Part shown: piece after piece, positions 1-64,000 of the stretch
How the letters are laid out: each line of letters starts with the position of its first letter
How positions within the stretch are numbered: the first letter of the stretch is position 1
Assembly (NCBI GenBank): GCA_003220495.1
Contig: QHSP01000025.1
Location: forward strand, 1 to 64,000
Reading direction: 5' to 3'
From: Candidatus Rokuibacteriota bacterium
Lineage (GTDB): Bacteria; Methylomirabilota; Methylomirabilia; Rokubacteriales; CSP1-6
Length of the DNA stretch: 64,000 nt
Position numbers and translations under genes: made by a program
The notes under the pieces: model-generated
Seen by the model: the letters and a program-made list of their open reading frames with translations, nothing else
Database searches by the model: none
What the model was told of the DNA's origin: nothing

Positions 1-285
1 AACTTCGACGCGCAGGGCTCGGGCTCGAAGGACGCGCGCGACTCGCTGAAGAAGCTCTGGAAGCGCGACATGTCCCGGGACGAGGCGCTGCACGCCGCGC
101 TCGAGGCGCTCATCGACGCCGCCGACGAGGACGTCGGGACGGGCGGACCCGATCTCGTGCGCGGGATCTTTCCGTCGGTGAAGACCATCACGCGGTCTGG
201 CTTCGGGGAGGTGCCGGACGACGAGGTCAAGCGCCTCTGCGAGGCGATCCTGGCCGAGCGCTCACGCACCGGAAACGGCGCCTAG
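1..285 (+). CDS. prcB: Proteasome beta subunit, C-terminal end (5' truncated by window edge)
   Basis: The reading frame is open from base 1 and ends at TAG 283-285, so only about the last 94 residues are present. The stretch with GSGSKDARDSLKKLW, followed by a helix-rich tail and GGPDLVRGIFPSVKTI, resembles the C-terminal half of actinobacterial PrcB, the threonine-protease subunit of the 20S core. The N-terminal catalytic threonine lies outside the window. The next gene, prcA, starts 2 bases after the stop, so the two subunits are translationally linked as is usual for this pair. The identification rests on family resemblance plus the prcA-pafA context. Confidence 0.9.
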   Translation, partial: NFDAQGSGSKDARDSLKKLWKRDMSRDEALHAALEALIDAADEDVGTGGPDLVRGIFPSVKTITRSGFGEVPDDEVKRLCEAILAERSRTGNGA

Positions 286-287
286 CC

Positions 288-980
288 ATGCCGCTCCCCT
301 ACTATGTGAGCCCCGAGCAGATGATGAAGGACAAGGCGGAGTATGCCCGCAAGGGCATCTCGCGCGGCCGGTCCCTCGTCACCCTCGAGTACGGCGACGG
401 CATTCTGCTGGTCGCCGAGAACCCGTCCACGCTCCTACACAAGATCTCCGAGATCTACGACCGGATCGCCTTCGCCGGCGTCGGCAAGTACAACGAGTTC
501 GAAAATCTCCGTATCGCGGGCATCCGCCACGCGGACGTCAAGGGCTATTCGTACAGTCGGGGGGACGTGACGGCCAAGGCGCTGGCCAACGCGTACTCGC
601 AGGCCCTCGGCAACATCTTCACGCAGGACATCAAGCCCTTCGAGGTCGAGGTGCTGGTGGCCGAGGTCGGTGACGCCAACGGCGCGCGAAACGAGATCTA
701 TCACATCCTCTACGACGGCACGATCGAGGACGAGCGGAACTACGCGGCCATGGGCGGCCAGTCCGACGAGATCCGACGCTTTCTGAAAGATCACCACAAG
801 GAAGGCATGCCGCTCGAAGAGGCGCTGCAGCTCGGCGTCCGCGCCCTCACGGTGACGCAGAACAAGACCTTGACCGAGCGGGATCTGGAGGTCGCCGTGC
901 TCGACCGGACCAAGGCGCGGCGCAAGTTCCGGAGGATCCCGCTGGAGGCGCTGGGGCAACTCCTGGGCACAGCCCGGTAA
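288..980 (+). CDS. prcA: Proteasome alpha subunit PrcA
   Basis: This 230-residue protein has the N-terminal [26 protein letters not shown] segment that forms the gated alpha-ring entrance, followed by the Ntn-hydrolase fold ([39 protein letters not shown]). Alpha subunits build the outer rings of the 20S core and are not proteolytic. The length is typical for bacterial PrcA. It starts 2 bases after prcB and is followed by pafA after 29 bases, so the three genes probably form one operon of the Pup-proteasome system. The C-terminus is a short basic tail. Confidence 0.95.
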
Positions 981-1009
981 GCCGTGTTACGCTTGGGCAG
1001 GACGGGCCC

Positions 1010-2365
1010 ATGAAGCGGCGCATCTTCGGTATCGAGAACGAGTACGGTCTCACCTGCACCCTCAACGGCCAACGCCGTCTGTCACCCGACAACGTCGCCC
1101 GGTACCTGTTCGAGAAGGTCATCCCCGGCGCCCGCAACGCGAACGTGTTCTTGGAAAATGGCGCTCGGCTCTATCTCGACACCGGGTTCCACCCGGAGTA
1201 CGCGACCCCCGAGTGCGACGACGTCGCCGAGCTGGTCATCCACGACAAGGCGGGCGAACGCATCGTCGAGGATCTCCTGCACCAGGCCGAGAAGCGTCTG
1301 CGTGAAGATGGGATCTCCGGCAACATCCTGCTCTTCAAGAACAACACCGATTCCGCCGGGAATTCGTACGGCTGCCACGAGAACTACCTCGTCTCGCGCG
1401 ACGTCTCGTTCCAGCGGCTCGCCGAGGCGCTGATCCCGTTCTTCGTGACCCGCCAGATCTTTGCGGGTGCCGGCAAGGTGCTCCAGACGCCGCGCGGCTT
1501 CCACTACTGCCTGTCGCAGCGCGCGCAGCACATCTGCCAGGAGATCTCCGGCGCGACGACCTCGTCGCGTTCGATCATCAACACCCGCGACGAGCCGCAC
1601 GCCGACGCCGAACGCTATCGACGTCTTCATGTCATCGTTGGCGACTCCAACATGTCGGAAGTCGCCACCTACTTGAAGATCGGCACCACCGCACTCGTGC
1701 TCGATATGATCGAGGACGGTTTTTTCGACCGCGATTATTCGCTGCAGTCGCCGGTGCAGGCGATCCGGGATATCTCGCACGACCCGACTTTGAGAGAGGC
1801 GGTCAAGCTGAAGGACGGTCGCTCGATCACCGCCCTCCAGATGCAGCTCGAGTACCTCGAGTACGCCACCCGGTACGTCGCCTCGATCAACGCCGACGCG
1901 ACGACCAAGGACGTCCTCGCCCGCTGGACCGACGTGCTCACCAAGCTCGAGTCCGATCCCTTGCAGCTCGGCCGCGAGCTCGACTGGGTCATCAAGCGCC
2001 AGCTGATCGACAACTTCATGAACCGCCACCGGCTGTCCTGGCGGGATCCGAAGGTGTCGCTGCTCGACCTCCAGTACCACGACATCCGTCCCGACAAAGG
2101 CGTCTACTACCGCATGATCGCCAACGATCACGTGGACCGGATCACCGACGACGAGACCATCGAGCAGGCCAAGCACGTCCCGCCGCAGACCACGCGGGCG
2201 CGCCTCCGGGGCGAGTTCATCCGGCAGGCGAACCTGAAGGGCAAGGACTACCGCGTCGACTGGGTCTACCTGAAGCTCAACGACCCGGAGCGCGAGACGA
2301 TCCTCTGCAAGGATCCCTTCCAGTCCCACGACGAGCGGGTCGAGCGGCTCATCCGCTCGTTCTAG
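1010..2365 (+). CDS. pafA: Pup--protein ligase PafA
   Basis: This 451-residue member of the carboxylate-amine ligase family attaches the C-terminal Glu of Pup to substrate lysines, marking them for the proteasome. The N-terminus [14 protein letters not shown] carries the metal- and ATP-binding glutamates. [31 protein letters not shown] and [13 protein letters not shown] are signature blocks shared by PafA and Dop. The extended loop typical of Dop is not evident near the N-terminus and the overall match favours PafA. pup, the ARC/Mpa ATPase and dop are not in the window and may lie upstream of base 1. No strong Shine-Dalgarno precedes the ATG. Confidence 0.93.
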
Positions 2366-2395
2366 CCCTTCTCAGATTTGAGGCGCGCCTCGCGG

Positions 2396-2442
2396 GCGGG
2401 GCCCCAGCCCCGCGACGGCCTGTGGCGCGCACCGCGGCCGTC
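2396..2442 (+). terminator. Tandem hairpins after pafA, containing a repeated 19-mer
   Basis: Two adjacent stems follow pafA: 2396-2402 with 2407-2413 (GCGGGGC/GCCCCGC, loop CCCA), and 2414-2420 with 2436-2442 (GACGGCC/GGCCGTC). There is no T-run, so intrinsic termination is uncertain. The 19 bases at 2403-2421 recur exactly at 59682-59700, also just after a stop codon and in the same orientation. Confidence 0.5.
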
Positions 2443-2509
2443 AGGTCAGGCACAACCGAGAGCCGCTACGGGGCCGCCACGCACCACTGGAAGGGGCCGG
2501 TCGCAAAGG

Positions 2510-2539
2510 TTGACACCGTCTGTTCGGGGATGCTACGCC
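2510..2539 (+). promoter_or_regulatory. Sigma-70-type promoter of the bactofilin pair
   Basis: TTGACA at 2510-2515 and TACGCC at 2534-2539 are separated by 18 bases. A TG precedes the -10 box by one base (extended -10). The promoter at 20488-20517 shares the bases flanking both boxes (GGTTGACACC and GGGATGnTAC). A clear AAGGAG ribosome site precedes the ATG at 2605. Confidence 0.65.
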
Positions 2540-2604
2540 TGAAGATGCGGAGTTAAAGCCTCCTCCGCTCATCCGAGCGGCCTCACAGCGTAAGGAGTCT
2601 TCCG

Positions 2605-3072
2605 ATGTTCAGTAACCAGAAGGGTGCCCAGAAGCCGGGGTCTCTGCCGGCGTCGGAGAACGGGCAGCCCGCCGCCCCGGCGATCCCGCTGCTCTCGGTG
2701 GTCGGCGAGCGCGCGCGCATGGAGGGCAAGTTCGACATCGCGGACTCGATCCAGGTCGAGTGCGAGGTCGGCGGCGAGATGAACGTCGGCGGCAAGCTCG
2801 TCATCGGCGAGAAGGGCGTGGTCAACGCGAACGTCCAGACGGTCGATGCGATCATCATGGGTAGCTACCAGGGCAACATGATCGCGACCGGCAACGTCGA
2901 GATCACCGACTCCGGCCGTGTCACCGGTAACATCACGACCGATTCGCTGGTGATCTCGAAGGGCGGCTTCTTCAACGGCAATGTCACGAAGATGAACGAG
3001 CAGGCCAATGGCCAGCGGCCGATCTACCTGATGGACGACATGCGGAGCGCGCAGCTCAGCGGCCAGAGGTAG
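2605..3072 (+). CDS. Bactofilin (polymer-forming cytoskeletal protein)
   Basis: This 155-residue protein has a disordered Pro/Gly-rich N-terminus (about 1-30) and a central bactofilin (DUF583) beta-helix. The repeats read like GKFDIADSIQVECEVGGEM, GKLVIGEKGVVNANV and GNVEITDSGRVTGNI. Bactofilins self-assemble into filaments that scaffold cell-envelope or division enzymes. AAGGAG precedes the ATG at good spacing. The next gene, 23 bases downstream, is a second bactofilin, so the two probably form a co-transcribed pair that could co-polymerise. The C-terminus is a short polar tail (residues 135-155). Confidence 0.88.
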   Translation: MFSNQKGAQKPGSLPASENGQPAAPAIPLLSVVGERARMEGKFDIADSIQVECEVGGEMNVGGKLVIGEKGVVNANVQTVDAIIMGSYQGNMIATGNVEITDSGRVTGNITTDSLVISKGGFFNGNVTKMNEQANGQRPIYLMDDMRSAQLSGQR

Positions 3073-3095
3073 GCGGCCCCTCGGGGGCGAACGTC

Positions 3096-3506
3096 ATGCG
3101 GTGGCGCAAGAGGAAGGAACCGACCCGAAGCGGCAGCGACCTCACGGCCTTCATCGACGAAGGGTCCGAGATCGAGGGCAAGTACACGTTCAACGGGACC
3201 GTGATGCTGAACGGCAAGTTCAGCGGCGAGATCGTCTCCAGCGACAGCCTGATCATCGGCGAGAAGGGCATCGTCAACGCCACGGTCCGCGCCGGGATCG
3301 TCCTGGTCAACGGTGAGGTGATCGGCAACGTCTTCGCCACCGAGCGCGTCGAGCTCAGGGGCACCGCCCGTGTCTACGGCGACGTCGAGGCTCCGGTCAT
3401 CGTCGTCGAAGAAGGCGTGCACTTCGAAGGCCACTGCAAGAACACGAAAGGCGGGTCGGCGGACGTCGCGTCCGCCGACCGCGACGGAATCAGCCTGAAG
3501 CGATAG
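3096..3506 (+). CDS. Bactofilin, second paralogue
   Basis: This 136-residue protein has a basic N-terminus (MRWRKRKEPTR) that could contact membrane lipid or DNA, then the bactofilin beta-helix core (FIDEGSEIEGKYTFNGTVMLNGKFSGEI, DSLIIGEKGIVNATV, RVELRGTARVYGDV). It is closely related to the upstream gene, although the N-terminus differs. The gene ends 6 bases before the convergent hutH stop. The cytoskeletal role is known for the family; the specific process is not visible from the sequence. Confidence 0.88.
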   Translation: MRWRKRKEPTRSGSDLTAFIDEGSEIEGKYTFNGTVMLNGKFSGEIVSSDSLIIGEKGIVNATVRAGIVLVNGEVIGNVFATERVELRGTARVYGDVEAPVIVVEEGVHFEGHCKNTKGGSADVASADRDGISLKR

Positions 3507-3512
3507 CCCGTC

Positions 3513-5039
3513 TCACTCCAGGGGGCCGAGGGCGGCTTCCACGGCCGCGAGCACGGCGCCCTCCTCGCAGAGCTCCAGCGCGGCGTCCAGATCGGCCTTG
3601 AGATAGCGGTCGCGGTCGAGCGGCGCGATGCGCGCGCGGACGGTGGCTCGGGCCGCCGCGCTCCCGCGTCCAGGCGTCAGCGGCGCCCGGAAATCGAGCG
3701 CTTGGGCCGCCAGCAAGAGCTCGATCGCGATGACCCGGCGCGCTAGACCGACTGCGCGGCACGCCTTCAACGCCGAGCCGGCCGCCATCGAGTTGTAATC
3801 CTCCTGCAGCCCCGAGGTCGGAATCGACTCCACGCTCGCCGGGACGGCCTGCGTTCGGAGCTCGGACGCCAGCGCCGCGGCGCCGTACTGGGCGATCATG
3901 TAGCCGGAGTGGACGCCGCCGTGCGGTGAGAGAAAGGGCGGCAGCGCCTCGTTCGTCAGCGGGTTCACGAGCCGGTCGATCCGCCGCTCGCAGATGCCGG
4001 CGAGCTGGCCGAGCCCCAGCGCGAGCGTGTCGAGCGCCAGCCCCAGCACCTCGCCGTGGAAGTTGCCGCCGCTCAGGACGGCGCCGTCCGCGGGGAACAC
4101 GAGCGGATTGTCGGAGACCGACGCCAGCTCGCGCTCGATGACCGAACGGGCGAACGCGACCGCCTCACGGGCGGAGCCGTGCACCTGCGGCATGCAGCGG
4201 AGGCTGTAGGCGTCCTGGACGCGCGTGCAGTCCCGGTGCGAGGCGATGATGCCGCTCTCCGCGGTGAGCCTCCTCAAGTTCGCGGCCGTCGCGAGCTGGC
4301 CCGGATGCGGCCGGAGCGCGTGGATTCGCGCGTCGAACGCGGCGTTCGAGCCCATCAGGGCCTCGAGCGACATCGCGCCGGTGACGTCGGCCATGCGCGT
4401 GAGCCGTCCCGCATCGAGGACCGCGAGGGCGCCCAGGCCGGCCATGAGATGCGTGCCGTTGAGGAGCGCCAGGCCTTCCTTGGTCTCGAGGACGAGCGGC
4501 CGGAGGCCAGCGCGCGCGAGCGCTTCCGCCGCCGGAATCTGGCCGCCTCCGTCCGACGCGGCGCCTTCGCCGACGAGGCAGAGCGCGACGTGCGCGAGCG
4601 GCGCCAGGTCTCCCGAGGCGCCGACCGACCCGAGCTCCGGCACCACGGGATGAATCCGCCGATTCAGGCACGCGATCACGGTTTCGACGACGAGAGGCCG
4701 CACGCCGGAGGCGCCGCGCGCGAGCGAGGCGGCGAGCAGGAGCATGATCGCGCGGACCTCGGCCGCGGGAAGCGGCGCGCCCATGCCGCCGGCGTGGCTC
4801 AGCACGAGATTGCGCTGGAGCTCGGCACGCTCGCCCGGTGGAATGACAACATCCTTGAGCTTGCCCACGCCGGTCGTGATCCCGTAGATGGGCTCGGCGC
4901 CTGCCGCCAGCCGGTCGACGAAGGCGCGCGATTCGCCGAGCGTCCGGGCGGCGGCCGGGCCGAGCCGCACCTCCTCGCCGCGGCGGGCGACTGCCTCGAC
5001 CACCTCGAGCGTGAGCGGGCCACCGTCCAGCTCGATCAT
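3513..5039 (-). CDS. hutH: Histidine ammonia-lyase HutH
   Basis: This 508-residue enzyme deaminates L-histidine to urocanate, the first step of histidine degradation. The Ala-Ser-Gly triad that cyclises to the MIO electrophile is at residues 141-143 (GSVGASGDLAPL), and the conserved IYGITTGVG tyrosine is residue 51. The ATG at 5037-5039 overlaps the stop of the upstream amidohydrolase by 4 bases (ATGA), which fixes the start; an upstream in-frame extension would run into that gene. It is the last gene of the hutU/binding-protein/amidohydrolase/hutH operon. Length and motifs are typical for HutH. Confidence 0.95.
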   Translation of the reverse strand: MIELDGGPLTLEVVEAVARRGEEVRLGPAAARTLGESRAFVDRLAAGAEPIYGITTGVGKLKDVVIPPGERAELQRNLVLSHAGGMGAPLPAAEVRAIMLLLAASLARGASGVRPLVVETVIACLNRRIHPVVPELGSVGASGDLAPLAHVALCLVGEGAASDGGGQIPAAEALARAGLRPLVLETKEGLALLNGTHLMAGLGALAVLDAGRLTRMADVTGAMSLEALMGSNAAFDARIHALRPHPGQLATAANLRRLTAESGIIASHRDCTRVQDAYSLRCMPQVHGSAREAVAFARSVIERELASVSDNPLVFPADGAVLSGGNFHGEVLGLALDTLALGLGQLAGICERRIDRLVNPLTNEALPPFLSPHGGVHSGYMIAQYGAAALASELRTQAVPASVESIPTSGLQEDYNSMAAGSALKACRAVGLARRVIAIELLLAAQALDFRAPLTPGRGSAAARATVRARIAPLDRDRYLKADLDAALELCEEGAVLAAVEAALGPLE

Positions 5040-6382
5040 GGCGCGCGGTCTCGCGCGCGCCCCACCCCTGCGAAGGGATCGGGCACGCGCCACCCGCGCG
5101 TCAGCTCGCGCACGCGCGCCAGGAGCTCGGGCTCGTCCACGGTCGCGAGGCGACCGGACTCGACGACGCGTCGCCCGTGGACCCAGACGTCGGTCACCGC
5201 GCGATCCGACATCGCGTAGACCACGGATTTCAAGGTATCGGTGCGCGGATGCAGCGAGGCGTCGCCCAGGTCGACCGCGACGAGGTCGGCAAGCAGCCCG
5301 GGCGCGATCGCGCCGGCTTCGAGTCCGAGGATCTGGGCGCCAGACCGGGTGCCGAGATCGAATGCCGTCGCCGCGTCGAACGCCTGGCCATCGAGCAGTC
5401 GCACTCGCTGGAGGAGCGCCGCCATGCGCATTTCCTCGAAGACGGAGAGCCGGTTGTTGGTGCAGCCTCCGTCGCTACCGAGCCCGACCCTGACGCCGGC
5501 CTTCAGGAGCTCGGGCAGCCGCGTGATCCCGTCGCCGAGGAACATGTTGGAGCTCGGGCAATACGCGAGCGCGGCGCCCCGCGCGCCCATCAGCGCGACC
5601 TCCGCGTCGTCGAGCCACACGCAGTGGACCCCGATCATCCGCGGGCCGAGAACGCCGAGGCGGTCGAGGTAGCGGATGGGCGTGGCCCCGTGCTCGCGCA
5701 ACGTGCGCTCGCCCTCGTAGCGGCCCTCCGCGACGTGAATGTGAAATCGCGTGGCCTCGCTCTCGGCCAGCTCGAACCCGGCGCGGATCATCGCAGGCGA
5801 TGCGCCGTGTGGGCTGTGCGGCGCCGGCTGGACCACGATGGTCGCGTCACGGCGATGCGCGGCGATCAGCTCGCGCGTGCGCCGCGCGGCATCTGCGGGC
5901 GACTCCCGGTAGCGCTTGGGAGCGCCCGTCCAGTCGTACATCGTGCGCGCCAGGACGAGCCGGATCCCGACCGCCCGCGCGGCCTCGATCACGGCTTCGG
6001 CGTTGTCGTTGCCCTCGTCCTGGAGGTAGAAGAAGTCGACGCACGTGGTGGCGCCGTGCCGGAGCATCTCGGCGAACGCGAACGAGGCGCCGAGCGCGAT
6101 CCCGCGGCGGTCGAGCCGCTCGGAGAACGGGTAGAGCACCCGCTCACGCCAGCCGGCGAAGTCGAGGTCGTCGCCCAACCCGCGCAAGAGCGACTGGAAC
6201 GTGTGGCAATGGGCGTTGACGGTACCGGGCAGGAGCGCCTTGCCGTCGAGCGCGACGTCGTCGGGCTCGGGACGCCGGATCGGCTCGAGCGAGGCGATCC
6301 GGCCCTCCGCGAGCGTCACCGCCCGGCCCGACACGAAGCCGCCTCCGGTCAGGACCAGGTCGGGGACGAGTCTCAGGGTCAC
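5036..6382 (-). CDS. Amidohydrolase/deaminase of the TRZ/ATZ-HutF type
   Basis: This 448-residue metal-dependent hydrolase starts at a GTG that overlaps the stop of the upstream gene (GTGA). Visible metal-binding motifs are NAHCHTF near the N-terminus, HIHVAEG, GVHCVWLD and GSDGGCTNN, as in cytosine/SAH-deaminase-like amidohydrolases and formimidoylglutamate deiminase (HutF). It lies between hutU and hutH and is coupled to both neighbours. A role in the later histidine pathway (imidazolonepropionase or HutF) is therefore plausible, but the sequence does not decide which. No separate hutI is present in the window. Confidence 0.8.
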   Translation of the reverse strand: MTLRLVPDLVLTGGGFVSGRAVTLAEGRIASLEPIRRPEPDDVALDGKALLPGTVNAHCHTFQSLLRGLGDDLDFAGWRERVLYPFSERLDRRGIALGASFAFAEMLRHGATTCVDFFYLQDEGNDNAEAVIEAARAVGIRLVLARTMYDWTGAPKRYRESPADAARRTRELIAAHRRDATIVVQPAPHSPHGASPAMIRAGFELAESEATRFHIHVAEGRYEGERTLREHGATPIRYLDRLGVLGPRMIGVHCVWLDDAEVALMGARGAALAYCPSSNMFLGDGITRLPELLKAGVRVGLGSDGGCTNNRLSVFEEMRMAALLQRVRLLDGQAFDAATAFDLGTRSGAQILGLEAGAIAPGLLADLVAVDLGDASLHPRTDTLKSVVYAMSDRAVTDVWVHGRRVVESGRLATVDEPELLARVRELTRGWRVPDPFAGVGRARDRAP

Positions 6383-7983
6383 TCCGGGGCCAGCCAGACG
6401 GTGTCGAGCTGGTTGTTGAGGAAATGGCTCGGCGTGATCGTCCAGCCCCGGAGCCGCGCGTTGTGCGGGACGATGCGGTGCCACTGGAAGGTGAAGATGT
6501 AGTGCGCCTCATCGTCGAGCAGCCGCTTCTCGAACTCTCTGATCGCGCGGCGGCGCTCTTCCCGATCGGTCGCGCGGCTCTGACGCTGGTAGAGCTCGTC
6601 GAGCGCGCGATCGGTGTAGCGGCTGTAGTTCACGTGACTGACCTCCGCCGACTGGAATTTGAACAGCGCGAGGTCCGGCTCGACGATGTAGCTGCAGTGG
6701 AAATCGGCGGCCACCTCGAAGTTGCCGCCGCGGATCTCGCTGTAGAGCGTCGCGAGCTCGAGCGTCTCCACCTTGACGTTGAGCCCGATCTGGCGCCACT
6801 GGTCGACGAGCCACACGCCGAGCGGCTCGTACGGGTCCCTGATCGCCCGATTGCGGATCGTGAACGAGAACCCCTCGGGCACGTCCGCTTCCTTCAGCAG
6901 GCGCCGCGCCTCGGCCCGCGCGGCCGTGACGTCGCGGCCGTAACCGGCCAGCTTCTCGAGCTCGGCCGATGTGGCGGCGAACGGTGTGCCGACCCCCTGC
7001 ACGCCGACGATCTCCTTGAAGATCGAGATTTTCGCGAGCGCGGCCGCGCCCTGGTATCGATCGAGCGCCAGGCTCAGCGCGCGCCGCACTCGACGGTCGT
7101 CGAAGGGCTTTCGCTCGTGGTTGATGGCGAGCGGGTTCCCGCACTCCCAGGGGCTCTCCTGCACGCGGATCCGGCTGCCGAGCGCCTGCACGAGGCCGTC
7201 GCGGTCGGGGGGCGCGAAGCCCCGGAATTGGATCATCGCCCGCTGTCCGCGGATCGCCGCGATCTGGGCCGAGGTGTCACGGACGAAGAGCGCGCGATAG
7301 CCGTCCAGATAGGGCTTGCCGCGTTCCCAGTACACCGGGTTCTTGCGGCCGGTCCAGTGCGATCCCTTCACGTACTCGTCGAAGACAAAGGGCCCGCTGC
7401 CCATGACATTCTTCTCGTACCAGCGGATGTCGCGGGCGAGGACGTCGGCCTTGTAGATCCAGTTGAACGGCGACGCGAGCGAGGCGAGGAACGACGCAGC
7501 GGGCCACTTGAGCCGGAACACGACGGTGGACGCATCGGGCGCGTCGATCGCCTCGACGACGACGTACTCGCCCCTGCGATTCGAGGCCACGCCGGCGGGC
7601 GGGAAGATGATCTTGTCGTACGAGGCCTTGACGTCGCGCGCGGTGAGCTCGCTCCCGTCGTGGAATTTCACCCCTCGACGGATCTTGAACGTCCACGTAC
7701 GCCCGTTCGCCCCGCTCGACCACGATTCGGCGAGATCCCCCACGATCCTGGTGCCGGACGGATCGGCGGGATCGACCCTCAGCACGGTGCTGTAGTGCGG
7801 CGCCGCGGGATGGATCAGCGCGAAGCTCTCCTCGCGGTGGGCGTCGAAGGACGGCGGTTCCGCCGGAACGACGAACACCAGCTCGCCGCCATGGCGCGGC
7901 GCTTCCTGCGCGGCGCCGATCGCGACGAGCCCCACCAGGAGGAGATCGGCCAGGACGAGCGCGGCGGCGATCCGCCGCGTCAT
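6379..7983 (-). CDS. ABC transporter substrate-binding protein, peptide/opine family (SBP_bac_5)
   Basis: This 534-residue exported protein has a signal peptide ([26 protein letters not shown]). The mature part starts with the family hallmark [18 protein letters not shown], then [34 protein letters not shown] and [11 protein letters not shown]. Such proteins deliver peptides, opines or related amides to Dpp/Opp-type permeases. No permease or ATPase of that type is nearby. The ATG overlaps the hutU stop by 4 bases and the stop overlaps the amidohydrolase start, so it belongs to the hut operon. A histidine-like or histidine-containing ligand is inferred from context only. Confidence 0.88.
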
Positions 7984-9650
7984 GCGGTGATCCCCGGCAG
8001 ATCGAGCGAGTGACGGCGCGCCGCCGCGACCGCCTCGGGGTAGCCCGCGTCGGCGTGGCGCATGATGCCCGTGCCCGGATCGGTGGTGAGCACGCGCTCG
8101 AGCCGGCGGGCCGCGTCCGGCGTGCCGTCGGCGACGACGACCATGCCGGCGTGGATCGAATAGCCGATGCCCACGCCGCCGCCGTGGTGCACCGACACCC
8201 ACGTGGCGCCGGACGCCGTGTTGAGCAACGCGTTGAGCACGGGCCAGTCGGCGATCGCGTCGGAGCCGTCGCGCATCGACTCGGTCTCGCGGTTGGGCGA
8301 AGCGACCGAGCCCGAATCGAGGTGATCGCGGCCGATGACGATCGGGGCTTTGACGACACCCCGCGCGACGAGCTCGTTGAAGATCTTTCCGGCCCTGGCC
8401 CGATCGCCGTAGCCGAGCCAGCAGATCCGCGCGGGCAGCCCCTGGAAGCCGACGCGCTCGCGCGCGAGGTGGAGCCAGCGCACGAGCGACTCGTTCTCGG
8501 GCATCGCGTCCATCAGCGCGCGGTCGGTCGCGTAGATGTCCTCCGGATCGCCCGAGAGCGCCACCCAGCGAAACGGCCCCTGCCCCTCACAGAAGAGCGG
8601 CCGGATGAACTCGGGAACGAACCCGGGATAGCTGAAGTCGGAGACGCCGGCGTTCTCGGCCTCCCGCCGGAAGTTGTTGCCGTAGTCGAAGAGGATGGCG
8701 CCGGCCCGCTGGAACTCGAGCATCGCCCGCATCTGCGCGGCGATCGACTCGTACGCGCGCGTGCGATAGGCCTCGGGATCCCGAGCGCGCAGAGCCCGGG
8801 CCTCGTCGACCGTGAGCTCGGCCGGGATGTAGCCGGTGATCATGTCGTGAGCCGAGGTCTGGTCGGTCACGACGTCGAAACGCGTTCCCCGGCGGGCGAG
8901 CTCGGGATGCACCGCGGCCGCATTGCCGTGGACGGCGATCGAGAGCGGCTCGCGGCGCGCGCGCGCCTCGTCGGCCCACCGGAGCGCTTCGTCGAGCGAC
9001 GACGTCGCCCGGTCGACGTAACGAAGCCGCAGCCGCCGCTCGATACGCTCGTGGTCGACCTCGACGAAGAGGCCGACGCCGCCGTTCAGGGTGACGGCGA
9101 GCGGCTGCGCGCCCCCCATGCCCCCGAGACCAGCCGACAGCACCAGCCGTCCGGCCAGCGAGCCGCCGAAGTGCTTCCGCGCGCAAGCGCCGAAGGTCTC
9201 GTAGGTCCCCTGAAGGATGCCCTGCGTGCCGATGTAAATCCAGGAGCCCGCCGTCATCTGGCCGTACATGGTGAGGCCCATCGCCTCGTAGCGCCTGAAG
9301 TGCTCCCAGTCGCCCCACTCCGGCACGAGGAGCGAGTTGGCGATGAGCACGCGTGGCGCGTCCGTATGGGTCTTGAACACACCGACGGGCTTTCCCGACT
9401 GGACTAGCAGAGTCTCGTCGCCCTCGAGGCGCCGGAGCGTGCGGACGATCGTGTGGTATGCCTGCCAGCTCCTGGCCGCCTTGCCGGATCCGCCGTAGAC
9501 GACCAGGTCCTCCCATCGCTCAGCGACGTCGGGGTCGAGATTGTTCATGAGCATCCGGAGCGCCGCCTCCTGCGGCCAGCCCTTGCAGGAGAGCTCGGTG
9601 CCGCGCGGCGCGCGGACGGGCGCGGCGGGGCGTTCGGCGAGCGTGGTCAT
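7980..9650 (-). CDS. hutU: Urocanate hydratase HutU
   Basis: This 556-residue enzyme converts urocanate to imidazolonepropionate using tightly bound NAD+. Signature blocks are [57 protein letters not shown] (nucleotide site) and [14 protein letters not shown]. It is the first gene of the operon hutU/SBP/amidohydrolase/hutH. A GTG lies one codon upstream of the chosen ATG and cannot be excluded. No Shine-Dalgarno is visible; instead TAGAGT lies 8 bases upstream of the ATG, suggesting a leaderless or near-leaderless message. Confidence 0.95.
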
Positions 9651-9658
9651 CACGCGTC

Positions 9659-9664
9659 ACTCTA
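9659..9664 (-). promoter_or_regulatory. TANNNT -10 element directly upstream of hutU
   Basis: TAGAGT on the minus strand ends 8 bases before the hutU ATG. No -35 box or ribosome site is evident. It matches the spacing seen at several other starts in this window that lack a Shine-Dalgarno. Confidence 0.4.
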
Positions 9665-9997
9665 TCAGAGGCGCGTCTCGGCCGGCGGGGCCCAGGCGCC
9701 CCCAGACTCCCCTTTACTCTTCGCGGCGCGGTCGAGCGCGGATGCGCCGTCGAGACGGCAAAGGAGTTAATCGAAAAGCGCGGCCAAGCGTTGGCCTAAG
9801 AAACGACCCGGGCGGAAGCCCACCCGCTCCCGCCGGGTCTTGTCGATGCAGCTTCAGGTCGACGACCGGCTCGCCGACGAGACCGGCAACTGGAGATCGT
9901 CAGCCGACCGCACGCGCACGGCGGGCGGCAAGATCGCCCATGCTCACGTACAGAGCGTAGAGCTACCGGTCACGGGGGAGCTCACGAGCGGATCACA
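9665..9997. other. Gene-free spacer between hutU and the small DRR gene
   Basis: I see no coding frame with convincing starts or family resemblance in this stretch. It contains the minus-strand terminator hairpins described at 9782-9841. The remaining bases are the hutU leader side and unassigned GC-rich sequence. Confidence 0.5.
9782..9841 (-). terminator. Two successive terminator-like hairpins downstream of the small DRR gene
   Basis: On the minus strand, GACCCGG (9839-9833) pairs with CCGGGTC (9811-9805) and is followed by a T-rich GTTTCTT. Next comes the perfect hairpin GGCCAA-CGC-TTGGCC (9796-9782), followed by GCGCTTTT. Both are placed to stop transcription coming from the DRR gene before hutU. 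A structured RNA element was considered but not recognised. Confidence 0.5.
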
Positions 9998-10231
9998 TTA
10001 CTTCACCGGGCGCCTCACCAGGGCCCAGCCCGATGCCTGGAGTTCTCGCGTTATGTCGCGGTGGCGCCGCTCGACGTGGCGTCGCTCGGCCGGTGGTGGC
10101 CTCTGGGTCCGGCGCCGTTCGCTTCCTCGTCGATCGAGGACCACGTCCCGGCCCTCGTCGGCATATACGTGCTTGAGATAGAAGTATTGTTTTGGCGCGG
10201 TACGCGACACGATGAATACAAGGTCTGCCAT
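9998..10231 (-). CDS. Small Arg-rich 'DRR' domain protein (unrecognised family)
   Basis: This 77-residue protein starts at an ATG with a strong GGAGGTGA ribosome site 7 bases upstream, so it is probably real. It begins with a short hydrophobic strand (ADLVFIVSR), a Tyr-rich segment (QYFYLKHVY), then VVLDRRGSERRR, ERRHVERRHRDI and GWALVRR. The same order occurs at residues 14-84 of the RsbT-like fusion encoded at 10613-11335 and at the N-terminus of the protein at 59153-59665. I do not recognise a characterised function. The alternating DRR/ERR clusters could bind nucleic acid, nucleotide or acidic protein partners; this is speculation. Confidence 0.7.
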   Translation of the reverse strand: MADLVFIVSRTAPKQYFYLKHVYADEGRDVVLDRRGSERRRTQRPPPAERRHVERRHRDITRELQASGWALVRRPVK

Positions 10232-10612
10232 CTCGCGTTCACCTCCGATAGATTCGAGTCTCTGGCCCACTCAAGGATGGAGGCCCGTGCAAACGCCGGA
10301 AGCTCGTGGCGCCGACCTGGGCCTCGCTGTCTTGCACGAGAATCTGAGCGGTCAGAAGACTCCACGACCGGAGAGACGGAAGGTAGATACGACGAACTCC
10401 GAGAGAGCGGTCGGCACACCGTAGCGCTGACGCAGGCGTTCCTGGGTGACCTGATGGGGATCCATTCGTGACATCCTGCTGCACACCGTGCGGCCAGAGT
10501 AGTGGGCCGGACAATAGGGTGATCCCCTAGAACACTCGACTGAATTCACCGATTCGAGCAGCCACATAACAACCATAGAGGAGCGGAGTTGGGGTGCCGC
10601 GCGGCTCAAAAC
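10232..10612. other. Gene-free spacer between the two DRR genes
   Basis: About 380 bases with no supported gene. On the minus strand TTGAGT lies 18 bases before TATCGG, just upstream of the small DRR gene, as a weak promoter candidate. The rest shows no repeats or strong hairpins that I can assign. Confidence 0.45.
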
Positions 10613-11335
10613 CTAGCGGTTATTCCGCCACTTCCTGACCGCGACCGTCGTGCCCCCGCCCAGCCGCGACGCGATGTGGAGCTCGTCCATGAGCCGCCGG
10701 ACGCCGGGCAGCCCGAGGCCGAGGCCCCCGGACGTCGAGAACCGCTCCTGGAGCGCCCGCTCGATGTCCGCGATGCCCGGGCCTTCGTCGATCACGATCA
10801 CCTCGACCCCGCGCGCCCGCTCGATTTCGATCGTTCGGAGAATGACCTCCCCGCGCGTCGCGTAGGCGATGAGGTTCCGCACGAGCTCGGACACGGCCGC
10901 CGCGACGCCCGCGGAATCGGTGGGTGACAAGCCGACGCTGACCGCGAGCTCGCGCCCTCGGTCGCGAGCGGACAGGGCGTCGGTCTCGTTGGCGACCGGC
11001 AGCAACACCTCGCTCCGGACGCGCGCGGGCTCCATCCCCGGACCGAGTGACCATCGCGTCGAATCGGACAAGGGCTCGGCGTCGCGTCGCACCAGCGCCC
11101 AGCCGGAGGTCCGAAGATCAATGGTGATGTCGCGCTGGCGTCGGTCGCGACTCCGTCTCTCCATCGTCGCCCGGTAGTCGGCCCGACGCCGCTCGCCGCT
11201 CCGCCGGTCGAGGACCACTTCCATGGTCGCGCTGACGAAATTACGGGTGAGCGACGTGTATTTCGCGAGCTCCTCGCGTGCCACGACGGCAAGGAGGGAC
11301 CCGGGGAGACCACCCGGACGCGGACTATCCTCCAT
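10613..11335 (-). CDS. DRR domain fused to an RsbT-like serine-protein kinase / anti-sigma ATPase
   Basis: This 240-residue protein joins two modules. Residues about 14-84 carry the Arg-rich DRR domain (VVLDRRSGERRR, ERRSRDRRQRDI, GWALVRR). Residues about 108-238 form a GHKL/HATPase_c domain of the RsbT type: N-box SELVRNLIAYA (149-159), G1 box DEGPGI (183-188), G2 GGLGLGL (203-209) and a final GGGTTVAVRKW. RsbT kinases phosphorylate STAS-domain proteins in partner-switching stress control. No STAS antagonist, phosphatase or sigma factor is adjacent. The ATG lies within an 18-bp tandem duplication and lacks a clear ribosome site. The kinase call is firm; the role of the DRR module is unknown. 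Confidence 0.85.
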   Translation of the reverse strand: MEDSPRPGGLPGSLLAVVAREELAKYTSLTRNFVSATMEVVLDRRSGERRRADYRATMERRSRDRRQRDITIDLRTSGWALVRRDAEPLSDSTRWSLGPGMEPARVRSEVLLPVANETDALSARDRGRELAVSVGLSPTDSAGVAAAVSELVRNLIAYATRGEVILRTIEIERARGVEVIVIDEGPGIADIERALQERFSTSGGLGLGLPGVRRLMDELHIASRLGGGTTVAVRKWRNNR

Positions 11336-11368
11336 AGCAGCTCAATAGAACATAGCAGCTCAATAGAA
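11333..11368 (-). repeat. Perfect 18-bp tandem duplication at the start codon of the DRR-RsbT gene
   Basis: The unit CATAGCAGCTCAATAGAA (plus-strand reading) occurs twice without interruption. On the coding strand each copy ends in ATG. The upstream ATG is followed in the same frame by TTC TAT TGA, giving a three-codon mini-frame immediately before the real start. Confidence 0.85.
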
Positions 11369-11690
11369 GACAGAAAAAGAAGCCGCTGGCAACTCATGGG
11401 GAATCCGGGGGGACGGGCCGTAGCCGTGACAACGGGTAAACTGGGGAGCCGGACCAGACCTAATCCACCCTCACGAGCGCGCGGATTCATCGCACCCCGC
11501 CGCCAACCTCGTGGCGAATCACTATCCGGCCGTACTTCGAGAACGGAAAGCAGTGCTTCAAGGTACGCTGCGGTGGGAACACTTGAGGGGCTGATCCACG
11601 GCGGTCGGTGCAAATGATCTGGGAGCTCTCAGAAAAGCTGGGGCTTGGAGGGCCGGAGTCGGTGGGGCAGACCGACGGCGGCGCGTCGTC
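11369..11690. other. Gene-free divergent region upstream of the DMT transporter
   Basis: No convincing gene is present. A 26-codon frame starting at ATG 11614 and ending at TAG 11694 lies just before the DMT coding frame and has no recognisable product. Its position hints at a leader or an initiation problem rather than an independent gene. Confidence 0.4.
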
Positions 11691-11768
11691 ATAGCGATCC
11701 TCAATGCGCTGATCGCCGCGCTCGCCTTCGGGCTCAGCGCGCCGCTCGCGAAGCGGCTGCTCGACGTC

Positions 11769-12722
11769 GTGCCGCCGCTCTTCCTGGCGGGCCTCCTCTA
11801 TCTCGGCGCCGGGGTATTTCTCGGCCTGGTGCGCCGGTTCTGGCGCCGCCGTCCAGCGACCGGCCGACCGATGACCTCACGCGATCGCTGGATCCTGGCG
11901 GGCATCGTCCTCGCGGGCGGCGTGCTCGCCCCGCCGCTGCTCCTCTGGGGCCTCGAGCGAAGCTCGGCCACGACGACGGCGCTTCTGCTCAATCTCGAGG
12001 TCGTCTTCACCGTCCTGCTCGCCGGTATCGTCTTCAACGAGCATCTGGGTGCGCGGATCGCCGTGGCGGCGATCGTCATGGCTGCCGGCGGGGTCGTGCT
12101 GGGCTGGACGCCGGGCGACCCGGCGATCGCGGCCGGCGCCGCGGCGGTCACCGGGGCGTGTCTGCTCTGGGCGCTCGACAACAACCTGACGCGCCTCATC
12201 GCGGAGGCCGATCCGCTCCTGATCGTGGAGGTCAAGGGCCTCGTCGCCGGGACCGTCAACGTCGTGCTGGCGCTCGCGAGTGGCCAGTCCCCGCCGTCGC
12301 CGGGGACGATCGCCTTCGGCCTGGCCCTCGGCGCCGTGAGCTACGGGACGAGCCTCGTCCTGTTCATCCTCGCCATACGCGAGCTCGGCGCGGCGCGCGC
12401 CGGCGCCTATTTCGCGACGGCGCCGTTCTTCGGAGCCGCCGGAGGCCTCGTCTTGCTCGGCGAGTCGCCGACCGCCGGCCTCCTTGGCGCGGCGGCGCTC
12501 ATGGCCCTGGCGACGGGGCTCCTGGTCTACGAGCGCCACTTGCACCGCCACCACCACCCGATGGGCACGCACGTTCACGTGCACGTCCACGACGAGCACC
12601 ACCAGCACGCGCACGAGGGCTGGGAAGGCCCCGAGCCCCACAGCCATTCGCACCCGACCGGCCCGGTGGAGCACGAGCACCCGCACACTCCCGACATCCA
12701 CCACGATCACGGCCACGGTTGA
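11769..12722 (+). CDS. DMT/EamA-family transporter with His-rich tail
   Basis: This 317-residue hydrophobic protein shows the two EamA repeats of the drug/metabolite transporter superfamily (GLERSSATTTALLLNLEVVFTVLLA; IRELGAARAGAYFATAPFFGA). After the last membrane helix comes a cytosolic tail of about 60 residues, residues 258-317, packed with histidines. Such tails occur in this subfamily and may bind metal. The GTG at 11769 is the first standard start codon. However, the same frame is open upstream and encodes a good first helix (about 11697-11768, AILNALIAALAFGLSAPLAK) without ATG, GTG or TTG. The true start is therefore probably further upstream at a rare codon, or a base is missing. Confidence 0.85.
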   Translation: MPPLFLAGLLYLGAGVFLGLVRRFWRRRPATGRPMTSRDRWILAGIVLAGGVLAPPLLLWGLERSSATTTALLLNLEVVFTVLLAGIVFNEHLGARIAVAAIVMAAGGVVLGWTPGDPAIAAGAAAVTGACLLWALDNNLTRLIAEADPLLIVEVKGLVAGTVNVVLALASGQSPPSPGTIAFGLALGAVSYGTSLVLFILAIRELGAARAGAYFATAPFFGAAGGLVLLGESPTAGLLGAAALMALATGLLVYERHLHRHHHPMGTHVHVHVHDEHHQHAHEGWEGPEPHSHSHPTGPVEHEHPHTPDIHHDHGHG

Positions 12723-12727
12723 GGCGG

Positions 12728-12733
12728 TATACT
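12728..12733 (+). promoter_or_regulatory. TATACT -10 element 7 bases before the LLM oxidoreductase ATG
   Basis: TATACT followed by CGCGAGG and then ATG at 12741. The element lies just after the DMT stop codon. The short GAGG next to the ATG is too close to serve as a Shine-Dalgarno, which suggests leaderless transcription. Confidence 0.45.
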
Positions 12734-12740
12734 CGCGAGG

Positions 12741-13739
12741 ATGGCGCGACTCGGCGTCGTTCTCGCTCCCTTCGCCACGCTCCCGGCGGCCGAGTTCGTC
12801 GCAGTCGCGCGTGAGACGGAGGCGCGCGGCTACCACGCGGCGTGGACCGGCGAGGCCGCGGGCTACGACGCGATCACGCTCATGGCGACGATCGCGAGCC
12901 ACACGGCGCGGCTCCACGTCGGCTCGGCGGTCGTGCCCGTCCAGACGCGTACCCCGGTCGTCCTCGGTCAGAGCGCGGCGACGCTCGACCATCTGGCGCC
13001 CGGCCGGGTCGTGCTCGGCATCGGGCTCTCGAGCAAGGTCATCGTCGGCGACTGGCACGGGCTCACGTTCGCCCCCTCGCTCCAGCAGATTCGCGAAGCC
13101 GTGCAGATCATCCGGATGGTCGCGTCCGGCGAGCGCGTGAATTTCGAGGGCAAGTTCTACCGGGTCAAGAACTTTCGCCTGACGGCCCCGCCGCCGGCCC
13201 GACCCGTGCGCGTCGTCCTCGCGGCCCTCGGACCGGAAATGCTCGAGCTCGCCGGAGAGATCGCCGACGGTGTGGTCCTGAACTGGATCCCGCCCGAGAC
13301 CGTGCCGGTCTCGATCGAGCACCTCGAGATCGGGGCGCGGAAGGCCGGCCGAACGCTCGGCGATTTCGAGGTCGCCTCGTTCATCCGCACGTGCGTCACC
13401 GACGACCCGGCGGCGGCGCGCGAGACCTTGGCGCGGGACATCACCGGCTACGCGACGGTCGACGCCTACGCGAGCTTCTTCCGGAACGCGGGCTTCGGCG
13501 AGGAGGTCGACCTGGTCAACGCCGCGTGGCGCGCCGGCGACCGCTCGGGCGCGGTGAAGCAGGTCTCGCCGCGCTTCCTCGACGGTCTCGGCGTGGTCGG
13601 GCCCGAGGCGTTCTGCCGCGAGCGTATCGCCGAATTCACACGGGCCGGGCTCACCCAGCCGGTGATCGTGCCCTTCGCGCCGGGCTCAGGCGGCGACGCG
13701 CGCTCGGCTCAGCTCCGGACGCTCCGCGCGTTCCCGTGA
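12741..13739 (+). CDS. LLM-class flavin-dependent oxidoreductase (luciferase/F420 type)
   Basis: This 332-residue TIM-barrel protein belongs to the bacterial luciferase-like monooxygenase / methylene-H4MPT reductase superfamily (RLGVVLAPFATLPAAEFVAVARETEARGY, LHVGSAVVPVQTRTPVVLGQSAATLDHLAPGRVVLGIG, FEGKFYRVKNF). Members use FMN or cofactor F420; the substrate cannot be read from the sequence. The downstream kdsB start overlaps its stop codon (GTGA), so the two are co-translated, although a functional link to Kdo activation is not obvious. Confidence 0.87.
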   Translation: MARLGVVLAPFATLPAAEFVAVARETEARGYHAAWTGEAAGYDAITLMATIASHTARLHVGSAVVPVQTRTPVVLGQSAATLDHLAPGRVVLGIGLSSKVIVGDWHGLTFAPSLQQIREAVQIIRMVASGERVNFEGKFYRVKNFRLTAPPPARPVRVVLAALGPEMLELAGEIADGVVLNWIPPETVPVSIEHLEIGARKAGRTLGDFEVASFIRTCVTDDPAAARETLARDITGYATVDAYASFFRNAGFGEEVDLVNAAWRAGDRSGAVKQVSPRFLDGLGVVGPEAFCRERIAEFTRAGLTQPVIVPFAPGSGGDARSAQLRTLRAFP

Positions 13740-14491
13740 GCGGCCCAGCCCCGCTCCGCGTCCTCGGCGTCATCCCGGCGCGCCTTCAGTCCACGCGCCT
13801 GCCGCGCAAGGTCCTTCGCGAGCTCGCCGGCAAGCCGCTGATCGTCCACGTCTACGAAGCGGCGCGGCGCGCCCCGGATCTCGGGAATCTGCTGGTCGCG
13901 ACGGATTCACAGGAAGTGGTCGACGCGTGCGCGACGTACGGTATTCCGACCATGATGACGTCGGCCGAGCACCCGTCCGGGACCGATCGGATCTGGGAGG
14001 TCGCGCAGAGCCGCGCCGCGGACGTCTACGTGAACGTTCAGGGCGACGAGCCCTTGCTGACGCCGGAGCATATCCGGCTTCTCGTCAGCCCGTTCCGCGA
14101 CCGACCCGACACGCAGGTGAGCACGCTCAAGATCCGGCTGGCGCCGGACGAGGTCTCGAGCCCGAACGTGAACAAGGTCGTCTGCGGTGTCGACGGCCGC
14201 GCGCTCTACTTCTCGAAGTACCCGATCCCCTACGATCGCGACGGAATCGGCGTGACGCGCTTCAAGCATCCGGGCTTCTACGCGTATCGCAAGCCGGCGC
14301 TCGACGCGTTCCATCGTCTCGCGCCCTCCCCGCTCGAGCTCACGGAGAAGCTCGAGCAGCTCCGCTTCCTCGAAAACGGGATCGACATCGTCGTCCTCGA
14401 GACGACGGAGCCGACGATCGGTGTCGACACCGAAGCCGATCTCCAGGCCGTCGCCGCGCTCATGGCCGAGCGCGGCCGAACGACCCGCTGA
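13736..14491 (+). CDS. kdsB: 3-deoxy-manno-octulosonate cytidylyltransferase KdsB
   Basis: This 251-residue cytosolic enzyme activates Kdo with CTP to CMP-Kdo for lipopolysaccharide inner-core synthesis. The N-terminal nucleotide-binding motif is VIPARLQSTRLPRKVL, with VNVQGDEPLL and FLENGIDIVVLETTEPTIGVDTEADL further on. The GTG start at 13736-13738 overlaps the previous TGA, which fixes the start. Its presence argues for an LPS-bearing, Gram-negative envelope even though the window also encodes a Pup-proteasome. Length is typical for the family. Confidence 0.93.
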   Translation: MSGPAPLRVLGVIPARLQSTRLPRKVLRELAGKPLIVHVYEAARRAPDLGNLLVATDSQEVVDACATYGIPTMMTSAEHPSGTDRIWEVAQSRAADVYVNVQGDEPLLTPEHIRLLVSPFRDRPDTQVSTLKIRLAPDEVSSPNVNKVVCGVDGRALYFSKYPIPYDRDGIGVTRFKHPGFYAYRKPALDAFHRLAPSPLELTEKLEQLRFLENGIDIVVLETTEPTIGVDTEADLQAVAALMAERGRTTR

Positions 14492-14512
14492 TCGGTCGCG
14501 AGACGAGCGCGG

Positions 14513-14518
14513 TATGCT
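14513..14518 (+). promoter_or_regulatory. TATGCT -10 element 6 bases before the TPR protein ATG
   Basis: TATGCT then AGCGGC then ATG at 14525. No Shine-Dalgarno is present. It is another example of the leaderless-type start in this window. Confidence 0.4.
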
Positions 14519-14524
14519 AGCGGC

Positions 14525-15019
14525 ATGCCGAAGATAGGAACCTGCTCGACGCGCGTGCGCCGCGCGGTCCTGGGCGTCACGTTCGCGGCTTCGGCGTTCC
14601 TGCCGTCCGCCACGCTCGCCGAGCCGAGCAGCCCCGCCGCCGGCCAGGTGCGTCAGCCGACGGCGACGCCGAGCGCCGAGAGCGAGTACGACCGGGGCGT
14701 GCGAGCGCGCTTGGGCCGGGACTGGAAGGCGGCGGTGGAGGCTCAGCGCAGCGCGGTCACCCTCCGCCCCGCGTTCCCGGAAGCCTGGAACGAGCTCGGG
14801 TTCGCGCTGCGCAATCAGGGCCGCTATCCGGAGTCGCTCCAGGCCTACGACGAGGCGCTCCGGCTCCGCCCGAATTTCCCGGAGGCGCTCGAATACCTCG
14901 GCGAGGCCTACGTGAAGCTCGGCCGGCTCGACGACGCCCGCCGCGTCCTCGACCGCCTGCGCCCGCTCGACCGTGGCCGCGCGCAGGAGCTGGCGGAGGT
15001 CATCGAGAAGGGAAAGTAG
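14525..15019 (+). CDS. Secreted TPR-repeat protein
   Basis: This 164-residue protein has a signal peptide (RRAVLGVTFAASAFLPSATLAEP) followed by a Ser/Pro-rich linker and about three tetratricopeptide repeats (residues 60-155: AWNELGFALRNQGRYPESLQAYDEALRLRPNFPEALEYLGEAYVKLGR). TPR units mediate protein-protein contacts, here presumably in the periplasm. No catalytic residues are apparent. It stands alone between kdsB and a convergent TPR lipoprotein gene, with a shared terminator. Confidence 0.85.
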   Translation: MPKIGTCSTRVRRAVLGVTFAASAFLPSATLAEPSSPAAGQVRQPTATPSAESEYDRGVRARLGRDWKAAVEAQRSAVTLRPAFPEAWNELGFALRNQGRYPESLQAYDEALRLRPNFPEALEYLGEAYVKLGRLDDARRVLDRLRPLDRGRAQELAEVIEKGK

Positions 15020-15043
15020 CCCGGAGCGGCGGCGCTCCGGGCT
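15018..15043. terminator. Bidirectional hairpin between convergent TPR genes
   Basis: AGCCCGGAGCG (15018-15028) pairs perfectly with CGCTCCGGGCT (15033-15043) across a 4-base loop. On the plus strand TTT follows the stem. The left arm overlaps the stop codon of the upstream gene. Confidence 0.75.
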
Positions 15044-15052
15044 TTCGCGTCG

Positions 15053-16732
15053 TTAGAACCGGGACGCCGTCAGCTTCACGTCAGCCTGCGCCCACGCCTT
15101 CTTGAAGCTCTCCTCGACCTGCGCGGCCTCAGCCGTCTTGCCCTGCGCGCGCAGGCTCTGGGCCAGACCGAACAGCGACCAGCCGTTGCCCGGGTTGCGC
15201 CGAAGGTCCTCGCGATACACCTGCTCGGCGTCGCCCGCACGGCCGGCCTGGAGCAGCACGGCGCCCAGCGATTGGCGTACCGGGAAGTACCACGGCGGCG
15301 GCTCCGTGAACCAGTGCGAGTCCTGCTCGGCCACCGCGGCCCGCAGCAAGCGCTCGGCGGTCGAGAAGTCGCCCGCCTTGGCCGCGATCTCGCCCCCCAG
15401 GAGATTCGCCGCGAGCTGGAGCATGTTCTTCGCGCGGAAGAAGAACGCCACGGTGCGATCCGGCGGCGCCGACTGGAGGATCGCGTCGAGCGCGCGCAGC
15501 TCGCCGGCCGCGGTGTCCGCCTGCCCCTTGGCGTTGAAGGCTATCCCGCGTGCGTAATGCCACACGCCCGACGTGTAGGGCCATTCGCGGGGCGGCGCCG
15601 GATACGCGAGCACCTCGTCCCACCGCCCGAAGCGCACGAGCACCACGATCGGCGCGACCGGCGCCGTCTCCATGTCCGGCATCGCCTTGATCATCTCCGC
15701 CGGCGCGTTCGAGGCGAACTCGCGCGCGGCGCGAATGGTCTCCGCGCTGCGCCCCTGCATCGCGGCGGACTGCCAGATGAAGTCGATGTTGTGCGGATAG
15801 TAGAGTCCGCGATAGATCGGGCTCGGCGTCGCCGTCTTGAAGTACGCGCGGTCGGCGTCCGCTGCGGCGACGTTGACGGTGACGGCGTCGCCGTAACGCC
15901 CCACTCGCCAGTAGATGTGCGCCGGCATGTGGACCAGGTGACCCGCCCCCGGCATCAGAGACCGCAGGCGGTCGGCGGCGGCTTCGGCGCGCCCGGGCTC
16001 GCGGCTCGCCTCGACCGCGTGGATGTAGAGGTGAAGCGCGCCGGGATGATTCGGATTCTTCGCGATCACGCGCTCGAGCGTCGCGACGATTTCCTCGGTG
16101 CCCGGTTGCGGCGCCCCATCGGGGGTCCACAGATTCCAGGGCCGCAGATTCATCATCGAGTCGGCGAAGAATGTCGCGGCCTCCAGGTCGTCGGGGAATT
16201 GCCTCGCGACCTCACGCATCGCGTCGGCGTACGCGCGGTCAAGCGTCTCGCGCTTGGCCGCCGGATCGGTCGAGTGGCGCTTGGCCAGCGCCTGGATCAT
16301 CGCCCGCGCCGGCGGGCTGGCGCCCGCGGAGAGACGCGAAGCCTCCTGCGCCGCGGTCGCCGCCTTTCTTTCACGATCGGTGTTGGTCGGGGCATTGTAG
16401 TTGGAGCCTTCGGTGATCGCGATCCCCCAGAAGCACATCGCGCAGACTGGGTCGAGGCGCGCGGCCTCCCGGAACGCCCGCTGTGCCTCGAGATGGTTGA
16501 ATGCATAGACGAGGCGCAGGCCCTGGTCGAACCAGCGCTGAGCCTCGGCCGAACTCGTCGTGATCCGATACGAGTAGCCGCCGAGTGTGTTGTAGAGCAC
16601 TGGGCGGCCGCCGTCGGCGCTCGGCGCGTGTGGGCCGTGCGCCGACGTCTGCGCGGTGTCCTGTCCCTGCGCCGCGCAGCCTCCCAAAAAGAGAAGTATG
16701 GCGGACGTGGAAATCAAGCGGTCGATACGCAT
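15053..16732 (-). CDS. TPR-repeat lipoprotein
   Basis: This 559-residue protein starts at an ATG with a GAGGAG ribosome site. It has a lipoprotein signal (ISTSAILLFLGGC, Cys near residue 18). The mature part is all-helical and TPR-like (AQRWFDQGLRLVYAFNHLEAQRAFREAARLDPVCAMCFWGIAITEG, then a C-terminal repeat EQVYREDLRRNPGNGWSLFGLAQSLRAQGKTAEA). The domain with the CAMCFWG motif recurs in many secreted bacterial TPR proteins of unknown role. It is monocistronic and ends at the shared terminator. A scaffold role at the outer membrane is inferred. Confidence 0.82.
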   Translation of the reverse strand: MRIDRLISTSAILLFLGGCAAQGQDTAQTSAHGPHAPSADGGRPVLYNTLGGYSYRITTSSAEAQRWFDQGLRLVYAFNHLEAQRAFREAARLDPVCAMCFWGIAITEGSNYNAPTNTDRERKAATAAQEASRLSAGASPPARAMIQALAKRHSTDPAAKRETLDRAYADAMREVARQFPDDLEAATFFADSMMNLRPWNLWTPDGAPQPGTEEIVATLERVIAKNPNHPGALHLYIHAVEASREPGRAEAAADRLRSLMPGAGHLVHMPAHIYWRVGRYGDAVTVNVAAADADRAYFKTATPSPIYRGLYYPHNIDFIWQSAAMQGRSAETIRAAREFASNAPAEMIKAMPDMETAPVAPIVVLVRFGRWDEVLAYPAPPREWPYTSGVWHYARGIAFNAKGQADTAAGELRALDAILQSAPPDRTVAFFFRAKNMLQLAANLLGGEIAAKAGDFSTAERLLRAAVAEQDSHWFTEPPPWYFPVRQSLGAVLLQAGRAGDAEQVYREDLRRNPGNGWSLFGLAQSLRAQGKTAEAAQVEESFKKAWAQADVKLTASRF

Positions 16733-16914
16733 ATGCGCTCCTCTCTCCGTCGTGTGGTCCCATCGGGCATACGCACACAAGATGCCACACGCCCGCGCGA
16801 CCGAAATCCTCAATTCGACACGATGTTCTCGTTTGGCCCGGCGTCGAGAGAAGTGTCAGCCCGACGGCGATCTGCCCGAGCGTTTCGGGCGCATCGCCAG
16901 GGGGATCGAACCGT

Positions 16915-18123
16915 TCAGCGATACGCGCACGGCGGGACCGGGGTTCGAAATGGCGCCTGAGTCAGGTGCTCGCCGTGCGGGAAGAGACGCAGCTGTCGCG
17001 GCGCCGGCGAGGTCGAGAGCCGGCGGCTGCGCAGCGTGAGGAACCAGCCCGCTCGAGCCAGATCGACCCCGGCCGCTCGAAGGTCGCCCGACCACCGGAT
17101 GACTGCGCGGCGCCTCTCCTCGACGAGCGAGCGCGCTGTGGCCGGCCCGATACCCGGCACGCGCACCAGAGCCTCGTATGGCGCGCGGGAGACTTCGACG
17201 GGAAACCGCTCGGGATGCGCGAGCGCCCAGGCGGTCTTCGGGTCATCGTCGAGCGGTAGGTTGCCGTCGGCGGCGAAGACCAGCTCGTCGTAGCCGAAGC
17301 CGTACTGACGTACGAGGTGCTCGGCCTGGTAGAGCCGTAGCTCTCGCATCGCCGGCGTCGGGGATCGGTCTTCGAACGGGGTCCCGACGACGGGCTGGAA
17401 CGCGCTGAAGTGAGCGTGATGAAGGAGCCGCCGTCGCTCGAGCTGCGTGACCACGCCGAGAATCTCACGGTCTTGCTCGCCGGCCGCGCCGACCACGAAC
17501 TGCGTCGTCGTGCCGACGGCGGCGAAGTTCGATGGGGTCTTCGCTCGCTGACGGTCGAGCATCAGGCGACCGGCCAGCTCGAGATTCGGCAGGAGATCGC
17601 CGCCGAAGTCTTTCTCGCGTGCGAGGGCGCGGACGTACGCGGGGCCGGGTGCCTCCAGATTGACCGAGACGCGGCTGGCGAGCTGCACCGCGGTCTCGAC
17701 CTGGGCGCGCTCGGCGCCGGGGAGCAGCTTCAGGTGAACGTAGCCGTGAAAGTCCTCACGGCGGCGAAGCAGCTCGACCGCGGCAAGCATCCGGTCGGTC
17801 ATCTTCGAAGGCCGGCCCGGAACGCCCGACGTCAGGAAGAGCCCATCGGCAAGGCCCGCGCGGTGGGCGTCCATGAACACGCGAGCCACCTCCTCGGGAC
17901 TGAGGTATGTGCGCCGCACCTTCCCTCCGCAGAAGGTCGGGCAGTAGCCGCACGACAGCGAGCAGGCGTTCGTCTGCATGACCCGCATGAGCCGGGTCGC
18001 GCCTTGCCCCGGATAACGCACCTTGGTGATGCCCACCGGGTCGCCAGGGCGCATCAGCGAGCCCTGGGGGCCGTCGCGGTCGGCTGACTCGGAGAGAACC
18101 GTCACGCGGGTCCTGAGGTCCAC
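16915..18123 (-). CDS. Radical SAM protein with C-terminal helix-hairpin-helix, putative DNA modification/repair type
   Basis: This 402-residue enzyme has the radical SAM cluster motif CSLSCGYC (Cys 54, 58, 61), then FCGGKVRR, LFLTSGV and GYVHLKLLPGA. A helix-hairpin-helix follows near the C-terminus (RVPGIGPATARSLVEERR), as in the radical SAM family usually linked to uracil-DNA glycosylase-like proteins. No such partner gene is in the window. The GTG at 18121-18123 gives the family-like N-terminus. The further upstream frame would run into mscS. A promoter with TATAGT lies 10 bases before this GTG. The DNA-related function is a family-level assumption. Confidence 0.82.
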   Translation of the reverse strand: MDLRTRVTVLSESADRDGPQGSLMRPGDPVGITKVRYPGQGATRLMRVMQTNACSLSCGYCPTFCGGKVRRTYLSPEEVARVFMDAHRAGLADGLFLTSGVPGRPSKMTDRMLAAVELLRRREDFHGYVHLKLLPGAERAQVETAVQLASRVSVNLEAPGPAYVRALAREKDFGGDLLPNLELAGRLMLDRQRAKTPSNFAAVGTTTQFVVGAAGEQDREILGVVTQLERRRLLHHAHFSAFQPVVGTPFEDRSPTPAMRELRLYQAEHLVRQYGFGYDELVFAADGNLPLDDDPKTAWALAHPERFPVEVSRAPYEALVRVPGIGPATARSLVEERRRAVIRWSGDLRAAGVDLARAGWFLTLRSRRLSTSPAPRQLRLFPHGEHLTQAPFRTPVPPCAYR

Positions 18124-18133
18124 GGCGTGAAAT

Positions 18134-18161
18134 ACTATACATGAGACGAGTACTAGTGCAA
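18134..18161 (-). promoter_or_regulatory. Promoter of the radical SAM gene
   Basis: On the minus strand TTGCAC (18161-18156) and TATAGT (18139-18134) are separated by 16 bases. The -10 box lies 10 bases before the GTG start, leaving almost no untranslated leader. Confidence 0.55.
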
Positions 18162-18166
18162 CTGTT

Positions 18167-19195
18167 CTAGCTTCTCCCCTCACCTCCTGCCGACCGAAGC
18201 TCCACCCCACGAACCTGAACGGGAATCCGGACCCCTTCGGCGGCAAAGCGTCGAAGGATCCGCCTGCGGAGCTCGTGCTGGACCAGGAACTGATCGGTGA
18301 ACGACTTCACGTGGCAGACGAGGGTGAAATCCAGCGAAAACTCGCCGAAGCCGGGGATGAGACGGGCCGACGGCTCCGGCTCCGCCAGGAGGCCCGGCAC
18401 CTCGTTCATCGCCAGCTTCGTTTCCTCCAGGAGGATTCGCTCGACCAGATCGGGATCGGCGCCGTAGTCCACGGCGATACGGATGGGCAGCGCCATCCGC
18501 GACTCCGGCAAGTCGTAGTTGGTGATGATCGACTCCGCCACACGCTTGTTGGGGATCGTGACGACGACGTTCTGGAGCATTCGCACGCGGGTCGACCGCC
18601 ACCCGATGTCCACGACGTGGCCCTCGACCGCGTCGGCGAGCTTGACGTAGTCGCCCACGCGGATCGGCTTGTCGGCGAGCAGGTGCACGCCGGCGAAGAG
18701 ATTCGAGAGCGTGTCCTGCAGGGCCAGCGCCACCGCGAGACCGCCTACGCCGAGCGCGGTGAGGATCGGCGTGATCTGGATGCCGAGCGCGCCCAGCAGC
18801 ACCAGGAGCCCGATGATGTACACGACGCCGCGGGCGACCGCCTGGCCGAGCCCGGTGACCGGACGCCCGAGGGCCCGGCGTTCGCTCGCGCCCTGCACGA
18901 GCGTGGTGAGGACGTTGGAGACGGTGACGGTCACGGACACGATCACCGCGACCTCCAGCAGCATGCCCACCTGCTGGGACAGACGCTGCGGCAGGGTCTC
19001 GGTCTGCCGCGCGACCTCGTTTCCCGCCCAGAGCCCGAGCACGATCGACCAGAGGATCGAGGGCACCCGGATCGCCTGCGGGACGAAGCTCCAGCCGTTG
19101 GCCCACCGGCGAAGGAGGGACAGCAGGAGGGCGCGAAGCAACAGCCCGAGCAGCGTGGCGACACCGAGCGCGAAAGCGGGCCACGCGAGCCGCAT
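18167..19195 (-). CDS. MscS-family mechanosensitive ion channel
   Basis: This 342-residue membrane protein has an N-terminal region of several hydrophobic helices. It is followed by the MscS pore helix and beta domain: ILTALGVGGLAVALALQDTLSNLFAGVHLLADKPIRVGDYVKLADAVEGHVVDIGWRSTRVRMLQNVVVTIPN. Such channels open under membrane tension and protect against osmotic downshock. The ATG is 29 bases from the divergent MFS start. TAGCAT lies 8 bases upstream on the minus strand, and no Shine-Dalgarno is visible. The C-terminal domain is of the usual alpha/beta type. Confidence 0.9.
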   Translation of the reverse strand: MRLAWPAFALGVATLLGLLLRALLLSLLRRWANGWSFVPQAIRVPSILWSIVLGLWAGNEVARQTETLPQRLSQQVGMLLEVAVIVSVTVTVSNVLTTLVQGASERRALGRPVTGLGQAVARGVVYIIGLLVLLGALGIQITPILTALGVGGLAVALALQDTLSNLFAGVHLLADKPIRVGDYVKLADAVEGHVVDIGWRSTRVRMLQNVVVTIPNKRVAESIITNYDLPESRMALPIRIAVDYGADPDLVERILLEETKLAMNEVPGLLAEPEPSARLIPGFGEFSLDFTLVCHVKSFTDQFLVQHELRRRILRRFAAEGVRIPVQVRGVELRSAGGEGRS

Positions 19196-19203
19196 CGCGC
19201 TAC

Positions 19204-19209
19204 ATGCTA
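19204..19209 (-). promoter_or_regulatory. TAGCAT -10 element of mscS within a 29-bp divergent spacer
   Basis: TAGCAT on the minus strand is 8 bases from the mscS ATG. On the plus strand TATCGT (19208-19213) overlaps it and faces the MFS gene. The two starts therefore share one very short control region. Confidence 0.4.
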
Positions 19210-19224
19210 TCGTAGTTGGCGTCC

Positions 19225-20454
19225 ATGAGTCAGCGCGGACTCTTCTACGGCTGGGTCGTCGTCTTCGCCGCCGCCACCGTCGTCGCCTTCGGGCAGGGCT
19301 CGCTCTTCACGCTCGGCGTGTTCCTCAAGCCGCTCGAGGACTCGATGCTCTGGAGCCGGAGCGCGGTGTCGGTGACCGCCCTCATCAACTGGATGGCGAT
19401 GGGGGTCGGGTCGTTCTTCTGGGGCGGGATGTCGGACCGCCTCGGAAGCCGTTCCGTGACGATCGCCGGCGGCCTCTTGCTCGGTCTCAGCCTCGTGCTG
19501 TCGAGCCAGGCGACCGCGCTCTGGCATCTGCACCTGACGTTCGGCCTCGGCGTGGGCTTCGCCGCCGGCGCCTTCCTCACGCCGCTCTCCGCGACGGCGA
19601 CGAAGTGGTTCACGAGCAACCGCGGGCTCGCGCTGGGCATCATCTCCGCCGGCGGGGGCGCCGGGATGCTCCTGCTCTCACCGCTGACACGCTGGATCAT
19701 CTCGGCCTACGACTGGCGCGTGGCGATGATCGTGCTGGGTGACCTGGCGTGGCTGGTCGTGATTCCGGTCGCGCTGCTCGTCAAGAACGCGCCCGCCGAC
19801 ATGGGCGCCGTGGCGCTCGGCGGCGCGGCCACCCGGCAGCGCGATTTCTCGACCCGCGAGGTCTTGCGCACGCCGCAGTTCTGGGCGATCGCCGCCACCC
19901 ACTTCGCCTGCTGCGCCGCGCACTCCGGGCCGATCTTCCACATGGTGACCCACGCGATCGACCAGGGCGTGGCCGCGATGGTCGCGGCGACCGTCCTCGG
20001 CGTGTCGGGCCTGGCGTCGATCGGCGGGCGCATCGCGTGCGGGATGATCGCCGACCGTTTCGGCGCCAAGCCCACGTTGCTCGTCGGGCTGGCGCTCCAG
20101 GCGGTCATGGTGTTCGCGTATCTCTTCACTCGCGAGACGGCCAGCTTCTACGCCGCCGCGGTGATGTTCGGCATCTCGTACGGCGGCGTGATGCCGCTCT
20201 ACGCGCTCGTCACCCGCGAGTACTTCGGCGAAAAGGTCATGGGCAGCGCATACGGCGCGGTGTTCCTGATCTCGACGCTCGGGATGGGCCTCGGCTCGTG
20301 GGCGGGCGGCTACATCCACGACGCCTTCGGCACCTACGCCTGGCTCTTCATCAGCTCGGCCGCGATCGGCCTGATGGCGATGGTGCTGGCGCTGACATTC
20401 CGGGCGCCACGTCTGGTCGCGGGGACGCGGCCAGCCACGGCGGGAGCCCGCTGA
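19225..20454 (+). CDS. MFS transporter (monocarboxylate / OFA-like)
   Basis: This 409-residue protein has about 12 predicted membrane helices. The N-terminal YGWVVVFAAATVVAFGQGSLFTLGVFLKPLEDSM resembles MFS members of the monocarboxylate or oxalate/formate antiporter type. GGMSDRLGSRSV matches the conserved loop between helices 2 and 3. The ATG at 19225 is chosen; a TTG nine bases upstream is in frame. The substrate is not evident. It is transcribed divergently from mscS and is followed by the strong promoter of the ABC operon. Confidence 0.87.
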   Translation: MSQRGLFYGWVVVFAAATVVAFGQGSLFTLGVFLKPLEDSMLWSRSAVSVTALINWMAMGVGSFFWGGMSDRLGSRSVTIAGGLLLGLSLVLSSQATALWHLHLTFGLGVGFAAGAFLTPLSATATKWFTSNRGLALGIISAGGGAGMLLLSPLTRWIISAYDWRVAMIVLGDLAWLVVIPVALLVKNAPADMGAVALGGAATRQRDFSTREVLRTPQFWAIAATHFACCAAHSGPIFHMVTHAIDQGVAAMVAATVLGVSGLASIGGRIACGMIADRFGAKPTLLVGLALQAVMVFAYLFTRETASFYAAAVMFGISYGGVMPLYALVTREYFGEKVMGSAYGAVFLISTLGMGLGSWAGGYIHDAFGTYAWLFISSAAIGLMAMVLALTFRAPRLVAGTRPATAGAR

Positions 20455-20487
20455 GTAGCTCGTTTGGCGCACCCGCGCCATTGTCGG

Positions 20488-20517
20488 TTGACACCTTCGA
20501 GCCCGGGATGATACTAA
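20488..20517 (+). promoter_or_regulatory. Strong promoter of the sugar ABC operon
   Basis: TTGACA at 20488-20493, an 18-base spacer, and TACTAA at 20512-20517 (TACTAAT with the next base). The spacer ends in GGGATGA, giving an extended -10. AAGGAGG precedes the ATG at 20584. The flanks of both boxes match the bactofilin promoter. Confidence 0.75.
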
Positions 20518-20583
20518 TTCGTCGCTTTTCCTAGAGGTTAGGCCGCGTTCGGCGTCCCCACTTCTGATCAAGGAGGATCACGA

Positions 20584-21918
20584 ATGGTCCGCAAAGAGAT
20601 GAATCGCAGGCAATTCGTCAAGATCACCGGGACAGCGGCGGCCGTGGCGACCACTGGGGTCGAGGGCATCCTCGCGGCGCGGCGCGCCCCGGCCTACGCG
20701 CAGGGCACCAAGCTCCACATCGTGCGCTGGGTCGACTTCATTCCCGAAGCCGACGTCGAGCTCCGGCGCCAGGCGCCCGAGGCTTCGAAGGCGCTCGGCG
20801 CCGAGGTCACCTTCGAGTTCATCAACGCCAACGACCTGCAGCCTCGCATCACCGCGGCCATCCAGTCGGGCTCCGGCGCCGACATCATTCAGATGCTCTG
20901 GAACTGGCCCCAGCTCTACGCCAATTCTCTCGTCGACGTTTCCGACGTGGCCGAGCCGATCGGCAAGGCGCAGGGCGGCTACTATGAGGTATTCGAATCC
21001 AGCGCGAGGGTCGCCAACCGCTGGCTCGCAGTGCCCCACGCGGTCATCGGCAACGCGGTCGCGTACCGGCGGTCGTGGTTCAACGAGATCGGCGTAAAGG
21101 AGTTCCCGAAGACCTGGGAGGATTATCGCGAGGTCGGTAAGAAGCTCAAGGCCAAGGGCAAGCCGATCGGGCAGGCGCTCGGCCACAGCTTCGGTGATCC
21201 GCCGACCTTCGCCTATCCGTTCCTCTGGGACTTCGGCGGCGCCGAGGTGGACACGACCGGCAAGAAGGTCGCGATCAACTCCAAGGGCACGATCGAGTCC
21301 GTCAAATTCTTGCAGGCCTTTTGGAAGGAGGCGTGCGACGAGGGAGGGCTCGCCTGGGACGACACGAACAACAACCGGGCCTTCCACGCGGGCGAGATCA
21401 GCGCCACCCTCAACGGGGCCTCGATCTACATCGTGGCCAAGCGCCAGAAGGACAAGATCAAGGACGACAAGGGCGAGCCGCTCTTCCAGGACATCGAGCA
21501 CGCCGCGCTGATGCCGAAGGGGCCCGCCGGGCAGTTCGCGCTCTACGGTGGCCAGCAGCACTCGATCATGAAGTACTCGAAGAACCAGAAGCTCGCCAAG
21601 GACTTCCTGAAGTGGCTGCACCAGGACGCGAACTACGGAAAGTGGTTCGAGGTCAACGAGGGCTACAGCGTCGGCGCCACCAAGAAGTGGGAGGACAACC
21701 CGATGTGGGCCAAGGTCGACAAGCCCCTTCAAGTATTCCGGCAGGCCGCCCGCCTGACGCGCGCCTTTGGGCACCCCGGCCCGGCGTCGGCCAAGGCGAC
21801 CGAGGCGTACACGAAGTACGTCATCGTCGACATGTACGCCAAGGCCGTCCAGGGCACGAAGGCCGAGGACGCCGTGAAGTGGGCCGAGACCGAGCTGAAG
21901 AAGATCTACGAAGGCTGA
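20584..21918 (+). CDS. Carbohydrate-type ABC transporter substrate-binding protein, copy 1
   Basis: This 444-residue extracytoplasmic solute receptor of family 1 has a twin-arginine signal (NRRQFVKITG, Arg 8-9) and an Ala-rich cleavage region ending in PAYAQ. Mature blocks are KLHIVRWVDFIPEADVELRRQ, GADIIQMLWNWPQLYAN and FGDPPTFAYPFLWDFGGAEV. It is about 90% identical by eye to the protein encoded immediately downstream; both share the ligand-cleft segments. It is the first gene of an operon with two permease pairs and an ATPase. The ligand is probably a sugar, sugar alcohol or glycerol phosphate, from family membership only. Confidence 0.9.
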   Translation: MVRKEMNRRQFVKITGTAAAVATTGVEGILAARRAPAYAQGTKLHIVRWVDFIPEADVELRRQAPEASKALGAEVTFEFINANDLQPRITAAIQSGSGADIIQMLWNWPQLYANSLVDVSDVAEPIGKAQGGYYEVFESSARVANRWLAVPHAVIGNAVAYRRSWFNEIGVKEFPKTWEDYREVGKKLKAKGKPIGQALGHSFGDPPTFAYPFLWDFGGAEVDTTGKKVAINSKGTIESVKFLQAFWKEACDEGGLAWDDTNNNRAFHAGEISATLNGASIYIVAKRQKDKIKDDKGEPLFQDIEHAALMPKGPAGQFALYGGQQHSIMKYSKNQKLAKDFLKWLHQDANYGKWFEVNEGYSVGATKKWEDNPMWAKVDKPLQVFRQAARLTRAFGHPGPASAKATEAYTKYVIVDMYAKAVQGTKAEDAVKWAETELKKIYEG

Positions 21919-21938
21919 TGGCTTTCCAGGGGGGCAGA

Positions 21939-23231
21939 ATGCAGCGACGCACATTCCTGAAAACGGCCGGCGTGGCCGGCATCGTAGCGGCGGGCCGCGC
22001 TCCCGCCTTCGCGCAGGGGACCAAGCTTCACATCGTGCGCTGGGTCGACTTCATTCCCGAGGCCGATGTCGAGCTGAGGCGCCAGGCGCCTGAGGCCTCG
22101 AAGGCGCTGGGAGCCGAGGTCACCTTCGAGTTCATCAACGCCAACGACCTGCAGCCTCGGATCACGGCCGCCATCCAGTCGGGCGCCGGCGCCGACATCA
22201 TCCAGATGCTCTGGAACTGGGCGCATCTCTACGCCAACGCGCTCGTCGACGTCTCGGACGTGGCCGAGCCGATCGGGAAGGCGCAAGGCGGCTACTACGA
22301 CGTCTTCAACGCGAGCGCCAAGGTCGGTGGAAAGTGGCTGGCCGTGCCCCACGGTTGCGGTGGAAATGCCGTCGCGTACCGGCGGTCGTGGTTCAACGAG
22401 ATCGGGGTCAAAGAATTCCCGAAGACGTGGGACGAGTATCGCGAGGTCGGCAAGAAGCTCAAGGCCAAGGGCAAGCCGATCGGGCAGGCGCTCGGCCACA
22501 GCTTCGGCGACCCGCCGGTCTTCGCCTACGCGTTCCTCTGGGATTTCGGGGGCGCCGAGGTCGACGCGAGCGGCAAGAAGGTCGTGATCAACTCGAAGGG
22601 CACGCTCGAGTCCGTGAAGTTCCTGCAGGCCTTCTGGAAGGACGCCTGCGACGAGGGCGGGCTCGCCTGGGACGACACGAACAACAATCGGGCCTTCCAC
22701 GCGGGCGAGATCGGCGCGACCCTCAACGGCGCCTCGATCTACATCGTCGCCAAGCGCCAGAAGGACAAGATCAAGGACGACAAGGGCGAGCCGCTCTATC
22801 AGGACATCGAGCACGCCGCGCTGATGCCGAGGGGCCCGGCTGGCCAGTTCGCCCTGTACCTGCCGTTCCAGCACTCCGTGATGAAGTACTCGAAGAACCA
22901 GAAGCTCGCCAAGGACTTCCTGAAGTGGCTGCATCAGGACGCGAACTACGGAAAGTGGTTCGAGGTCAACGAGGGCTACAGCGTCGGCGCCACCAAGAAG
23001 TGGGAAGACAACCCGATGTGGGCCAGAGTCGACAAGCCGCTCCAGGTCTTCCGCCAGGCGGCACGCCTGACTCGCGCGTTCGGGCATCCAGGCCCGGCGA
23101 CCGCCAAGGCTACCGAGGCCTACACGAAGTACGTCATCGTCGACATGTACGCCAAGGCCGTGCAGGGCATGAAGGCCGAGGATGCGGTGAAGTGGGCCGA
23201 GGGCGAGATGAGGAAGATCTACGAAGCGTGA
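21939..23231 (+). CDS. Carbohydrate-type ABC transporter substrate-binding protein, copy 2 (tandem duplicate)
   Basis: This 430-residue receptor closely matches the preceding gene over its whole mature length. Differences cluster in the signal region and at a few cleft positions (copy 1 PQLYANS, HAVIGNAV, YGGQQHS; copy 2 AHLYANA, HGCGGNAV, YLPFQHS). The twin-arginine signal is MQRRTFLKTAG. The ATG at 21939 is preferred because AGGGGGG lies just upstream; an ATG overlapping the previous stop (21918) is the alternative. The pair looks like a recent tandem duplication with changes in likely ligand-contacting loops. Confidence 0.9.
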   Translation: MQRRTFLKTAGVAGIVAAGRAPAFAQGTKLHIVRWVDFIPEADVELRRQAPEASKALGAEVTFEFINANDLQPRITAAIQSGAGADIIQMLWNWAHLYANALVDVSDVAEPIGKAQGGYYDVFNASAKVGGKWLAVPHGCGGNAVAYRRSWFNEIGVKEFPKTWDEYREVGKKLKAKGKPIGQALGHSFGDPPVFAYAFLWDFGGAEVDASGKKVVINSKGTLESVKFLQAFWKDACDEGGLAWDDTNNNRAFHAGEIGATLNGASIYIVAKRQKDKIKDDKGEPLYQDIEHAALMPRGPAGQFALYLPFQHSVMKYSKNQKLAKDFLKWLHQDANYGKWFEVNEGYSVGATKKWEDNPMWARVDKPLQVFRQAARLTRAFGHPGPATAKATEAYTKYVIVDMYAKAVQGMKAEDAVKWAEGEMRKIYEA

Positions 23232-23247
23232 TCGCCGGGATGTTCGC

Positions 23248-24216
23248 GTGAAGAACCCGATCGCTGGAGGTGCCGGGAGGGCCGCGCCGGTCGAGGTGGC
23301 GCTGCCGCATTCGCGCGCTTCGCAGCGACGCACCCTCACGGGTCTTCTGGAGAACGAGCGCTTCCTGGCGCTCGTGCTCCTCACGCCGACCGTGCTGATC
23401 CTGGGGATGTTCATCGCTTACCCGTTCGGGATGGGCGTATGGTTCGCGCTGTCCAGCATCAGCGTCGGGAATCCAGGCCACTTCGTCGGGCTGAAGAACT
23501 TCGTGAAGGCCTGGAACGACTCGATCTTCCGCATCGCGTTCTGGAACACCAGCGTCTACACGTTCTGGGCGACCATCTTCAAGCTCGTGCTCGGCATGTG
23601 GCTCGCGCTCTTGCTCAACCGGCACTTCCGGGGAAAGCGAATCGTGCGCGCGTCGATGCTCCTGCCGTTCATCGTCCCGACGGTGCTGTCGACCTTCGCA
23701 TGGCGCTGGATGTTCGATCCGACCTTCAGCGTCCTCAACTGGACCCTCTACAAGACCGGCTTCATCGTCACCAAGCTGCCGTTCCTGTCCAACGGCGACT
23801 GGGCGCTCTGGTGCGCGATCGTCGTCAATACCTGGCGTGGCATGCCGTTCTTCGCCATCACGCTCCTGGCCGGTCTGCAGACGATCAACACGGATCTTCA
23901 CGAGGCGGCCTCGCTGGACGGCGCGAACGGCTGGAAGCGGTTCTGGTACGTGACGTGGCCCCTCCTGAAGCCGGTCACGGTCGTCGTGGTCGTGTTCTCG
24001 ATCATCCAGACGTTCTCGGACTTCCAGCTCATCTACGTCCTGACCGGCGGTGGTCCGGCGAACTCGACGCATCTGCTGGCGACCTACGCGTACCAGATCG
24101 GCGTCGCGGCCGGACTCCTCGGCGAGGGCGCGGCCATCTCGCTCTGCATGCTCCCGGTGCTCTTCGTCGTGGTCTGGATCCAGTTGCGTTACCTGCGGCG
24201 GCTGGAGGGAGCGTGA
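23248..24216 (+). CDS. ABC transporter permease (MalF/UgpA type)
   Basis: This 322-residue inner-membrane protein has about six helices and the EAA motif EAASLDGANGWKRFWYVTWPLLKP, which contacts the ATPase. The N-terminal cytosolic extension of about 35 residues precedes RFLALVLLTPTVLILGMFIAYPF. It starts at GTG 23248, 16 bases after the second binding-protein gene. It pairs with the permease at 24246. The type suggests a carbohydrate importer of the CUT1 class. Confidence 0.9.
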   Translation: MKNPIAGGAGRAAPVEVALPHSRASQRRTLTGLLENERFLALVLLTPTVLILGMFIAYPFGMGVWFALSSISVGNPGHFVGLKNFVKAWNDSIFRIAFWNTSVYTFWATIFKLVLGMWLALLLNRHFRGKRIVRASMLLPFIVPTVLSTFAWRWMFDPTFSVLNWTLYKTGFIVTKLPFLSNGDWALWCAIVVNTWRGMPFFAITLLAGLQTINTDLHEAASLDGANGWKRFWYVTWPLLKPVTVVVVVFSIIQTFSDFQLIYVLTGGGPANSTHLLATYAYQIGVAAGLLGEGAAISLCMLPVLFVVVWIQLRYLRRLEGA

Positions 24217-24245
24217 TGCCGAGGATCGCCTGGAGGCCCCGGTAA

Positions 24246-25097
24246 ATGCTCATCGAGCGGCGCTGGAAGAAGTGGGTGTTCTTCTACATCCCGCTGACCA
24301 TCTTCGTGCTCGGGACCCTGTTCCCGTTCTACTGGATGCTCGTGACCGCGATCCGGCCCGACGCGGAGCTCTACCGCTCCTGGCGGGCGGTCAACAACGC
24401 GCCCTTCTGGACGGTCCAGCCGACGCTCGAGCACTTCCGCGACCTGATGGAGAAGACGACGTTCCCGCGGTGGCTCTGGAACACGTTCTTCATCGCGGTG
24501 ATCTCGACCGGCATCTCGCTCGCGTGCGGGCTCCTGGCGGGTTACGCGCTGGCCCGGCTCAAGTTTCCGATGGCGGGCGCCCTGGGCACGTCGATCTTCG
24601 TGACCTATCTGGTGCCCCCGACGCTCCTGTTCATCCCGCTCGCGGACATCATCCGCGACCTCCAGCTCGGGAACACGCCGTGGGCGCTGATCCTCACGTA
24701 CCCGACGTTCTTGATCCCGTTCTCCACGTGGCTCCTCATGGGCTACTTCAAGACGATCCCCAAGGAGCTCGAGGAGTGCGCGCGCATCGACGGGGCCACT
24801 CGCTTCGGCGCCATGACGCGCATCATCTTTCCGATCGCGGTGCCCGGGATCCTCTCGGCGGGAATCTTCGCGTTCACCCTGTCCTGGAATGAGTTCATCT
24901 ACGCCCTGATCTTCCTGTCGTCGCCCGAGCGCAAGACGGTGCCGGTCGGCGTCGTGTCGGAGCTGATCCGGGGCGACATCTACTTCTGGGGCCAGCTCAT
25001 GGCCGGCGCGCTGCTCGGCTCGATCCCGGTGGCCCTCGTCTATTCCTTCTTTGTCGAGTACTATGTCACCGGCTTGACCGGCTCGGTGAAAGGCTAA
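24246..25097 (+). CDS. ABC transporter permease (MalG/UgpE type)
   Basis: This 283-residue inner-membrane protein has six helices and the MalG-type EAA loop ELEECARIDGATRFGAMTRIIFPIAVPG. The N-terminus KKWVFFYIPLTIFVLGTLFPFYWMLVTAIRPD is typical of the MalG subfamily. It follows its partner permease after 29 bases and precedes the ATPase gene by 12. It would form the heterodimeric channel with the product of 23248-24216. Confidence 0.9.
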   Translation: MLIERRWKKWVFFYIPLTIFVLGTLFPFYWMLVTAIRPDAELYRSWRAVNNAPFWTVQPTLEHFRDLMEKTTFPRWLWNTFFIAVISTGISLACGLLAGYALARLKFPMAGALGTSIFVTYLVPPTLLFIPLADIIRDLQLGNTPWALILTYPTFLIPFSTWLLMGYFKTIPKELEECARIDGATRFGAMTRIIFPIAVPGILSAGIFAFTLSWNEFIYALIFLSSPERKTVPVGVVSELIRGDIYFWGQLMAGALLGSIPVALVYSFFVEYYVTGLTGSVKG

Positions 25098-25109
25098 AAG
25101 GAGACGTCC

Positions 25110-26201
<1,092 letters not shown>

Positions 26202-26219
26202 CCGCGTAACGAGGAGGTC

Positions 26220-27098
26220 GTGGGGCGCGCCCGGGACATCAGGCTCGCATACCTGCTGCTGGCGCCGGCGCTCCTTCTTCTGCTGACGGCCCTCGCTTAC
26301 CCGGTCGGCTGGGAGGTCTGGACCAGCCTCACCGATCTTTCGCCGGTCAACGACCACCCGACCAGCTTCGTCGGGCTCGACAACTACCGCCGCCTGTCCG
26401 GCGATCCCGCGTTCTGGCGCGCGGCGGCCAACACCGTCGCCTACGCCGCGCTGACCAGCGCCGTCAAGCTGGCGCTCGGCCTCGGGCTGGCGCTCTTGCT
26501 CGCCCGCCCGTTCCGCGGCCGGGCGCTCGTCTTCCTGGCGATCTTCCTGCCCTGGGCGTACCCCGCGAGCGTCAGCGTGATCGGCTGGTACTGGACCTTG
26601 AGCCCGCCAATCCCCACCGCCTACAGCGTGTTCATGGGCAACATGAAGTACGCGGTGGACGGCGCGCTCGGCGGCGGCGCGTGGGCGTTCGTCAGCGTCA
26701 CCTTGTTCAACATCTGGCGCGGCAGCTCGTTCATCGGGATCTTCCTGCTGGCCGGGATCAACGCGGTCCCGCCGGAGCTGTTCGAGTGCGCGGCGCTCGA
26801 GTCGAAGAGCGCGTGGCGGCGCTTCTGGCTGGTGACGGTGCCGTTGCTCAAGCCGTTCCTGGCGCTCGCGGTGTTCCTGGCGCTGACCACGGCGTTCGCC
26901 GACCTCGCCAACGTGTGGATGCTGACCGCCGGGCGCATCGTCTATCCGGTCCTCGGAACGCACGCCTACTGGCTCGCGATCCACGGCGGGCAGTTCGGTC
27001 CGGCCTCGGCCCTTTCGCTGACCCTCGCGCCGTTCCTGCTGGCCGTCCTCTTCGTGCTGTTCAGGATGTTCGATCCGCCGGACCAGGAGCGCGCGTGA
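26220..27098 (+). CDS. ABC transporter permease (MalF type), second pair
   Basis: This 292-residue membrane protein has the N-terminus RLAYLLLAPALLLLLTALAYPVGWEVWTSLTD and the EAA-type loop ELFECAALESKSAWRRFWLVTVPLLKP. The sequence differs clearly from the permease at 23248, so this is a separate importer rather than a copy. GAGGAGG lies very close to the GTG start. It has no dedicated binding-protein or ATPase gene. It probably uses the ATPase immediately upstream and one of the neighbouring receptors. Confidence 0.87.
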   Translation: MGRARDIRLAYLLLAPALLLLLTALAYPVGWEVWTSLTDLSPVNDHPTSFVGLDNYRRLSGDPAFWRAAANTVAYAALTSAVKLALGLGLALLLARPFRGRALVFLAIFLPWAYPASVSVIGWYWTLSPPIPTAYSVFMGNMKYAVDGALGGGAWAFVSVTLFNIWRGSSFIGIFLLAGINAVPPELFECAALESKSAWRRFWLVTVPLLKPFLALAVFLALTTAFADLANVWMLTAGRIVYPVLGTHAYWLAIHGGQFGPASALSLTLAPFLLAVLFVLFRMFDPPDQERA

Positions 27099-27967
27099 GC
27101 CCGCGGCCGTGGTGGCGCAAGCTCGGTCACGGGAGCCTCCTCCTCGTGGCCACCGTGTACTGCGTGTTCCCCATCTACTTCATGCTCGTCCAATCGCTCA
27201 AGACTGCCCAGGAAGACGTCTTCGGCAACCCGCTGATCGTCTTGAACCCGACCTTCGAGAACTTCGAGGAGCTGTTCCAGCAGAGCGGGGAGAGCCACGG
27301 CTACGTCGGCCGCGCGCTGCGGCGCTCCTACCCCGTGCTCGACTGGCTCGAGAACACGATCATCGTCTTCGCGGGCTCGGTCGCCGTGACCCTGGTGGTG
27401 AGCCTGCTCGCGGGCTACGCGCTCGGGCGGCTACGGCCGCCGGGTTTTCGCTGGTGGCGCCGTCTCATCTTCGCGAGCTACGTGGTCCCGCACACGATCC
27501 TGTTCGTGCCCCTCTATCAGGTGATCGTGAGCCTGAATCTGGAAAACAACCTCCTGGCCCTGCTGGTCGTCTACCCGACCCTCGCGGTGCCGTTCTGCGT
27601 CTGGATCTTCTCGGCGTACTTCCAGAATCTTCCGCGCGCGGTGGAGGAGTCCGCGCTCGTCGAGGGCGCGAGCCGCCTCACCGCGTTCTTCCGGATCCTG
27701 CTGCCGATGAGCAAGCCCGTGGTCGTCGCCGCCGGGATCTTCGCGCTCGGGACGATCGCGAGCGACTTCACCCTCGCGTCGATCTTGCTGCTCGACGCCC
27801 ACAACAAGACGATTCCGGCCGGTCTCGCGACGATGGAGGTGGCGCTCGACGAGCTGCTGGCGGTCGCCGGGATCAACCTCATGGCGATCCCGGTCGTGCT
27901 GATCTGCGCGGTGTTCGCGCGCGGCTACGTCCGCGGCCTGACGGCCGCGATGGTCGAGGGCGCCTGA
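27095..27967 (+). CDS. ABC transporter permease (MalG type), second pair
   Basis: This 290-residue protein starts at a GTG overlapping the previous stop (GTGA), which fixes the start. The N-terminus has a MalG-like first helix (HGSLLLVATVYCVFPIYFMLVQSLKT). The loop AVEESALVEGASRLTAFFRILLPMSKP is the ATPase-contact motif. An insert of about 20 residues with several charges lies between helices 1 and 2. It is the last gene of the operon and ends 4 bases before the convergent propeller gene. Confidence 0.87.
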   Translation: MSPRPWWRKLGHGSLLLVATVYCVFPIYFMLVQSLKTAQEDVFGNPLIVLNPTFENFEELFQQSGESHGYVGRALRRSYPVLDWLENTIIVFAGSVAVTLVVSLLAGYALGRLRPPGFRWWRRLIFASYVVPHTILFVPLYQVIVSLNLENNLLALLVVYPTLAVPFCVWIFSAYFQNLPRAVEESALVEGASRLTAFFRILLPMSKPVVVAAGIFALGTIASDFTLASILLLDAHNKTIPAGLATMEVALDELLAVAGINLMAIPVVLICAVFARGYVRGLTAAMVEGA

Positions 27968-27971
27968 GGCG

Positions 27972-29030
27972 TCACGGATCGGTCGGTCGGATGCGGATGA
28001 TGCGGTGCAAGGCGGTCTCCGCGACGTAGAGGGCGCCCGAGCGGTCGACGGCGATTCCCTGGGGGTCGCCGAGCTCGTGGGCGACCGACGTCACGAGGCC
28101 CGCCGGCGACACGCGATAGAGCTCGCGGATGTGGAAGCCGGCGGAGATGAACACGCTGCCGTCCGGTCCCATCGCCATGTTGGTGCGGTGGAAGTGCCCC
28201 GACGGCAGGCGCGCCAGGCGCCGGAGCTGCCCCTCCGGAGACAGGATGAGCACCTCGCCGACCGAGTTGAGGAGCGCCAGGGAGTCCCGCCCGAACGGGG
28301 CCACCGCGATGAACTTGTGCAGCGGCTCGCCGGCGACCCGCCGCACGGGAGGCCTGGGAAAGACCGGTGCGACGAGCTCGAAACGGCGCGGCAGCGGCAC
28401 GTCCTCCTCGGGGTTGATGCGGAAGACGAGCGGCCCGGTGTAGTCCTCGACCGCGAGCGCCTCCAGCGCCGGCGGTACCGGGGACTCCGACCGGAGCTGG
28501 CTCTCGAAGCTCGCGTAGTCGAGCACCACGAGCCGGCCCTCGCGGTCGAGCGTCAGGCTCGAGCCGCCGAGCAGATGGTTGAGGCCGACGGCGAGCGGGC
28601 TCAGGCGCCGCGCGGCGGCCAGCCGATAGATGCGATTGCCGTTCTCCTCACCGAGGAACAGATCGCCCGACTTCGAATCGACCGCCAGGCTGCCGAGCGC
28701 GGTCTTTCGTGGCCCCTCCGCGAACGGGATGACGAGCCGCGGCGCGCGGGATGCGTCGATCGGCTGCACGCCGGTCGGATCGAGCCAGTAGATCTCCGCC
28801 GCGGAGTCGCCGCGCCAGCCCTGACTCAGGACCACGAGCCGCCCGGAGCTCGTGAGAGCCAGCTGCGCGGGCCTGGGGACGGCGGTCGCCACCACTTCGA
28901 TCTGGGCGACACGCGAAGGCTGCGCGTCGCTGGTGGAGGCCTGAAGCACGAGGCACTGGAGCAGGAGCAGGCCGATGAGGTAACTGAGCCTTGACAGGTT
29001 GCAACGCCCGATGCTAGTTTTCGCCGACAA
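27972..29030 (-). CDS. Secreted NHL/SMP-30-like beta-propeller protein
   Basis: About 352 residues with a hydrophobic signal segment (LSYLIGLLLLQCLVLQASTSDA) and propeller-type repeats such as LALTSSGRLVVLSQG, LAVDSKSGDLFLGEENGNRIYRL, MAMGPDGSVFISAGFHIRELYRV and IAVDRSGALYVAETALHRIIRI. These resemble NHL or SMP-30 blades, used for sugar-lactone hydrolysis or ligand binding. No metal-site residues can be assigned with confidence. The TTG at 29030 is the best-placed start for the signal peptide; no ATG is available nearby. The start region overlaps the divergent cupin promoter. Confidence 0.75.
   Translation of the reverse strand: MSAKTSIGRCNLSRLSYLIGLLLLQCLVLQASTSDAQPSRVAQIEVVATAVPRPAQLALTSSGRLVVLSQGWRGDSAAEIYWLDPTGVQPIDASRAPRLVIPFAEGPRKTALGSLAVDSKSGDLFLGEENGNRIYRLAAARRLSPLAVGLNHLLGGSSLTLDREGRLVVLDYASFESQLRSESPVPPALEALAVEDYTGPLVFRINPEEDVPLPRRFELVAPVFPRPPVRRVAGEPLHKFIAVAPFGRDSLALLNSVGEVLILSPEGQLRRLARLPSGHFHRTNMAMGPDGSVFISAGFHIRELYRVSPAGLVTSVAHELGDPQGIAVDRSGALYVAETALHRIIRIRPTDP
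28991..29020 (+). promoter_or_regulatory. Promoter of the cupin gene
   Basis: TTGACA (28991-28996), an 18-base spacer ending in GATGC, and TAGTTT (29015-29020). It lies inside the first codons of the divergent propeller gene. GGGAG precedes the cupin ATG at 29076. Confidence 0.65.
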
Positions 29031-29075
29031 TCCACGAACCGCCGTGCTTACATCTTCTCGCCGGGAGTGTGGCCA

Positions 29076-29528
29076 ATGACTGTGAAACTGGGAGTCGCGG
29101 TTGGAGCGGCCGTTCTCATCGCTTTCGCCGGTGCGCCGGTCCGGGCTCAGGACAAGCCCCCGGAGCCGAAGGGCGTGGCCGTCCGGAACATGTTCACCTC
29201 GCTGGGCGGCTTCAGCGCGACCGTCAACGCTCCCTTGTTCGTGACCGGTGCGACGGTCACTCTCGAAGCGGGCGGGCAGACCGGGCGCCAGCAGTTCAGG
29301 GTCCCGACGTTCGTGTACGTCGTCGACGGCATCCTGACGACGCTTTACGAGTCCGGCCCCGTGGGAATCGCCGGCGCGCAGTATCATTCCGCCGGACAGG
29401 CCTTCATGGACAACGGCGGCTGGTGGCACAACCACTCCAACAAGACCGACAAGCCGGTCAAGTACATTCTGCTGTATCTCGGCTACCCCGGCCGTCCCGA
29501 TCCGGTCGTGAAGCCCGACGCCGACTGA
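29076..29528 (+). CDS. Secreted cupin-like protein
   Basis: This 150-residue protein has a signal peptide (KLGVAVGAAVLIAFAGAPVRAQ) and a small double-stranded beta-helix (LFVTGATVTLEAGG, QFRVPTFVYVVDGILTTLYESG, WHNHSNKTDKPVKYILLYLGYPG). Cupins of this size often bind metal or small acids. Here WWHNHSN supplies possible metal-binding histidines. The ATG with GGGAG upstream is preferred over a GTG nine bases earlier. It is a single gene between a divergent propeller gene and a bidirectional terminator. The function is not known. Confidence 0.78.
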   Translation: MTVKLGVAVGAAVLIAFAGAPVRAQDKPPEPKGVAVRNMFTSLGGFSATVNAPLFVTGATVTLEAGGQTGRQQFRVPTFVYVVDGILTTLYESGPVGIAGAQYHSAGQAFMDNGGWWHNHSNKTDKPVKYILLYLGYPGRPDPVVKPDAD

Positions 29529-29541
29529 CGCACGCTGAGTT

Positions 29542-29575
29542 CGAGCCGGCGGGAAGCGATACTCTCGCCGGCTCG
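29542..29575. terminator. Bidirectional terminator hairpin between the cupin and permease genes
   Basis: CGAGCCGGCG (29542-29551) pairs with CGCCGGCTCG (29566-29575) over a 14-base loop, then TTCTATTT on the plus strand. It lies between convergent genes and can serve both. Confidence 0.75.
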
Positions 29576-29577
29576 TT

Positions 29578-30435
29578 CTATTTCCCCACGCCGCCGGTGA
29601 TGCCCTGGATGAAGCGGTCGAGGAAGAAGTTGTAGAGCACCGCGACCGGCAAGCCCACGAGGAGCGCGGCCCCCATCAGCGAGCCCCAGTAGTACACGTC
29701 CCCGCGAATCAGCTCGGTCGGCACGCCCACCGGCACCGGCTTCTGATCGCCCGGCGCCACGAAGGCGAGGCCGTAGAGAAAGTCCTGCATCGAGAGCGTG
29801 AAGGCGAAGATCACGGCGGTGAGGACGCCGGGGACGCTCACCGGCAGCACGACGCGCAGGAAGGCGCCGAGATACCCGCACCCGTCCACGCGCGCCGCTT
29901 CTTCCATCTCCATGGGCACGGTCTTGAAGAAGCCCATCAGGAGCCATGTCCCGAACGGGATCGTGAACGTCGGGTAGACGACGACCAGCGCCCACCACTC
30001 GTCCTGCAGCCCGAGCATCGCGACGACCCGCGAAAGCGGCAGGAAGAGAATGATCGGCGGGACCAGGTACGTCATGAAGACGGAGATGCCGATGTTCTCG
30101 GCGGCCGGCAGTCTGAGACGCGCCAGCGCGTAGCCCGCCGGCACGGCCGTCACGAGCGTAATGAGGGCGACCCACGCGGCGATCGTCATGGTATTGACGA
30201 TCCAGGCGCCGTAGTTCGTCTGGAAGAAGAGGATCTTGAAGTGCCGCAAGGTCGGCGCCAGGTTGAACCAGAACGGGATGTTGTCCATCCGGTAGAGGTC
30301 CGGGTCCTGCTTGAACGCCGTGATCAGCATCCAGTAGATCGGGAACACCGCTATGAACACGAACGGCGTGAGCCCCGCGTAGATCCAGAGATGGCGGCGA
30401 CGTTCCTTCTGCCGAAGGGTCTGGGCGGTGGCCAC
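29578..30435 (-). CDS. ABC transporter permease (MalG type), third pair
   Basis: This 285-residue inner-membrane protein has the MalG-like N-terminus LWIYAGLTPFVFIAVFPIYWMLITAFKQDPDLY and the ATPase-contact loop MEEAARVDGCGYLGAFLRVVLPVSVPG. It follows its partner permease after 2 bases. The set encoded by 32761-29578 has a receptor and two permeases but no ATPase. Confidence 0.9.
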   Translation of the reverse strand: MATAQTLRQKERRRHLWIYAGLTPFVFIAVFPIYWMLITAFKQDPDLYRMDNIPFWFNLAPTLRHFKILFFQTNYGAWIVNTMTIAAWVALITLVTAVPAGYALARLRLPAAENIGISVFMTYLVPPIILFLPLSRVVAMLGLQDEWWALVVVYPTFTIPFGTWLLMGFFKTVPMEMEEAARVDGCGYLGAFLRVVLPVSVPGVLTAVIFAFTLSMQDFLYGLAFVAPGDQKPVPVGVPTELIRGDVYYWGSLMGAALLVGLPVAVLYNFFLDRFIQGITGGVGK

Positions 30436-30437
30436 GG

Positions 30438-31427
30438 TTAGTACTCCCGGCGCTTGAGATTTCTCAGGAACAGAAACATCGCGGGCGCGAGCAGCGGAAC
30501 CAGGAACAACGCGATCGCGGCACCGCGGCCGAGGTTACCCGCCTGGATCCCGATCTGGTAGGCGAGCACCGGCAGGATCTTCGAGGCATTGGCGGGCCCG
30601 CCCTGCGTCAGGAGATAGACCACCGAGAGGTCCGACAAGGTGAAGACCGTGTCGAACAGGAACCCGATCATGAGGATCGGGAAGATCATCGGCGCGACCA
30701 CGTGGCGGAACCGCTGGAAGAACGAGCAACCGTCGACCTTCGCGGCGTCGAGCACCTCGAGCGGAACCGAGGTGAACCCGGCCAGCAGCACGATCGCCGA
30801 GAACGGGAAGGTGCGCCACACGTTCACGGCGATACAGGCGAGCAGCGCCAGCTTGGGATCACCGAGCCAGATGGGCCAGGAGTCAGTACCGTACTGGCCG
30901 ATGAGCCCCACCCGGCTCAGCACCCAGTTGATGACGCTGAACTGCGAGTCGTACATCCATTTCCACGCCAGGACACTGATCGCGATCGGCAGGGTGAACG
31001 GAATGACGACGAGGCCGCGGATGAGCTTCTTGCCCGGGAAATCCTGCAGGAGCAGGAACGCCAGCGAGGTGCCGAGGATACTCTTGAAGATCGCCGCCAC
31101 GACGAGAAAGATCACGCTGTTCTGCAGGGCGATCCAGAACACGTCCATTTCCAGCGCCGAACGGAAGTTCTCGAGGCCGATGAAGGTGGCGACCGGATCG
31201 CCGACGTTGGCGTCGCTGACCGCAAGGTAGAGCGAGAACACGAACGGCGCGCCGACCAGCAACAGCACGTAGAGCGCCGCCGGCGCCAGGAGGAGATACC
31301 CGAACGCGAGCCGCCGCGAGGTCTGGCTCTGGAACATGAGCCGTGACCGCAGGGGCACGGCGACAGAAACGACGGCGGCCCGGGCCGTAGGCTCCGGGCC
31401 GCCACCTTGTAGCGAAGCGGGCGTCAT
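30438..31427 (-). CDS. ABC transporter permease (MalF type), third pair
   Basis: This 329-residue protein starts at an ATG that overlaps the receptor's stop codon (ATGA). After a cytosolic extension of about 35 residues the helices begin with FGYLLLAPAALYVLLLVGAPFVFSLYLAVSD. The EAA-type loop is VLDAAKVDGCSFFQRFRHVVAPMIFP. A Met about 30 codons downstream is an alternative start. It forms the channel with the product of 29578-30435. Confidence 0.88.
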   Translation of the reverse strand: MTPASLQGGGPEPTARAAVVSVAVPLRSRLMFQSQTSRRLAFGYLLLAPAALYVLLLVGAPFVFSLYLAVSDANVGDPVATFIGLENFRSALEMDVFWIALQNSVIFLVVAAIFKSILGTSLAFLLLQDFPGKKLIRGLVVIPFTLPIAISVLAWKWMYDSQFSVINWVLSRVGLIGQYGTDSWPIWLGDPKLALLACIAVNVWRTFPFSAIVLLAGFTSVPLEVLDAAKVDGCSFFQRFRHVVAPMIFPILMIGFLFDTVFTLSDLSVVYLLTQGGPANASKILPVLAYQIGIQAGNLGRGAAIALFLVPLLAPAMFLFLRNLKRREY

Positions 31428-32761
31428 GCCCTCTTGTGCTTTGCGAAGATCCGGCGGTACTCCCCCATCCCCCACTTCATGACGTCCTCGACGCTCTGGC
31501 CTCGCGCGACCCGCGTGAACATGTCGGGCAGGACGAAGAGATTCACGACTTCCTGGATCGGGGTGATGAAGGGACCGGGATAGCCATAGAACGCCACGAT
31601 GGGCGGGAAGTCCTGGAGGATCTGCAGCTTTGGATCGGTGCCGATCACCGGCATCGGCTTCTTGGCGAGACCGTTCAGGTACGGCATGTTATAGCCGCGG
31701 CTCGAGGTCATGCCCTCGCTGAACGTGTCGACCATGTGGGTCAGGAACTCCTTGGCCGCTTGCTGGTTCTTGGAGAACTTCCACACCATCCATACGTTCG
31801 CCGCGCACGTGTTCACGCGCTTGCCGTTCGGCCCCGCCGGCTCCATGCCGATGAAGGTGTTCTTGAACACGTCGGGGTTGGTGTCCTCTGTCGTTCGGTA
31901 CGCCGAGATCGCATCGTGGACCCAGCACGCTATGCCGGAGGCGAGATAGCGGTTGTCAGAGGCGTCGTCCCACGAGAAGACCTCGGCCGTCATGCCTTCG
32001 TCATAGAGGGCCTTGGCGAACTTGAGCGCCTCGCGCGTTTCCTTGGAGTCGATGAGAATGTTCTCGCCCGAGGGATCAAGCTCGGCGCCGCCGAAGCTGA
32101 ACAGGACCGAGCGCCAGTTCAGGTTGGCGTCGGCGCACTGCGAGAACTGGATCCCGGTCGGATGCCCCTTCGGCTTCAAGGTGCGCGCCGCCACGCGGGC
32201 GAGCTCCCAGGTGTCCGGCGCCTTGAGGCCGTTGGCGTCGAACAGATCCTTGCGGTACGTCATCGGCAGCAGGATGTAGAAGAGCGGAATGCCGTAGTAG
32301 CGTCCCTCGGCCTCGACGAGCGCCTTGGCGGTCGGGATCCAGCCGCCGTGCTTCTTGCCGGCCGCGTCGTACACGTCGGTCAGGTCCGCGAGGCTCTTGT
32401 AGTAGAGGCGCGTCAGGATCGACGAGCCGTTCATGATGATGTCGTGGCCCGCGCCGGCGGCGTACTCCGCTGCCATGCGCGCCGGCAGCTCGAGATGCGG
32501 GATGTGGTCGACCCGAACCTTGACGCCGTTTTGGTCGCCCCACTCCTTCGTGAGCTTGCTGTCGAACCACGTGTCGTACGCGGGAATGAAGTGGCTCCAC
32601 TGCAGAATTCGCAGTGTCGTTCCCTTGATCTGCGCGGGAGCCTGCTTCGCGTCGAGCATCGTCAAAAGCGAGCTGCCCGCGACCCCGGCGCCGGCGGTCG
32701 CGAGGAATTTCCTGCGGTTGAAGGTTGATGGCGAGGGTTTGGCTTGCTGCAGATCCGTCAT
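31424..32761 (-). CDS. Carbohydrate-type ABC transporter substrate-binding protein, third receptor
   Basis: This 445-residue receptor has a twin-arginine signal (FNRRKFLATAGAGVAGSSLL). The mature protein (TTLRILQWSHFIPAYDTWFDSKLTKEWGDQNGVKVRVDHI, DIIMNGSSILTRLYYKSLADLTDV, SFGGAELDPSGENILIDSKETREALKF) is a family-1 solute receptor only distantly related to the tandem pair at 20584-23231. GAGGAGG lies 8 bases before the ATG. It is the first gene of a receptor-permease-permease operon. A palindrome overlaps its -10 box, suggesting local repressor control. Confidence 0.9.
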   Translation of the reverse strand: MTDLQQAKPSPSTFNRRKFLATAGAGVAGSSLLTMLDAKQAPAQIKGTTLRILQWSHFIPAYDTWFDSKLTKEWGDQNGVKVRVDHIPHLELPARMAAEYAAGAGHDIIMNGSSILTRLYYKSLADLTDVYDAAGKKHGGWIPTAKALVEAEGRYYGIPLFYILLPMTYRKDLFDANGLKAPDTWELARVAARTLKPKGHPTGIQFSQCADANLNWRSVLFSFGGAELDPSGENILIDSKETREALKFAKALYDEGMTAEVFSWDDASDNRYLASGIACWVHDAISAYRTTEDTNPDVFKNTFIGMEPAGPNGKRVNTCAANVWMVWKFSKNQQAAKEFLTHMVDTFSEGMTSSRGYNMPYLNGLAKKPMPVIGTDPKLQILQDFPPIVAFYGYPGPFITPIQEVVNLFVLPDMFTRVARGQSVEDVMKWGMGEYRRIFAKHKRA

Positions 32762-32818
32762 CGTGGGCCTCCTCAAGCGGGTCTGGCGCTATAGGGGGTT
32801 GGCAACTGGCAACCCTCG

Positions 32819-32861
32819 TAAAGAATTAGATTCTTTATGCTGTCTTGGCGCCAGTTGTCAA
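32819..32861 (-). promoter_or_regulatory. Promoter with overlapping palindromic operator for the third ABC operon
   Basis: On the minus strand TTGACA (32861-32856) and TAAAGA (32837-32832) are 18 bases apart. The -10 box is the first part of a perfect palindrome, TAAAGAATCTAATTCTTTA (32837-32819, 8-bp arms, 3-base centre). A second inverted repeat (GGGTTG/CAACCC at 32796-32815) lies in the leader. Repressor binding at the palindrome would block the polymerase. Confidence 0.65.
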
Positions 32862-32883
32862 GTGGTCGTCTGGGCCCGGGTGC

Positions 32884-32889
32884 TATCCT
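32884..32889 (+). promoter_or_regulatory. TATCCT -10 element 7 bases before the cytochrome c ATG
   Basis: TATCCT, then CGCGGCC, then ATG at 32897, with no Shine-Dalgarno. It is divergent from the third ABC promoter. Confidence 0.35.
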
Positions 32890-32896
32890 CGCGGCC

Positions 32897-33277
32897 ATGC
32901 GCCGGCCGCTCCTGGCTCTCGTGGTGGTTCTCGCCGCGATCGGGGCCTTCACGGGCGGGCTGGCGTGGCTCCTGGACACCCCGAAACCTCGGGCCGGCGC
33001 GCCCAAGGCCGAGCGTCTCTACCTCGGACTCTGTGCAACCTGCCACGGGCCGGACGGACGGGGCTCGTGGCGCGCGGCGCTCTTCCTGGTGCGGCCCGGC
33101 AAGCTGCACGATGCGGCCGCGATCGAGCAGCGTTCCGACCAGTATCTCTTCGACATCATCAAGCACGGCGGCGCGCCGATCGGGCGGCCCGGGATGCCGG
33201 CCTTCGGCTCGACCCTCTCCGATCAAGAGATCGCCGAGCTGGTCGGCTACGTGCGCGGACTCTCCCGCGCGCGCTGA
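32897..33277 (+). CDS. Membrane-anchored or periplasmic cytochrome c
   Basis: This 126-residue protein has an N-terminal signal/anchor helix (RRPLLALVVVLAAIGAFTGGLAWLL). A single class-I haem c site follows, CATCH near residue 50, within ERLYLGLCATCHGPDGRG. A downstream methionine in RPGMPAFGSTLSDQEIAELVGYVRGL is the likely sixth ligand. It would carry single electrons in the periplasm. The stop lies 1 base from the convergent CusF-like gene. The start at ATG 32897 fits the signal peptide; the open frame upstream is not coding-like. Confidence 0.87.
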   Translation: MRRPLLALVVVLAAIGAFTGGLAWLLDTPKPRAGAPKAERLYLGLCATCHGPDGRGSWRAALFLVRPGKLHDAAAIEQRSDQYLFDIIKHGGAPIGRPGMPAFGSTLSDQEIAELVGYVRGLSRAR

Positions 33278-33278
33278 C

Positions 33279-33560
33279 TCAGGGGAGCTTTTCGATCCTG
33301 ATCAAGACCAGCTGATCGTCCCGCTGGCGCACGGCGAGCTTCACCCCGTCGCCGGGCTTGAGGCCGACCGGATCGAGAAGAGCCGGGCTCGATGAGATCG
33401 CCATCAGCTCCATCGCGCCCATGCCGAGCGCCGACACGGGCTCGTGGCGAACGAGGAGCATGTCCGGGGCAGGGCGCGCGACGATCGTCCCGCGAACCTC
33501 GTACGCCGCGGGACGGATGACCGTTCCCCAGATGCCCGCGGCGAACGCCGCGAGCAGCAC
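33279..33560 (-). CDS. Small CusF-like periplasmic protein (tentative)
   Basis: About 93 residues from a GTG, with an N-terminal hydrophobic segment (LLAAFAAGIWGTVI) and a small beta-barrel-like part (YEVRGTIVARPAPDMLLVRHEPVSALGMGAMELMAI, GLKPGDGVKLAVRQRDDQLVLIRIEKL). The HEPV...GAMELM block is reminiscent of copper-binding CusF, although the conserved Trp is missing. The frame is open further upstream, overlapping the next gene, without a good start codon between 33560 and 33600. The N-terminus is therefore uncertain. It sits convergent to a cytochrome c gene and follows an unknown secreted protein. Confidence 0.55.
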   Translation of the reverse strand: MLLAAFAAGIWGTVIRPAAYEVRGTIVARPAPDMLLVRHEPVSALGMGAMELMAISSSPALLDPVGLKPGDGVKLAVRQRDDQLVLIRIEKLP

Positions 33561-33600
33561 GGCGAAGAGGAGGACGGTTACAGTACGGTGCGAGACGAAC

Positions 33601-34029
33601 CTAGTACCGGTTGTCCCTTTCCCAGTCGAATCTGACCTCCGAATCGGGCCGAAGGTCGTCGCCGGTGAGGATCCACTTGCCGCCACAGCCCTCACGCGCG
33701 AAGTAGGCGGCTGGCTTGGGTGCCGAGCCAATGCTGACGATCAGGATGAAGATTCCCACCGCCCCACCGATGCCGCAGAGAAGTCCCTTGCCCGGGATGT
33801 AGAAGACGTTCGCGATGCCGGCGCCGACGTTGTACGCGGCGGACTCGCCCAGGTGCGACTCCGGCTCCGGAAGGTCCTGCGGCTGCTGCGCCATCGGCTG
33901 AGGCGTGGGCTGCGCGGGCGGCGGCGAAGCCGGAGCTGGTTGCTGGGCCGCCGCAAGCGGGGCGAGCGGACCGGTGGCGAGCATCGCGAGCGCCACCACG
34001 ACGGTGAGGATGCGGCTTCCGATCTTCAT
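33601..34029 (-). CDS. Hypothetical exported protein with Pro/Gln-rich linker and C-terminal helix
   Basis: This 142-residue protein has GGAGGAGG upstream of the ATG. It has a signal peptide (ILTVVVALAMLATGPLAPLAAAQ), a low-complexity Pro/Gln/Ala linker (residues 30-55), one hydrophobic helix (LLCGIGGAVGIFILIVSIGSA) and a C-terminal motif CGGKWILTGDDLRPDSEVRFDWERD. I do not recognise a characterised family. The architecture suggests a small envelope protein anchored by its inner helix. It is followed by the CusF-like frame, possibly in one transcript. Confidence 0.65.
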   Translation of the reverse strand: MKIGSRILTVVVALAMLATGPLAPLAAAQQPAPASPPPAQPTPQPMAQQPQDLPEPESHLGESAAYNVGAGIANVFYIPGKGLLCGIGGAVGIFILIVSIGSAPKPAAYFAREGCGGKWILTGDDLRPDSEVRFDWERDNRY

Positions 34030-34069
34030 CACGATCCTCCTCCCTACCAGGCCTCAGGGAGATATTGTC

Positions 34070-34161
34070 TGCCCCCAGGGGGCACGCCGCCGCAACAATT
34101 GCAGCAGACCTCGATCATAGCAAACGGCTTCGCGACGCGTAAACTCGACAAACGCTATAAT
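34070..34161 (+). promoter_or_regulatory. Upstream region of the FAH-family gene: hairpin and TATAAT box
   Basis: A perfect short inverted repeat TGCCCCC-A-GGGGGCA lies at 34070-34084, and a consensus TATAAT at 34156-34161. No good -35 box is found at the usual distance. AGGAGG precedes the ATG at 34197. Confidence 0.4.
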
Positions 34162-34196
34162 CGGCGGCACATTCTCTCCCAGGAGGCCCGTCACCC

Positions 34197-35099
34197 ATGA
34201 AGCTCGTGCGCTTCTCCACCAACGGCCAGACCCCACGGCTCGGTGTCCTCCAGGGCGACCGGATCGCAGACCTTCAGGCAAGCGTCGCCGCCACTCTGAC
34301 GCGGCGCGGCGTAACACGCGGGTCGGAGATCGCCGCGGCGCTCGTCCCCAACAGTACCCGCGCGTTCCTCGAGAACGGCCCCCTGGTCGAGGAGACGGTC
34401 GCCGGTATCAAGGAATGGATCACGGTCCCCTCGAATACCGCGCGTCTGCACGCGCCGATCACCGATCCAGGCAAGTTCATCTGCATCGGGCTCAACTACC
34501 GCGACCACGCGGAAGAAGCCAAGCAGCCGATCCCCAAGGAGCCGCCGATCTTCGCGAAGTGGTCGAACGCCATCCTCGATCCGAACGAGCCGATCCTGAG
34601 GCCTCGCGGCTCCAATCAGCTCGACTGGGAGGTGGAGCTCGGCGTGGTGATCGGCAAGACCGCGCGCTTCGTGAGCAAGGAGAAGGCGCTCGACTACGTC
34701 TGGGGCTACACGATCATCAACGACGTGAGCTCGCGCGACTTCCAGTTCATCGGCAGCCAGTGGATGGCGGGCAAGATCCCGGAGACCTTCGCGCCGGTCG
34801 GCCCCTACATCGCCGACCGCACCGACATTCCCGACCCTCACGTGCTCGAGCTGAAGCTCTGGGTCAACGGCAAGCAGATGCAGAGCGGCAACACCAAGAC
34901 GTTCATCTTCGACGTGCGCTACATCGTGAGCTACCTCTCGGGGCTGATGACGCTCTCGCCCGGCGATCTCATCGCGACCGGCACACCGCCCGGCGTGGGC
35001 TTCGCGCGCAAGCCGCCGGTGTTCCTGCAGCCGGGCGACACGTGCCGCCTGGAGATCACCGGACTCGGCCAGATCGAGAACCCCGTGAAGGAGGCATGA
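34197..35099 (+). CDS. Fumarylacetoacetate hydrolase-family protein
   Basis: This 300-residue enzyme has the FAH fold: GKFICIGLNYRDHAEEAKQPIPKEPPIFAKW, DWEVELGVVIG (acidic metal ligands), GYTIINDVSSRDFQF, LSPGDLIATGTPPGVGFARKP. Members hydrolyse or decarboxylate acylpyruvates, for example in aromatic or tyrosine breakdown, or act as hydroxyheptadienedioate isomerases. The exact substrate cannot be told. AGGAGG precedes the ATG. The apgM gene follows after 13 bases, so they may be co-transcribed. Confidence 0.9.
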   Translation: MKLVRFSTNGQTPRLGVLQGDRIADLQASVAATLTRRGVTRGSEIAAALVPNSTRAFLENGPLVEETVAGIKEWITVPSNTARLHAPITDPGKFICIGLNYRDHAEEAKQPIPKEPPIFAKWSNAILDPNEPILRPRGSNQLDWEVELGVVIGKTARFVSKEKALDYVWGYTIINDVSSRDFQFIGSQWMAGKIPETFAPVGPYIADRTDIPDPHVLELKLWVNGKQMQSGNTKTFIFDVRYIVSYLSGLMTLSPGDLIATGTPPGVGFARKPPVFLQPGDTCRLEITGLGQIENPVKEA

Positions 35100-35112
35100 G
35101 GAGACCAGGACG

Positions 35113-36327
35113 ATGCTCGATGTGATCGCGCCGCTCGTCGTTCCGAACACCACCAAGATCGTCCTCATCTCGCTCGACGGCCTCGGCGGGCTCCCGCGAC
35201 CCGAGACTGGACGCTCGGAGCTCGAGACGGCTCACTTGCCCAATCTCTCCCTGCTCGCCGCCGAGGCCGCCTGCGGCCTCATCCGCCACGTCGCGCCGGG
35301 CATCACGCCGGGCAGCGGGCCCGGCCACCTCGGGCTCTTCGGCTACGATCCGCTCCACTATCAGGTCGGGCGCGGCGTCCTCGAGGCGCTCGGCATCGAG
35401 TTCGACCTGCGCGCCGGCGACGTCGCCGCGCGCGGGAACTTCTGCACGATCGACGGCGCGGGGAAGATCACCGACCGGCGCGCCGGCCGGGTCGCGACCG
35501 AAGTCAATCTGAAGCTGACCGAACGGCTTCGACGGATCAAGCTGCCCGGCGTCGAGGTCTTCGTCGAGTCCGTGAAGGAGCACCGCTTCGTGCTCGTCCT
35601 GCGCTCGCGGGCCCGCGGGGGGGCCCACCTGGCCGCGGGGTTGTCCGAGAGCGACCCACAAGCGACCGGCCAGCCGCCGCTTCCCGTGAAGGCGCTCAAT
35701 CCACGCGCGAAGGCCACTGCCGCGCTCGTGAATCGCTTCGCCGCCGAGTCGCGGCGCCTGCTCGCCGACGCGGCGCCCGCCAACATGGTGCTCCTGCGCG
35801 GCTTCGACCAGTTGCCGAAGCTTCCGCGGTTTCCCGAGGTCTTCGGGCTCCGGAGCGCCGCGATCGCGGCGTATCCGATGTACCGCGGGCTCGCGAAGCT
35901 GGTCGGCATGGAAGTCCTCAAGACCGGCGCCACCTTCGACGACGAGCTCGCCACGCTCCGCGAGCACTGGGACACGCACGACTTCTTCTTCGTCCATTAC
36001 AAAGACACGGACAAGGCGGGTGAGGACGGCGACTTCGACGCGAAGGTGCGGGCGCTCGAGCGCCTCGACCGCGCGATCCCAGAGATCCGGGCGCTCAAGC
36101 CCGACGTCATGATCGTCTCCGGAGACCACGCGACGCCCTCGGTGCTGGCCGGCCACGGCTGGCAGCCGGTGCCGGTCCTGATCTGGAGCCGCTACTGCGG
36201 CGCCGACGGCGTGACCGCGTTCACCGAGCGCGCCTGCGGCGCCGGGAGTCTCGGCGTGATCCCGTCCCAGCACCTGATGCCGCTGGTGATGGCCAACGCG
36301 CTCCGGCTCACCAAGTTCGGCGCCTGA
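35113..36327 (+). CDS. apgM: 2,3-bisphosphoglycerate-independent phosphoglycerate mutase, archaeal type
   Basis: This 404-residue alkaline-phosphatase-superfamily enzyme interconverts 2- and 3-phosphoglycerate in glycolysis and gluconeogenesis. The N-terminal metal site is IVLISLDGLGG. The catalytic serine region is TPGSGPGHLGLFGYDP. The C-terminal metal site is SGDHATPSVLAGHGWQPVPVLI, with FFFVHYKDTDKAGEDGDF before it. These match the ApgM rather than the GpmI subfamily. GAGGAG lies upstream of the ATG. Length is typical. Confidence 0.93.
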   Translation: MLDVIAPLVVPNTTKIVLISLDGLGGLPRPETGRSELETAHLPNLSLLAAEAACGLIRHVAPGITPGSGPGHLGLFGYDPLHYQVGRGVLEALGIEFDLRAGDVAARGNFCTIDGAGKITDRRAGRVATEVNLKLTERLRRIKLPGVEVFVESVKEHRFVLVLRSRARGGAHLAAGLSESDPQATGQPPLPVKALNPRAKATAALVNRFAAESRRLLADAAPANMVLLRGFDQLPKLPRFPEVFGLRSAAIAAYPMYRGLAKLVGMEVLKTGATFDDELATLREHWDTHDFFFVHYKDTDKAGEDGDFDAKVRALERLDRAIPEIRALKPDVMIVSGDHATPSVLAGHGWQPVPVLIWSRYCGADGVTAFTERACGAGSLGVIPSQHLMPLVMANALRLTKFGA

Positions 36328-36373
36328 CGCGAGCCACCGTCGTCGCCCCGCGCCAGCGCATGGCAAAATTCCC

Positions 36374-36460
36374 TTGCCCGGCGTCCGGGCGGCGTCATAC
36401 TCCGGAGTGAGGCTGCGCGCTGCAGGCTGTCGCGGCTCCCAGCCTGCCTAGGCGCGCCTC
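36374..36460 (+). promoter_or_regulatory. mgtE promoter and structured leader
   Basis: TTGCCC (36374-36379) and TACTCC (36398-36403) are 18 bases apart. Transcription would start near 36410, where a long hairpin begins: GAGGC (36409-36413) with GCCTC (36456-36460), and GCAGGCTG (36422-36429) with CAGCCTGC (36440-36447). The hairpin ends 8 bases before the ATG. No Shine-Dalgarno is seen. It does not match the M-box consensus. Confidence 0.5.
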
Positions 36461-36467
36461 TCAACAA

Positions 36468-37814
36468 ATGGAAGAGCTCGAGCGTCTGAGAGAATCGATC
36501 AAGCTGCTCCTCGTCGAGGGTCGGGACGAGCGACTCTCCGACCTCGTCGAGGACGCCCACCCGGCGGACGTGTCGCGCGTAATCCGCGAGCTGCCGCGCG
36601 ACGATCAGGTCCGCCTCTTCCGCCTGCTCAGCCCGCAGCACGCCGGCGAAGTGCTCGCCGAGCTCGACGACCCGACCCTGCGCGAGCTGGTCGGCTCGCT
36701 GCCGGAGGTCGAGGTCTCGCGGGTCCTCGACCGCATGCCGCCCGAGCAGGTCGTCGACGTCGTCGAGGAGCTGCCCAAGGAGCAGGCGGACGAAATCCTC
36801 GAGCTCATGGAGGAGGAGAAGTCCGAGGAGGTCCAGGAGCTCCTCGAATACACGGAGGGCACGGCCGGGCGCCTCATGTCCCCCGAGTTCGTGGCGGTCC
36901 GCGAAGACGCGAACGTCGCGCAGGCCATCGAGCACATCCGCAAGGCAGCCTCCGGCGAGGGCGCCTTCTATCTGTACGTCGTGGACGACCACGACCACCT
37001 GGTCGGTGTCGTCCCGCTCCACCGGCTATTGGCGGCCGATGCCCAGACGCCGATCCGCGCCATCCGCACCGACGAGGTCGAGAGTGTGCCGGTCGACACG
37101 GACCAGGAGGAGGTTGCGCGCCTGGTCCAGCACTACAACCTGATCCAGATCCCGGTGGTGGACGTCAATCGCCGCCTGCTCGGCACGATCGGCGTCGATG
37201 ACGTGATCGACGTCATCCGCGAGGAAGCGACCGAGGACATCCAGCGCCTCGGCGGCGCCGCGGGCGACGAGACCGTGCTGGACTCGCCGCGGGCGGTCTT
37301 TCCCAAGCGCAACCTCTGGCGGTTGATCAACCTGGGCACCGCCGTGCTGGCGGCCTCGGTGATCGGGCTCTTTGAGTCCTCGATCCAGACCCTGGCCACC
37401 CTGGCGGTCTTCATGCCGATCGTGGCCTCGATGGGTGGCATCGCGACCACTCAGACCGCGACGGTGGTGGTCCGGGGCATCGCGCTCGGGGACATGACGG
37501 GGAGCGTCCTGCGCCGCGTGCTCTGGAAGGAGCTCTGGCTCGGAGTGACGACCGGGGCGGCGAACGGTCTGGTGATCGCGGTGATCGCCTACATCTGGAA
37601 GGGGCAGCTGCTCCTCTCGCTGATCCTCGCCGTCGCGCTGCTGTTCAACATGCTGATCGCGGCCGTCGTCGGGACGTTGGTCCCGATCGCGCTCAAGACC
37701 TCCAGCGTTGATCCGGCGATCGCGTCGAGCGTGATCATCACGACGTTCACGGATGTGTTCGGATTCTTTTCATTTCTGGGGCTGGCGACTCTCCTGATCA
37801 GGTTTCTCCTCTAA
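36468..37814 (+). CDS. mgtE: Magnesium transporter MgtE
   Basis: This 448-residue channel has an acidic N domain (residues about 10-125, ADVSRVIRELPRDDQVRLFRLL). Two CBS domains follow (LMSPEFVAVREDANVAQAIEHIRK and IRAIRTDEVESVPVDTDQEEVARLV). Then comes a transmembrane part with five helices, including LAVFMPIVASMGGIATTQTATVVVRGIALGD, the pore segment. CBS and N domains sense cytosolic Mg2+ and close the channel. Length is normal for the family. A structured leader precedes it, which may add control. Confidence 0.94.
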   Translation: MEELERLRESIKLLLVEGRDERLSDLVEDAHPADVSRVIRELPRDDQVRLFRLLSPQHAGEVLAELDDPTLRELVGSLPEVEVSRVLDRMPPEQVVDVVEELPKEQADEILELMEEEKSEEVQELLEYTEGTAGRLMSPEFVAVREDANVAQAIEHIRKAASGEGAFYLYVVDDHDHLVGVVPLHRLLAADAQTPIRAIRTDEVESVPVDTDQEEVARLVQHYNLIQIPVVDVNRRLLGTIGVDDVIDVIREEATEDIQRLGGAAGDETVLDSPRAVFPKRNLWRLINLGTAVLAASVIGLFESSIQTLATLAVFMPIVASMGGIATTQTATVVVRGIALGDMTGSVLRRVLWKELWLGVTTGAANGLVIAVIAYIWKGQLLLSLILAVALLFNMLIAAVVGTLVPIALKTSSVDPAIASSVIITTFTDVFGFFSFLGLATLLIRFLL

Positions 37815-37838
37815 AAGGAGCATCAGGGGAAATGTAAC

Positions 37839-37868
37839 TTGGCAACGGCCTCCGACCGTGGGTAAAAT
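37839..37868 (+). promoter_or_regulatory. Promoter of the methyltransferase gene
   Basis: TTGGCA (37839-37844), an 18-base spacer, and TAAAAT (37863-37868). GGAGG precedes the GTG start at 37929. Confidence 0.65.
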
Positions 37869-37928
37869 ACGCCCGGCTCTCGGCTTCGACCGCCTCGCCC
37901 CCAAATCGACACTGCCGGAGGGCTCTGA

Positions 37929-38558
37929 GTGGACGTAGCGTTAGAGAAGAGGCAGGTCCAGCGCGCTTACGAGTTGTACGCTCCGGTCTACGACTTCATC
38001 TTCGACTGGATCTTCGCTCCGGGCCGATCCGCCGCGATCGGCGGGCTCGATCTCCAGCGGAGCGACTCGGTGCTCGAGGTCGGCATCGGTACCGGGTTGA
38101 ACCTGCCGCTCTATCCCTGGTCCTGTCACCTCACGGGCATCGATCTCTCGCAGGAGATGCTGGACAAGGCGGTCGAGCGCGTCCAGGACCTGGCCATGCC
38201 CAACGTGGTGCTGAAGGTCATGGACGCCACGTCGATGGACTTTGGCGAGAACGAGTTCGACAAGGCGGCGGCGACCTACACCATCTCGGCCGTGCCGGAT
38301 CCCGTGGCCGTGTTGCGCGAGATGCGCCGGGTGGTGAAGCCCGGCGGCATCATCGTCATCCTGAACCACTTCAGGAGCCAGCGCCGGGTCACCGGCTGGA
38401 CCGAGGATCTGCTGGCCCCGGTGTGCACGCGCCTGGGCTGGAAGTCGAACCTCATGATGGAGCCCTTGCTCGAGCAGGTCGGGCTGGTCCCCGAGTCGAT
38501 CACCCACGTCAACATGTTCAAAGGGTGGCGCCTCGTGAAGTGCATCAACGGGAAGTAG
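37929..38558 (+). CDS. Class I SAM-dependent methyltransferase (phospholipid N-methyltransferase-like)
   Basis: This 209-residue enzyme begins at GTG with GGAGG upstream. The SAM site is VLEVGIGTGLNLPLY, with TGIDLSQEML (acidic loop) and MRRVVKPGGIIVILNHF. The N-terminal YELYAPVYDFIFDWIFAPGR resembles PmtA/UbiE-type methyltransferases that methylate phosphatidylethanolamine or quinones. The lipid substrate is inferred from resemblance only. The next gene overlaps its end by 19 bases in another frame. Confidence 0.85.
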   Translation: MDVALEKRQVQRAYELYAPVYDFIFDWIFAPGRSAAIGGLDLQRSDSVLEVGIGTGLNLPLYPWSCHLTGIDLSQEMLDKAVERVQDLAMPNVVLKVMDATSMDFGENEFDKAAATYTISAVPDPVAVLREMRRVVKPGGIIVILNHFRSQRRVTGWTEDLLAPVCTRLGWKSNLMMEPLLEQVGLVPESITHVNMFKGWRLVKCINGK

Positions 38559-39535
38559 CCCGCTTCACGGTCCTCGTCCTCGCTCTCGCCGTCGTCGCGC
38601 CGGTCGCCTGCGCGGGCCGGACCGCATTGCTCGCGGGGGCGTTTCTCGTCGAATTCCTGACCCAGGGACGCCCCGCGGTCCTGTCAGCGCTGACCGATCC
38701 GCCCACACGCCGGCCGCTGGCCCCCCTCGAGACCGGCGCCGACCTCTGGGTGCACGCCGGGCTCGACGCCGGCCGGCCGCTCGTGCTCGCTCACGGCTTC
38801 GCGCCCGAAGGGAAGGACGATCCGCGGGTGCGTGACGCCGCGGCCCTCCTGGCGAGGGCGGGATTCGACGTCGCAGTGCCGACGATTCCTGGGCTCACGC
38901 GTGGGCGGCTCGGACCCGAGGACGTCGAGCCCGTCATCGGGGCACTCGCCGCGCGCGACGGACGGACCGTCCTCGTCGGGGTCAGTGTCGGGGCGGGCCC
39001 CGCGCTCCTCGCGGCCGCGGACCCGCGGGTCGGCGAGCGGGTGAGCGCGGTGCTGAGCCTGGGCGGCTACGCGTCCGCCGTCGAGGTCCTGCGCTTCTGG
39101 CTCACCGGCGCGTTCGCGTACGAAGGGGTCCGCGGTCGGGTCGACCACGATCCGGAGCTCGTGCGGATGTTCCTGCGCGCCAACGCCGACCGCCTCGACG
39201 GGGCCTCGCGCGCGGCGCTCGAAGCCACGGATCGAACGGCCACCGGACGGCTGCTCGACGCCCCGCCGCCTGATCTGCAGCGGTATCTCGACGCGCTCTC
39301 ACCGATCCGCGTGGCCCCCGGCATCGGGGCGCACCTGATCCTGGTTCACGGTCGCGCCGACCGTGCGGTGCCCTACACGGAGAGCCTGCGGCTGGCGGCG
39401 TCGCGGCCCGGCCGGACCACGCTCGTGCTGGTCGGGCTCGTGGAGCACGTCGAGGGCGCGAGCGGCCGGGGCTGGTCGGAGGTCCGCGACCTGTTCGCGC
39501 TGTGGCGGGTGATGTACGCTTTGCTCAGGGCGTGA
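38540..39535 (+). CDS. Exported alpha/beta hydrolase
   Basis: About 331 residues from GTG 38540, which overlaps the methyltransferase end. The N-terminus is signal-like (RFTVLVLALAVVAPVACAG). The fold shows PLVLAHGFAPEGKDDPRV, VAVPTIPGL, the nucleophile elbow GVSVG and a C-terminal LILVHGRADRAVPYTE carrying the acid, followed by a late histidine (VEHVEG). An esterase-like activity in the envelope is plausible but no substrate is evident. Start uncertainty is about 20 codons. Confidence 0.8.
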   Translation: MHQREVARFTVLVLALAVVAPVACAGRTALLAGAFLVEFLTQGRPAVLSALTDPPTRRPLAPLETGADLWVHAGLDAGRPLVLAHGFAPEGKDDPRVRDAAALLARAGFDVAVPTIPGLTRGRLGPEDVEPVIGALAARDGRTVLVGVSVGAGPALLAAADPRVGERVSAVLSLGGYASAVEVLRFWLTGAFAYEGVRGRVDHDPELVRMFLRANADRLDGASRAALEATDRTATGRLLDAPPPDLQRYLDALSPIRVAPGIGAHLILVHGRADRAVPYTESLRLAASRPGRTTLVLVGLVEHVEGASGRGWSEVRDLFALWRVMYALLRA

Positions 39536-39550
39536 CAGGTGTCAAATTTC

Positions 39551-39579
39551 TTGGTTCCTCCGGGAGCGCCCTGCTAGGC
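39551..39579 (+). promoter_or_regulatory. Promoter of the 39587 lipoprotein gene
   Basis: TTGGTT (39551-39556), a 17-base spacer, and TAGGCT (39574-39579). The ATG follows 7 bases later without a ribosome site, which suggests a leaderless message. Confidence 0.45.
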
Positions 39580-39586
39580 TGCGCGC

Positions 39587-40168
39587 ATGAAGACAAAAAT
39601 TCTCGCGACCGCCGCGATCGTGCTCTTCGCCGCTGGATGCGCGACGACACCGGCTCGTCGCCAGTTCGACGACATCAATCTGCCCGCGGGTCTGGTCTAT
39701 CAGCCCGACGATTCGATCGTGATCGAGTCGCCGACCATCAAGGCGGCGCAGCTCGTGTATCGCGGGCGCCTCGAGCCGGTCACCCTCGGGGAGGCGATGC
39801 GCACGCGACTCGAGGCCAGCGGCTGGCGTCAGGTCTCGCGGACGAGCACGTCCACCGACGGGACCCGGCAGGTCTACGAGAAGGAGGGCAACGTGCTCGG
39901 GGTCCACATCTACGAGGGGCTCTGGTACACGTACCTGGCGATCAGCGCCTCCCAGACGCTTCCGCCGCCCGCCGTCCAGACGGGCAGCGACACGCCGCCC
40001 GCTTCGCTCGCGACGGGCGTGGAGGAGCCGAAAGCCCCGGGCGCCGCGAGAGCGTCGTCGAATCTAGAGCCCGGGATGGCGCCGGAGACTCCGACAGCTC
40101 CCGCGAAGAGTGATCCGTCGTTCACGCAGCGCGTGAAGGACTTCTTCACCAACCTCTTCACCTGGTAG
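39587..40168 (+). CDS. Hypothetical lipoprotein
   Basis: This 193-residue protein has a lipoprotein signal (TKILATAAIVLFAAGC, lipid Cys at about residue 18). A small alpha/beta domain follows (DDSIVIESPTIKAAQLVYRGRLEPVTLGEAMRTRLEASGWRQVSRTSTSTDGTRQVYEKEG), resembling DUF-type envelope lipoproteins with a 'fragment of RND-like' fold. The C-terminal third is Pro/Ala/Thr-rich and disordered, ending in an amphipathic segment (QRVKDFFTNLFTW). I do not recognise a specific function. The stop is 4 bases from the convergent peptidase gene. Confidence 0.75.
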   Translation: MKTKILATAAIVLFAAGCATTPARRQFDDINLPAGLVYQPDDSIVIESPTIKAAQLVYRGRLEPVTLGEAMRTRLEASGWRQVSRTSTSTDGTRQVYEKEGNVLGVHIYEGLWYTYLAISASQTLPPPAVQTGSDTPPASLATGVEEPKAPGAARASSNLEPGMAPETPTAPAKSDPSFTQRVKDFFTNLFTW

Positions 40169-40172
40169 CGCC

Positions 40173-41522
40173 TCAGCCCAGGAACTCGCGGGCGAGCGCT
40201 TCCCACATCAGCGCCGAGAGCTTCAGGCTCTCGGTGTCCACGCGCTCGTTGTTGCCGTGGAACATCACCGGGTACTCGGTGTACGGGATGCGCAGCGACT
40301 GCAGGCCGAAGCCGTAGGCCGGGATTCCCCTCCAGCGGAAGAACTTCGCGTCGGTGCCGCCAGTCGTGATGGCGGGGACCACCGTGCTGTCCGGCATCAT
40401 CCGCTTGGTCACGCGCCGGATGGCAGCGATCAGCGGGGTGTCGGTCGGCGACACGGTACCGCCTCGCCTGCGGTCGCGCGGCGTCTCGATCGTCACCCGG
40501 GAGGCGAGCGGGCCGAGCGCCTCCTTGATCATCGCCTCGACCTCGTGCTGCTCGACGCCGGGCAGCGAGCGAATATCGACATCGATGTCGACCCGATCGG
40601 GAATGACGTTCACCTTGGTGCCGCCATGGGCGATGTTGGGCGAGAACGTCGTGTGGGTGCAGGCGTGCGCCTCCCGGGCCAGGGCGAGGTTGTCGAGATC
40701 GCACACGGCCTCGTAGACGCGATCGGGATCGGTGAGCGCCTCCGTCAGGCCCGGCTCGAGATGCAGCGACTGCACGTAACCGCGCCAGGCGTCGAGGATC
40801 CGCGCCTTCGGCCGGTACTCGGCCAGCCGCTGCACGACCTTGGCGGCGGTGACCAGGGCGTTGTCGGTCTTGAACGGCCGGGAGCCGTGGCCGGGCGTGC
40901 CGTGCACGATCAGCCGTCGCCAGTTGGCGCCCTTCTCGCCCACCGTCACCTTGAGCGTGTGACCGGCCTTGGTCGGGATCGGCACGCCGCCGCTCTCGGT
41001 GATGACGTAATCGCACTTCACGGCCTCCGCGTGATGCTCGACCAGGTGGTCGGCGCCGAGGAAGCCGCCCGCTTCCTCGTCGGCCACGGCCAGATAGATG
41101 AGCGTGCCGCGCGGTCGCCAGCCACTGGTGGCGAGGCGCCGCGTGGCGACCGCCATCGTGGACGTCAGGTTCAACATGTCGATGGCGCCGCGGCCCCACA
41201 CGATGCCGTCCACCAGCTCGGCCCCGAACGGGTCGCGCTGCCAGCCCGACGGGGTCACGGGCACCACGTCGGTGTGGCCCATCAGCAGCAAGGTCGGCGC
41301 CTTGGGATCGCGGCCCTCGATCCGCGTGATGAGGCTCATCCGGCCGGGCTCGGAGGTGAAGCGCTCGCACGAAAGGCCGGAGCCGGCGAAGAAGTCCTCC
41401 AGGGCGGCCACGCTGCGGTCCTCGTGGCCGGAGGCGGCTTCGCCGGTGTTGACGCAGCCGTTGCGGATCAGGGTGCGGAGCAGCTCGGTGGCCTGGGTCT
41501 CGATCGCGGTGTCTTCGGGCAT
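40173..41522 (-). CDS. M20-family metallopeptidase (ArgE/DapE/carboxypeptidase type)
   Basis: This 449-residue dizinc hydrolase has the motifs LLLMGHTDVVPV (His and Asp ligands), GRGAIDML, VADEEAGG (catalytic Glu pair) and a late HGNNERV histidine. The central dimerisation insert contains HGTPGHGSRPFKTDNALV. Such enzymes cleave N-acyl amino acids or short peptides. The ATG is 11 bases from the response-regulator stop, so both probably share a transcript. The substrate is unknown. Confidence 0.9.
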   Translation of the reverse strand: MPEDTAIETQATELLRTLIRNGCVNTGEAASGHEDRSVAALEDFFAGSGLSCERFTSEPGRMSLITRIEGRDPKAPTLLLMGHTDVVPVTPSGWQRDPFGAELVDGIVWGRGAIDMLNLTSTMAVATRRLATSGWRPRGTLIYLAVADEEAGGFLGADHLVEHHAEAVKCDYVITESGGVPIPTKAGHTLKVTVGEKGANWRRLIVHGTPGHGSRPFKTDNALVTAAKVVQRLAEYRPKARILDAWRGYVQSLHLEPGLTEALTDPDRVYEAVCDLDNLALAREAHACTHTTFSPNIAHGGTKVNVIPDRVDIDVDIRSLPGVEQHEVEAMIKEALGPLASRVTIETPRDRRRGGTVSPTDTPLIAAIRRVTKRMMPDSTVVPAITTGGTDAKFFRWRGIPAYGFGLQSLRIPYTEYPVMFHGNNERVDTESLKLSALMWEALAREFLG

Positions 41523-41533
41523 CTCGTTGACCT

Positions 41534-42978
<1,445 letters not shown>

Positions 42979-42982
<4 letters not shown>

Positions 42983-44454
42983 CGCTGGCGCGAGCGTTCC
43001 ATGGTGATGTACTGATTGGCTCCGCCGCCGCTGCCACCCGTCCGGTGGACGTAGATCAGGATCGACTCGCCGGGCTTGAGCGAGGAGAGCGCCTTGAAGA
43101 GCGTGGCGGGCTCGTCGGCCGGGCGGCGCGAGATCTCCAGGATCACGTCGCCGCGCCGGAGACCAGCCCTCTCGGCGGGGCTCCCGGGCTGCACCTCGGT
43201 GACGAGCAAGCCACGCGAGACCGGCAGATCCAGGCGAAGCGCGGCGTCACCGGTGAGCGACTCCACGTTGAGGCCCCACTCGTCGTTGCCGGGCGCCTCG
43301 GCGACGATCGGCTCATCGGCCGGCATCTCGCCGATCTTCACGGTGACCGCCACCGGCTTCTTGTCGCGGATCACCGTGAGCTTCATCGTCTGCCCCGGAC
43401 GGATCGACGCGATCCGCCGCTGGAGGTCGGGCACCTCCCGGATCGGCGTGCCGCTGAGCTCGACGACGACGTCGCCGGCCTTCAAGCCGGCGGTCTCGGC
43501 GGGGCTCCCCTTCATCACTTCGGCGACCAGAACGCCTTCGCGCTCCTTGACGCCGAAGCTTCCGGAGAGCTGATCGGTCACGTCCTGGATGACGATGCCG
43601 AGCCAGCCGCGCACGACCTTGCCGCGCGTGATGAGCTGCTGCATCACGTCCTTTGCCTGGTTGATCGGAATCGAGAAGCCGATGCCCTGGCCCGCGGCGA
43701 CGATGGCGGTGTTGATCCCGATCACCTTGCCGTCGATGTTCAGGAGCGGGCCGCCGGAGTTGCCGGGGTTGATCGACGCATCGGTCTGGATGAAGTTGTC
43801 GTACTGCGTCACCCCGACCCGCGTCCGAGCGGTGGCCGAGATGATCCCCACCGTCACGGTGCGGTCGAGACCGAACGGGTTGCCGATCGCGATCGCCCAC
43901 TGGCCGACGCGCAGATGGTCGGAATCGCCCAGCTCGGCCGCCGGCAGCGGGCGCGGCGCGTCGACCTTGAGGACGGCGATGTCGGTCTTCGGGTCGCGAC
44001 CGACGAGCTTGGCGGTGAACTTCCGTTGATCGGAGAGGCGCACGATGATGTCCTGAGCGTTCTCGATCACGTGGTTGTTCGTCAAGATGTATCCCTTGGG
44101 ATCCACCAGGACGCCCGAGCCGGTCGCGCGCGCGTCCTCGCGCGGGCGCCGACGGAAGTAGCGGTCGTAGAACTCGTCGCCGAAGAATTCTTTGAACCGC
44201 TCCGGCCCTTCCTCGGGCCCTCCGGTGGCACCCTTCTTCTGCACCGTGCTCACGTGCACGACGGCCGGCGTGACACGGTCTGCGACGGCGCTGAACGCGT
44301 CCTCCATCGCGCGGAGGACGGCGCGCGGATCCGTCTTCGGAGCCTGACGCGAGTCCGCCGCGGCCGGACGCTGCTGCGCCCAGGCGGGGGTGGGCTGCGC
44401 CCACGCGGGGGTGACGAAAAGCAGGGCGAAGACCAGTGCGACGCGTGGATTCAT
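42979..44454 (-). CDS. degP: Periplasmic serine protease, DegP/HtrA family
   Basis: This 491-residue protein has a signal peptide (VALVFALLFVTPAWA) followed by a short duplicated TPAWAQ segment. The trypsin-like triad is His 128 (GYILTNNHV), Asp 158 (TDIAVLKV) and Ser 233 (INPGNSGGPLLN). Two PDZ domains follow (about 290-370 and 395-485). It degrades misfolded envelope proteins. The start lies 20 bases after tilS with AGGAGG. The sigma-54 regulator gene overlaps its stop, which is unusual and suggests coupled expression of protease and regulator. Confidence 0.93.
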
Positions 44455-44474
44455 CGGCGGCTCGGCCTCCTACT

Positions 44475-45848
44475 CTACTGGGGGCGGTCGGGCTGCGCCA
44501 GAGATACGAGCGCCAGCTCGAGCACGCGCCGGGTCCGCGCCGTCACGCGGCAGGCGGCGCCCCGGCGCAGGTGGCCGACCCAGACGATCGTGCCGCCGGC
44601 CTCGATCACCGGCACCCGGCCGCGGTCCCAGCGCGGCACCTTGGCTTCGATCAGGAGCGTCTTGATGCGCCGCTCGGCGCCGCCGAATGCCATGAAGCGC
44701 TCGCCGCGCCTCCGGGCGCGGACGACGAGCGGCGTGCCGAGATCGTCGGCATCGAACGCCACGCGGCTCGGCTCCCGCGGGATCGCGTACGCGTCGGCAC
44801 CGACCAGCCGCGCCTCGAGCGCCTGGCCGATCTCGGGCAGCTCGGTGCGGCCGGGCACGATGACGGTCCGCTCGGTCAGCGCGGGCAGCGGCGCGGTCGC
44901 CAGGCGCGCGAGCGAGCCGCTGACCTCGACGGTCACGCCGCCCAGCTTGAACGTACGGCGCGGAGCGGGGACCGCGAAGACCCGCTTGAGCCCGCGATGC
45001 GCCCACGCGCGCAGCGGGGCCCGGCTCCCGAGACGCGCCGCGGCTTGACGCAGGACCTCGGCGGCAACCGAACGCGGCAGGGCGCGCAGGGCCTCGAGCC
45101 GCACGATCGCCGCGCGATCGCCCCAGACCGCCAGCCGATCGAGCTCGGCGGCCGCGGCCTGATCCAGCGCGCCGACGGTTTCGCGCGCGAGACCCGCCAT
45201 TCGCACGAGCGCCGCCGCGACCTCGGGATTGTACGAATCGGAGAGGAGCGGGAGCAGCTCGTGGCGGATCCGATTTCGGAGAAACTTCGGATCCCGGTTG
45301 GTCTCGTCCTCCACCCACGTGAGCCCCGCGAGCCGGAGCTCGGCCTCGAGGGCCGACCGACGGAGCTCGATGAGCGGTCGGATGATCGCTCCCCGCACCG
45401 GCGGGATTCCGGACAAGCCGCGTACGCCGGCGCCCTGCAGGAGCCGCATCAACACGGTCTCGGCCTGATCGTCGGCGGTGTGACCGAGCGCGATGCGGCC
45501 GGCGCCCACCCGGGCGGCGCACGTCTCGAGCGCCGCGTACCGAGCCGCCCGCGCCGCGGCTTCGAGGGAGCCTTGCCGATCCACCGAAACGGTCGCGACG
45601 TCGACCGGAATGCCGAGACGCGCCCCGAGAGCCCGGACGAAGTCCGCGTCGGCGGCCGACTCCGCGCGCAGCTGGTGGTCGACGTGAAGGATGTGGAGCC
45701 GGAGCCGCCACTCCGGGGCCAGGCTCGACAGGAGATGGAGCAGCGCCACGGAATCGGCGCCGCCCGAGACGGCGACTAAAACGGTTTCGCCGCCCGCGAG
45801 CATCGCGTGGCGGCGAATGGTGCGCTCCAGGTGCGCGCGCAGAGCCAA
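44475..45848 (-). CDS. tilS: tRNA(Ile)-lysidine synthase TilS
   Basis: This 457-residue PP-loop ATPase modifies C34 of tRNA-Ile(CAU) to lysidine so that it reads AUA. The nucleotide motif is SGGADS (28-33), with HVDHQLR, GHTADDQAET and DETNRDPKFLRNRIRH typical of TilS. The C-terminal domain (about 330-457) is present, as in the long form. It starts at TTG 45848, 4 bases after moaDE. The start codon is weak and no better one lies close by. Confidence 0.92.
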   Translation of the reverse strand: MALRAHLERTIRRHAMLAGGETVLVAVSGGADSVALLHLLSSLAPEWRLRLHILHVDHQLRAESAADADFVRALGARLGIPVDVATVSVDRQGSLEAAARAARYAALETCAARVGAGRIALGHTADDQAETVLMRLLQGAGVRGLSGIPPVRGAIIRPLIELRRSALEAELRLAGLTWVEDETNRDPKFLRNRIRHELLPLLSDSYNPEVAAALVRMAGLARETVGALDQAAAAELDRLAVWGDRAAIVRLEALRALPRSVAAEVLRQAAARLGSRAPLRAWAHRGLKRVFAVPAPRRTFKLGGVTVEVSGSLARLATAPLPALTERTVIVPGRTELPEIGQALEARLVGADAYAIPREPSRVAFDADDLGTPLVVRARRRGERFMAFGGAERRIKTLLIEAKVPRWDRGRVPVIEAGGTIVWVGHLRRGAACRVTARTRRVLELALVSLAQPDRPQ

Positions 45849-45852
45849 CCGT

Positions 45853-46524
45853 CTAGCCGCCCTGGAGCCCTACCCAGACCTCGCCGTCCTCGAAGTGCTC
45901 CTTCTTCCACACCGGAACGGTCCGCTTGAGCGTGTCGATCGCGTACCGGCACGCTTCGAAGGCATCGCCGCGGTGCTGGGCGGAGACGGCGATCAGCACG
46001 CTGGCCTCGCCGATCTCGAGCCGCCCGGTGCGATGGAGCATCGCGATGCGCTGGACGCCAGGCCAGCGCGAGCGCACGGTCTGACCGATCTCGCGCATCT
46101 TCACCTCGGCCATCGTCGCGTGCGCCTCGTACTCCAGGTACTTGACCGGGCGGCCGTCGGTCTGGTTTCGCACGACCCCCGAGAAGATCACGATGCCGCC
46201 GGCGCCCGGATCATCCACCTCGGCGGCGAGCGCGTCGGGCGACAGCGGCTCGGTCACGACGCGAAAGATGTCGGGCGCGGCGCCGCCGCTCACGGGCGGG
46301 AAGAGACAGAGCTCGTCGTCGGCCGCCAGGCGATGGTCGGGCGCGACGTAGTCGTGGCCCACCGCGAACAGGGTGAATGGACGAAACCGCGCGAGCTCGG
46401 GATGGCGGTCGGCGATCGCCGACCAGGCGGACTCGACGGTCCCGCCTTCAGGAAGATCGACTTCGAGCTGTTCGCGTCCGAGCGCCTCTCGGTACCGGGC
46501 GAAGAGACGAACCCGGACGCGCAC
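45853..46524 (-). CDS. Fused molybdopterin synthase, MoaD-MoaE
   Basis: This 223-residue protein joins a ubiquitin-like MoaD domain (residues 1-81, ending in FPPVSGG at 75-81) directly to MoaE (84-223: IFRVVTEPLSPDALAAEV, GGIVIFSGVVRNQTDGRPVKYLEYEAH, VPVWKKEHFEDGEVWV). MoaD must carry its sulfur on a free C-terminal Gly-Gly, so the fusion implies cleavage after Gly 81, as known for mycobacterial MoaX. The product converts cPMP to molybdopterin. It lies between erpA and tilS, which share no obvious pathway. Confidence 0.92.
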   Translation of the reverse strand: MRVRVRLFARYREALGREQLEVDLPEGGTVESAWSAIADRHPELARFRPFTLFAVGHDYVAPDHRLAADDELCLFPPVSGGAAPDIFRVVTEPLSPDALAAEVDDPGAGGIVIFSGVVRNQTDGRPVKYLEYEAHATMAEVKMREIGQTVRSRWPGVQRIAMLHRTGRLEIGEASVLIAVSAQHRGDAFEACRYAIDTLKRTVPVWKKEHFEDGEVWVGLQGG

Positions 46525-46537
46525 GCTGGATGCGAGC

Positions 46538-46864
46538 TTAGAAGCGGTGCGACTGACCGCAGCCGCAGCTCGACTTCACGTTCGGATTCTTGATCGCGAA
46601 TCCGGCGCCCATCATGTTGTTGTCGACGAAGTCGATCTCGCTACCTTCGAGGTAGGGGGCGCTGTTCTTGTCGATGTAGACCTTGATGCCCTGGGCGTCG
46701 AGCACGTTGTCATCGGCCGAGGCCTGATCCTCCCAGCCGAGCTCGTAGGACATGCCCGAGCAGCCCCCGCCGACCACGCGGATCCGAAGGCCCCATTCGG
46801 GCTTGCCTTCCTCGAGGCGAAGCTCGGAGACTTTCTTCGCGGCCGTTTCGGTCATCGTAACCAT
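46538..46864 (-). CDS. erpA: A-type iron-sulfur cluster insertion protein (ErpA/IscA)
   Basis: This 108-residue protein carries the three cluster-binding cysteines: Cys 35 (GGGCSGM), Cys 100 and Cys 102 (SSCGCG). It accepts Fe-S clusters from scaffolds and passes them to target apoproteins. GGGAGGA precedes the ATG. The next gene on the same strand, 13 bases away, is moaDE, whose pathway requires the Fe-S enzyme MoaA. Length is normal. Confidence 0.93.
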   Translation of the reverse strand: MVTMTETAAKKVSELRLEEGKPEWGLRIRVVGGGCSGMSYELGWEDQASADDNVLDAQGIKVYIDKNSAPYLEGSEIDFVDNNMMGAGFAIKNPNVKSSCGCGQSHRF

Positions 46865-46925
46865 GGGATCCTCCCGATCTAGCTAGCGTTTCTGGAATCG
46901 ACCCGATTCGAAGTCATCGTATCAC

Positions 46926-46945
46926 AGGACGCCCCCCTGGGGGCG
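46926..46945 (-). terminator. Hairpin after the SDR gene
   Basis: GACGCCCCC (46926-46934) pairs with GGGGGCGTC (46937-46945) around a 2-base centre. It starts at the base after the SDR stop. It separates the pterin-type operon from erpA. No long T-run follows. The last codons of the SDR gene partly repeat the same sequence. Confidence 0.6.
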
Positions 46946-47674
46946 TCAGAGGACGCCGCCCTGGGGCAGGAGGATCAGCTCTTCGAGCGACGCCCCCTGC
47001 GGAAGCGAAGCCATCAAGACCGCGGCGCGGGCCACGTCCTCGGGTCGGAGCATCCGGGTTCGGTCCGGCGAATTGGGAATGGTGTCCCAGAGCGGCGTAT
47101 CCACGGCGCCTGGTACCAGCACCCCGACCCGCACACCGTCGGCGCGAAGCTCCTCGGCCAGCACCCTGCTGAAGCCGACCACCCCCGCCTTCGTCGCGGT
47201 GTAGACGGCGGCGCCGGGAATGGCTCTCTGGGCCGCGATCGACGCGACATTGATGATGGTGCCCCGGCGCTGGCGGATCATGATCGGCAGCACGGCGCGG
47301 CAGCAGACCATCACCGCGCGAAGATTGACGGCGAGGATCGCGTCCCAGTCGGCAGGCTTGGTGCCCACGACCGGACCAAAGGACGCGGCGCCGGCCGCCG
47401 TGACCAAGGTGTCGACGCGGCCGAGCTCGGCGATGGCCTGCTCCACCATCGCCTCGACCGCGGCGTCCTGCGTGACGTCCGTCGGGATCGCGAGGGCAGT
47501 GCCCCCGCTCTCGCGGATGGCCGCCGCGGTCTCCGCCAGCTGCTGACGGGTTCGGGCGGCGAGCACCACCGTGGCCGCTTCGCGCGCGAGGGCCAACGCC
47601 ACCGCATGCCCGATTCCGCGCCCGGCCCCGGTGACGATCGCGACCTGACCCTGCAGCGCGCCCCGGCCGCTCAA
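46946..47674 (-). CDS. Short-chain dehydrogenase/reductase
   Basis: This 242-residue classical SDR has the NAD(P) motif TGAGRGIG (15-22), the AAG motif near 93-95, catalytic Ser 145 and the Tyr158-Thr-Ala-Thr-Lys162 dyad. The TTG start overlaps the folE stop (TTGA), which explains why no ATG is present and couples it to folE. In this context (folE plus two PTPS-like genes) a pterin-side-chain reductase role, comparable to sepiapterin reductase, is a reasonable hypothesis. The sequence alone shows only the SDR family. Confidence 0.85.
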
Positions 47675-48249
47675 ATCTGGAGCCCCCGGCTCGACTTGAT
47701 CAGCTCCATGAACTCGGCGCGCGTTTCTGGCCGGTCGCGGAACGAGCCGAGCATGGCCGAGGTGATCGCCTTCGAGTTCTGCTTCTCCACGCCGCGTATC
47801 AGCATGCAGAGGTGGACCGCCTCCATCACGACGGCGACCCCGCGCGGCTGCAGCACCTCGTTGATGGTGCTCGCGATCTGCGTCGTCAGCCGCTCCTGGA
47901 CTTGCAGGCGCCGGCTGAACATCTCGACCAGCCGCGGGATCTTGGACAGGCCGACGATCTTGCGACCGGGCATGTACGCCACGTGGCACTTGCCGATGAA
48001 GGGCAGCAGGTGATGCTCGCAGAGCGAGCTGAAGTCGATATCTTTCACGATCACCATCTCGTCGTAGTCCTCGACGAACATGGCGCCGTTCAGGATCTCC
48101 TTGGCGTCCTTGCCGTACCCGGAGGTCAGATAGCGCAGCGCCTGCGCGACGCGCTCGGGTGTGCGTTCGAGACCCGCGCGCTCGACGTCCTCGCCGAGCT
48201 CCCCCAGGATCTTCGCGATCAGGTTTGCGACTGTTTCGTCTCCGCTCAT
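47671..48249 (-). CDS. folE: GTP cyclohydrolase I FolE
   Basis: This 192-residue enzyme converts GTP to 7,8-dihydroneopterin triphosphate. Zinc ligands Cys 77, His 80 ([10 protein letters not shown]) and Cys 148 (VHLCMLIRG) are present, with [26 protein letters not shown]. The ATG overlaps the stop of the upstream PTPS-like gene (TGATG); a GTG one codon earlier is possible. It feeds folate, queuosine or tetrahydrobiopterin routes. The neighbouring two PTPS-like proteins, SDR and glycosyltransferase point to a dedicated pterin pathway. Confidence 0.95.
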
Positions 48250-48653
48250 CACGCCGCCTCGCCTTCGTACTGGAATCGATTCTTGGCCGTCTCGACGACG
48301 GTGACGCGCCGGAGCGCCCCCGCCGGTACGGCCGGCGTCAGGAGGCGCCAGAACGCGCGTGCGAGCCCCTCGCCCGTCGTCACCACGCCGGCCAACGCCG
48401 GGACTTCCTCCAGCGTCCGGTGGTCGACGTGGTCGAGCACGCGCGCGTGCACGGCGCCGTCGATCTGCCCGAGATCCACCGACATGCCCGTCACCGGATC
48501 GGGCCGACCGGCCACGGTGACCTCCAGGTAGTAGTTGTGGCCGTGCGGACGGAAGCAGGCCCCGTAGAGCGCCTCGTTCGCGTCGTCCGAGAGGGCCGGA
48601 TCGGCCAGACGATGGCCCGCGCTGAAGTGATAGACCCGCGTGAGCTCAAGCAT
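48249..48653 (-). CDS. 6-pyruvoyl-tetrahydropterin synthase/QueD family protein, catalytic-Cys form
   Basis: This 134-residue protein keeps the zinc histidines His 14 (FSAGHR), His 37 and His 39 (HGH), the catalytic Cys 33 (CFRPHGHN), the Asp-His pair (LDHVDH) and a late Glu (VVETAKN). It can therefore act as PTPS (dihydroneopterin triphosphate to 6-pyruvoyl-tetrahydropterin) or QueD. QueC and QueE are not nearby. It overlaps folE downstream and the second PTPS-like gene upstream by 8 bases. The choice between PTPS and QueD activity is open. Confidence 0.88.
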
Positions 48654-49059
48654 CGGGCCCTCGATAATCCACGAACAGGTTCGGATCCTCCCACACGCGA
48701 ACCTGCCAGAGCCGGTCCGCGCCGAGCTTCGGCGCCAGGAGCTCCCAGACGGTCATCGCGAGATTCTCCGTCGTGGGGACGCGGCCGCGAAACAAGGGGT
48801 CGGCGTTCAGATCCGCGTGGTCGAAGCGCTCGACCACGGTCTCGCCCACGACCCGCTTGAGCTCGGAGAGATCGATGACCATGCCAGTGAGCGGATCGAT
48901 GGGGCCGCGCACGGTGACGTCGAGCGTGTAGTTGTGTCCGTGCGGCACCGTGAGCCGGCCGAAGAAGCGCTCGTTCTCCTCCGGGGACCAGCTCTCGACC
49001 CAGTAACGGTGCCCGGCCGAGAACGTGAAGCGCCGGGTGCTGGCGGCCTGGTCGGTCAT
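48646..49059 (-). CDS. 6-pyruvoyl-tetrahydropterin synthase-like protein lacking the catalytic Cys
   Basis: This 137-residue paralogue of the adjacent gene has zinc histidines His 17 (FSAGHR), His 40 and His 42 (PHGHN), the FDHADL Asp-His pair and a late Glu (VWEDPN). However, the position four residues before HGH, Cys in the neighbour, is Leu 36. The active site is thus altered, implying a different reaction or a partner role. The ATG overlaps the glycosyltransferase stop (ATGA). The two paralogues are quite divergent, so this is not a recent duplication. Confidence 0.87.
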   Translation of the reverse strand: MTDQAASTRRFTFSAGHRYWVESWSPEENERFFGRLTVPHGHNYTLDVTVRGPIDPLTGMVIDLSELKRVVGETVVERFDHADLNADPLFRGRVPTTENLAMTVWELLAPKLGADRLWQVRVWEDPNLFVDYRGPDA

Positions 49060-50108
49060 GGCAACGCCTCGAGGAAGCGGCGCGCCACCGATTCGAGGCC
49101 GAACGCCTCGACCCGCTGGACCGCGGCTCTTCCGAATTCTTCGCTGAGCTTCGTGTTCGTCAACGTCGCCTCCAGCGCGACGGCCAGCTCGTCCGGGCTG
49201 CGCGGATTGACGAGAAACCCGGTCCGCCCGTCCTCGACGATCTCCGGTACCGCCGCGGCGCGACACGCGACCACAGGCAACCCGGCCGCCATCGCCTCGG
49301 CGAAGACCAGCCCGAACCCTTCCTGGACGGTCGGAAGGCAGAAGCAGTGGGCGCTGACATATTCTACCGCGAGCGCCTGGCGCGTCACCTCGCCGAGCAA
49401 GACCGCCGCGTCCGCCAGCCGAAGCTCCCGGTGCAGCGCGCGCAGGCGCCTCGACTCGGGACCTTCCCCTACGATGCGGACCTGGACGTCCGGGATTCGC
49501 GTGCGGAGCACGGCGGCGGCGCGCAACAGATCGTCCAGCCGCTTGCGCGGGTACATCCGCGCGACCGAGAGCACGGTCGGCCGGGCCGCCCGCGCGCGGG
49601 CGGCCTCGGCGAAGCGGCGCCGCCAGTCGGCGAGATCGATCGGCTCGGGCACGACCGCGAGCGTCGATCGTGGGATGGCGTAGACGTCGTGGGCGACCGC
49701 CGCGGAGTACTGGCTCGGCACGACGACGCGATCGGCGCGCGCGGTGTTGGACCGCTCCCAGCGCGCCTGCAGGGAGAGCAGCGCGCGCACCAGGCCGCGC
49801 TCGTTCCGTAGCTCGTCGGCGATGATCCCCTTCAGCATCACGACGAACGGGCCGCGGCGTCGCCGCGCCCACAGAAACCCGTCGAGGTCGACGCCGACCG
49901 CGACGTCGGCCGTTGGCGGAGCCAGGGCGACCCTCGCGTTGTAGAGCCAGCGGTCGAACGTGTGAAAGCCCGTACGGATTTCGAGCGGTCGTATCGCGAC
50001 CGTGTGACCGAGGATCGCAAGGCCCCGGACGAGGCCGTCGATGGCGACGAACGTTCCGCTGCCCTCCGTCGGAGAGAGCGGCGTCGACGTGAGGAACTCG
50101 AAGCGCAC
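49056..50108 (-). CDS. Family-4 type glycosyltransferase
   Basis: This 350-residue GT-B enzyme has an N-terminal GSGTFVAIDGLVRGLAILGHTV acceptor lobe and a donor lobe with LSVARMYPRKRLDDLLRAAAVL, RIVGEGPE and the EX7E motif (EGFGLVFAEAMAAGLPVVACR). It is retaining by family, using nucleotide sugars. It starts at GTG and is translationally coupled to the PTPS-like genes rather than to envelope-polysaccharide genes. Combined with folE and the SDR this suggests a sugar transfer onto a pterin; the acceptor is inferred from context only. Confidence 0.87.
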   Translation of the reverse strand: MRFEFLTSTPLSPTEGSGTFVAIDGLVRGLAILGHTVAIRPLEIRTGFHTFDRWLYNARVALAPPTADVAVGVDLDGFLWARRRRGPFVVMLKGIIADELRNERGLVRALLSLQARWERSNTARADRVVVPSQYSAAVAHDVYAIPRSTLAVVPEPIDLADWRRRFAEAARARAARPTVLSVARMYPRKRLDDLLRAAAVLRTRIPDVQVRIVGEGPESRRLRALHRELRLADAAVLLGEVTRQALAVEYVSAHCFCLPTVQEGFGLVFAEAMAAGLPVVACRAAAVPEIVEDGRTGFLVNPRSPDELAVALEATLTNTKLSEEFGRAAVQRVEAFGLESVARRFLEALP

Positions 50109-50117
50109 GACCCGGAG

Positions 50118-50900
50118 CTAGCGCCCCAGGAACTTGGCCGCGCGCTTTTCGAGGAAGGCGCGGGTCCCCTCCTTGTAGTCCTCGCTCTCGGTCGCCTCGA
50201 CGGCGAGATCCCTGAGCCGCTTGCGGCGCTCCTCCGTGAGCCCGAGCAGGTACGACTCGATCGTCGCCTTGGCGCCGCGCACCGACAAGGGCGCGTTGTC
50301 GGCGACCTTCCGGAGGTAGTCGTAGGTGTAGGCCTCGAGCTCGGCCACTGGCAAGAGGCGCTGGATGAAGCCCATGGCCAAGGCTTCGCGGTCGTCGACC
50401 GTCCGCGCCGAGTACAGGATGTCCTTCGCGTACGCGGGGCCGACGAGGTCGACGAGCTGCCCGACGGAGTCCGCCCCGTAGATGATGCTCAGGCGCGCGG
50501 CCGGAATGCCGAACTTCGAGCCGTCGGCGGCGAACCGCATGTCGCACGCCATCGCGACCGCCATCGCTCCACCCATGCAGAAGCCGAAGATCATCGCGAC
50601 CGTCGGCTTGGGGCACTCGCGAATCGTGGAGTAGGCTGCCGCGGTCTGCGCGTTGTAGCGCGCCGCGCTCGCGGCGTCCTTGCGCTGCTCCTTGAACTCC
50701 GAGATGTCGGCGCCCGAGGCGAACGCGACGGTGCCGGCGCCTCGGTAGACGATCGCGCGGACCGAGTCGGTCTTGCCCAGCTCTTCGGTGACGCGCGCGA
50801 GCTCGGTCCACATCGCGAGGCTGATCGCGTTGCGCATCGCCGGCCGATTGATGACGACGGTCGCGATCGGCCCATCGTGCTGCACCAGAATGTCCGTCAT
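50118..50900 (-). CDS. Enoyl-CoA hydratase/isomerase family protein
   Basis: This 260-residue crotonase-fold protein has the oxyanion-hole segments FASGADISEFKEQRKDA and GFCMGGAMAVAMACDMRFAA. The usual catalytic glutamate region reads ARLSIIYGADS and lacks an obvious Glu, so the reaction may differ from simple hydration. GAGGTGG precedes the ATG. The glycosyltransferase start is 9 bases downstream, so it heads the same transcript, although its chemistry has no evident link to pterins. Confidence 0.87.
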   Translation of the reverse strand: MTDILVQHDGPIATVVINRPAMRNAISLAMWTELARVTEELGKTDSVRAIVYRGAGTVAFASGADISEFKEQRKDAASAARYNAQTAAAYSTIRECPKPTVAMIFGFCMGGAMAVAMACDMRFAADGSKFGIPAARLSIIYGADSVGQLVDLVGPAYAKDILYSARTVDDREALAMGFIQRLLPVAELEAYTYDYLRKVADNAPLSVRGAKATIESYLLGLTEERRKRLRDLAVEATESEDYKEGTRAFLEKRAAKFLGR

Positions 50901-51022
50901 ACGCCCACCTCGACGAGGATTGGCGTCCCTGACGCCGAGTGAGCAACAGTACCACTTCGTGGTGCCGGCTGCGCCGCCGCTCGGAGGATCGCGCTCTCGG
51001 CGCCGAGGCCGCCGGAGTCCGC

Positions 51023-51028
51023 TATACT
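51023..51028 (+). promoter_or_regulatory. TATACT -10 element 8 bases before the DUF1989 gene
   Basis: TATACT, then CAGCGGGC, then ATG at 51037. No ribosome site. It belongs to the leaderless-type starts of this window. Confidence 0.45.
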
Positions 51029-51036
51029 CAGCGGGC

Positions 51037-51669
51037 ATGGGCTCCGGAACGGTCGGACACATCGTGGGGCGCGTGGTCGAGGATCGGGTGGTTCCCGCGG
51101 GCGAACCCTGGGCGAGAGTGTTGAAGCCAGGGCAGACGCTCCGGATCGTCGACCTCGAAGGCCGGCAGGCCGTGGACTTCCTCTGTTACAACGCGGCGAA
51201 TCCCGAAGAGCGCTACAACGCGGCCGACACGATGAAGTACGCGAAGACGATCTTCCTCACGCGCGGCCACGGCATCTACTCGGACCTGGGCCGGCGGCTG
51301 CTCACGGTCGTCGAGGACACCTGCGGCCGCCACGATACAATTGGGGGCTGCTGCAGCGCCGAGAGCAACGAGCTCCGCTACGGGGTCAAGGACACGCCGA
51401 GCTGCCGGGCGAACTTCCTTCGCGCGCTGGCGCCCTTCGGGCTGGGCAAGAAGGACGTCGTCGCCAACCTCAACTTCTTCATGAACGTGCCGGTCGCACC
51501 CGACGGCGCCATGGCGATCGTCGACGGGCTCTCGAAGCCGGGTGACTACGTGGACCTGCGTGCGGAGATGGAGGTGCTGGCCGTAATCTCCAACTGCCCG
51601 CAGACGCGCAATCCTTGCAACGGCTTCAACCCGACGCCGATCCGGCTGATCGTCACGGATCCGACCTGA
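51037..51669 (+). CDS. DUF1989 (urea carboxylase-associated / urea amidolyase-associated) family protein
   Basis: This 210-residue protein matches the DUF1989 pattern: LKPGQTLRIVDLEGRQAVDFLCYNAANPEERYNAADTMKYAKTIFLTRGHGIYSDLGRRLLTVVEDTCGRHDTIGGCCS, and NLNFFMNVPVAPDG near the C-terminus. Members accompany urea carboxylase or aminomethyltransferase-like enzymes and several bind metal; conserved Cys and His residues are present here. No urea carboxylase gene is nearby. It is a single gene between the divergent enoyl-CoA hydratase and a tRNA. Confidence 0.85.
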   Translation: MGSGTVGHIVGRVVEDRVVPAGEPWARVLKPGQTLRIVDLEGRQAVDFLCYNAANPEERYNAADTMKYAKTIFLTRGHGIYSDLGRRLLTVVEDTCGRHDTIGGCCSAESNELRYGVKDTPSCRANFLRALAPFGLGKKDVVANLNFFMNVPVAPDGAMAIVDGLSKPGDYVDLRAEMEVLAVISNCPQTRNPCNGFNPTPIRLIVTDPT

Positions 51670-51688
51670 CCACGATCGAGGCGTGAGT

Positions 51689-51763
51689 TGGTGGCGGTGG
51701 GAGGAATTGAACCTCCGACACGGGGCTTATGAGACCCCTGCTCTGCCGCTGAGCTACACCGCC
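51689..51763 (-). tRNA. tRNA-Met (anticodon CAT)
   Basis: The minus strand folds into a standard cloverleaf: acceptor GGCGGTG/CACCGCC, D-arm GCTCAGCGGCAGAGC, anticodon stem GGGGT/GCCCC region with loop CTCATAA, and T-arm GGAGGTTCAATTCCTCC. CCA is encoded (51691-51689). The first base pair is G-C, so it is not the initiator tRNA. CAT could also belong to tRNA-Ile2, which TilS modifies; elongator Met is the more likely reading. Confidence 0.9.
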
Positions 51764-51851
51764 GATCCGGGAAACTCGAGAACAGGCGCAGGACGGGATT
51801 TTACCGCGGACCCCCCGGGCACGCCCGAAAACCTGTCCAGCGAAGACGTTT

Positions 51852-51860
51852 TGCTATAAT
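51852..51860 (+). promoter_or_regulatory. Extended -10 promoter of the acidic-protein gene
   Basis: TGCTATAAT (consensus extended -10) at 51852-51860, without a clear -35 box. GAAGGAG follows upstream of the ATG at 51894. Confidence 0.6.
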
Positions 51861-51893
51861 CCGCCGGGACAATTCATCCGAAGGAGTCTTCAC

Positions 51894-52181
51894 ATGCAGT
51901 TTCGGCAACACCCGTGGCACGATGACGTCGAGTTGCGTCAGAACGATACGGCCGAGAACGGCGACGCCGAGGAGGCTGAGGAGCTCGACGACGACGACGA
52001 AGACGATGACGACGACGACTTCGACGATGACGACGACTTCGACGACGACGATCTCGACGACGAGGACCTGGACGACGACGATCTCGACGAGCTGGATGAG
52101 GACGACCCCGCCGAAACCGACGGCGACGCACCCGCGGACGCCGGTGAGGACGACTCTGAGGAGGATGACGTAGACAAGTAG
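51894..52181 (+). CDS. Extremely acidic small protein (Asp/Glu-rich)
   Basis: This 95-residue protein consists largely of Asp and Glu from residue 24 onward, with long Asp runs interrupted by single Phe or Leu at short intervals (DDFDDDDDFDDDDLDDEDL). Only the first 20 residues are mixed. A good extended -10 box and a GAAGGAG ribosome site support it as a real gene despite its low complexity. It may act as a DNA mimic, metal or cation buffer, or chaperone-like polyanion. The periodic hydrophobic residues suggest short binding motifs. No function is known to me. Confidence 0.75.
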   Translation: MQFRQHPWHDDVELRQNDTAENGDAEEAEELDDDDEDDDDDDFDDDDDFDDDDLDDEDLDDDDLDELDEDDPAETDGDAPADAGEDDSEEDDVDK

Positions 52182-52216
52182 CCGGTAGCCCACCACGCGA
52201 CGAGGAGGCGGCGAGA

Positions 52217-52936
52217 ATGGATGCTTGGCTGTTCCTACTGCGCTGGTTTCACTTCCTGGCCGGCATCACCTGGATCGGCATGTTGTACTACTTCAACTTC
52301 GTGCAGGTCCCGTTCTTCGCGGGGGCCGAGGCGCCGGTGAGGACCGGCATGATCGCAGGTGGGCTCGTCAGCCGAGCGCTCTGGTGGTTCCGGTGGGGCG
52401 CGATGCTGACCTTCATCACCGGCGGGCTCTATCTGTTGCACAAGTGGGTCCAGTTCGGGTTCCTCGGCTTCTTCAATCAACCGTACGGCTGGGCGATCTT
52501 CATGGGTGGCGTCATCGGGACCCTGATGTGGTTCAACGTCTGGTTCATCATCTGGCCGGCGCAGCAGGTCGTCATGGCGTCGACGGCCCGGGTCAAGGAA
52601 GGCGGCCAGGCGATCCCAGAGGCCGCGGCGCGCGGCGCCCGCGGCGGCGTCGCCTCCCGCACGAACACCATGCTGTCGATCCCGATGCTGTTCTTCATGG
52701 GCGCGGCGAGCCACTTCGCGTTCTTCACGCCGACCGCCCGGCCGGCGAAGATCACGATGCTCGTCGTCTTCCTGGTCGTCCTGGCGATCGTCGAGGGCAA
52801 CGCCGTGGTGGGACCCGCCACTCCGGACAAGGCGAGCGCAGGCAAGAAGCTCCTCGGCACGGTCAAGGGCACTCTGTGGGCGGGTTTCGTGCTCACCGCG
52901 ATCTTCGTGATCGCGCTCAAGATCATCTTCGGCTGA
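52217..52936 (+). CDS. Urate_ox_N-type membrane protein (PuuD-like, without cytochrome domain)
   Basis: This 239-residue protein has about six membrane helices. The N-terminus LFLLRWFHFLAGITWIGMLYYFNFVQVPFFA and the later WRWGAMLTFITGGLYLLH, WFNVWFIIWPAQQ and LSIPMLFFMGAASHFAF resemble the membrane domain of PuuD-type urate oxidases, with histidines placed for haem or cofactor. PuuD carries a C-terminal cytochrome c; this protein ends after the last helix. A separate cytochrome c gene lies convergently 56 bases away. Urate as substrate is not established. AGGAGG precedes the ATG. Confidence 0.78.
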   Translation: MDAWLFLLRWFHFLAGITWIGMLYYFNFVQVPFFAGAEAPVRTGMIAGGLVSRALWWFRWGAMLTFITGGLYLLHKWVQFGFLGFFNQPYGWAIFMGGVIGTLMWFNVWFIIWPAQQVVMASTARVKEGGQAIPEAAARGARGGVASRTNTMLSIPMLFFMGAASHFAFFTPTARPAKITMLVVFLVVLAIVEGNAVVGPATPDKASAGKKLLGTVKGTLWAGFVLTAIFVIALKIIFG

Positions 52937-52954
52937 TCGGATACACGCTCGAGG

Positions 52955-52986
52955 CGAAGGCCCGGCGGGATGCCGCCGGGCCTTCG
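52955..52986. terminator. Strong bidirectional hairpin between the membrane protein and cytochrome c genes
   Basis: A 14-bp perfect stem, CGAAGGCCCGGCGG (52955-52968) with CCGCCGGGCCTTCG (52973-52986), and a 4-base loop. It lies between converging genes. Confidence 0.8.
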
Positions 52987-52991
52987 GAATT

Positions 52992-53309
52992 CTATCGGCG
53001 CAGGTACTCGGTGAGCGCGTCGATTTCCGGCGCGACCGCCGGGATCGGCACCATCACCTTCGTGGGCCGCTTCGGCGCATAGCCGGGCGGGTAGGATCCC
53101 TTCAACACCTTCGCCTCCAGGAGCTCCCGCGGCGAGCCCTTGACCGGCGGACCCACGGGCCCCGGCTGCGCCGGGTCCGTGTTGTGGCAGGCGATGCAAT
53201 GCGCGAGATAGACCTGTCGCCCACGCTCGGCCGCCGGCGAAAGCCTGCCATCGGAGCAGCCGCTCATCGCGACGGCCAGCGCGAGCAGCGCCAGCGGCGC
53301 GCCCCTCAC
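52992..53309 (-). CDS. Cytochrome c lipoprotein
   Basis: This 105-residue protein has a lipoprotein signal (APLALLALAVAMSGC) and a haem site CIACH near residue 38-42. A downstream Met in TKVMVPIPAVAPEIDALTEYL is the probable axial ligand. The GTG start overlaps the DUF3501 stop. It is the last gene of the regulator/rubrerythrin operon and could accept electrons from the periplasmic side. Its position opposite the PuuD-like membrane protein is suggestive, as that family normally has a fused cytochrome c. Confidence 0.85.
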   Translation of the reverse strand: MRGAPLALLALAVAMSGCSDGRLSPAAERGRQVYLAHCIACHNTDPAQPGPVGPPVKGSPRELLEAKVLKGSYPPGYAPKRPTKVMVPIPAVAPEIDALTEYLRR

Positions 53310-53887
53310 GCCAGGTCGCCCCGCAGGCTCCGCTTCGTCTCGTCCGAGAGGACGGTGCGGGCGCGCTCGTTGGGATGCTCGACGACCAGCGCGACCTCGC
53401 TCGTGCTGAACCGCGCGCGTGCCTGGGGCGGCAGGGCGAAGCGGACGAAGTGCACGGCGCTGAGCTTACCGCGCTCCTCGTCCGAGTGGCCGGTCTCGAA
53501 CTCGCCCACGATCACGTGGGGGCCGACCGTCATCTTCACGTAGTCGCGCGTGTCGATGCCGAGCAGCCGATCGAGCACCGGCTTGATCTCCGTGGCCTCG
53601 GCGATCTCGATCATCAGGGTGGCCGCCAGCTCGCCCGGCCGCGGAAGGAGGGCGTTGTACACCTCGACCTCCTCGGCGATCCTCGACTCGTCGACGATGC
53701 GCTCGGCCCGCACCATCTCCTGGATCTGGAACCAGACCGTCGCGCGGTTCTCGAACACGAACGTGAGGTAACGCCCGACCGACACCCGGCGCGCCTGCTT
53801 CAGCTCGACGATCTCGCGCTGGCGCGCCGCTCGGACCTTCTCGTACTCGACGAGGTTCAGGATCTCGGAGAGCTCGAGCTGCTTCAT
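53306..53887 (-). CDS. DUF3501 family protein
   Basis: This 193-residue soluble protein fits DUF3501 (EKVRAARQREIVELKQARRVSVGRYLTFVFENRATVWFQIQEMVRAERI, ELAATLMIEI, VHFVRFAL). The family is often found next to rubrerythrin and a heterodisulfide-reductase-like Fe-S protein, as here, but has no known activity. It starts 4 bases after the Fe-S protein gene and overlaps the cytochrome c start. A role in peroxide or oxygen defence is inferred from this recurrent neighbourhood. Confidence 0.85.
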   Translation of the reverse strand: MKQLELSEILNLVEYEKVRAARQREIVELKQARRVSVGRYLTFVFENRATVWFQIQEMVRAERIVDESRIAEEVEVYNALLPRPGELAATLMIEIAEATEIKPVLDRLLGIDTRDYVKMTVGPHVIVGEFETGHSDEERGKLSAVHFVRFALPPQARARFSTSEVALVVEHPNERARTVLSDETKRSLRGDLA

Positions 53888-53891
53888 CCCA

Positions 53892-55184
53892 TCACGCCTC
53901 GAACCCGTAGGCCGCCGCGAGGACTTCGACCGGGTGCTTCGGCTTGCGACCCGTTCCCTGCTCGATCTGGAGCGCGGCCAGCGGGCAGTCCGTCGCGGTG
54001 ACCGGGCCGCCCGCCGTCACCGCGTCGAACAGCGGCTTCGCGAGCCTCATCGACAGCTCGTAGTATTCCTTCTTGAACCCCCAGGTCCCGTCCACCGCCG
54101 AGCACTTCTCGACGACGTCGACCGACGCCCCGGGAATCGCCCGGAGCACGTCGGCCGACTTGTGGCCGATGTTCTGCGCCCGCAGGTGACAGGGCATGTG
54201 GTAGGTCACGGCGCCGACGGGCTTCGTGAAGTTCGTGTCGAGCTCGCCGGCCGCGTTGAGCTTCGCCAGGTACTCGAAGATGTCGCGCGTGTTGGCCGCG
54301 ACCAGCTTGGCGTCCGCCGAGTCGTCGAGCCACGGGAACTCCTGCTTGAGCATGTAGCTGCACGTCGGCCCGAGCACGACGATCTCGCGGCCCTCGCGGG
54401 CCGCCGCCGCCAGGCTCGCCACGTTGTCGCGGATGAGCGCTTTCGCCTCGTCCACCGCGCCGCCGTCGAGGTAGGGCATGCCGCAGCACCGCTGGGGCGG
54501 CAGGCTCACGTCGACGCGGTTCCGCTCGAGCACGTTCACCGCGGCGCGACCGGTCGACGTCTGGTAGTACTCGACGCTGCACGTCGCGAACAGCGCGACC
54601 TTACGCCCCGTCGACGCCGCGCCGCCGGCGGGCGCCTTCAGGGCGCTCCGCGATGGCGCACGCCCCTTGAACCACGACGAGAAGGTCGGCCGCGCGAACG
54701 TCGGCAGGTTCCGCTGCTTGTGGATGCCCACGACGGCCTGCATGAAGGCGCGGTGCACGCTCAGCTCGTTCATCCAGTTCGACAGGGGCGCGGCGAGACT
54801 TCCGAGCTTGCCGACGAGGTCGGCGTTCCCGAGCATCCTGTCTTGAACGCTGACGCCGCTCGAGCGCGCCTGGGCGGCCCGGGCCCGCAACATCAGCCGC
54901 GGAAAGTCGACCTCCCACCGGTGCGGCGGCGTGTACGGGCAGTGATTGAAGCAGAGCTTGCACTGATAGCAGAGATCGACCACTTCCTTGACGTCGCCCG
55001 CCGGAAGCTTGTCGACGTCGCCGTCGACCGCCTCGACGTCCATCCGATCGAACAGCACCTTGAACGACGGACACAGCGGCAGGCACCTTCGGCACCCGCC
55101 GCAAATGTCGTAGACCCGCCGCAGCTCCTTGTCGACCGCAGCCAGGTCCCAGAACTCCGGACTCTTCGTATCGAGGGTTCCCAT
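53892..55184 (-). CDS. Fe-S oxidoreductase with two 4Fe-4S sites and CCG domains (GlpC/HdrD-like)
   Basis: This 430-residue protein has two ferredoxin-type motifs, Cys 28-31-34-38 and Cys 72-75-78-82. Two CCG-type cysteine-rich domains follow (VALFATCSVEYY, RCCGMPYLDGG; YHMPCHLRAQ, KCSAVDGTWG), as in GlpC, HdrD and lactate or glycolate oxidase subunits. It passes electrons between a donor and a quinone or thiol site. The neighbouring rubrerythrin could be the electron acceptor. It is preceded by an intergenic palindrome. Confidence 0.88.
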   Translation of the reverse strand: MGTLDTKSPEFWDLAAVDKELRRVYDICGGCRRCLPLCPSFKVLFDRMDVEAVDGDVDKLPAGDVKEVVDLCYQCKLCFNHCPYTPPHRWEVDFPRLMLRARAAQARSSGVSVQDRMLGNADLVGKLGSLAAPLSNWMNELSVHRAFMQAVVGIHKQRNLPTFARPTFSSWFKGRAPSRSALKAPAGGAASTGRKVALFATCSVEYYQTSTGRAAVNVLERNRVDVSLPPQRCCGMPYLDGGAVDEAKALIRDNVASLAAAAREGREIVVLGPTCSYMLKQEFPWLDDSADAKLVAANTRDIFEYLAKLNAAGELDTNFTKPVGAVTYHMPCHLRAQNIGHKSADVLRAIPGASVDVVEKCSAVDGTWGFKKEYYELSMRLAKPLFDAVTAGGPVTATDCPLAALQIEQGTGRKPKHPVEVLAAAYGFEA

Positions 55185-55234
55185 AGGAAAGACGTGAGCG
55201 CTCGGCTAGCACGACTGGAGCGTTTGGCTACCGC

Positions 55235-55327
55235 ACGGGCTCGCGGCGGCAGGGGGCAGGGAGAGGGGGCGTGGGACCCGTTCCCGCGCCGCGGCGTCGG
55301 ACGCCCCCCCTGCCGCCGCGAGCCCGT
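55235..55327. repeat. 22-bp perfect inverted repeat between rubrerythrin and the Fe-S gene
   Basis: The arms are 55235-55256 and 55306-55327, with a 49-base GC-rich loop that can itself pair in an alternative way (GGGGGCGT with ACGCCCCC). It lies between two genes of the same operon. It could attenuate transcription or stabilise RNA, or be a non-autonomous repeat element. Confidence 0.75.
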
Positions 55328-55332
55328 CGTAG

Positions 55333-55776
55333 CTAAATCGCTTCAGCCGGATCTTTGCCGGCGATCTGCTGGAGACCTTTGTTGAAGCGTCCGGCGTGCG
55401 ACTTCTCGGCCTTGGCGAGCGTCTCGAACCACTCGGCGAGCTCGTTGAAGCCCTCGGTGCGCGCGGTCTTGGCCATCCCGGGGTACATTTGCGTGTACTC
55501 GTAGGTCTCGCCGGCCACCGCCGACTTGAGGTTCTTCTCGGTCTTCCCGATCGGCTCGCCGGTCGCCGGATCGCCGACTTCCTTCAGGAAGTCGAGATGG
55601 CCGAAGGCGTGGCCGGTTTCCGCATCCGCCGTGTCCTTGAAGAGGCCCGCGATGTCCGGGAAGCCCTCGATGTCCGCGACACGCGCGAAATAGAGGTATC
55701 GCCGGTTCGCCTGCGACTCGCCGGCGAACGCGTCTTTCAGGTTGTCGAAGCTCTTAGAGCCCTTGAGGCTTGCCAT
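55333..55776 (-). CDS. Rubrerythrin (di-iron domain only)
   Basis: This 147-residue ferritin-like protein has di-iron ligands Glu 20, Glu 53 (with His 56), Glu 90 and Glu 124 (with His 127). The usual C-terminal rubredoxin domain is absent, so electrons must come from another protein, possibly the downstream Fe-S oxidoreductase. It reduces hydrogen peroxide in other bacteria. AAAGGAGGAG lies inside the end of the preceding regulator gene, with which it overlaps by 23 bases. Confidence 0.92.
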
Positions 55777-56227
55777 TACTCCTCCTTTGACGGGTGGGGA
55801 ATGATCGGCCGCCCGGCGGACGGCACGCGCCGCAGCGGCCGTAGTACTCGGTTCGATGATCGAGGACCTCGAAGCCGGTGCGCGCCGGGAGCCGGCGCCG
55901 GGCGGCGCCCGCGGCGCCGGCCGGCACGTCGTAGATCCGACCGCAGGTCAGACACGTGAAGTGGTCGTGCGGGCCGGTGTTGCCGTCGAAGCGCATGCCG
56001 GCCGCGTCGGCGCGCTCGGCCAGGAACCCCTCGGCGGCCAGCATCTGGAGGTTGCGGTAGACCGTCGCGAGGCTCACGCGCGGCAGGCGGCGCCGCACGC
56101 GCCGGTAGACGAACGCTGCGGTCGGATGCGCGTCGGTGGCGCGGACGACATCGAGGATGATCCGGCGGGGCCGCGTCAGGCGGAGCCCGCGGTCGCGCAA
56201 CGCGTCGATCGTCTTGTTAGGAATCAT
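55754..56227 (-). CDS. Fur/PerR-family metalloregulator
   Basis: This 157-residue regulator has a winged-helix domain (LRLTRPRRIILDVV, RVSLATVYRNLQMLAAEGFL) and a C-terminal metal domain with HDHFTCLTCGRIYD and YYGRCGACRPP, two structural zinc Cys pairs. Its C-terminal tail beyond residue 135 is basic. Its position as first gene before rubrerythrin favours a peroxide-sensing PerR-like role. ATG 56227 is chosen; a TTG two codons earlier is less likely. A Fur-box-like sequence overlaps the start codon, consistent with autoregulation. Confidence 0.88.
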   Translation of the reverse strand: MIPNKTIDALRDRGLRLTRPRRIILDVVRATDAHPTAAFVYRRVRRRLPRVSLATVYRNLQMLAAEGFLAERADAAGMRFDGNTGPHDHFTCLTCGRIYDVPAGAAGAARRRLPARTGFEVLDHRTEYYGRCGACRPPGGRSFPTRQRRSNGKPQGL

Positions 56228-56279
56228 TATCAATTACACTTCGGAGTGAAGGGTACACACCGCAGCCGGCGCGTGTCAA
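56221..56279 (-). promoter_or_regulatory. Promoter and Fur/PerR-box-like operator of the rubrerythrin operon
   Basis: On the minus strand TTGACA (56279-56274) and TACCCT (56255-56250) are 18 bases apart. Downstream, AATTGATAATGATT (plus-strand 56222-56235) matches half and core of the TGATAAT-n-ATTATCA Fur box and overlaps the ATG at 56227. Confidence 0.65.
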
Positions 56280-56344
56280 GGGCCGTCCATCTGGCGCGCT
56301 CGAGCGACTTCCAGTAGACTACCCACCTCAGGAGGACCGTTCGA

Positions 56345-59131
<2,787 letters not shown>

Positions 59132-59152
59132 ACCGAGCCCGTGGAACCCGTC

Positions 59153-59665
59153 ATGCCGGCCCAGCTATTCATCGTCGCCCGTCGTCATCCCGAGCTCTAC
59201 GACTACCTGAGCGCGCGGTTCACCGACGACGCGAAGGTGGCGGTCGTCCTCGACCGTCGGCTCGCGCCGCGCCGGCGGCGGGCGCTTCCTGCGGCGGCAG
59301 AGCGTCGTCGGGTCGACCGGCGCGCACGGCCGGAGGTCGACGAGCAGCTGCGGGCGACCTCGCTCGCGATCGTGACCGCACGGACGACGGCGGCCCCACC
59401 CGCGGGGAAGGCGCCCGTGAGCGAGGCACGGCAGTGGATCGAGGCGATGCAACACGGGGTGAAAGCCGTTCGCGGCGCCCTGGACGACCACGAGCGGCTC
59501 CAGCACGAGGCCCGGGCGCTCGAGCAGGAGAACGAACGGCTCCGCGCCGAGATCGACCGCTCCTCGAGAGAGCTTGCCGAGCTCGACTCCGGCATCACCC
59601 GTGCGATCGAGCTCGTGACCGACCTCCGCTCGCGCCTGCAGAAGGAACCAGAGCGGGGCTCGTAG
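59153..59665 (+). CDS. DRR-domain protein with coiled-coil C-terminus
   Basis: About 170 residues from ATG 59153, a start that aligns with the small DRR protein. Residues 1-78 repeat the DRR pattern (AQLFIVARRHPELYDYLSARF, VAVVLDRRLAPRRRR, ERRRVDRRARPEVDEQLRATSLAIV). Residues about 100-165 are a strongly predicted coiled coil (LDDHERLQHEARALEQENERLRAEIDRSSRELAEL). The arrangement suggests a dimeric regulator or adaptor in which the DRR module meets a partner. Its closeness to uvrA may be incidental. No function is recognised. Confidence 0.75.
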   Translation: MPAQLFIVARRHPELYDYLSARFTDDAKVAVVLDRRLAPRRRRALPAAAERRRVDRRARPEVDEQLRATSLAIVTARTTAAPPAGKAPVSEARQWIEAMQHGVKAVRGALDDHERLQHEARALEQENERLRAEIDRSSRELAELDSGITRAIELVTDLRSRLQKEPERGS

Positions 59666-59681
59666 GCACCGGCCGGGGGAG

Positions 59682-59700
59682 CCCAGCCCCGCGACGGCCT
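59682..59700 (+). repeat. Second copy of the post-stop 19-mer (see 2403-2421)
   Basis: CCCAGCCCCGCGACGGCCT, identical to the copy after pafA and in the same orientation, 16 bases after the stop codon of the DRR coiled-coil gene. It suggests a dispersed intergenic repeat. Confidence 0.7.
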
Positions 59701-59781
59701 CGGGCGTGGTAGCATCTCGCGGCCGCCGGATCAGGGTCGAGAAGGCGCAGCGCCCCGAGTCAGCCAGGAGGCACCCGAAAG

Positions 59782-61008
59782 ATGGTCGTCCAGAGTCGCG
59801 GGCTTCGAGACAAGTACTGCATCGTGGGCGTCGGAGAGACGGAGTACTCGCGCGCCTCGGCGCGAACGACGCGCGCCATGGCCGTCGAGGCGATCCGCAA
59901 GGCGATCCTCGACGCCGGGCTCAAGGCCGCCGACGTCGACGGGATGCTCGACTACCAGGGCGGCGACTCGACGCTCGCCAACAGCGTCGCGTCCGACCTC
60001 GGCATCCGCTTCAACTTCTATATGGATGTGATGGGCGGCGGCTCGTCCACCGAGGCGCTCGTCGGCCTCGCGATGGGCGCGATCGAGGCGGGCATGTGCA
60101 ACACCGTTGCGATCTACCGCTCGATGAACGGCTACTCGGAGTTCCGCATCGGCGGCACTGGCGCGCGCGCCGCGCAGCCGGTCCGCGGCCTGGACCTGGC
60201 GCAGGTGCCCTACGGGATGCGGAGCGCCGGCCAGAACTTCGCGCCGACCTTCATGCGCCACATGTTCGAGTACGGGACGACCTCCGCGCAGGTCGCCCAC
60301 GTGCGCGTCGCGCACAGCAAGCACGCCTCACAGAATCCGAAGGCGCTCCTGAAGCAGCGCGTGACGGTGCAGGACGTCCTGGCCTCGCGCTGGATCGTCA
60401 AGCCGCTCCATCTGCTCGACTGCTGCCTCGAGACCGACAACGCCACGTGCATCATCGTCACCTCGGCCGAGCGCGCGCGAAATCTGAGACACCGGCCCGT
60501 CTACATCATGGGCGTGGCCGGCCGCGTGTCGAAGCCGCGGCTCGACTTCCACTGGGCGCACGGCCCGATCTCGCGGGTCGCCGGCTACTACGCGAAGGAC
60601 ATCATCTTTCCCCAGGCGGGGATCGGGCCCGAGGACGTCCACGTCACCGGCTCGTACGACGCCTTCACGTTCACCACGATGCTGCAGCTCGAAGAGTATG
60701 GGTTTTGCAAGAAAGGCGAGGGCGGCGCCTACGTGTCGAGCGGGATCATCGAGCTCGGGGGCAAGCGGCCCAACAACACCTCGGGCAGCCACCTCTGCGA
60801 GGGCTACACCCACGGCATGTCCATGGTGATCGAGAACGTGCGCCAGCTGCGGGGCGCCGTCGACGACTACTGCCCGCGCGCCGCCGAGGGCGTCCATACC
60901 TACGACTACTCGCCGGGCCACTGCCGCCAGGTCAAGGAGGCCGAGATCACGATGAACCTCGGCTGGGCCATGCCCGCGACCGGCAGTGCCCTGATCATGC
61001 GGCGCTAG
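59782..61008 (+). CDS. Thiolase-like protein (SCP-X / acetyl-CoA acetyltransferase type)
   Basis: This 408-residue thiolase-fold protein reads YCIVGVGETEYSRASARTTRAMAVEAIRKAILDAGLKAADVDGML, VMGGGSSTEALVGLAMGAIEAG and EGYTHGMSMVIENVRQLRG. It resembles the lipid-transfer/thiolase family often paired with a DUF35 OB-fold protein, which here follows after 73 bases. Such pairs perform thiolytic or aldol-type cleavage of CoA thioesters (sterol side-chain breakdown in actinobacteria). The catalytic residues cannot be assigned with certainty. AGGAGG precedes the ATG. Confidence 0.85.
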   Translation: MVVQSRGLRDKYCIVGVGETEYSRASARTTRAMAVEAIRKAILDAGLKAADVDGMLDYQGGDSTLANSVASDLGIRFNFYMDVMGGGSSTEALVGLAMGAIEAGMCNTVAIYRSMNGYSEFRIGGTGARAAQPVRGLDLAQVPYGMRSAGQNFAPTFMRHMFEYGTTSAQVAHVRVAHSKHASQNPKALLKQRVTVQDVLASRWIVKPLHLLDCCLETDNATCIIVTSAERARNLRHRPVYIMGVAGRVSKPRLDFHWAHGPISRVAGYYAKDIIFPQAGIGPEDVHVTGSYDAFTFTTMLQLEEYGFCKKGEGGAYVSSGIIELGGKRPNNTSGSHLCEGYTHGMSMVIENVRQLRGAVDDYCPRAAEGVHTYDYSPGHCRQVKEAEITMNLGWAMPATGSALIMRR

Positions 61009-61022
61009 CAGGGCGAGCCGCC

Positions 61023-61053
61023 GGACGTTCCGGGGGCTTTCGCCCCGGCGTCC
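61023..61053 (+). other. Hairpin in the thiolase/OB-fold intergenic region
   Basis: GGACG-TT-CCGGGG (61023-61035) pairs with CCCCGG-CGTCC (61043-61053), with a 2-base bulge and a 7-base loop. No T-run follows. It may stabilise or attenuate the transcript between the two genes. Confidence 0.5.
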
Positions 61054-61081
61054 GAGGCGAGCCCAACATGAGGAGCTCCTG

Positions 61082-61588
61082 ATGCCTCAGCCAGTCCAGT
61101 ACCGCGGCATGGCGCTGATCGTTCCCGACAACGACAGCGAGTGGAAGGAGTTCTACGAGCACGCGCGGGCCCACCGGCTCGTCGTGCGCAAGTGCAAGGC
61201 CTGCGGCCTCATGCGCTATCCGCCGACACACGCGTGCCCCTGGTGCATGGAGCTCGGCTGGACGTGGCACGAGGTTTCCGGACGCGGCACGATCTACTCG
61301 TACGAGATCGTCGCCCACGCGATCCAGCCGGGCTTCAAGGAGATGACGCCCTACGCGGTGGTCCTGATCGAGCTCGACGAGCAGCGCGGCCAGCCGACGC
61401 CGGACGAGGCGCTGCGGGTCATCGCCAATCTGGTCAAGCCGGACTTCACGGCCGAGGCGGAGGCGAACGTTCAGATCGGCCGCCGTGTGCGCGTCGTGTT
61501 CCAGGATCTCGCCGATCACATGGCCTTGCCCCAGTTCACGTTGACCGACGAGCCGCCGGTCGGCCGCGTCTGGAGACTGCCGGAGTGA
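61082..61588 (+). CDS. Zn-ribbon and OB-fold protein (DUF35 family)
   Basis: This 168-residue protein has a zinc ribbon, CKACGLMRYPPTHACPWC (four cysteines, residues about 38-55), followed by an OB-fold (GRGTIYSYEIVAHAIQPGFKEMTPYAVVLIELD, GRRVRVVFQDL). DUF35 proteins form complexes with thiolase-like partners and help bind acyl-CoA. GGAGCTCCTG upstream provides a weak ribosome site. The stop overlaps the LLM oxidoreductase GTG. The gene order thiolase, OB-fold, LLM points to a shared catabolic step. Confidence 0.88.
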   Translation: MPQPVQYRGMALIVPDNDSEWKEFYEHARAHRLVVRKCKACGLMRYPPTHACPWCMELGWTWHEVSGRGTIYSYEIVAHAIQPGFKEMTPYAVVLIELDEQRGQPTPDEALRVIANLVKPDFTAEAEANVQIGRRVRVVFQDLADHMALPQFTLTDEPPVGRVWRLPE

Positions 61589-62595
61589 AGTTCGGCCTCG
61601 GCCTCTCCGTCCAGCACCTGCCGGAGGAGCCGCAGGCCGTTCGTTTCCGCGAGCACGTCGAGCAGGTGCGGCTCGCGCGCGCCGTCGGCTTCAGCTCGAT
61701 CTGGGCGAGCCAGCACTATCTGTCCGATCCGTTCACGTACTTCCAGCCGATCCCCACCCTCGCGCGTCTGGCCGCCGACGCCCGCGGCATGATCCTCGGC
61801 ACCGGCGTCCTCCTGCTCCCCCTGCACCACCCCGTCGAGATCGCCGAGCAGCTCGCGACGCTCGACGTCATCGCGGACGGCCGGCTGATCTTCGGCGTCG
61901 GCCTCGGCTATCGCGACGTCGAGAACCAGGCGCTCGGGCAGGATCCGAAGGACCGCGTCGGCCGGCTCGTCGAGGGGCTCGAAGCCGTCGAGCGGCTGTG
62001 GAGTGGCGAGCCGGTCGACTACGAGGGCCGGCATTTCAAGCTGCGGGCGGCGCGGATCTCGATGCGGCCGATGCAGAACCCGCGCCCGCCGGTCTGGCTG
62101 GCCGCCAACAGCGACGCGGGCGTGCGGCGCGCCGCGCGCCTGGGCGACGCGTGGCTGATGAACCCGCACGCGACCCTGGCGACGCTCGAGCGCCAGCTCG
62201 AGCTCTTTCGGTCCACGCGCCGCGAGCTTGGACGGCCGGCGGCCATCGAGACGCCGCTGATCAAGGAATGCTACGTGGCGCCGGACGCGGCGACCGCGTT
62301 CGCGGAGGCCGCCGCGGCCATCGGGCCGAAGTACAGCGCGTACCGCCGCTGGGAGCAGGACAAGGCGCTGCCGCCCGGCGAGACGTTCGACGCGAGCTTC
62401 GGAGAGCTCGCGCGCGACCGCTTCATCGTCGGCGATCCGGCGCGCGTGGTCGAGGAGATCGCGCGCTGTCGGGAGCGGCTGGGCGTCACGACGCTGATCG
62501 TCCGAGTCCAGTGGCCGGGGATGGCCCAGGAGAAGGTCCTGCGCTCGATCCGGCTGCTCGGCCAGAAAGTGCTGCTGAAGTTCCTCTCGAGCTAG
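61585..62595 (+). CDS. LLM-class flavin-dependent oxidoreductase
   Basis: This 336-residue luciferase-like TIM barrel reads KFGLGLSVQHLPEEP, VRLARAVGFSSIWASQHYLSDPFTYFQPIPTLARLA, LPLHHPVEIAEQLATLDVIADGRLIFGVGLGYRDVENQALGQD and FIVGDPARVVEEIARCRERLG. The GTG start overlaps the previous TGA, fixing the N-terminus. It uses FMN or F420 by family. Linked to a thiolase-like and an OB-fold protein, it may oxidise the same class of CoA-linked or ring substrates. Confidence 0.88.
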   Translation: MKFGLGLSVQHLPEEPQAVRFREHVEQVRLARAVGFSSIWASQHYLSDPFTYFQPIPTLARLAADARGMILGTGVLLLPLHHPVEIAEQLATLDVIADGRLIFGVGLGYRDVENQALGQDPKDRVGRLVEGLEAVERLWSGEPVDYEGRHFKLRAARISMRPMQNPRPPVWLAANSDAGVRRAARLGDAWLMNPHATLATLERQLELFRSTRRELGRPAAIETPLIKECYVAPDAATAFAEAAAAIGPKYSAYRRWEQDKALPPGETFDASFGELARDRFIVGDPARVVEEIARCRERLGVTTLIVRVQWPGMAQEKVLRSIRLLGQKVLLKFLSS

Positions 62596-62741
62596 CGCAG
62601 GAAATACACGACGGCGTGTAAGTCTTACCGCGCCCCGGCCGCCGCCACGAGCGTGCGCCGAGCTTCATCCCCCGCTCGCCTCGACGTTTTTCCGAGGTGG
62701 CATCGCGCTTGCCTCGCCTTGACGGCCAGGAGGCAGCCCTC

Positions 62742-63143
62742 GTGACATCGCGGCTCGACGAGCCGATCGCGCTCGTCCTGATTCTGGCGGCGGGACTCCT
62801 GCTGGTCCTCGCGCTCGCCGGCAAGGTCAGCGCGTTGCGGCTCAAACGTGACGGCGAGGCGGTGGCGGTGAGGGGCTTGATCGTCGACGCGCTCGGCCAC
62901 GACCCGGATCTGCTCGCGTGGCCGCTCACGGCGATGGTCCGGGTCCCGCTCTGGAGTGGATCGCCCGTCACCATCCGCGTCATCGGCGAAGTGCCGTCAA
63001 AGGAGCTCAAGCGCGCCGCGCTCCGCCGCGTCAAGCAGACGGCGATCGCGAAGCTCTCCGTGCGCGTCCGGATCAAGTCGAGGATCGGCGTGGCGCCCCG
63101 CGCGGCGACCCGGGCCGAGCTCAGAACAGCGCGATCGGGTTGA
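62742..63143 (+). CDS. Small membrane protein with a BON-like C-terminal part
   Basis: About 133 residues from GTG 62742, preceded by AGGAGG at good spacing. It has one N-terminal membrane helix (PIALVLILAAGLLLVLALAG). The middle is mixed, and the C-terminal stretch (VTIRVIGEVPSKELKRAALRRVKQTA, VRVRIKSRIGV) resembles a BON domain, used for membrane or osmotic-stress binding. The similarity is weak. It overlaps the end of the convergent cyclase gene by 23 bases. An earlier in-frame GTG at 62697 is the alternative start. Confidence 0.6.
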   Translation: MTSRLDEPIALVLILAAGLLLVLALAGKVSALRLKRDGEAVAVRGLIVDALGHDPDLLAWPLTAMVRVPLWSGSPVTIRVIGEVPSKELKRAALRRVKQTAIAKLSVRVRIKSRIGVAPRAATRAELRTARSG

Positions 63144-64000
63144 CCGGCGAGCCCGTCGTGTGTTGCAGGCGTAGCGGCGCGACGGTGAGCAGGAACTCCC
63201 AGCGGCGCCGCGCCGCGCACGCCTGCGCCAGCTCCTCGAGGTTGCCGTTGTCGATCAGCCAGAGCCCCATGCCGACGAGGCCCACGATGTGCACGACGTT
63301 GCCGAGCCCGGGATGGCTGAGCGGGCTCACGTCGTTGTGGGTGTCGGTGCCGAGCATCGCGATGTCGCGGGCGCGGAACCACGGCATGCAGGCCACGTGG
63401 GCGGCCGGCGAGCCGTCCCTGCCCGGATTGCGCGGCTCGCGGAGCCGGCGCGCGTAGTAGCCCGTCCGGATCAACAGGATGTCGCCGGCTTCGACTCGCA
63501 CGCCCTGCGCTTGCTCGGCGGCTTCGAGGTCCTCGGGCATGACGCCTTCGCCCGCCTCGAGCCAGCGTCCCTTGAGCGCGGCCACGTCGAGGAGGACGCC
63601 GCGGCTCACCACGCCGTCGCGAAGCAGGTCGACCGATTCGACCTGCGCGCCCTCGCGCGACGTGATGAGATTTGCGGAGCGTCCGTTGTACATCTTGCCC
63701 TGCCAGAAGTAGTGCGCCGGCGTGTCCACGTGGGTGATCGAGTACCCGTGGAAGACCATGCCGATGAACTCGGCGGCGCCCCGGCGCTGCAGGATGCGCT
63801 CGGACGAGTCGTGATCGCGCCCCTCGCCCGAGTCCACCATGAAGCGCACGGGCTGGATCGTGGTATCGGCGCTGATCTCGTTGGTCACGATCGGGCGCGC
63901 GCAGCTCACCGGCACGCCGTCCTGCACGAGCGCCGCGGCGCGCTTGCGCTTGGCGGGTGTGATCAGGTTCATCGTGCCGAGCTGGTCGTCGGCGCCCCAG
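63121..64000 (-). CDS. Cyclase family protein (kynurenine formamidase-like), 5' end beyond window
   Basis: The frame continues to the right edge of the window with WGADDQLGT before NLITPAKRKRAAALV, the normal N-terminal block of the cyclase/formamidase family, so the gene is cut by the window end. About 292 residues are visible. The metal motif is HVDTPAHYFWQGKMYNG, with GILLIRTGYY-like (DILLIRTGYYARR) and MLGTDTHNDV further on. Family members hydrolyse N-formylkynurenine, cyclic amides or similar bonds. The substrate is unknown. Confidence 0.9.
   Translation of the reverse strand, partial: WGADDQLGTMNLITPAKRKRAAALVQDGVPVSCARPIVTNEISADTTIQPVRFMVDSGEGRDHDSSERILQRRGAAEFIGMVFHGYSITHVDTPAHYFWQGKMYNGRSANLITSREGAQVESVDLLRDGVVSRGVLLDVAALKGRWLEAGEGVMPEDLEAAEQAQGVRVEAGDILLIRTGYYARRLREPRNPGRDGSPAAHVACMPWFRARDIAMLGTDTHNDVSPLSHPGLGNVVHIVGLVGMGLWLIDNGNLEELAQACAARRRWEFLLTVAPLRLQHTTGSPVNPIALF

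Follow-up and report, generated by a model that had tools for sequence, protein, structure and literature searches.

A recurrent arginine-rich domain of Rokubacteria signalling proteins as a candidate ligand-sensing module

Effectors of c-di-GMP rely on short motifs, RxxxR in PilZ, RxxD at the I-site and RxD-x8-RxxD in BldD, and the arginine-rich domain analysed here, which we call DRR, resembles them in placing arginine and acid at short fixed spacing within a small module that serves many outputs. It differs from them in having no sequence or fold match to any of these effectors, in carrying [DE]RRxx[DE]RR twice within a disordered loop, and in its beta-alpha-beta-alpha-beta core. In the way it is used, DRR works like STAS, PilZ and CheW, being found at either end of diverse signalling proteins and as many paralogues per genome, but it is unrelated to them in sequence and is so far known only from Methylomirabilota and Thermoleophilia. 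One of its partners belongs with the GHKL protein-serine kinases of the RsbT/SpoIIAB/RsbW type (PF13581, PF02518), which it matches in Pfam, in PDB sequences and in fold; unlike the matched families, the protein also has an N-terminal DRR domain.

The domain in the window and its fusion partners

The window, by which we mean the whole 64,000-nucleotide stretch of a Candidatus Rokuibacteriota contig (QHSP01000025.1), carries DRR in three architectures: alone, fused to an RsbT/SpoIIAB-type kinase, and followed by a C-terminal coiled coil (Table 1). The sequence-only reading had proposed these three architectures and a common order of motifs along the three segments, and both proposals hold, since all three frames are open over the extents given in Table 1 and share 23 invariant columns in that order. 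Its last block, GWALVRR, has to be restated, being the spelling used by a subgroup for a more general strand, G-[WYF]-[AV]-[IVL]-V, whereas the coiled-coil protein reads ATSLAIV there. The stand-alone gene lies downstream of the kinase fusion on the same strand and could also start at a GTG at 10270; a GTG at 59141 is likewise possible for the coiled-coil gene.

Table 1. Positions of the DRR genes in the window and of their parts
Feature	Position	Strand	Remarks
Stand-alone DRR protein	9998..10231	-	77 aa, ATG start; profile match 1.1e-32
Arg/acid loop of stand-alone DRR	10058..10135	-	DRRGSERRRTQRPPPAERRHVERRHR, residues 33-58; disordered in AF2 model
DRR-RsbT-like kinase fusion	10613..11335	-	240 aa
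GHKL/HATPase domain (SpoIIAB/RsbW/RsbT type)	10631..10972	-	Pfam, PDB sequence, fold
DRR domain of kinase fusion	11084..11299	-	profile match 2.5e-27
DRR-coiled-coil protein	59153..59665	+	170 aa
DRR domain of DRR-coiled-coil protein	59153..59380	+	profile match 5.9e-32
C-terminal helical/coiled-coil part of DRR-coiled-coil protein	59420..59647	+	resembles other DRR-coiled-coil proteins

The C-terminal half of the kinase fusion matches Pfam HATPase_c (2.8e-14; 53.9 bits against a cut-off of 26.4) and HATPase_c_2 (4.5e-13; 49.8 bits against 27.4), it matches SpoIIAB in the PDB by sequence, and its model is placed by Foldseek on SpoIIAB 1th8 (E 1.6e-6, probability 1.00). Its nucleotide-binding boxes are intact (N-box SELVRN, G1 DEGPGI, G2 GGLGLGLPG). 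It falls below the equivalog cut-offs for anti-sigma F (TIGR01925, 52.1 bits against 135) and RsbW (15.9 against 145), and we call it only a predicted RsbT-like GHKL kinase. Among the ORFs listed for the 7 kb around it, neither rsbR nor rsbS was seen next to the fusion. In another DRR-kinase fusion (L152:3770-4573) the kinase half lacks the G1 and G2 motifs and is a pseudokinase. The coiled-coil part of the third protein matched Pfam only weakly, to coiled coils; it is related to that of a DRR-coiled-coil protein elsewhere, L310 (E 2e-5), through which those of L033, L299 and L149 are linked to it. Directly upstream of this gene, on the same strand and across a gap of 10-22 bp, lies uvrA (window 56345-59131).

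Beyond the window, DRR stands N-terminal to RsbT-type kinases (the window and three other loci), to receivers (REC; three loci), to coiled coils (the window, L033 and L310) and to ECF sigma factors (several fusions, in one Thermoleophilia genome). It stands C-terminal to MASE1-PAS-HisKA without HATPase (L020, in the source genome, and L154), to GAF-MshEN, to adenylate cyclase-AAA-TPR, to sigma-54 activator-AAA-TPR and to a cNMP-binding domain (one locus each), as well as to two kinds of zinc-binding module. We consider it well supported that DRR is a real, conserved and independently shuffled domain of about 75 residues.

Some of these proteins deserve separate mention. The Thermoleophilia genome G239 encodes at least four, probably six, ECF sigma factors with an N-terminal DRR or DRR-like domain (L292, L293), possibly a new ECF group. 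In L020 (C82:45600-48809) and L154 DRR sits at the end of the protein, where a HATPase is expected, and the gene next to L020 encodes a receiver-containing protein. One zinc-binding module, CxWC-x(n)-LGExxPLxNPxxTHGIC-xxH, recurs in front of DRR (L036:1261-1773, L114:5378-5917, L032, L034 and L300) and has no Pfam family. A bactofilin (L140:1999-2577; the same gene appears as L314) has the DRR-type Arg motif only, with no beta1-alpha1, and a full DRR gene lies 1.4 kb away.

Conservation, distribution and predicted core

Across 211 distinct DRR domains R34 and R35 are conserved in every case, followed by R56 (99%), D33 (97%), R55 (94%), R39 and R40 (93 and 92%) and R50 (91%), while V30 lies in the same 94-99% range as D33 and R56. 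The acids that precede each Arg-Arg pair come close to the arginines themselves in conservation (position 33, D, 97%; 38, E/D, 88%; 49, E/D, 86%; 54, D/E, 83%), so that the series D33-R34-R35, ERR, ERR, DRR is kept across the set. The loop has [DE]RRxx[DE]RR twice, for at most four [DE]-R-R units at successive spacings of 5, about 11 and 5 residues. The second ERR block can be absent from natural members, at least from L030 of the source genome, which keeps the first.

Searched with a profile of eight members, the source genome, a Rokubacterium of 5.98 Mb, gives 31 matches (E<=0.01, best 7e-34). Throughout the phylum Methylomirabilota, 65 of 95 genomes have the domain, in at least 674 copies altogether and with at least 37 in the richest genome; these copy numbers are lower bounds, since the number of candidates scored in each genome was capped, and a search with fewer restrictions gave up to 41 in a genome. 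All counts come from unannotated six-frame searches, and the fusions are uninterrupted frames. DRR is present in 56 of the 57 genomes of the source genome's family, at 15-37 copies or more in each genome of the window's genus, and is absent from the 15 genomes of one other family, f5. A scan of named genomes gave matches in Candidatus Rokubacteria/Rokuibacteriota and a few in Actinobacteria/Thermoleophilia; this one scan, with the strict pattern V[IV][LM]DRRxGER, is what covers other phyla, and more distant forms may escape it. Among sampled Thermoleophilia 83 of 199 genomes have a shorter form, in which beta1-alpha1-beta2 and the Arg loop are kept and beta3 is lacking, and a broad, lower-sensitivity sample of Actinomycetota gave 13 genomes in 396, all but one already in the Thermoleophilia set. 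The Rokubacteria and Thermoleophilia profiles match at 99.0% probability, and with the Arg part removed hhalign still gives 96.7% and a score of 36.95, where 60 column shuffles reached at most 19.3. Judged by these profile comparisons, the two forms are homologous, including the beta1-alpha1-beta2 core ahead of the Arg loop.

Among the Rokubacteria loci, six have a stand-alone DRR gene beside purA. One of them (L106, JAHFDS010000336.1), a single Rokubacteria-like copy on a 9-kb contig assigned to Myxococcales, is probably misbinned and was not counted as an occurrence there. Plasmid searches and scans of viral contigs gave no relative, and PADLOC gave no match, so we reject a phage or mobile origin.

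In the AlphaFold2 model of the stand-alone protein (mean pLDDT 75, pTM 0.58) the order is beta1 (residues 3-8), alpha1 (13-22), beta2 (29-32), a disordered loop (33-60), alpha2 (61-67) and beta3 (69-74), and a separate model of the kinase fusion repeats the order beta-alpha-beta-loop-alpha-beta for its DRR part. With the Arg loop modelled as disordered, a conserved pocket could not be delimited. For the DRR part there is no Pfam or NCBIfam family above curated cut-off, PHROG matches are sub-threshold only, and no PDB sequence matches significantly, those to SEFIR (E 2) and a U5 helicase (E 0.3) being at chance level. Foldseek returned nothing below E 0.8 for the fold, the best being thioredoxin/KaiB at TM 0.3-0.4, and our literature search on the motif or on the domain in Rokubacteria found nothing relevant. 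The sequence-only reading had failed to link DRR to a characterised family, and these searches agree with it. It had also suspected a real, widely used domain, possibly with a sensory or adaptor role: the domain is real and has many copies and partners, far more than the three window sequences, but its spread, as far as these searches reach, is limited to two phyla, Methylomirabilota and, through Thermoleophilia, Actinomycetota.

Ligand sensing as the leading reading

Three readings of DRR remain, of which we place ligand sensing first, RNA binding second and homotypic docking third. We infer, with a probability of about one third, that DRR serves as a small sensory module and that an anionic guanine nucleotide, c-di-GMP being the first candidate, binds to its Arg/acid loop. 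The acids of the loop are kept almost as strictly as its arginines, which is more than plain polyanion binding needs and favours sensing; sensing is favoured too by the many signalling inputs and outputs to which DRR is fused, as sensory domains are. The loop contains R-x-x-[DE] twice, and acid/Arg spacing of this kind is also used by c-di-GMP sites. Against this reading, the loop is disordered in the AlphaFold2 model, where no pocket is visible.

How might such a module work? The loop would be the recognition site and would fold onto the anionic ligand, each acid reading the Watson-Crick edge of a guanine while neighbouring arginines take the Hoogsteen edge and the phosphates. Binding would order the loop and thereby change the attached partner. 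On the output side an RsbT-type kinase, as in the window, an ECF sigma factor or a receiver might be released or held, on the reporting side the zinc-ribbon, GAF-MshEN, cNMP or MASE1-PAS proteins would be placed, and stand-alone copies might influence protein partners in trans or titrate the ligand. Among known ligands c-di-GMP would come first, followed by a different guanine nucleotide, for instance (p)ppGpp.

The choice of c-di-GMP is suggested by the co-variation of DRR with GGDEF proteins and by a link to whiG. Within the family, DRR copy number correlates with GGDEF number at rho 0.60, the same after genome size is taken into account, in a comparison that ignores kinship, and genus means, with kinship again ignored, give rho 0.68 (n=24). 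Both correlations are positive, and the two numbers do go together. In Thermoleophilia DRR occurs in none of the 21 genomes that have a single GGDEF match or none, and in 83 of 178 others (Fisher 7e-6, a test that ignores kinship). General signalling richness may explain these correlations. In the same group DRR shares a gene block with whiG (loci L234-L253), made up of a xer recombinase, a whiG-type sigma factor, an EF-G paralogue, a zinc-ribbon protein, DRR and an RNase HI-like protein, of which we found no description in the literature searched; in these classes the whiG anti-sigma factor RsiG is c-di-GMP-dependent (PMC8325347). The zinc-ribbon protein of this block is not supported as a homologue of the zinc module fused to DRR in Rokubacteria (0.6%). 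The single DRR-MshEN fusion is, with the GGDEF co-variation, a further likeness to known effectors, MshEN being a c-di-GMP-binding domain.

Several observations speak against c-di-GMP as the ligand. Genome G085, which is 94% complete, gives no GGDEF match and yet has four copies of DRR, their Arg motifs intact, and the 15 genomes of family f5 have GGDEF without DRR. DRR matches none of the known c-di-GMP motifs (PilZ, MshEN, BldD, RsiG, I-site) in full, and Pfam finds no PilZ or MshEN domain within the DRR part.

A bolder and still more tentative proposal is that DRR constitutes a new class of second-messenger receptor, for a guanine nucleotide such as c-di-GMP, which in Rokubacteria would have become the principal domain for receiving signals and have been joined to kinases, sigma factors, receivers and cyclases, with the Thermoleophilia form as an older, mostly single-copy receptor in the whiG block. 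The dozens of copies in genomes of these uncultured soil and groundwater bacteria, with their many signalling partners, suggest a common signal-receiving module. At least 674 copies in 95 genomes of one phylum, with so many fusion partners, are invisible to the annotation libraries tested, and most signal-wiring proteins of Rokubacteria would therefore be called 'hypothetical'. Naming the ligand would allow hundreds of proteins to be annotated at once and, if it were a second messenger, would add a receptor class; the 77-residue stand-alone protein and the DRR-kinase fusion are direct test objects.

RNA binding, docking and the weaker readings

Suppose instead that DRR binds RNA or the ribosome, the Arg loop holding RNA and bringing a nuclease partner, sigma factor or kinase there. 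We regard this as rather unlikely, even with a loop that is disordered and rich in arginine and with neighbourhoods that point towards RNA. Stand-alone DRR genes adjoin RNases in separate lineages, an RNase HI-like gene at 12 of the 20 loci in Thermoleophilia, where stop and start often overlap, and, at four loci in Rokubacteria, a YacP-like NYN nuclease lying 7-31 bp upstream. In four loci of a second Thermoleophilia lineage DRR is accompanied by a PHP-domain protein, a radical SAM protein and an RtcB/archease region, and the whiG block contains the EF-G paralogue. However, with at least 37 copies in one genome some nuclease neighbours will arise by chance, the fusion partners of most Rokubacteria copies are signalling domains and not RNA enzymes, and a conserved acid ahead of every Arg-Arg pair is unusual in a nucleic-acid site.

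We consider it unlikely, too, that DRR is a homotypic docking module in which [DE]RRxx[DE]RR stretches pair antiparallel through salt bridges and so wire inputs to outputs. The reversed motif is self-complementary, D standing opposite R and R opposite E, the coiled-coil class is also dimer-like, and DRR is C-terminal on input proteins and N-terminal on outputs. The wiring proposed, which we hold to be just as unlikely, would run from HisKA-DRR, zinc-ribbon-DRR and cyclase-TPR-DRR inputs to DRR-RsbT, DRR-REC and DRR-ECF sigma outputs; in the source genome L020 ends in DRR at the place of a HATPase, and a separate DRR-HATPase is encoded in the window. On the other hand, in 67 of the 83 Thermoleophilia genomes with DRR the Rokubacteria-based profile picks up one copy, and the older function therefore cannot rest on pairing, or bridging, different DRR proteins. 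Moreover, the HATPase partner is a protein-serine kinase of RsbT/SpoIIAB type, which to our knowledge is not known to serve HisKA, and the full DRR-kinase fusion occurs in only 5 of the 95 genomes of the phylum.

Far less probable is a degenerate receiver (REC) or TIR/SEFIR-type domain, in which half a flavodoxin-like fold would be kept as a pseudo-receiver. With these domains DRR shares the alternating beta-alpha order, here predicted and with hydrophobic strands, the small size and a use in phosphorelays, given its fusions to HisKA, HATPase and REC, and the SEFIR chain match mentioned above is weak and non-significant. Unlike them it has three strands only, no detectable homology and no receiver active-site residues, the phospho-acceptor Asp being missing from the receiver position. 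Neither hhalign against a small REC alignment (0.2% probability), nor the PDB sequence comparison, nor Foldseek supports the relation.

The sequence-only reading had itself raised the worry that the Arg pattern might be functionless low-complexity drift, for which the very Arg-rich loop and the GC-rich genomes, whose alternative frames are Arg-rich too, might speak, but the chance of this is negligible and we reject it, given the invariant Arg-Arg pairs with their preceding acids over 211 distinct domains, the predicted fold, the Arg-free match between Rokubacteria and Thermoleophilia, and the codon and selection data. Arg codons in DRR are mixed (CGC 44, CGG 31, CGT 10, CGA 10 and AGG 4%), which excludes a repeat at the DNA level. 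Orthologues of the DRR-kinase fusion give a dN/dS of 0.30-0.42 over DRR, much as over the fused kinase (0.34-0.36), which indicates purifying selection. Among close relatives the Arg loop is the fastest-changing part of the domain (0.67-0.70, two pairs), the changes falling mostly at positions other than the arginines.

Follow-up and report, generated by a model that had tools for sequence, protein, structure and literature searches.

A second, DRR-fused RsbT-type switch kinase conserved in Rokubacteria that already carry an RsbRST module

The closest described relatives of the gene reported here are the RsbT switch kinases of RsbRST(X) stressosomes, such as those of Bacillus, Listeria and Vibrio vulnificus. 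Signals are thought to enter the stressosome through the sensor domains of RsbR. RSTX modules with an RsbU_N-fused histidine kinase as output have already been described (PMC9237108, PMC12143880). Here, we report a conserved second RsbT, fused to the small, uncharacterised, Arg-rich DRR domain, in a Candidatus Rokuibacteriota genome that already has a stressosome. The gene was found in a window of 64,000 nucleotides (the whole stretch of DNA analysed; contig QHSP01000025.1). A literature search on DRR, Rokubacterial signalling and fused RsbT returned nothing relevant to a DRR-RsbT fusion.

The fusion gene and its kinase domain

The fusion gene is located at window positions 10613..11335 on the minus strand (stop codon 10613-10615) and encodes 240 residues including the DRR domain, as against about 130 residues for a single-domain RsbT. 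Its coding status is indicated by the open frame, by a GC content by codon position of 0.71/0.54/0.87 that is typical for coding DNA here, by Pfam HATPase_c_2 and by five orthologous copies. The DRR domain comprises residues 12-86 (11078..11302, minus; DRR HMM E 2.7e-27) and is followed by a conserved linker of residues 87-105 (11021..11077, minus; ...DSTRW...GMEPAR), in which DSTRW is identical in 5/5 orthologues and dN/dS is 0.12-0.54. The RsbT-type kinase domain makes up residues 106-238 (10622..11020, minus), and residues 122-235 match HATPase_c_2 above the Pfam cut-off (E 4.5e-13). The original prediction that a DRR domain is fused to an RsbT-type switch kinase is thus borne out by the concordance of open frame, HATPase_c_2, DRR HMM, tree and motifs. 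An assembly artefact as the source of the fusion is excluded by the DRR-linker-kinase order, which is kept in four orthologues from separate assemblies.

The fusion is flanked by hutU (7980-9653, minus) and an EamA transporter gene (11769-12722, plus), whose relation to it is not evident. No STAS, PP2C or sigma gene adjoins it among the open reading frames and Pfam matches of the locus, and a STAS gene close to the fusion is absent at all five fusion loci in the five genomes. Elsewhere in the window, a 20S proteasome subunit gene (Proteasome, E 7e-20) stands beside a Pup ligase gene (E 1.5e-164) at 288-2362 (plus), constituting a Pup-proteasome system of this lineage, and two adjacent bactofilin genes follow directly after the Pup ligase (2605-3503, plus).

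A tree built from 31 related kinases of the phylum (outgroup split 100/100) grouped the five fused kinases in one clade (98/99), which falls within that of the Rokubacterial stressosome RsbT proteins (84/87). Since they are nested in this clade, the C-terminal domain is, by sequence, a true RsbT-type switch kinase and a duplicated RsbT. The N-box (Glu and Asn), DxGPG, STxxxLG (ST...LG.GLxG) and GT motifs were invariant across 22 aligned kinases, and the N, G1, G2 and G3 motifs were intact in the GHKL/HATPase_c_2 domain of 5/5 fusions, reading SELVRN (149-154), DEGPG (183-187), STSGGLGLG (200-208) and GTT (228-230) in the protein of the window. The fused kinase looks catalytically intact in these respects, and ATP-binding residues have not been lost in the homologous fusions, being conserved in 5/5. 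The anti-sigma kinases SpoIIAB and RsbW belong to the same GHKL superfamily, the top NCBIfam model for the fusion was SpoIIAB, and its closest solved structures were those of anti-sigma F factor. Such an identity is ruled out by scores far below the family cut-offs (52.1 bits against 135 for SpoIIAB, 15.9 against 145 for RsbW) and by the motifs and tree, which group the fusion with RsbT.

When the fusion is placed on the numbering of B. subtilis RsbT, the counterparts of R19 and R23 are R124 and R128, both Arg being invariant in the 22 aligned kinases, and the position corresponding to D92 is D or E in 5/5 fusions. R19 and R23 have been implicated in RsbU binding and D92 sits at the RsbU linker in a model (PMC12143880). 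The branch of the fused kinases is long (0.42), reflecting faster evolution than in the module RsbT copies. Ten positions that the latter conserve are altered, among them G93, beside D92, which is replaced by R in 4/5 fused kinases. The long branch and the ten changes suggest that partner specificity may have shifted. Retention of the binding residues despite rapid sequence divergence would also suit a decoy or sequestering paralogue that dampens the stress signal by competing for the RsbRS or RsbU_N sites of RsbT, and switch-kinase paralogues can act as competitors. However, a pure decoy would not need the strictly conserved catalytic and ATP-binding residues, and we consider this role improbable.

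Further lone RsbT paralogues without DRR occur in the same family (L076/L089 in G011:C16, L086 in G012:C168, L062/L103 in G034:C145), and the genome G012 holds three RsbT-type kinases. Other genera of the family harbour a separate type of cluster (L063-L069, e.g. G019:C87 and G009:C176) in which several RsbT-like kinases are arranged in tandem, one of them as part of a long protein.

Full-length fusions, 61-90% identical, were present in 5/95 genomes of the phylum, namely four of the nine genomes of the same genus and one from another genus of the family. No DRR-RsbT fusion was found beyond this Rokubacterial family, other phyla being covered by one exact-match DNA pattern scan. Pairwise dN/dS among the five fusions was below 1 across DRR, linker and kinase, mostly 0.2-0.45, with 0.24-0.43 for the kinase and 0.21-0.44 for the DRR within the genus, and higher DRR values against the distant G012 copy. 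These ratios indicate that the fusion is under purifying selection. Its neighbourhood differs between genomes, except for one setting common to G002 and G004, where the fusion stands beside a tig-clpX-like gene set (gene names assigned by eye).

The stressosome of the same genome and the small DRR neighbour

The source genome harbours a complete stressosome operon, RsbR-RsbS-RsbT-RsbX-[RsbU_N/histidine kinase]-NarL-NarL, at 11.2-16.2 kb of contig C82 (L082), and its RsbR-RsbS-RsbT-RsbX portion, with a separate RsbT of its own, spans 11.2-13.4 kb. RsbR consists of a weak RsbRD_N and a STAS domain, and the histidine kinase after RsbX has the arrangement RsbU_N-PAS-HisKA_3-HATPase, its RsbU_N being the sole one above cut-off in the genome. 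The proposed genome check for STAS antagonists and PP2C phosphatases gave four STAS genes, two of which are RsbR and RsbS, and the SpoIIE-family RsbX of the operon. The absence of partner genes asserted in the original prediction is therefore correct locally but not genome-wide. No alternative RsbS- or RsbU_N-like partner was detected elsewhere in the source genome at the thresholds used. A separate SpoIIE/STAS/anti-sigma-like set is found on contig C53.

RsbR, RsbS and RsbT in this order were identified in 4/4 other fusion genomes as well, a co-occurrence (5/5 genomes) that is confounded by shared ancestry. In none of the five genomes did the fusion gene show linkage to the stressosome operon. 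It had been proposed that the DRR domain might take the place of the stressosome as the input that controls a lone RsbT kinase and that the small DRR protein nearby could be a competitor or inhibitor. The fusion and its solitary location are real; however, the source genome has a complete stressosome with a separate RsbT, a finding that had been named beforehand as contrary to the proposal, and an RsbRST module is present in each of the other fusion genomes. DRR is therefore not replacing the stressosome, and the proposal as a whole now appears hardly probable.

The second DRR gene is indeed a neighbour of the fusion: it encodes a stand-alone protein of 77 residues at 9998..10231 (minus), is preceded by a strong GGAGGTG ribosome-binding site and begins 382 bp downstream of the kinase open reading frame on the same strand. 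The fusion DRR (residues ~12-86) is 46% identical to it. In favour of a functional pairing, simple density gives a chance of about 1% that another DRR gene would lie on the same strand no more than 400 bp away (32 copies in 5.98 Mb), and two DRR genes lie close together at some other loci too. As a specific competitor or inhibitor, however, the small protein fares poorly, being one of about 32 copies, with close paralogues elsewhere in the genome (C159 86%, C89 74%, C66 66%) and with no counterpart beside the fusion at 4/4 orthologous loci. The two proteins may nonetheless interact, whereas an inhibitor role is unsupported.

The DRR domain and its association with stressosome modules

The DRR domain was detected by HMM in 67/95 genomes of the phylum, with 1-41 copies each. 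It had no match in Pfam or NCBIfam up to E 1 and a weak match only in PHROG (E 0.03). Assignment to a known fold was rejected, as the best Foldseek hit in the PDB was KaiB (E 0.79) and those to ArsD and partial receiver domains were likewise not significant. A degenerate DNA pattern, in which part of the motif has to match exactly, was scanned across 84,980 species genomes and found true DRR in Rokubacteria only, a result that divergent DRRs could escape; a match in Eremiobacterota (L125) fails the DRR HMM and was treated as chance.

The AF2 model of DRR is a β-α-β unit, a disordered Arg-rich loop and an α-β unit. In the fusion, pLDDT was 91-96 for residues 11-40 and 93 for 71-80, falling to 52 in the loop around 51-60, and the kinase half of the full-length model was poor (mostly 33-75), as the alignment behind it comprised DRR homologues only. 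The invariant residues D33, R34, R35, R39, R50, R55 and R56 (numbering of the small protein) lie mostly in the low-confidence loop, which suggests that the Arg-rich loop binds an anion or a partner.

Other DRR fusions involve receiver domains and GAF-GAF-PAS-cyclase, TPR and MASE1-PAS-HisKA proteins, several of these domain names being read by eye from the translation and the MASE1 protein alone being scanned. In the latter (L015 1-1710, G000:C82), DRR follows HisKA where HATPase would be expected, and no HATPase domain was present within the 570 aa covered. The window contains one more DRR gene, its third (59153..59665, plus; DRR HMM, no Pfam match), which has a predicted coiled-coil-like tail and stands behind a uvrA-like open reading frame (56345-59131).

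The spread of DRR over receiver, cyclase, TPR and HisKA proteins bears on another explanation, in which the fused kinase works outside the stressosome circuit as an independent switch that DRR steers to new substrates or partners, for example DRR response regulators or histidine kinases. Such rewiring could come about through homotypic DRR docking, and the long branch, the altered conserved positions and the missing operon linkage would fit. However, the positions corresponding to the RsbU-binding Arg pair are invariant, the fusion always co-occurs with RsbRST, and the genome offered no other RsbS- or RsbU_N-like partner at the thresholds used. On balance, an independent switch seems rather unlikely.

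DRR genes are found near 8/19 RsbRST modules, as against 0.95 expected from the DRR density of each genome (Poisson p 7e-6); collapsed to genera, 4/9 were positive (p 0.0014), and within about 3 kb upstream on the same strand, four were observed and 0.1 expected, the p-values being indicative since the window sizes were picked after viewing the data. Of these four, all on the strand of rsbR, the one in G004 is directly upstream, the one in G001 is separated from rsbR by a sigma-54 activator gene, and those in G011 and G012 by a MASE1-type gene. The corresponding slot in the source genome is occupied by a CxxC protein; its N-terminal half and that of a CxxC-DRR fusion share 53% identity over 36 residues. 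At two loci (L098 7202-7492, L112 3176-3340), another kind of DRR gene immediately follows a response-regulator gene on the downstream side of the stressosome operon, and exopolysaccharide-type genes come next.

In a DRR tree, which is weak owing to the short domain, a single clade (83/99) united the fused DRRs, the four copies from upstream of stressosome modules and the small window DRR. By identity (60%), the closest match to the fused DRR in G012 is the copy upstream of that genome's own stressosome module. These relationships make it plausible that the fusion originated by joining of a DRR with an RsbT of stressosome descent.

A second kinase input and its relation to known systems

As the cell has a complete ordinary alarm, the most likely role of the fusion is to supply that circuit with a second signal. 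In its specific form, this reading has a DRR-gated second switch kinase ('RsbT2') acting in trans on the single RsbRS/RsbU_N-kinase circuit, and we would give it about an even chance; the action in trans and its biochemical steps are what we infer. In this reading, DRR is attached to a duplicated RsbT as an extra input or docking module and would bind either a ligand, which may be anionic, or a partner such as another DRR protein. The activated fusion could then bind the RsbU_N of the operon histidine kinase directly, or it could phosphorylate RsbS/RsbR so that ordinary RsbT is released; by either route the DRR signal would converge on the NarL-type regulators. More tentatively, and with the chances against it, DRR might be an undescribed signalling domain expanded in Rokubacteria, whose strictly conserved Arg loop senses an anionic ligand or docks DRR proteins and whose fusion to RsbT provides a second, kinase-borne sensory entry bypassing RsbR.

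If correct, a switch kinase with a conserved input domain of its own would constitute a second entry point into the same stressosome circuit, and the duplication of RsbT with DRR makes partner choice after duplication testable. DRR itself, with up to about 40 copies per genome, with fusions to receiver, histidine kinase, cyclase, TPR and RsbT domains and with linkage to the stressosome operon, would be a major signalling module, lacking a Pfam model, of a widespread uncultured phylum of soil and groundwater.

The operon of the source genome is of the same type as the RSTX modules with RsbU_N histidine kinases, for which the available portions of the descriptions give one RsbT per module and do not mention a DRR-fused second RsbT (PMC9237108, PMC12143880). 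The fused kinase is like stressosome RsbT in its GHKL fold family, N-box, DxGPG, STSGG and GT motifs and in the Arg pair that contacts RsbU. It differs in the added N-terminal DRR and linker, in its position outside an RsbRST operon and in being an extra copy beside a complete stressosome.
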